From assembly GCA_020345945.1 (NCBI GenBank), contig CP070773.1, positions 602,296-609,036 of the forward strand: 6,741 nucleotides of DNA, read 5' to 3'. The translations under genes and the position numbers were made by a program. Origin of the DNA: Candidatus Bathyarchaeota archaeon. Lineage in GTDB: Archaea > Thermoproteota > Bathyarchaeia > RBG-16-48-13 > GCA-020345945. The notes under the pieces were generated by a model, which searched no databases, was not told the origin of the DNA, and saw nothing but the letters and a program-made list of their open reading frames with translations. This document shows positions 1-6,741 of the stretch, one piece after another (within the stretch, counting starts at the first letter, position 1; each line of letters begins with the position of its first letter).

Positions 1-207
1 AACTTGCCCCTATATGCTGAGTTTGAACTCGCTGGGACGAATGGTTCCCGCGATCATTTCCCCAGGTTCCCTAAGGGCCACAGCTGTTCCTCTTATCTTA
101 TCCAGCATAGTGGTCTTGCCGTGATCTACTTGGTCGGTCTACGCTCTACGCGTATGCCTGTGACCTAGAACGACCACAATAGGCTGTCTAATCGGCAGTA
201 GCCTCAC
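1..207 (-). CDS. infB: Translation initiation factor aIF5B (IF-2 family GTPase), N-terminal fragment split by two introns
   Basis: This is the start of the GTPase that promotes ribosomal subunit joining and initiator tRNA placement; the rest lies beyond the left edge. The gene is in three exons on the minus strand: 207-160, 129-55 and 22-1. Joined, they read MRLLPIRQPIVVVLGH + VDHGKTTMLDKIRGTAVALREPGEM + TQHIGAS. This is the canonical aIF5B beginning, with the G1 P-loop GHVDHGKTT at residues 15-23 and the switch I region TQHIGAS at 42-48. The unspliced sequence has no long frame: intron 1 holds an in-frame TAG (141-139) and intron 2 (32 nt) shifts the frame. The GTG start at 207 is chosen because the frame closes upstream at TAG (228-226) with no other usual start. 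It follows kae1 by 60 bp on the same strand. A pseudogene is the alternative, but exact restoration of the protein at both junctions argues against it. Confidence 0.9.
23..54 (-). other. Predicted 32-nt BHB intron 2 in aIF5B mRNA
   Basis: The intron lies between the Met and Thr codons of PGEM/TQHIGAS (phase 0), next to the switch I threonine. The outer exon helix is CTGGG (65-61) with CTCAG (21-17), including one G-T wobble. The central helix is GAAA (60-57) with GTTC (28-25), three Watson-Crick pairs plus an A-G mismatch at its inner end. The bulges are TG|A (56-54) and AA|A (24-22). The intron hairpin is TCGC (53-50) with GCGA (32-29), a bulged A (33), then GGGA (49-46) with TCCC (37-34) around an 8-nt loop. 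Cutting after the second base of each bulge gives GAA ATG ACT CAG, restoring EMTQ. The mismatch makes this a slightly relaxed BHB. Retention shifts the frame and gives a stop in exon 3. Confidence 0.87.
130..159 (-). other. Predicted 30-nt BHB intron 1 in aIF5B mRNA
   Basis: The intron interrupts the P-loop between the His and Val codons of GHVDHGKT (phase 0). On the minus strand the junction folds as a full bulge-helix-bulge. The outer exon helix is TCTA (169-166) with TAGA (128-125). The central 4-bp helix is GGTC (165-162) with GACC (135-132). The 3-nt bulges are AC|A (161-159) and AA|G (131-129). The intron hairpin pairs GG with CC and TACGC with GCGTA, separated by two mismatches, with loop GTAGA (149-145). 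Cutting after the second base of each bulge, as archaeal splicing endonuclease does, gives GGT CAC GTA GAT CAC, which reads GHVDH. The length is a multiple of three, but an in-frame TAG (141-139) prevents read-through. Protein restoration and structure were found separately and agree to the nucleotide. Confidence 0.9.
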
Positions 208-244
208 TTCCTTCAGTCTTTTAGGCTATCTTGGTTATGGGTGG

Positions 245-251
245 ATTATAA
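245..251 (-). promoter_or_regulatory. Possible TATA box for aIF5B
   Basis: The minus-strand sequence TTATAAT lies in the 60-bp gap between the kae1 stop and the aIF5B GTG. Transcription would start about 26 nt downstream, near 222, leaving a leader of about 15 nt. A purine-rich GAAGGAA sits directly before the GTG, closer than a normal ribosome-binding site. Read-through from kae1 is equally possible. Confidence 0.4.
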
Positions 252-267
252 CCCTTTGTTAGGATTT

Positions 268-1269
268 CTACCTCCAAGGGATTGGTACATCATCAATCCT
301 CCACTTTGGTATAACTTGGCTCTCTTCGTATCCTATAGCTACTCCAGACCTATAGGCTAAAATTGTGGTCCAAGAGATCTGTGCCCCACAGTCACCACTA
401 TACCTGTCTGATGCAGATGAGAAACTTGCCCCATGTTCCTCTGACATTTTTGCTAGCATCTCACGTAGACGTCTATTGGCCGCCACTCCTCCCACCAATA
501 ATACTTCCTTCTTCTCTGTATGTGATAATGTTCTTTCGGAGGCTTCTACCAGAGCAGAAAATGCGACTTCTTGGATTGAATAACAGATGTCTTCAATAGC
601 TTCTTTATTGATTGTTCGTTTTGCGGCTGTCAATAGTCCTGAGTAAGAGACATCATTTCCTTTTTGTATATATGGTAGATTCACAAACCTCTGTCCCTTC
701 TTTGCTAATTCCTCTATAGCTGGTCCTCCAGGAGAAGATAGCCCAATTTCTCTGGCGAACATATCCAAGAGATTACCGAGTGTAATGTCCTCCGTCTCGC
801 CGAATATCCTCCACTTTCCTCCTGAGAAAGCGGTTATGCATGTGTGCCCTCCTGAGACCAATATTACTAGGGGATCTTCGAGTTTTGAGGTTCTTGCTGC
901 TATTTCGATGTGTCCAATAGCATGATGTATGGGAATTAATGGTAGCGACCGGTACTTAGCGATCGTACGTGCTACGGTAGCTCCTGTACGTAGACATGGT
1001 CCAAGCCCGGGACCTCTTGAGAAGCCGACTGCGTCTATCTTTTCTATTCGTTCCCCTTCCAGCGTTAAGGCTTCTTCTAGTACCTCTGCTACTACCGAAG
1101 CATGGTGCTGGGCAGCCTCTCTTGGGTGTATTCCCTTCCCTAGTTGAGGGACATACGTACGTTTAGAGTCTGTCAATATACCTCTCTTGGATGACGCAAC
1201 ACTTACACCGAAGGTGTGTGCTGTACTCTCTATCCCTAGAGCGAGTATCTCTTCTTCAGTATCCTTCAC
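268..1269 (-). CDS. kae1: KEOPS subunit Kae1, tRNA N6-threonylcarbamoyladenosine transferase catalytic subunit
   Basis: Kae1 transfers the threonylcarbamoyl group from threonylcarbamoyl-AMP (made by Sua5/TsaC) onto A37 of ANN-decoding tRNAs, within cytosolic KEOPS. The 333-residue protein has the usual family length and is collinear with archaeal Kae1. It has ALGIESTAHTFG at 10-21, GIHPREAAQHH at 46-56 and the metal-binding HxxxH as H116/H120 in HHAIGH. It also has VSGGHT at 138-143, SYSGLLTA at 208-215, LVGGVAAN at 258-265, SGDCGAQ with the likely metal-ligand Asp at 293, and the typical C-terminus WRIDDVPIPW. No Bud32 domain is fused, unlike in several euryarchaea. The GTG start is supported by a GGTG ribosome-binding site (1280-1277) seven bases upstream. 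It overlaps the upstream membrane-protein gene by 14 nt, which suggests co-transcription. Confidence 0.96.
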   Translation of the reverse strand: MKDTEEEILALGIESTAHTFGVSVASSKRGILTDSKRTYVPQLGKGIHPREAAQHHASVVAEVLEEALTLEGERIEKIDAVGFSRGPGLGPCLRTGATVARTIAKYRSLPLIPIHHAIGHIEIAARTSKLEDPLVILVSGGHTCITAFSGGKWRIFGETEDITLGNLLDMFAREIGLSSPGGPAIEELAKKGQRFVNLPYIQKGNDVSYSGLLTAAKRTINKEAIEDICYSIQEVAFSALVEASERTLSHTEKKEVLLVGGVAANRRLREMLAKMSEEHGASFSSASDRYSGDCGAQISWTTILAYRSGVAIGYEESQVIPKWRIDDVPIPWR

Positions 1270-1477
1270 GTTTAAGCACCAAGAAAGAGTACAAACTTAT
1301 CAAAGCAAATGCGCCAGCCCAAGTTATTCCACCTAAAGCGAATCCCTTTTCCCACCCATATAGAAAACCGGCAACCCCCATAAAGGAAAAAACAATCCCC
1401 AAGATGATATTCTGCTTCCAGATAATTCTTGAACGTTTCTCCTTCTGTCGAGGCTCTTCTTCCATGTGTCTCATCAT
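1256..1477 (-). CDS. Small protein of unknown function with two predicted membrane segments
   Basis: I do not recognise a family. The 73-residue product has a charged, mostly basic N-terminus (EEEPRQKEKRSR, about 6-17). Two hydrophobic stretches follow, about 23-42 (NIILGIVFSFMGVAGFLYGW) and about 50-67 (GITWAGAFALISLYSFLVL), separated by a short EKGFALG loop, then a basic tail KREGY. This fits a small two-helix membrane hairpin with a cytoplasmic basic N-terminus. It is probably real rather than a shadow frame. It fills the gap between kae1 and the divergent promoter, overlaps the kae1 start by 14 nt, and has a TATA box upstream. The start is uncertain: ATG codons occur at 1477, 1474 and 1465. 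A GAGGAG (1496-1491) lies 13 nt before the first, rather far for a ribosome-binding site. Confidence 0.7.
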   Translation of the reverse strand: MMRHMEEEPRQKEKRSRIIWKQNIILGIVFSFMGVAGFLYGWEKGFALGGITWAGAFALISLYSFLVLKREGY

Positions 1478-1519
1478 CCAGAATATCTATCTCCTCAATG
1501 GGGGTGACTTGTACCCTAG

Positions 1520-1530
1520 TATATTTTATC
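1520..1530 (-). promoter_or_regulatory. TATA box of the minus-strand membrane protein-kae1 unit
   Basis: The minus strand reads GATAAAATATA. A start about 26 nt downstream would fall near 1499, just before the GAGGAG element and about 22 nt ahead of the first ATG. It lies in the divergent region shared with bud32. Confidence 0.55.
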
Positions 1531-1563
1531 CCAGTTCCTCCCCAAATAGACTAGTCAACCGAC

Positions 1564-1570
1564 TATAAAA
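1564..1570 (+). promoter_or_regulatory. TATA box of the bud32-pyrophosphatase unit
   Basis: TATAAAA lies about 21 nt (centre to codon) before the bud32 ATG at 1588. The spacing suggests a leaderless or nearly leaderless transcript. If transcription starts later than 1588, the in-frame TTG at 1657 would become the bud32 start. The back-to-back arrangement with the 1520-1530 box makes 1478-1587 a compact divergent promoter. Confidence 0.6.
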
Positions 1571-1587
1571 CGATGCGAGATGGCTGA

Positions 1588-2283
1588 ATGAGCCTTCGAC
1601 GTTCTTCCAGTAGTGAAGAAGACCCAGTTGATAGAATACCTCCCGGAAGCCAAATATTGAGAAGGGGAGCTGAGGCAGTCCTCTATCGAGGGAGATGGCA
1701 TGATCTCGAGGTTGTTGTGAAAAAGAGGGTTGTAAAATCCTATCGTATTCCAAGCCTCGACCTAAAGATACGTAGGTTTCGAACAATGCGTGAATCTAAT
1801 CTTCTACATGAAGCAAAACTAGTAGGAGTGAGGACTCCCCTGATCTACTCGGTTAATCTAGATTCCACTTCCATCATCATGGAATATATCTCGGGGGATC
1901 GCCTGAAGGATGTCTTAGACAGTTTCAAATCTTCAGAACTCAATGAGTTTTCTATGCGGATAGGAGTTCTGATCGGCCGTCTTCACAGGACCGGCATCAT
2001 ACATGGTGACCTTACCACTTCGAATATGATCCTAATCCCAAAAGGGGAAATCTGTCTCTTGGACTTCGGTCTTGGAGAGCATTCGACTGGTCTGGAAGCC
2101 CGAGGAGTTGACCTGCATATACTCCGAACAATCCTCTATAGCACTCACCATACGATCGCACAGAATTCTTTTCAAAGGATTCTTGACGGTTATAGAAAGG
2201 AGATGGGTCGAGAGGAGGCTGATCCTGTTATAGGAAGGACAGATGAGATCGCGAGGAGAGGGAGATATGTCTCAGCTAGATGA
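1588..2283 (+). CDS. bud32: KEOPS subunit Bud32, atypical small serine/threonine kinase/ATPase
   Basis: Bud32 binds Kae1 in KEOPS; its ATPase activity supports t6A37 formation, and it can also phosphorylate proteins in vitro. The 231-residue product carries the reduced kinase core. It has a glycine-poor nucleotide loop RRGAEAVLY (25-33), Lys 45 or 46 in VVVKKR, the Bud32 signature YRIPSLDLKIRRFRTMRE (52-69), and HEA with Glu75. HGDLTTSNM (139-147) holds the catalytic Asp141, DFGL (159-162) the metal-binding Asp, and the basic tail RRGRYV matches the family. The N-terminus is about 20 residues longer than usual and rich in Ser/Glu. A TTG at 1657, seven bases after GGAAG, would give the usual length. 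The ATG at 1588 is preferred because the promoter sits just before it. The gene overlaps the pyrophosphatase gene by 17 nt. Confidence 0.94.
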   Translation: MSLRRSSSSEEDPVDRIPPGSQILRRGAEAVLYRGRWHDLEVVVKKRVVKSYRIPSLDLKIRRFRTMRESNLLHEAKLVGVRTPLIYSVNLDSTSIIMEYISGDRLKDVLDSFKSSELNEFSMRIGVLIGRLHRTGIIHGDLTTSNMILIPKGEICLLDFGLGEHSTGLEARGVDLHILRTILYSTHHTIAQNSFQRILDGYRKEMGREEADPVIGRTDEIARRGRYVSAR

Positions 2284-2842
2284 ACAGGTTATCTTTGCCA
2301 CAGGTAATGTCCATAAATATCGGGAGGTTTCAGGGCTTCTCTCTGAGTATAACATAACTATCGAACAGGAAGATATCAAACGGCTTGAAATACAGTCGGA
2401 TAGCCTAGAGGAGATTGCAATGGCAAGTATCAAGAATGTGGGAGGGCATCACGGTAGTCCAGTCCTCGTGGAAGATTCTGGTCTCTTCATAGATTCGCTA
2501 GGCGGTTTTCCTGGTCCTTATTCCTCCTACGTATACAGAACAATAGGTAGCATAGGAATCTTACAGGTGATGAAGGAAGCAGACTCAAGAGATGCCTCCT
2601 TCAAGTCTGTCCTTGCCTATCTGAATCCGGGGAATGAACCTCTCCTGTTTCCTGGAGTAGTCTCTGGGAGGATATCTACATCTCTATCAGGTTCTAGAGG
2701 ATTTGGCTTCGATCCCATCTTTGTTCCAAACGAAGGTGACGGAAGAACCTTCGGAGAGATGACAATGCAGGAAAAGAATCGGCTGTCCCATAGATCAAAA
2801 GCCGTTCGAAGATTTGCGTTATGGTACCTATCGAATAGATGA
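2267..2842 (+). CDS. XTP/dITP pyrophosphatase (HAM1/RdgB family)
   Basis: The enzyme hydrolyses non-canonical purine nucleoside triphosphates (dITP, XTP, ITP) to the monophosphate and pyrophosphate, keeping deaminated bases out of DNA and RNA. The 191-residue product has the family motifs in order. These are FATGNVHK (10-17, triphosphate loop), the acidic motif EDSGLFID (69-76) with likely catalytic Asp70, GGFPGPYSSYV (79-89), GFGFDPIFVP (145-154), and EKNRLSHRSKA (169-179) for base recognition. The ATG at 2267 is chosen because GAGGAG (2253-2258) lies eight bases upstream and the protein then begins just before the motif, as in relatives. An ATG at 2243 is open but adds eight unsupported residues. 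The overlap with the end of bud32 indicates one transcript. This gene beside KEOPS genes is a familiar archaeal arrangement. Confidence 0.95.
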   Translation: MSQLDEQVIFATGNVHKYREVSGLLSEYNITIEQEDIKRLEIQSDSLEEIAMASIKNVGGHHGSPVLVEDSGLFIDSLGGFPGPYSSYVYRTIGSIGILQVMKEADSRDASFKSVLAYLNPGNEPLLFPGVVSGRISTSLSGSRGFGFDPIFVPNEGDGRTFGEMTMQEKNRLSHRSKAVRRFALWYLSNR

Positions 2843-2881
2843 TGCTATAGAATCAGAATTTTAATAGAACTCCCGACAATC

Positions 2882-2888
2882 CTTAAAT
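2882..2888 (+). promoter_or_regulatory. TATA box of the uS15-DHH-pcc1 cluster
   Basis: CTTAAATAC contains a TATA-like core in the 89-bp gap after the pyrophosphatase gene. Transcription would start near 2911, giving a leader of about 20 nt that includes GGTG at 2921-2924, seven bases before the TTG start of uS15. An AT-rich TTTTAAT (about 2869-2875) is a second, weaker candidate, or it may mark the end of the upstream transcript. Confidence 0.5.
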
Positions 2889-2931
2889 ACGGCTGACCGT
2901 CTGGTTAGAAAGAAGTCGCCGGTGCCTATCT

Positions 2932-3381
2932 TTGGTAAGGATGCATACTCACAGAAGAGGGAAATCTCAGTCGAATAGACCGGTATCGAAAAGACCACCC
3001 TACTGGTGTGACTATCGACCTGAGGAGGTGGAAGCTCTTGTAGTGAAGCTTGCCAAAGAAGGTAGATCCGCATCTCGCATCGGAGAGACTCTTCGAGATC
3101 AACACGGGATTCCTCTGGTGAAACCTATCGTCGGAAAGAGTATTTCCCAGATACTTGAAGAAGCGAATTTGACATCTACTTTTCCTGAGGATCTGGGGAA
3201 TCTCATCAGGAGAGCAGCACGGCTGAGAAGGCATCTGGAGAAGAAGGGTGTGGACGCCTATAATAGGCGTAGCCTGCAGATGATCGAGTCGAAGATACAT
3301 CGACTGGTCAAATACTACAGGAAAAAAGAGATTCTTCCAGAAGATTACAAATACTCTTATAGTAGGTATATCCCTGCTTAA
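2932..3381 (+). CDS. rps15: 30S ribosomal protein uS15 (archaeal/eukaryotic S13e type)
   Basis: uS15 binds 16S rRNA in the central domain and helps build the platform of the small subunit. The 149-residue protein is the archaeal/eukaryotic form, about 60 residues longer at the N-terminus than bacterial S15. It starts VRMHTHRRGKSQSNRP, matching the family's MARMHxRxRGKSxSxRP, followed by PPYWCDYRPEEVEALVVKLAKEG. The core S15 domain ends in LRRHLEKKGVDAYNRRSLQMIESKIHRLVKYYRK. The start is TTG at 2932, fixed by conservation of the N-terminus and by GGTG at 2921-2924; the internal ATG at 2941 would cut off conserved residues. It is the first gene of a cluster with the DHH phosphoesterase and pcc1, a combination that recurs in archaea. 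No intron is visible. Confidence 0.96.
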   Translation: MVRMHTHRRGKSQSNRPVSKRPPYWCDYRPEEVEALVVKLAKEGRSASRIGETLRDQHGIPLVKPIVGKSISQILEEANLTSTFPEDLGNLIRRAARLRRHLEKKGVDAYNRRSLQMIESKIHRLVKYYRKKEILPEDYKYSYSRYIPA

Positions 3382-3399
3382 CCTTCTCTGGGATTGAAT

Positions 3400-4839
3400 A
3401 TGCCTCCCGGTAGAGATGAAAAACTGGACATTTTCTTTCAACCAATCCACGAAGCCGCTTCTACTATCAAGTCCTTCATCAAGAAGGGGTTATTCATCCG
3501 GGTTTACTGTCATCACGATGCCGATGGTGTTTCCGCTGGTGGGATTATTGGAAGAGCACTAGGTCGATTGGGGGCTGACTTTCGAATCCGAGTCTGGAAG
3601 CAGATGGATGACCTCCTGCTCAAGGACCTTGCTTCGGAGAGCCCCTCTCCATGTATATTCATAGACCTTGGCGGCGGCTATCTCGATATCATTCAGGAAT
3701 ATCTAAAAGATGTGAATGTCATCATTCTTGATCACCACGAACCTTCAGGAGACCCGTTTCCTAGCCTTATACACGCGAATCCTCACCTCTCTGGTCTGGA
3801 TGGTGCTCGCGAAGTCAGCGGTTCTGGCGTATCCTACTTTGTCGCAAAGAGTCTAGACTCCAAGAACGTTGATCTGTCTTGTGTCGCAGTTGTTGGTGCT
3901 CTAGGAGACCTCCAAGACAAGAATGAAGAACGAGAGTTGAAGGGGATAAATGCTACGATAGTCAGAGATGGGATAGATGCTAACGTTCTCGCTGTCGAGA
4001 AGGATCTCCTCTTCTTCGGTCGAGAGACTAGACCAATCCACAGGGCCCTATCTCTAACCACTAATCCTTTTATTCCCGGACTATCTGGACATGAAGACCA
4101 GTGTCTCGGCTTTCTAGTCAATCTCGGCTTCCAGTTGAAGGATGGAGAACGATGGAGGACTTTGGCGGAGCTCAGCAAAGACGAGAAACAACTTCTCTTC
4201 TCAAAACTAGTCGAATATATTGTTGAAAGCGGCTCATCGAATTCTTCTCCTCTTGAGCTGATTGGTAAGGTCTACACGCTTATCCGCGAGGATAAATTGA
4301 CTTTCCTGAGGGATGGGCGAGAATTTTCTTCCTTATTGAATGCTTGTTCTCGCACTCAGAAGACCGGGCTTGCCCTGGCAATCTGTTTAGGTAGTAGAGG
4401 GTCCACATTGCATGAGGCAGAGGCTGCTGTAGAAGAGTATCGTAGGACGCTGGCCAAATATCTTGATTGGGCTGCCAGCGACCAAGGAAATGTTGAGGAG
4501 ACGGATTTCTGTTATATTCTCAGGGGTGAGAAGGTTGTGGATGAGAGAATGATCGGTTCAGTCTCTTCGATCTTGGTGGCCTCTAACATACTTAATCCTT
4601 CCAAGCCTCTCATCTCTATTGCTTTAACCGAGGAAGGAATGATCAAGGTCTCAGCTCGTGCTTCCACCTCTCTCTTAGAGAAAGGTCTCAACCTTGGTAC
4701 TATTATGCAGAAGGCTGCTGAACTAGTAAATGGGAGGGGTGGGGGGCACGACGTGGCTGCAGGGGCTCTTATACCTGTAGGAAGCGAAGACCCATTTCTC
4801 CATGAGACCATGATACTTCTCAAGGAGGTCTTGGGTTGA
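3400..4839 (+). CDS. Archaeal RecJ-like DHH/DHHA1 single-strand-specific phosphoesterase
   Basis: Archaeal RecJ-like DHH proteins are metal-dependent exonucleases on single-stranded DNA or RNA; some associate with the replicative CMG helicase (GAN), others trim RNA or DNA ends. The 479-residue product has motif I HHDADGVSAGG (38-48), motif II FIDLGGG, motif III LDHHE with the DHH at 111-113, and motif IV VVGALGD with an invariant Asp. A C-terminal DHHA1 substrate-binding domain ends in the glycine loop GGGHDVAAGA, with GGGH at 447-450. All expected metal ligands are present, so it should be active. Which subgroup it belongs to cannot be told from the sequence alone. An in-frame TTG at 3394 is an alternative start; ATG 3400 is preferred and follows GGGA by six bases. 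It starts 18 nt after uS15 and overlaps pcc1 by four bases. Confidence 0.9.
   Translation: MPPGRDEKLDIFFQPIHEAASTIKSFIKKGLFIRVYCHHDADGVSAGGIIGRALGRLGADFRIRVWKQMDDLLLKDLASESPSPCIFIDLGGGYLDIIQEYLKDVNVIILDHHEPSGDPFPSLIHANPHLSGLDGAREVSGSGVSYFVAKSLDSKNVDLSCVAVVGALGDLQDKNEERELKGINATIVRDGIDANVLAVEKDLLFFGRETRPIHRALSLTTNPFIPGLSGHEDQCLGFLVNLGFQLKDGERWRTLAELSKDEKQLLFSKLVEYIVESGSSNSSPLELIGKVYTLIREDKLTFLRDGREFSSLLNACSRTQKTGLALAICLGSRGSTLHEAEAAVEEYRRTLAKYLDWAASDQGNVEETDFCYILRGEKVVDERMIGSVSSILVASNILNPSKPLISIALTEEGMIKVSARASTSLLEKGLNLGTIMQKAAELVNGRGGGHDVAAGALIPVGSEDPFLHETMILLKEVLG
4822..4829 (+). promoter_or_regulatory. Strong ribosome-binding site fixing the TTG start of pcc1
   Basis: AAGGAGGT, a near-complete anti-16S match inside the end of the DHH gene, lies six bases before the TTG at 4836. 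It settles an otherwise doubtful non-ATG start and suggests coupled translation, since the TTG overlaps the upstream stop (TTGA). Confidence 0.8.
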
Positions 4840-5099
4840 CAGATCGAGTCCAGGAAGCTTATGTTGTTATAATGTGTGATGGGGCTGGAGAGGCTGAGAG
4901 TATCGTCTCAGCTATTTCACCAGATAATATAGTCCCCGGGGATGATTTGATAGTAGATACATGGAATGAAGATAGAGAAGTGCGTTGTGTGGTCTCATGT
5001 AGGAGAGGTTTAAGGTCCTTGATATCGACTTTAGACGATATCCTGTTGTCTGTGAAAATCGCGGATAATACTCTACAATCAATACAGAAGGACGTTTAG
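4836..5099 (+). CDS. pcc1: KEOPS subunit Pcc1 (dimerisation subunit)
   Basis: Pcc1 is the small dimer-forming subunit that binds Kae1 and helps hold the tRNA substrate. The 87-residue product has the typical size and pattern. An initial strand (EAYVVIMCDG) leads to a helix with AISPDN (about 26-31), matching the family's alpha-helix plus AI.PDN signature. The strands DLIVDTWNEDREVRCVVSC come next, then the closing helix RGLRSLISTLDDILLSVKIADNTL, which matches the family's LR.TLND.L.S...A..TL. The TTG start at 4836 is supported by the AAGGAGGT site, and the gene overlaps the DHH stop codon. With kae1 and bud32 about 3 kb away, three KEOPS subunits are in the window; Cgi121 is not seen. In many archaea the next gene is eS1 (S3Ae), which is absent here. 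Confidence 0.88.
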   Translation: MTDRVQEAYVVIMCDGAGEAESIVSAISPDNIVPGDDLIVDTWNEDREVRCVVSCRRGLRSLISTLDDILLSVKIADNTLQSIQKDV

Positions 5100-5241
5100 A
5101 TCTGCAATAGCCAGTAGGTGTCAAATGTTCCCATATGATCAAGAAGGGTTCTCCGTTCTCATGAAGTATAGATTTTTTAGATGCTGGATTTAAGATTGAA
5201 GAGTACAGAGGGTGTATCGCACGCCGAAAGATAGGTTCTGG
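5100..5241 (+). other. Spacer between pcc1 and SerRS with possible terminator and promoter
   Basis: This 142-bp spacer has no tRNA or stable gene that I can support. A six-T run (5173-5178) could end the pcc1 transcript. GATTTAAG (5187-5194) is a weak TATA candidate that would start transcription near 5217, which agrees with the SerRS ATG at 5242. An ATG at 5161 opens only a ten-codon frame (MKYRFFRCWI). From the GTG at 5212 the SerRS frame is also open, so 5212-5241 may be coding. Confidence 0.4.
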
Positions 5242-6741
5242 ATGGTACTAGACGGAGTATTATCTCTTAGTCGTTCTGACCCTAAGATAAAGGACTTAGT
5301 AGCCTCCTTCATCGATGAGGCAAACCGTTCAACTCTCGTTAGAGGAGTTTCCGATGATAGGCTTGAAGAGGCCGCGCAGGTTACAGACTGGAAGATCAAG
5401 AACAATATACTTCTTCTGACAATCGAGTCTGGAAAGCTGGTCAGGGCAACTTCAGGGCTTCTCCGTGTAAGGAAAGCGTTGGCTCCTTTACTAGGAAGAG
5501 AGCTGAGAATCGGGGTGCGTGACATCTCGGTTGCAGCTCTAAGAGTATTCATACCGCTGACGGTCAAACCGGATGAAGAGACCATTACAAGAGTTAAGTC
5601 GATTCCTAAGGTTTCTTCCATCGAACTTAATGAGCAGGGAGTATTGATCGGTTTTGAGTTATTAACGGAAGGAGAGGTTCAAAAAGGAATCCCTGAAAGG
5701 GCAATCCATCTTGCGGAGAGACTATTTACTGAAGAAGAACTCAAAGAGACTCAGGTTCCGCAAGAGACTCTGATCGTGCGACAGAGTGGTGAAAAGCCGA
5801 TACTTTATCGTGAAGATCCCATGCAGGTTGCGATAGACAAGGGATGGGTGAAGGAGTTTCCAGGTCGTGGTCAGTGGATCTATACCCCACCGTACGTTAG
5901 GCTTCTTGAGACCCTCGAGAAGATACTTATGGATGAGATCGTTCACAAGTTGGGATTCATTCCGTTCATGTTGCCTAAATTGATCCCTCTTGAGGTCATG
6001 AAGTTGATGCCGGGATACTTTGACAGCATTCCTGAAGGAATGTACTATGTCTGCCCTCCCCCAAGGGATTCAGAAGCCTTCGATAGATTCAAGAATCTCT
6101 ACAGGATAACTCGTGAGGTTTCACGTGAGGAGCTTAAACGAGTAGTCAAGGAACCGAACTATGTTCTCGATCCATCTCAGTGTACACCTCTATGGTATTT
6201 CTTAAGCCATGAGACTATCGATGTCTCTCTCCTCCCCTTCAAGTTCTACGATAGATCAGGATGGACCTATAGGTGGGAAGGTGGTGGGGTGGAAGGTTTG
6301 GTACGTGTTCAGGAATTTCGACGGGTAGAACTCGTCTATATCGCTGATCCAGAGGAGACTGCTAAGATTCGTGACTCCGTGCTTGAAGAGTCTATTAGAG
6401 TTGTCGATGAGATCTTAGGGATGGAGTGGAGGATTGTCGCGGCCTCACCATTCTTTGTCCGTAAAGAAGAGGCTGCTCGCATAGAAGGTGGAGAGAGTAT
6501 TGATATCCCGGCCTATGACTTAGAGGTCTATCTTCCCTATAGAGGTGAAAGGGAGTCCTCTGAATGGCTTGAGATAACCTCTTGTTTTATTCATAAGAAA
6601 GAGTTCGTTGACTCGTTTAGAATCCGGGAAGCTAAGAATAAAGAGATTTGGTCTGGTTGCAGTGGTCTCGGAGTAAGCAGATGGGTTGCCGCTTTCCTTG
6701 CTACATATGGATTTGATGTTGCTTTGTGGCCGGATAGAGTT
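5242..6741 (+). CDS. serS: Type 2 (methanogen-type) seryl-tRNA synthetase, C-terminus cut by window edge
   Basis: The enzyme charges tRNA-Ser with serine using ATP, and also supplies Ser-tRNA-Sec where selenocysteine is used. The frame is open for 500 codons to the edge; the family ends some 15-20 residues after the final LWPDRV. It matches the rare type 2 SerRS, not the common type. The N-terminal tRNA-binding domain has FIDEAN..TLVRG, VTDWKI and ESGKLVRATSGLLRVRK. RGQWI, MLPKLIP and YYVCPPP follow, then motif 2 RVQEFRRVELVYI and motif 3 WSGCSGLGVSRWVAAFLA. The three zinc ligands of this type are present: Cys314 (SQCTPLW), Glu346 (RWEGGG) and Cys473 (WSGCSG). ATG 5242 has AGG six bases upstream but begins about four residues short of relatives. 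GTG 5212 adds ten residues and is the alternative. Its position after pcc1 replaces the usual eS1 gene. Confidence 0.93.
   Translation, partial: MVLDGVLSLSRSDPKIKDLVASFIDEANRSTLVRGVSDDRLEEAAQVTDWKIKNNILLLTIESGKLVRATSGLLRVRKALAPLLGRELRIGVRDISVAALRVFIPLTVKPDEETITRVKSIPKVSSIELNEQGVLIGFELLTEGEVQKGIPERAIHLAERLFTEEELKETQVPQETLIVRQSGEKPILYREDPMQVAIDKGWVKEFPGRGQWIYTPPYVRLLETLEKILMDEIVHKLGFIPFMLPKLIPLEVMKLMPGYFDSIPEGMYYVCPPPRDSEAFDRFKNLYRITREVSREELKRVVKEPNYVLDPSQCTPLWYFLSHETIDVSLLPFKFYDRSGWTYRWEGGGVEGLVRVQEFRRVELVYIADPEETAKIRDSVLEESIRVVDEILGMEWRIVAASPFFVRKEEAARIEGGESIDIPAYDLEVYLPYRGERESSEWLEITSCFIHKKEFVDSFRIREAKNKEIWSGCSGLGVSRWVAAFLATYGFDVALWPDRV

What the first reader, a model, noticed from the sequence alone, without database searches (positions are those of the whole stretch)
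130..159. A 30-nt BHB intron splits the P-loop of aIF5B
The sequence GH|VDHGKTT of a near-universal GTPase is interrupted by 30 nt with an in-frame stop. The junction forms a canonical hBHBh' structure: 4-bp central helix GGTC/GACC and two 3-nt bulges. Endonuclease cuts at the standard bulge positions restore the P-loop exactly. Bulge-helix-bulge introns are usual in archaeal tRNA and rRNA, but in protein genes the established case is cbf5 of Crenarchaeota. An intron in a translation factor at its catalytic loop is, to my knowledge, unusual. A gene caller would miss the N-terminus.
Basis: partly seen in the sequence, partly recalled or inferred. Interest (0 to 1): 0.95.

Follow-up and report, generated by a model that had tools for sequence, protein, structure and literature searches.

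The report
Two tiny introns in archaeal aIF5B
In an uncultured archaeon the gene for a core protein-synthesis factor (aIF5B) is broken by two inserts of 30 and 32 bases, one inside its GTP-binding loop, that are likely introns cut out of the messenger RNA by the cell's tRNA-splicing enzymes; other archaea have inserts at the same two places, while the papers found here report such introns within the coding sequence of only one other archaeal gene.

Summary
Minus strand 159..130 is a 30-nt insert with an in-frame TAG between GH and VDHGKTT of aIF5B; its bulge-helix-bulge (BHB) has a 4/4 central helix, and 2|1 cuts restore the P-loop. In 256 genomes of the class, site A was readable in 225 and interrupted in 18, site B in 3. 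Three further genomes of the phylum (one a Brockarchaeota by contig match) carry A (3) and B (2). All 26 inserts (17-37 nt) disrupt the frame; with boundaries set to restore the protein, the central helix sits at the canonical offset with 4/4 pairs in 23 and 3/4 in 3. 21 of 26 pass a strict test against 0.035 expected; inner helices covary. RtcB and one EndA subunit were found in this 66%-complete genome. Weak points: no transcript evidence; intron B's central pairs are absent from its predicted fold; no catalytic EndA subunit found here. Best reading: EndA/RtcB-spliced archaeal pre-mRNA introns in a gene other than cbf5, two in one gene. A new member of a known kind, and a notable one.

The parts
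245..251 (-). TATA-like sequence (TTATAAT) upstream of aIF5B, downstream of the Kae1 stop codon
   Evidence: Sequence read by eye; promoter role is inference
160..207 (-). aIF5B exon 1, from a GTG at 207 (a CTG at 198 lines up with the TTG or ATG start of relatives); ends ...VVVLGH
162..165 (-). GGTC, 5' strand of the central helix of intron A (in exon 1)
130..159 (-). Intron A, 30 nt, in-frame TAG, predicted BHB with cuts 160|159 and 130|129
132..135 (-). GACC, 3' strand of the central helix of intron A (in the intron)
55..129 (-). aIF5B exon 2, VDHGKTTMLDKIRGTAVALREPGEM
23..54 (-). Intron B, 32 nt, frame-shifting, predicted cuts 55|54 and 23|22 (central helix 3 of 4 pairs, not formed in the predicted fold)
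1..22 (-). aIF5B exon 3 (start), TQHIGAS, cut by a 100-N scaffold gap

Best explanation
The start of the aIF5B gene in this window is interrupted at two places (159-130 and 54-23, minus strand) by short inserts that are most likely bulge-helix-bulge introns, predicted to be cut from the pre-mRNA by the archaeal tRNA-splicing endonuclease (EndA) and their exons joined by the RtcB ligase. Shown by sequence: two inserts break the reading frame of a gene found once in the assembly; removing them gives GHVDHGKTT and GEMTQHIGAS; the same two sites carry inserts of the same architecture, with other hairpins, in other archaea. Inferred: EndA recognises the folded pre-mRNA and makes both cuts, RtcB joins the exons, and only spliced mRNA makes a working GTPase, because intron A lies inside the GxxxxGKT motif and intron B shifts the frame. 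The introns look like passive insertions, old within sub-lineages, that persist because EndA is kept for tRNA processing; nothing here shows a regulatory role.
For: Inserts and restored junctions. Site A interrupted in 18 of 225 readable genomes of the class and in 3 more of the phylum; site B in 3 of the same 225 and in 2 more. All 26 inserts carry an in-frame stop (24) or shift the frame (20), or both. With boundaries set to restore the protein, the central helix lies at the canonical 2|1 offset with 4/4 pairs in 23 of 26 and 3/4 in 3; 21 of 26 have central 4/4 and inner 3 or more, against 0.035 expected from shuffled inserts. Changes on both sides of pairs: 8 of 21 (10 sequences) and 5 of 16 (7 distinct sequences). 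RtcB over the whole PF01139 profile and one EndA subunit gene in this genome; 20 of 27 genomes examined have two EndA genes, 1 has three, 5 one, 1 none. No Rfam family, self-splicing introns included, in window 1-420 at E up to 5.
Against: No RNA evidence. In this genome intron A has only 2 inner pairs at the canonical place, and intron B has 3/4 central pairs, none of which forms in the predicted fold; the predicted folds of G083-A, G081-A and G275-B also lack them. The EndA gene found here looks by eye like the subunit without the partner's His; the other was not found. Boundaries were chosen to restore the protein, and for the ten phase-1 inserts the 2|1 register was preferred between two that fit. 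The shuffle controls ignore relatedness, and one covariation measure (further pair types) did not exceed its shuffles in either set (492/500 and 72/500). No other convincing mRNA intron turned up in about a third of the genome, with a scan too strict to see these two.
Confidence: 0.92

Rival explanations
1. Assembly or sequencing error near a scaffold end: the inserts are artefacts.
For: The window begins at a 100-N gap, and the genome is a metagenome assembly of 66% completeness.
Against: Different inserts with the same architecture stand at the same sites in other genomes: 20 others at site A, 4 others at site B. Errors would not give hairpins with paired changes.
Confidence: 0.02
2. The gene is a dead copy, and translation uses another factor or another aIF5B.
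For: The frame is broken twice, and the genome is incomplete, so a second copy could be missing.
Against: The C-terminal 371 aa are an intact frame, 93% identical to the nearest database protein. The breaks are clean inserts at two sites shared with other genomes, where the rest of the gene is open. No other aIF5B was found here.
Confidence: 0.02
3. The inserts stay in the mRNA and the ribosome deals with them, by reading TAG as an amino acid (for example pyrrolysine) or by skipping the insert.
For: Insert A is a multiple of three with a single TAG.
Against: It would leave ten extra residues inside the GxxxxGKT motif. Insert B shifts the frame, as do 20 of the 26 inserts, and the other inserts carry TAA and TGA as well.
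Confidence: 0.01
4. EndA cuts the RNA but the exons are not rejoined: the BHB is a site for destroying or processing the mRNA, not an intron.
For: A BHB in the 5' UTR of HVO_1309 is cut by EndA in Haloferax (PMC7714728, passages read).
Against: Cutting without joining would part the start codon and P-loop from the rest of an apparently single gene; the cuts lie where joining restores the protein, and RtcB is present.
Confidence: 0.03

Closest known systems
cbf5 pre-mRNA intron of Desulfurococcales and Sulfolobales (PMC2738675; abstract, outline and part 1 of 2 of Results and discussion read)
   Same: BHB intron inside a conserved archaeal protein gene; cuts predicted between the second and third base of each bulge; shared position with intronless lineages in between; loss inferred there.
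   Different: Another gene and other lineages; two intron positions instead of one; the cbf5 elements are described there as mostly unconventional BHB, while here 23 of 26 have the 4-bp centre with 3-nt bulges; cbf5 splicing has cDNA support, this has none.
BHB introns of archaeal tRNA and rRNA
   Same: Same motif (4-bp helix, two 3-nt bulges; PMC6379350, passages read) and, by inference, the same enzymes.
   Different: Here in an mRNA, where a reading frame and the P-loop must be restored.
BHB element in the 5' UTR of HVO_1309 of Haloferax (PMC7714728, passages read)
   Same: An mRNA substrate of EndA.
   Different: It lies outside the coding sequence.
IF-2 intein at the P-loop (seen in G560, L122; that such inteins are known is recalled)
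   Same: Insertion into the same GHVDHGK loop of the same gene.
   Different: A long in-frame protein insert, spliced as protein; here short inserts with stops or frame shifts.

Membership tests
Archaeal BHB (EndA-type) intron | Helix of 4 bp with a 3-nt bulge on each side at the exon-intron borders | tested here: met
   Intron A of this window 4/4 (probability 0.99-1.0 in the fold); intron B 3/4 and not formed in the fold; over 26 inserts 4/4 in 23 and 3/4 in 3
Archaeal BHB (EndA-type) intron | Cuts between bulge bases 2 and 3 restore the mature product | tested here: met
   Restored junction residues printed for 26 of 26; boundaries were picked for that, so what is tested is that the helix falls at the right offset
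Archaeal BHB (EndA-type) intron | Structure conserved while sequence changes | tested here: met
   Pairs changed on both sides: 8 of 21 and 5 of 16; slid registers give 0 to 2
Archaeal BHB (EndA-type) intron | Splicing endonuclease in the genome | tested here: inconclusive
   One PF01974 gene, by eye the non-catalytic type; catalytic partner not found in a 66%-complete genome
Archaeal BHB (EndA-type) intron | RtcB ligase in the genome | tested here: met
   E 1.9e-173 over the whole profile
Archaeal BHB (EndA-type) intron | Spliced RNA observed | not testable with these tools
   No transcript data at hand
cbf5 intron | Lies in the cbf5 gene | tested here: not met
   The gene is aIF5B; cbf5 of this genome was not examined
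Group I or II self-splicing intron | Catalytic core recognised by its covariance model | tested here: not met
   No Rfam match in window 1-420 at E up to 5; inserts of 30 and 32 nt
Intein | Open in-frame protein insert | tested here: not met
   10 codons with a stop (A); 32-nt frame shift (B)

The most novel reading that the evidence does not exclude
Two introns sat at fixed positions in aIF5B before Bathyarchaeia and Brockarchaeota parted and have since been lost by precise deletion many times: very old, positionally conserved introns in a prokaryotic protein gene. They make synthesis of a core translation GTPase depend on the tRNA-splicing enzymes, coupling translation capacity to tRNA maturation.
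Probability: 0.2. Interest if true: 0.92.

Novelty: new member of a known kind. Interest (0 to 1): 0.82.

Why it matters
If spliced as predicted, archaeal pre-mRNA splicing is not confined to cbf5: it occurs in a translation factor found throughout archaea, twice in one gene, with inserts down to 17 nt, in uncultured lineages. Gene callers cut such proteins short, so database copies lack the GTPase P-loop: P0056, labelled Bathyarchaeota archaeon BA2, starts at MLDQIRKSS, just past the P-loop, and P0121, labelled Brockarchaeota archaeon, is 547 aa instead of about 590. Gain and loss of archaeal mRNA introns becomes testable on a gene that nearly every archaeal genome holds.

Tried and rejected
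(1) Introns common across this genome: a strict BHB-plus-frame scan of the window and 400 kb of G000 (20 stretches, about a third) listed 49 rows. Seven were read; by eye they join neighbouring or antisense ORFs or ORF ends; the other 42 were not read. The scan would have missed both aIF5B introns of this genome (inner helix 2; central helix 3).
(2) 400 kb of G000 against 400 kb of G002 (113 of 734 and 110 of 895 ORF queries with a hit of 40% identity or more), and ten relative loci against both (48 and 121 of 385): the one intron-like insert recognised was the known aIF5B one of G002. A ZIP-like gene (L162) has a frame shift at a short repeat, no BHB seen by eye. The other flagged rows were not each inspected.
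(3) Idea that the exons at site A are predisposed by a built-in palindrome: in 46 intronless genes site A ranks at median percentile 0.30 for exon-exon pairing, within the best 5% in 4 of 46; rejected.
(4) Model R1 over 398 phylum genomes: besides G020 and G026 only G465, with no aIF5B in the locus (by eye a HypC-like gene). R1 did not find G000, so it is narrow.
(5) Model R2 over 398 phylum genomes: 18 hits. Five are aIF5B introns (G000, G028, G275, G296, G297). Eleven are 28-nt matches, the length of the model without an intron; four of these loci were read (three intact P-loops, one intein, G560) and seven were not. Two 63-nt matches (G324, G360) gave no aIF5B row and were not pursued.
(6) Model R3 over the 12 held genomes of G275's class: only G275 and G296.
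(7) aIF5B in viral contigs: none.
(9) The first alignment for R3 (A4) used wrong stretches and was redone (A5).

Full report
What was checked. The window is G000:C1:602296-609036 of a 1,186,195-base metagenome-assembled genome, 66% complete, in which 100-N gaps were seen at the two places read. By Kae1 the nearest named relatives are Hecatellales and other Bathyarchaeota (60-64% identity); 'Bathyarchaeia' for the window's class rests on those names, since the genome search gives none. The minus strand from about 207 to 1 encodes the start of aIF5B, and window base 1 is a scaffold edge. The other aIF5B match in the genome is a C-terminal piece, residues 222-592, beside another gap. I read this as one gene cut by the assembly.

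The reported insert. 159..130 parts VLGH from VDHGKTT and reads RHTRRA*TDQ. Its central helix is GGUC/GACC, its bulges AC|A and AA|G, its outer helix 4 pairs, its inner helix 2 pairs followed by two mismatches and 5 pairs. Removing it gives GHVDHGKTT.

A second insert. With intron A removed the gene still fails: after ...REPGEM comes nonsense and a stop. The last 22 bases of the window read ACT CAG CAT ATA GGG GCA AGT, i.e. TQHIGAS, which follows this point in relatives. The 32 bases between, 54..23, are intron B: bulges UG|A and AA|A, outer helix 5, inner helix 4, central helix 3 of 4. It shifts the frame, so reading through it cannot rescue the protein. As a structure it is weaker than intron A: predicted folds do not form its central pairs. 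Its case rests on the exact junction and on inserts at the same site elsewhere.

Distribution. 256 genomes of the class were searched with an intronless aIF5B (L011, 592 aa). By hand tally of the rows, plus the window, the junction at site A is covered in 225: 18 interrupted, 207 continuous (in 43 of these the DNA at the site was read). Two registers exist. Phase 0 (CAY|GTN): G000 and the seven readable genomes of family f18. Phase 1 (CATR|TCGAY): four genomes of f12, one of f15, one of f16, four of f20. Site B is interrupted in 3 of the 225: G000, G002 (33 nt, same order) and G079 (19 nt). These are minimum counts: an in-frame insert without a stop could pass unseen. In 398 genomes of the phylum, model R2 found three more carriers outside the class: G275 and G296 with both introns (A 18 and 17 nt, B 18 and 20 nt) and G297 with A (23 nt). 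G275's contig of 53,981 bases has the length of the contig of P0121, which is 100% identical and labelled IF-2 of a Candidatus Brockarchaeota archaeon. In all, 26 introns in 23 genomes.

More than chance. All 26 inserts disrupt the frame (24 hold an in-frame stop, 20 are not a multiple of three). Boundaries were set to restore the protein; the central helix then lies at the canonical 2|1 offset with 4/4 pairs in 23 of 26 and 3/4 in 3 (G028-A, G080-A, G000-B). 21 of 26 have central 4/4 and inner 3 or more, against 0.035 expected when the letters of each insert are shuffled; many of the 26 are related, so they are not 26 independent events. Predicted folds hold all four central pairs in 15 of 26, at least three in 22, and none in G083-A, G081-A, G000-B and G275-B. 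Pairs with changes on both sides: 8 of 21 in the phase-1 set (10 sequences) and 5 of 16 in the phase-0 set (7 distinct); registers slid by 1-3 give 0 to 2. One of the five measures, further pair types, does not exceed its shuffles in either set. The tool warns that its shuffles ignore relatedness, and the structures were derived from these sequences.

Evolution. On a tree of 63 aIF5B rows built from residues downstream of both sites, the fewest changes of state are 9 for site A and 3 for site B (quick method, 14 open forks). Counts on an unrooted tree cannot tell gain from loss. The phase-1 introns resemble one another across f12, f15, f16 and f20, with intronless genomes between them, which looks like one origin and repeated precise loss; that is inference. 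PMC2738675 reached that view for cbf5.

Machinery. G000 encodes RtcB over the whole profile and one EndA subunit gene next to a gap. By eye it matches the G002 subunit that lacks the His of its partner; which residues are catalytic is recalled. Of 27 genomes examined 20 have two such genes, which suggests a two-subunit enzyme; the partner was not found in this incomplete genome.

Annotation effect. The 11 nearest relatives of this aIF5B (P0002-P0012, 70-93% identity) are predicted at 425-560 aa, while the next two (58-59%) are 592 aa with PF01926. Eight of the 11 were read (P0007, P0010 and P0011 were not): all eight lack the P-loop, which fits introns but could in part be contig ends. P0009 and P0012 begin MFRRVQ before TQHIGAS; RVQ is also the translation of the last nine bases of this genome's intron B, as if their predicted start lay in the same intron (inference). 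P0056, labelled Bathyarchaeota archaeon BA2, lies on a contig of 47,560 bases like G090:C12, which carries intron A, and starts just past the P-loop.

Literature. Searches (open-licence PMC papers; some lists capped) showed no title or abstract start naming an aIF5B intron or an mRNA intron of Bathyarchaeia or Brockarchaeota. PMC7714728 (passages) states that only the cbf5 mRNA intron had been reported and adds a 5'-UTR case. PMC2738675: abstract, outline and part 1 of 2 of Results and discussion. PMC12397907, PMC6379350, PMC11782384, PMC13149111, PMC7531240 and PMC12817955: found passages only. Preprints and most subscription papers are not covered, so absence from print is not proven.

Verdict. 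The mechanism is the known archaeal BHB splicing pathway; what is new is the gene, two introns in one gene, their small size and their recurrence at two fixed sites. Splicing is predicted, not observed.

Noticed in passing
L122 (around G560:C7:53083-53110): An intein-like insert in the same P-loop of aIF5B (GHVDHGK then CLHPDE... to ...IVHN then TTLLDK), so this loop takes up both protein introns and RNA introns.
   Followed up: no
G163:C1:419624-420352 and 444614-445684: aIF5B in two pieces (residues 1-243 and 236-591) on the same strand, 24 kb apart in a one-contig genome: a split gene, a large insertion or joined scaffolds.
   Followed up: no
L162:17437-18187 (G002): ZIP-like gene with a frame shift at a short direct repeat, without a BHB seen by eye.
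   Followed up: partly
window 5212-6741 (+): Class II aminoacyl-tRNA synthetase with PF18490 (tRNA_bind_4); by recall the rare methanogen type of seryl-tRNA synthetase.
   Followed up: no
window 268-1269 (-), 1588-2283 (+), 4836-5099 (+): Kae1/TsaD and a Bud32-like kinase, and a small ORF without a Pfam match that by eye recalls Pcc1: a likely cluster of KEOPS genes next to aIF5B.
   Followed up: no
G218:C1:597072-598841: aIF5B match with one TGA inside, in a one-contig genome; its N-terminal region (L076) is intact.
   Followed up: partly
P0066: The IF-2 protein labelled Bathyarchaeota archaeon BA1 starts at MTQHIGAS, so that genome may also carry a site-A intron; its DNA was not read.
   Followed up: no
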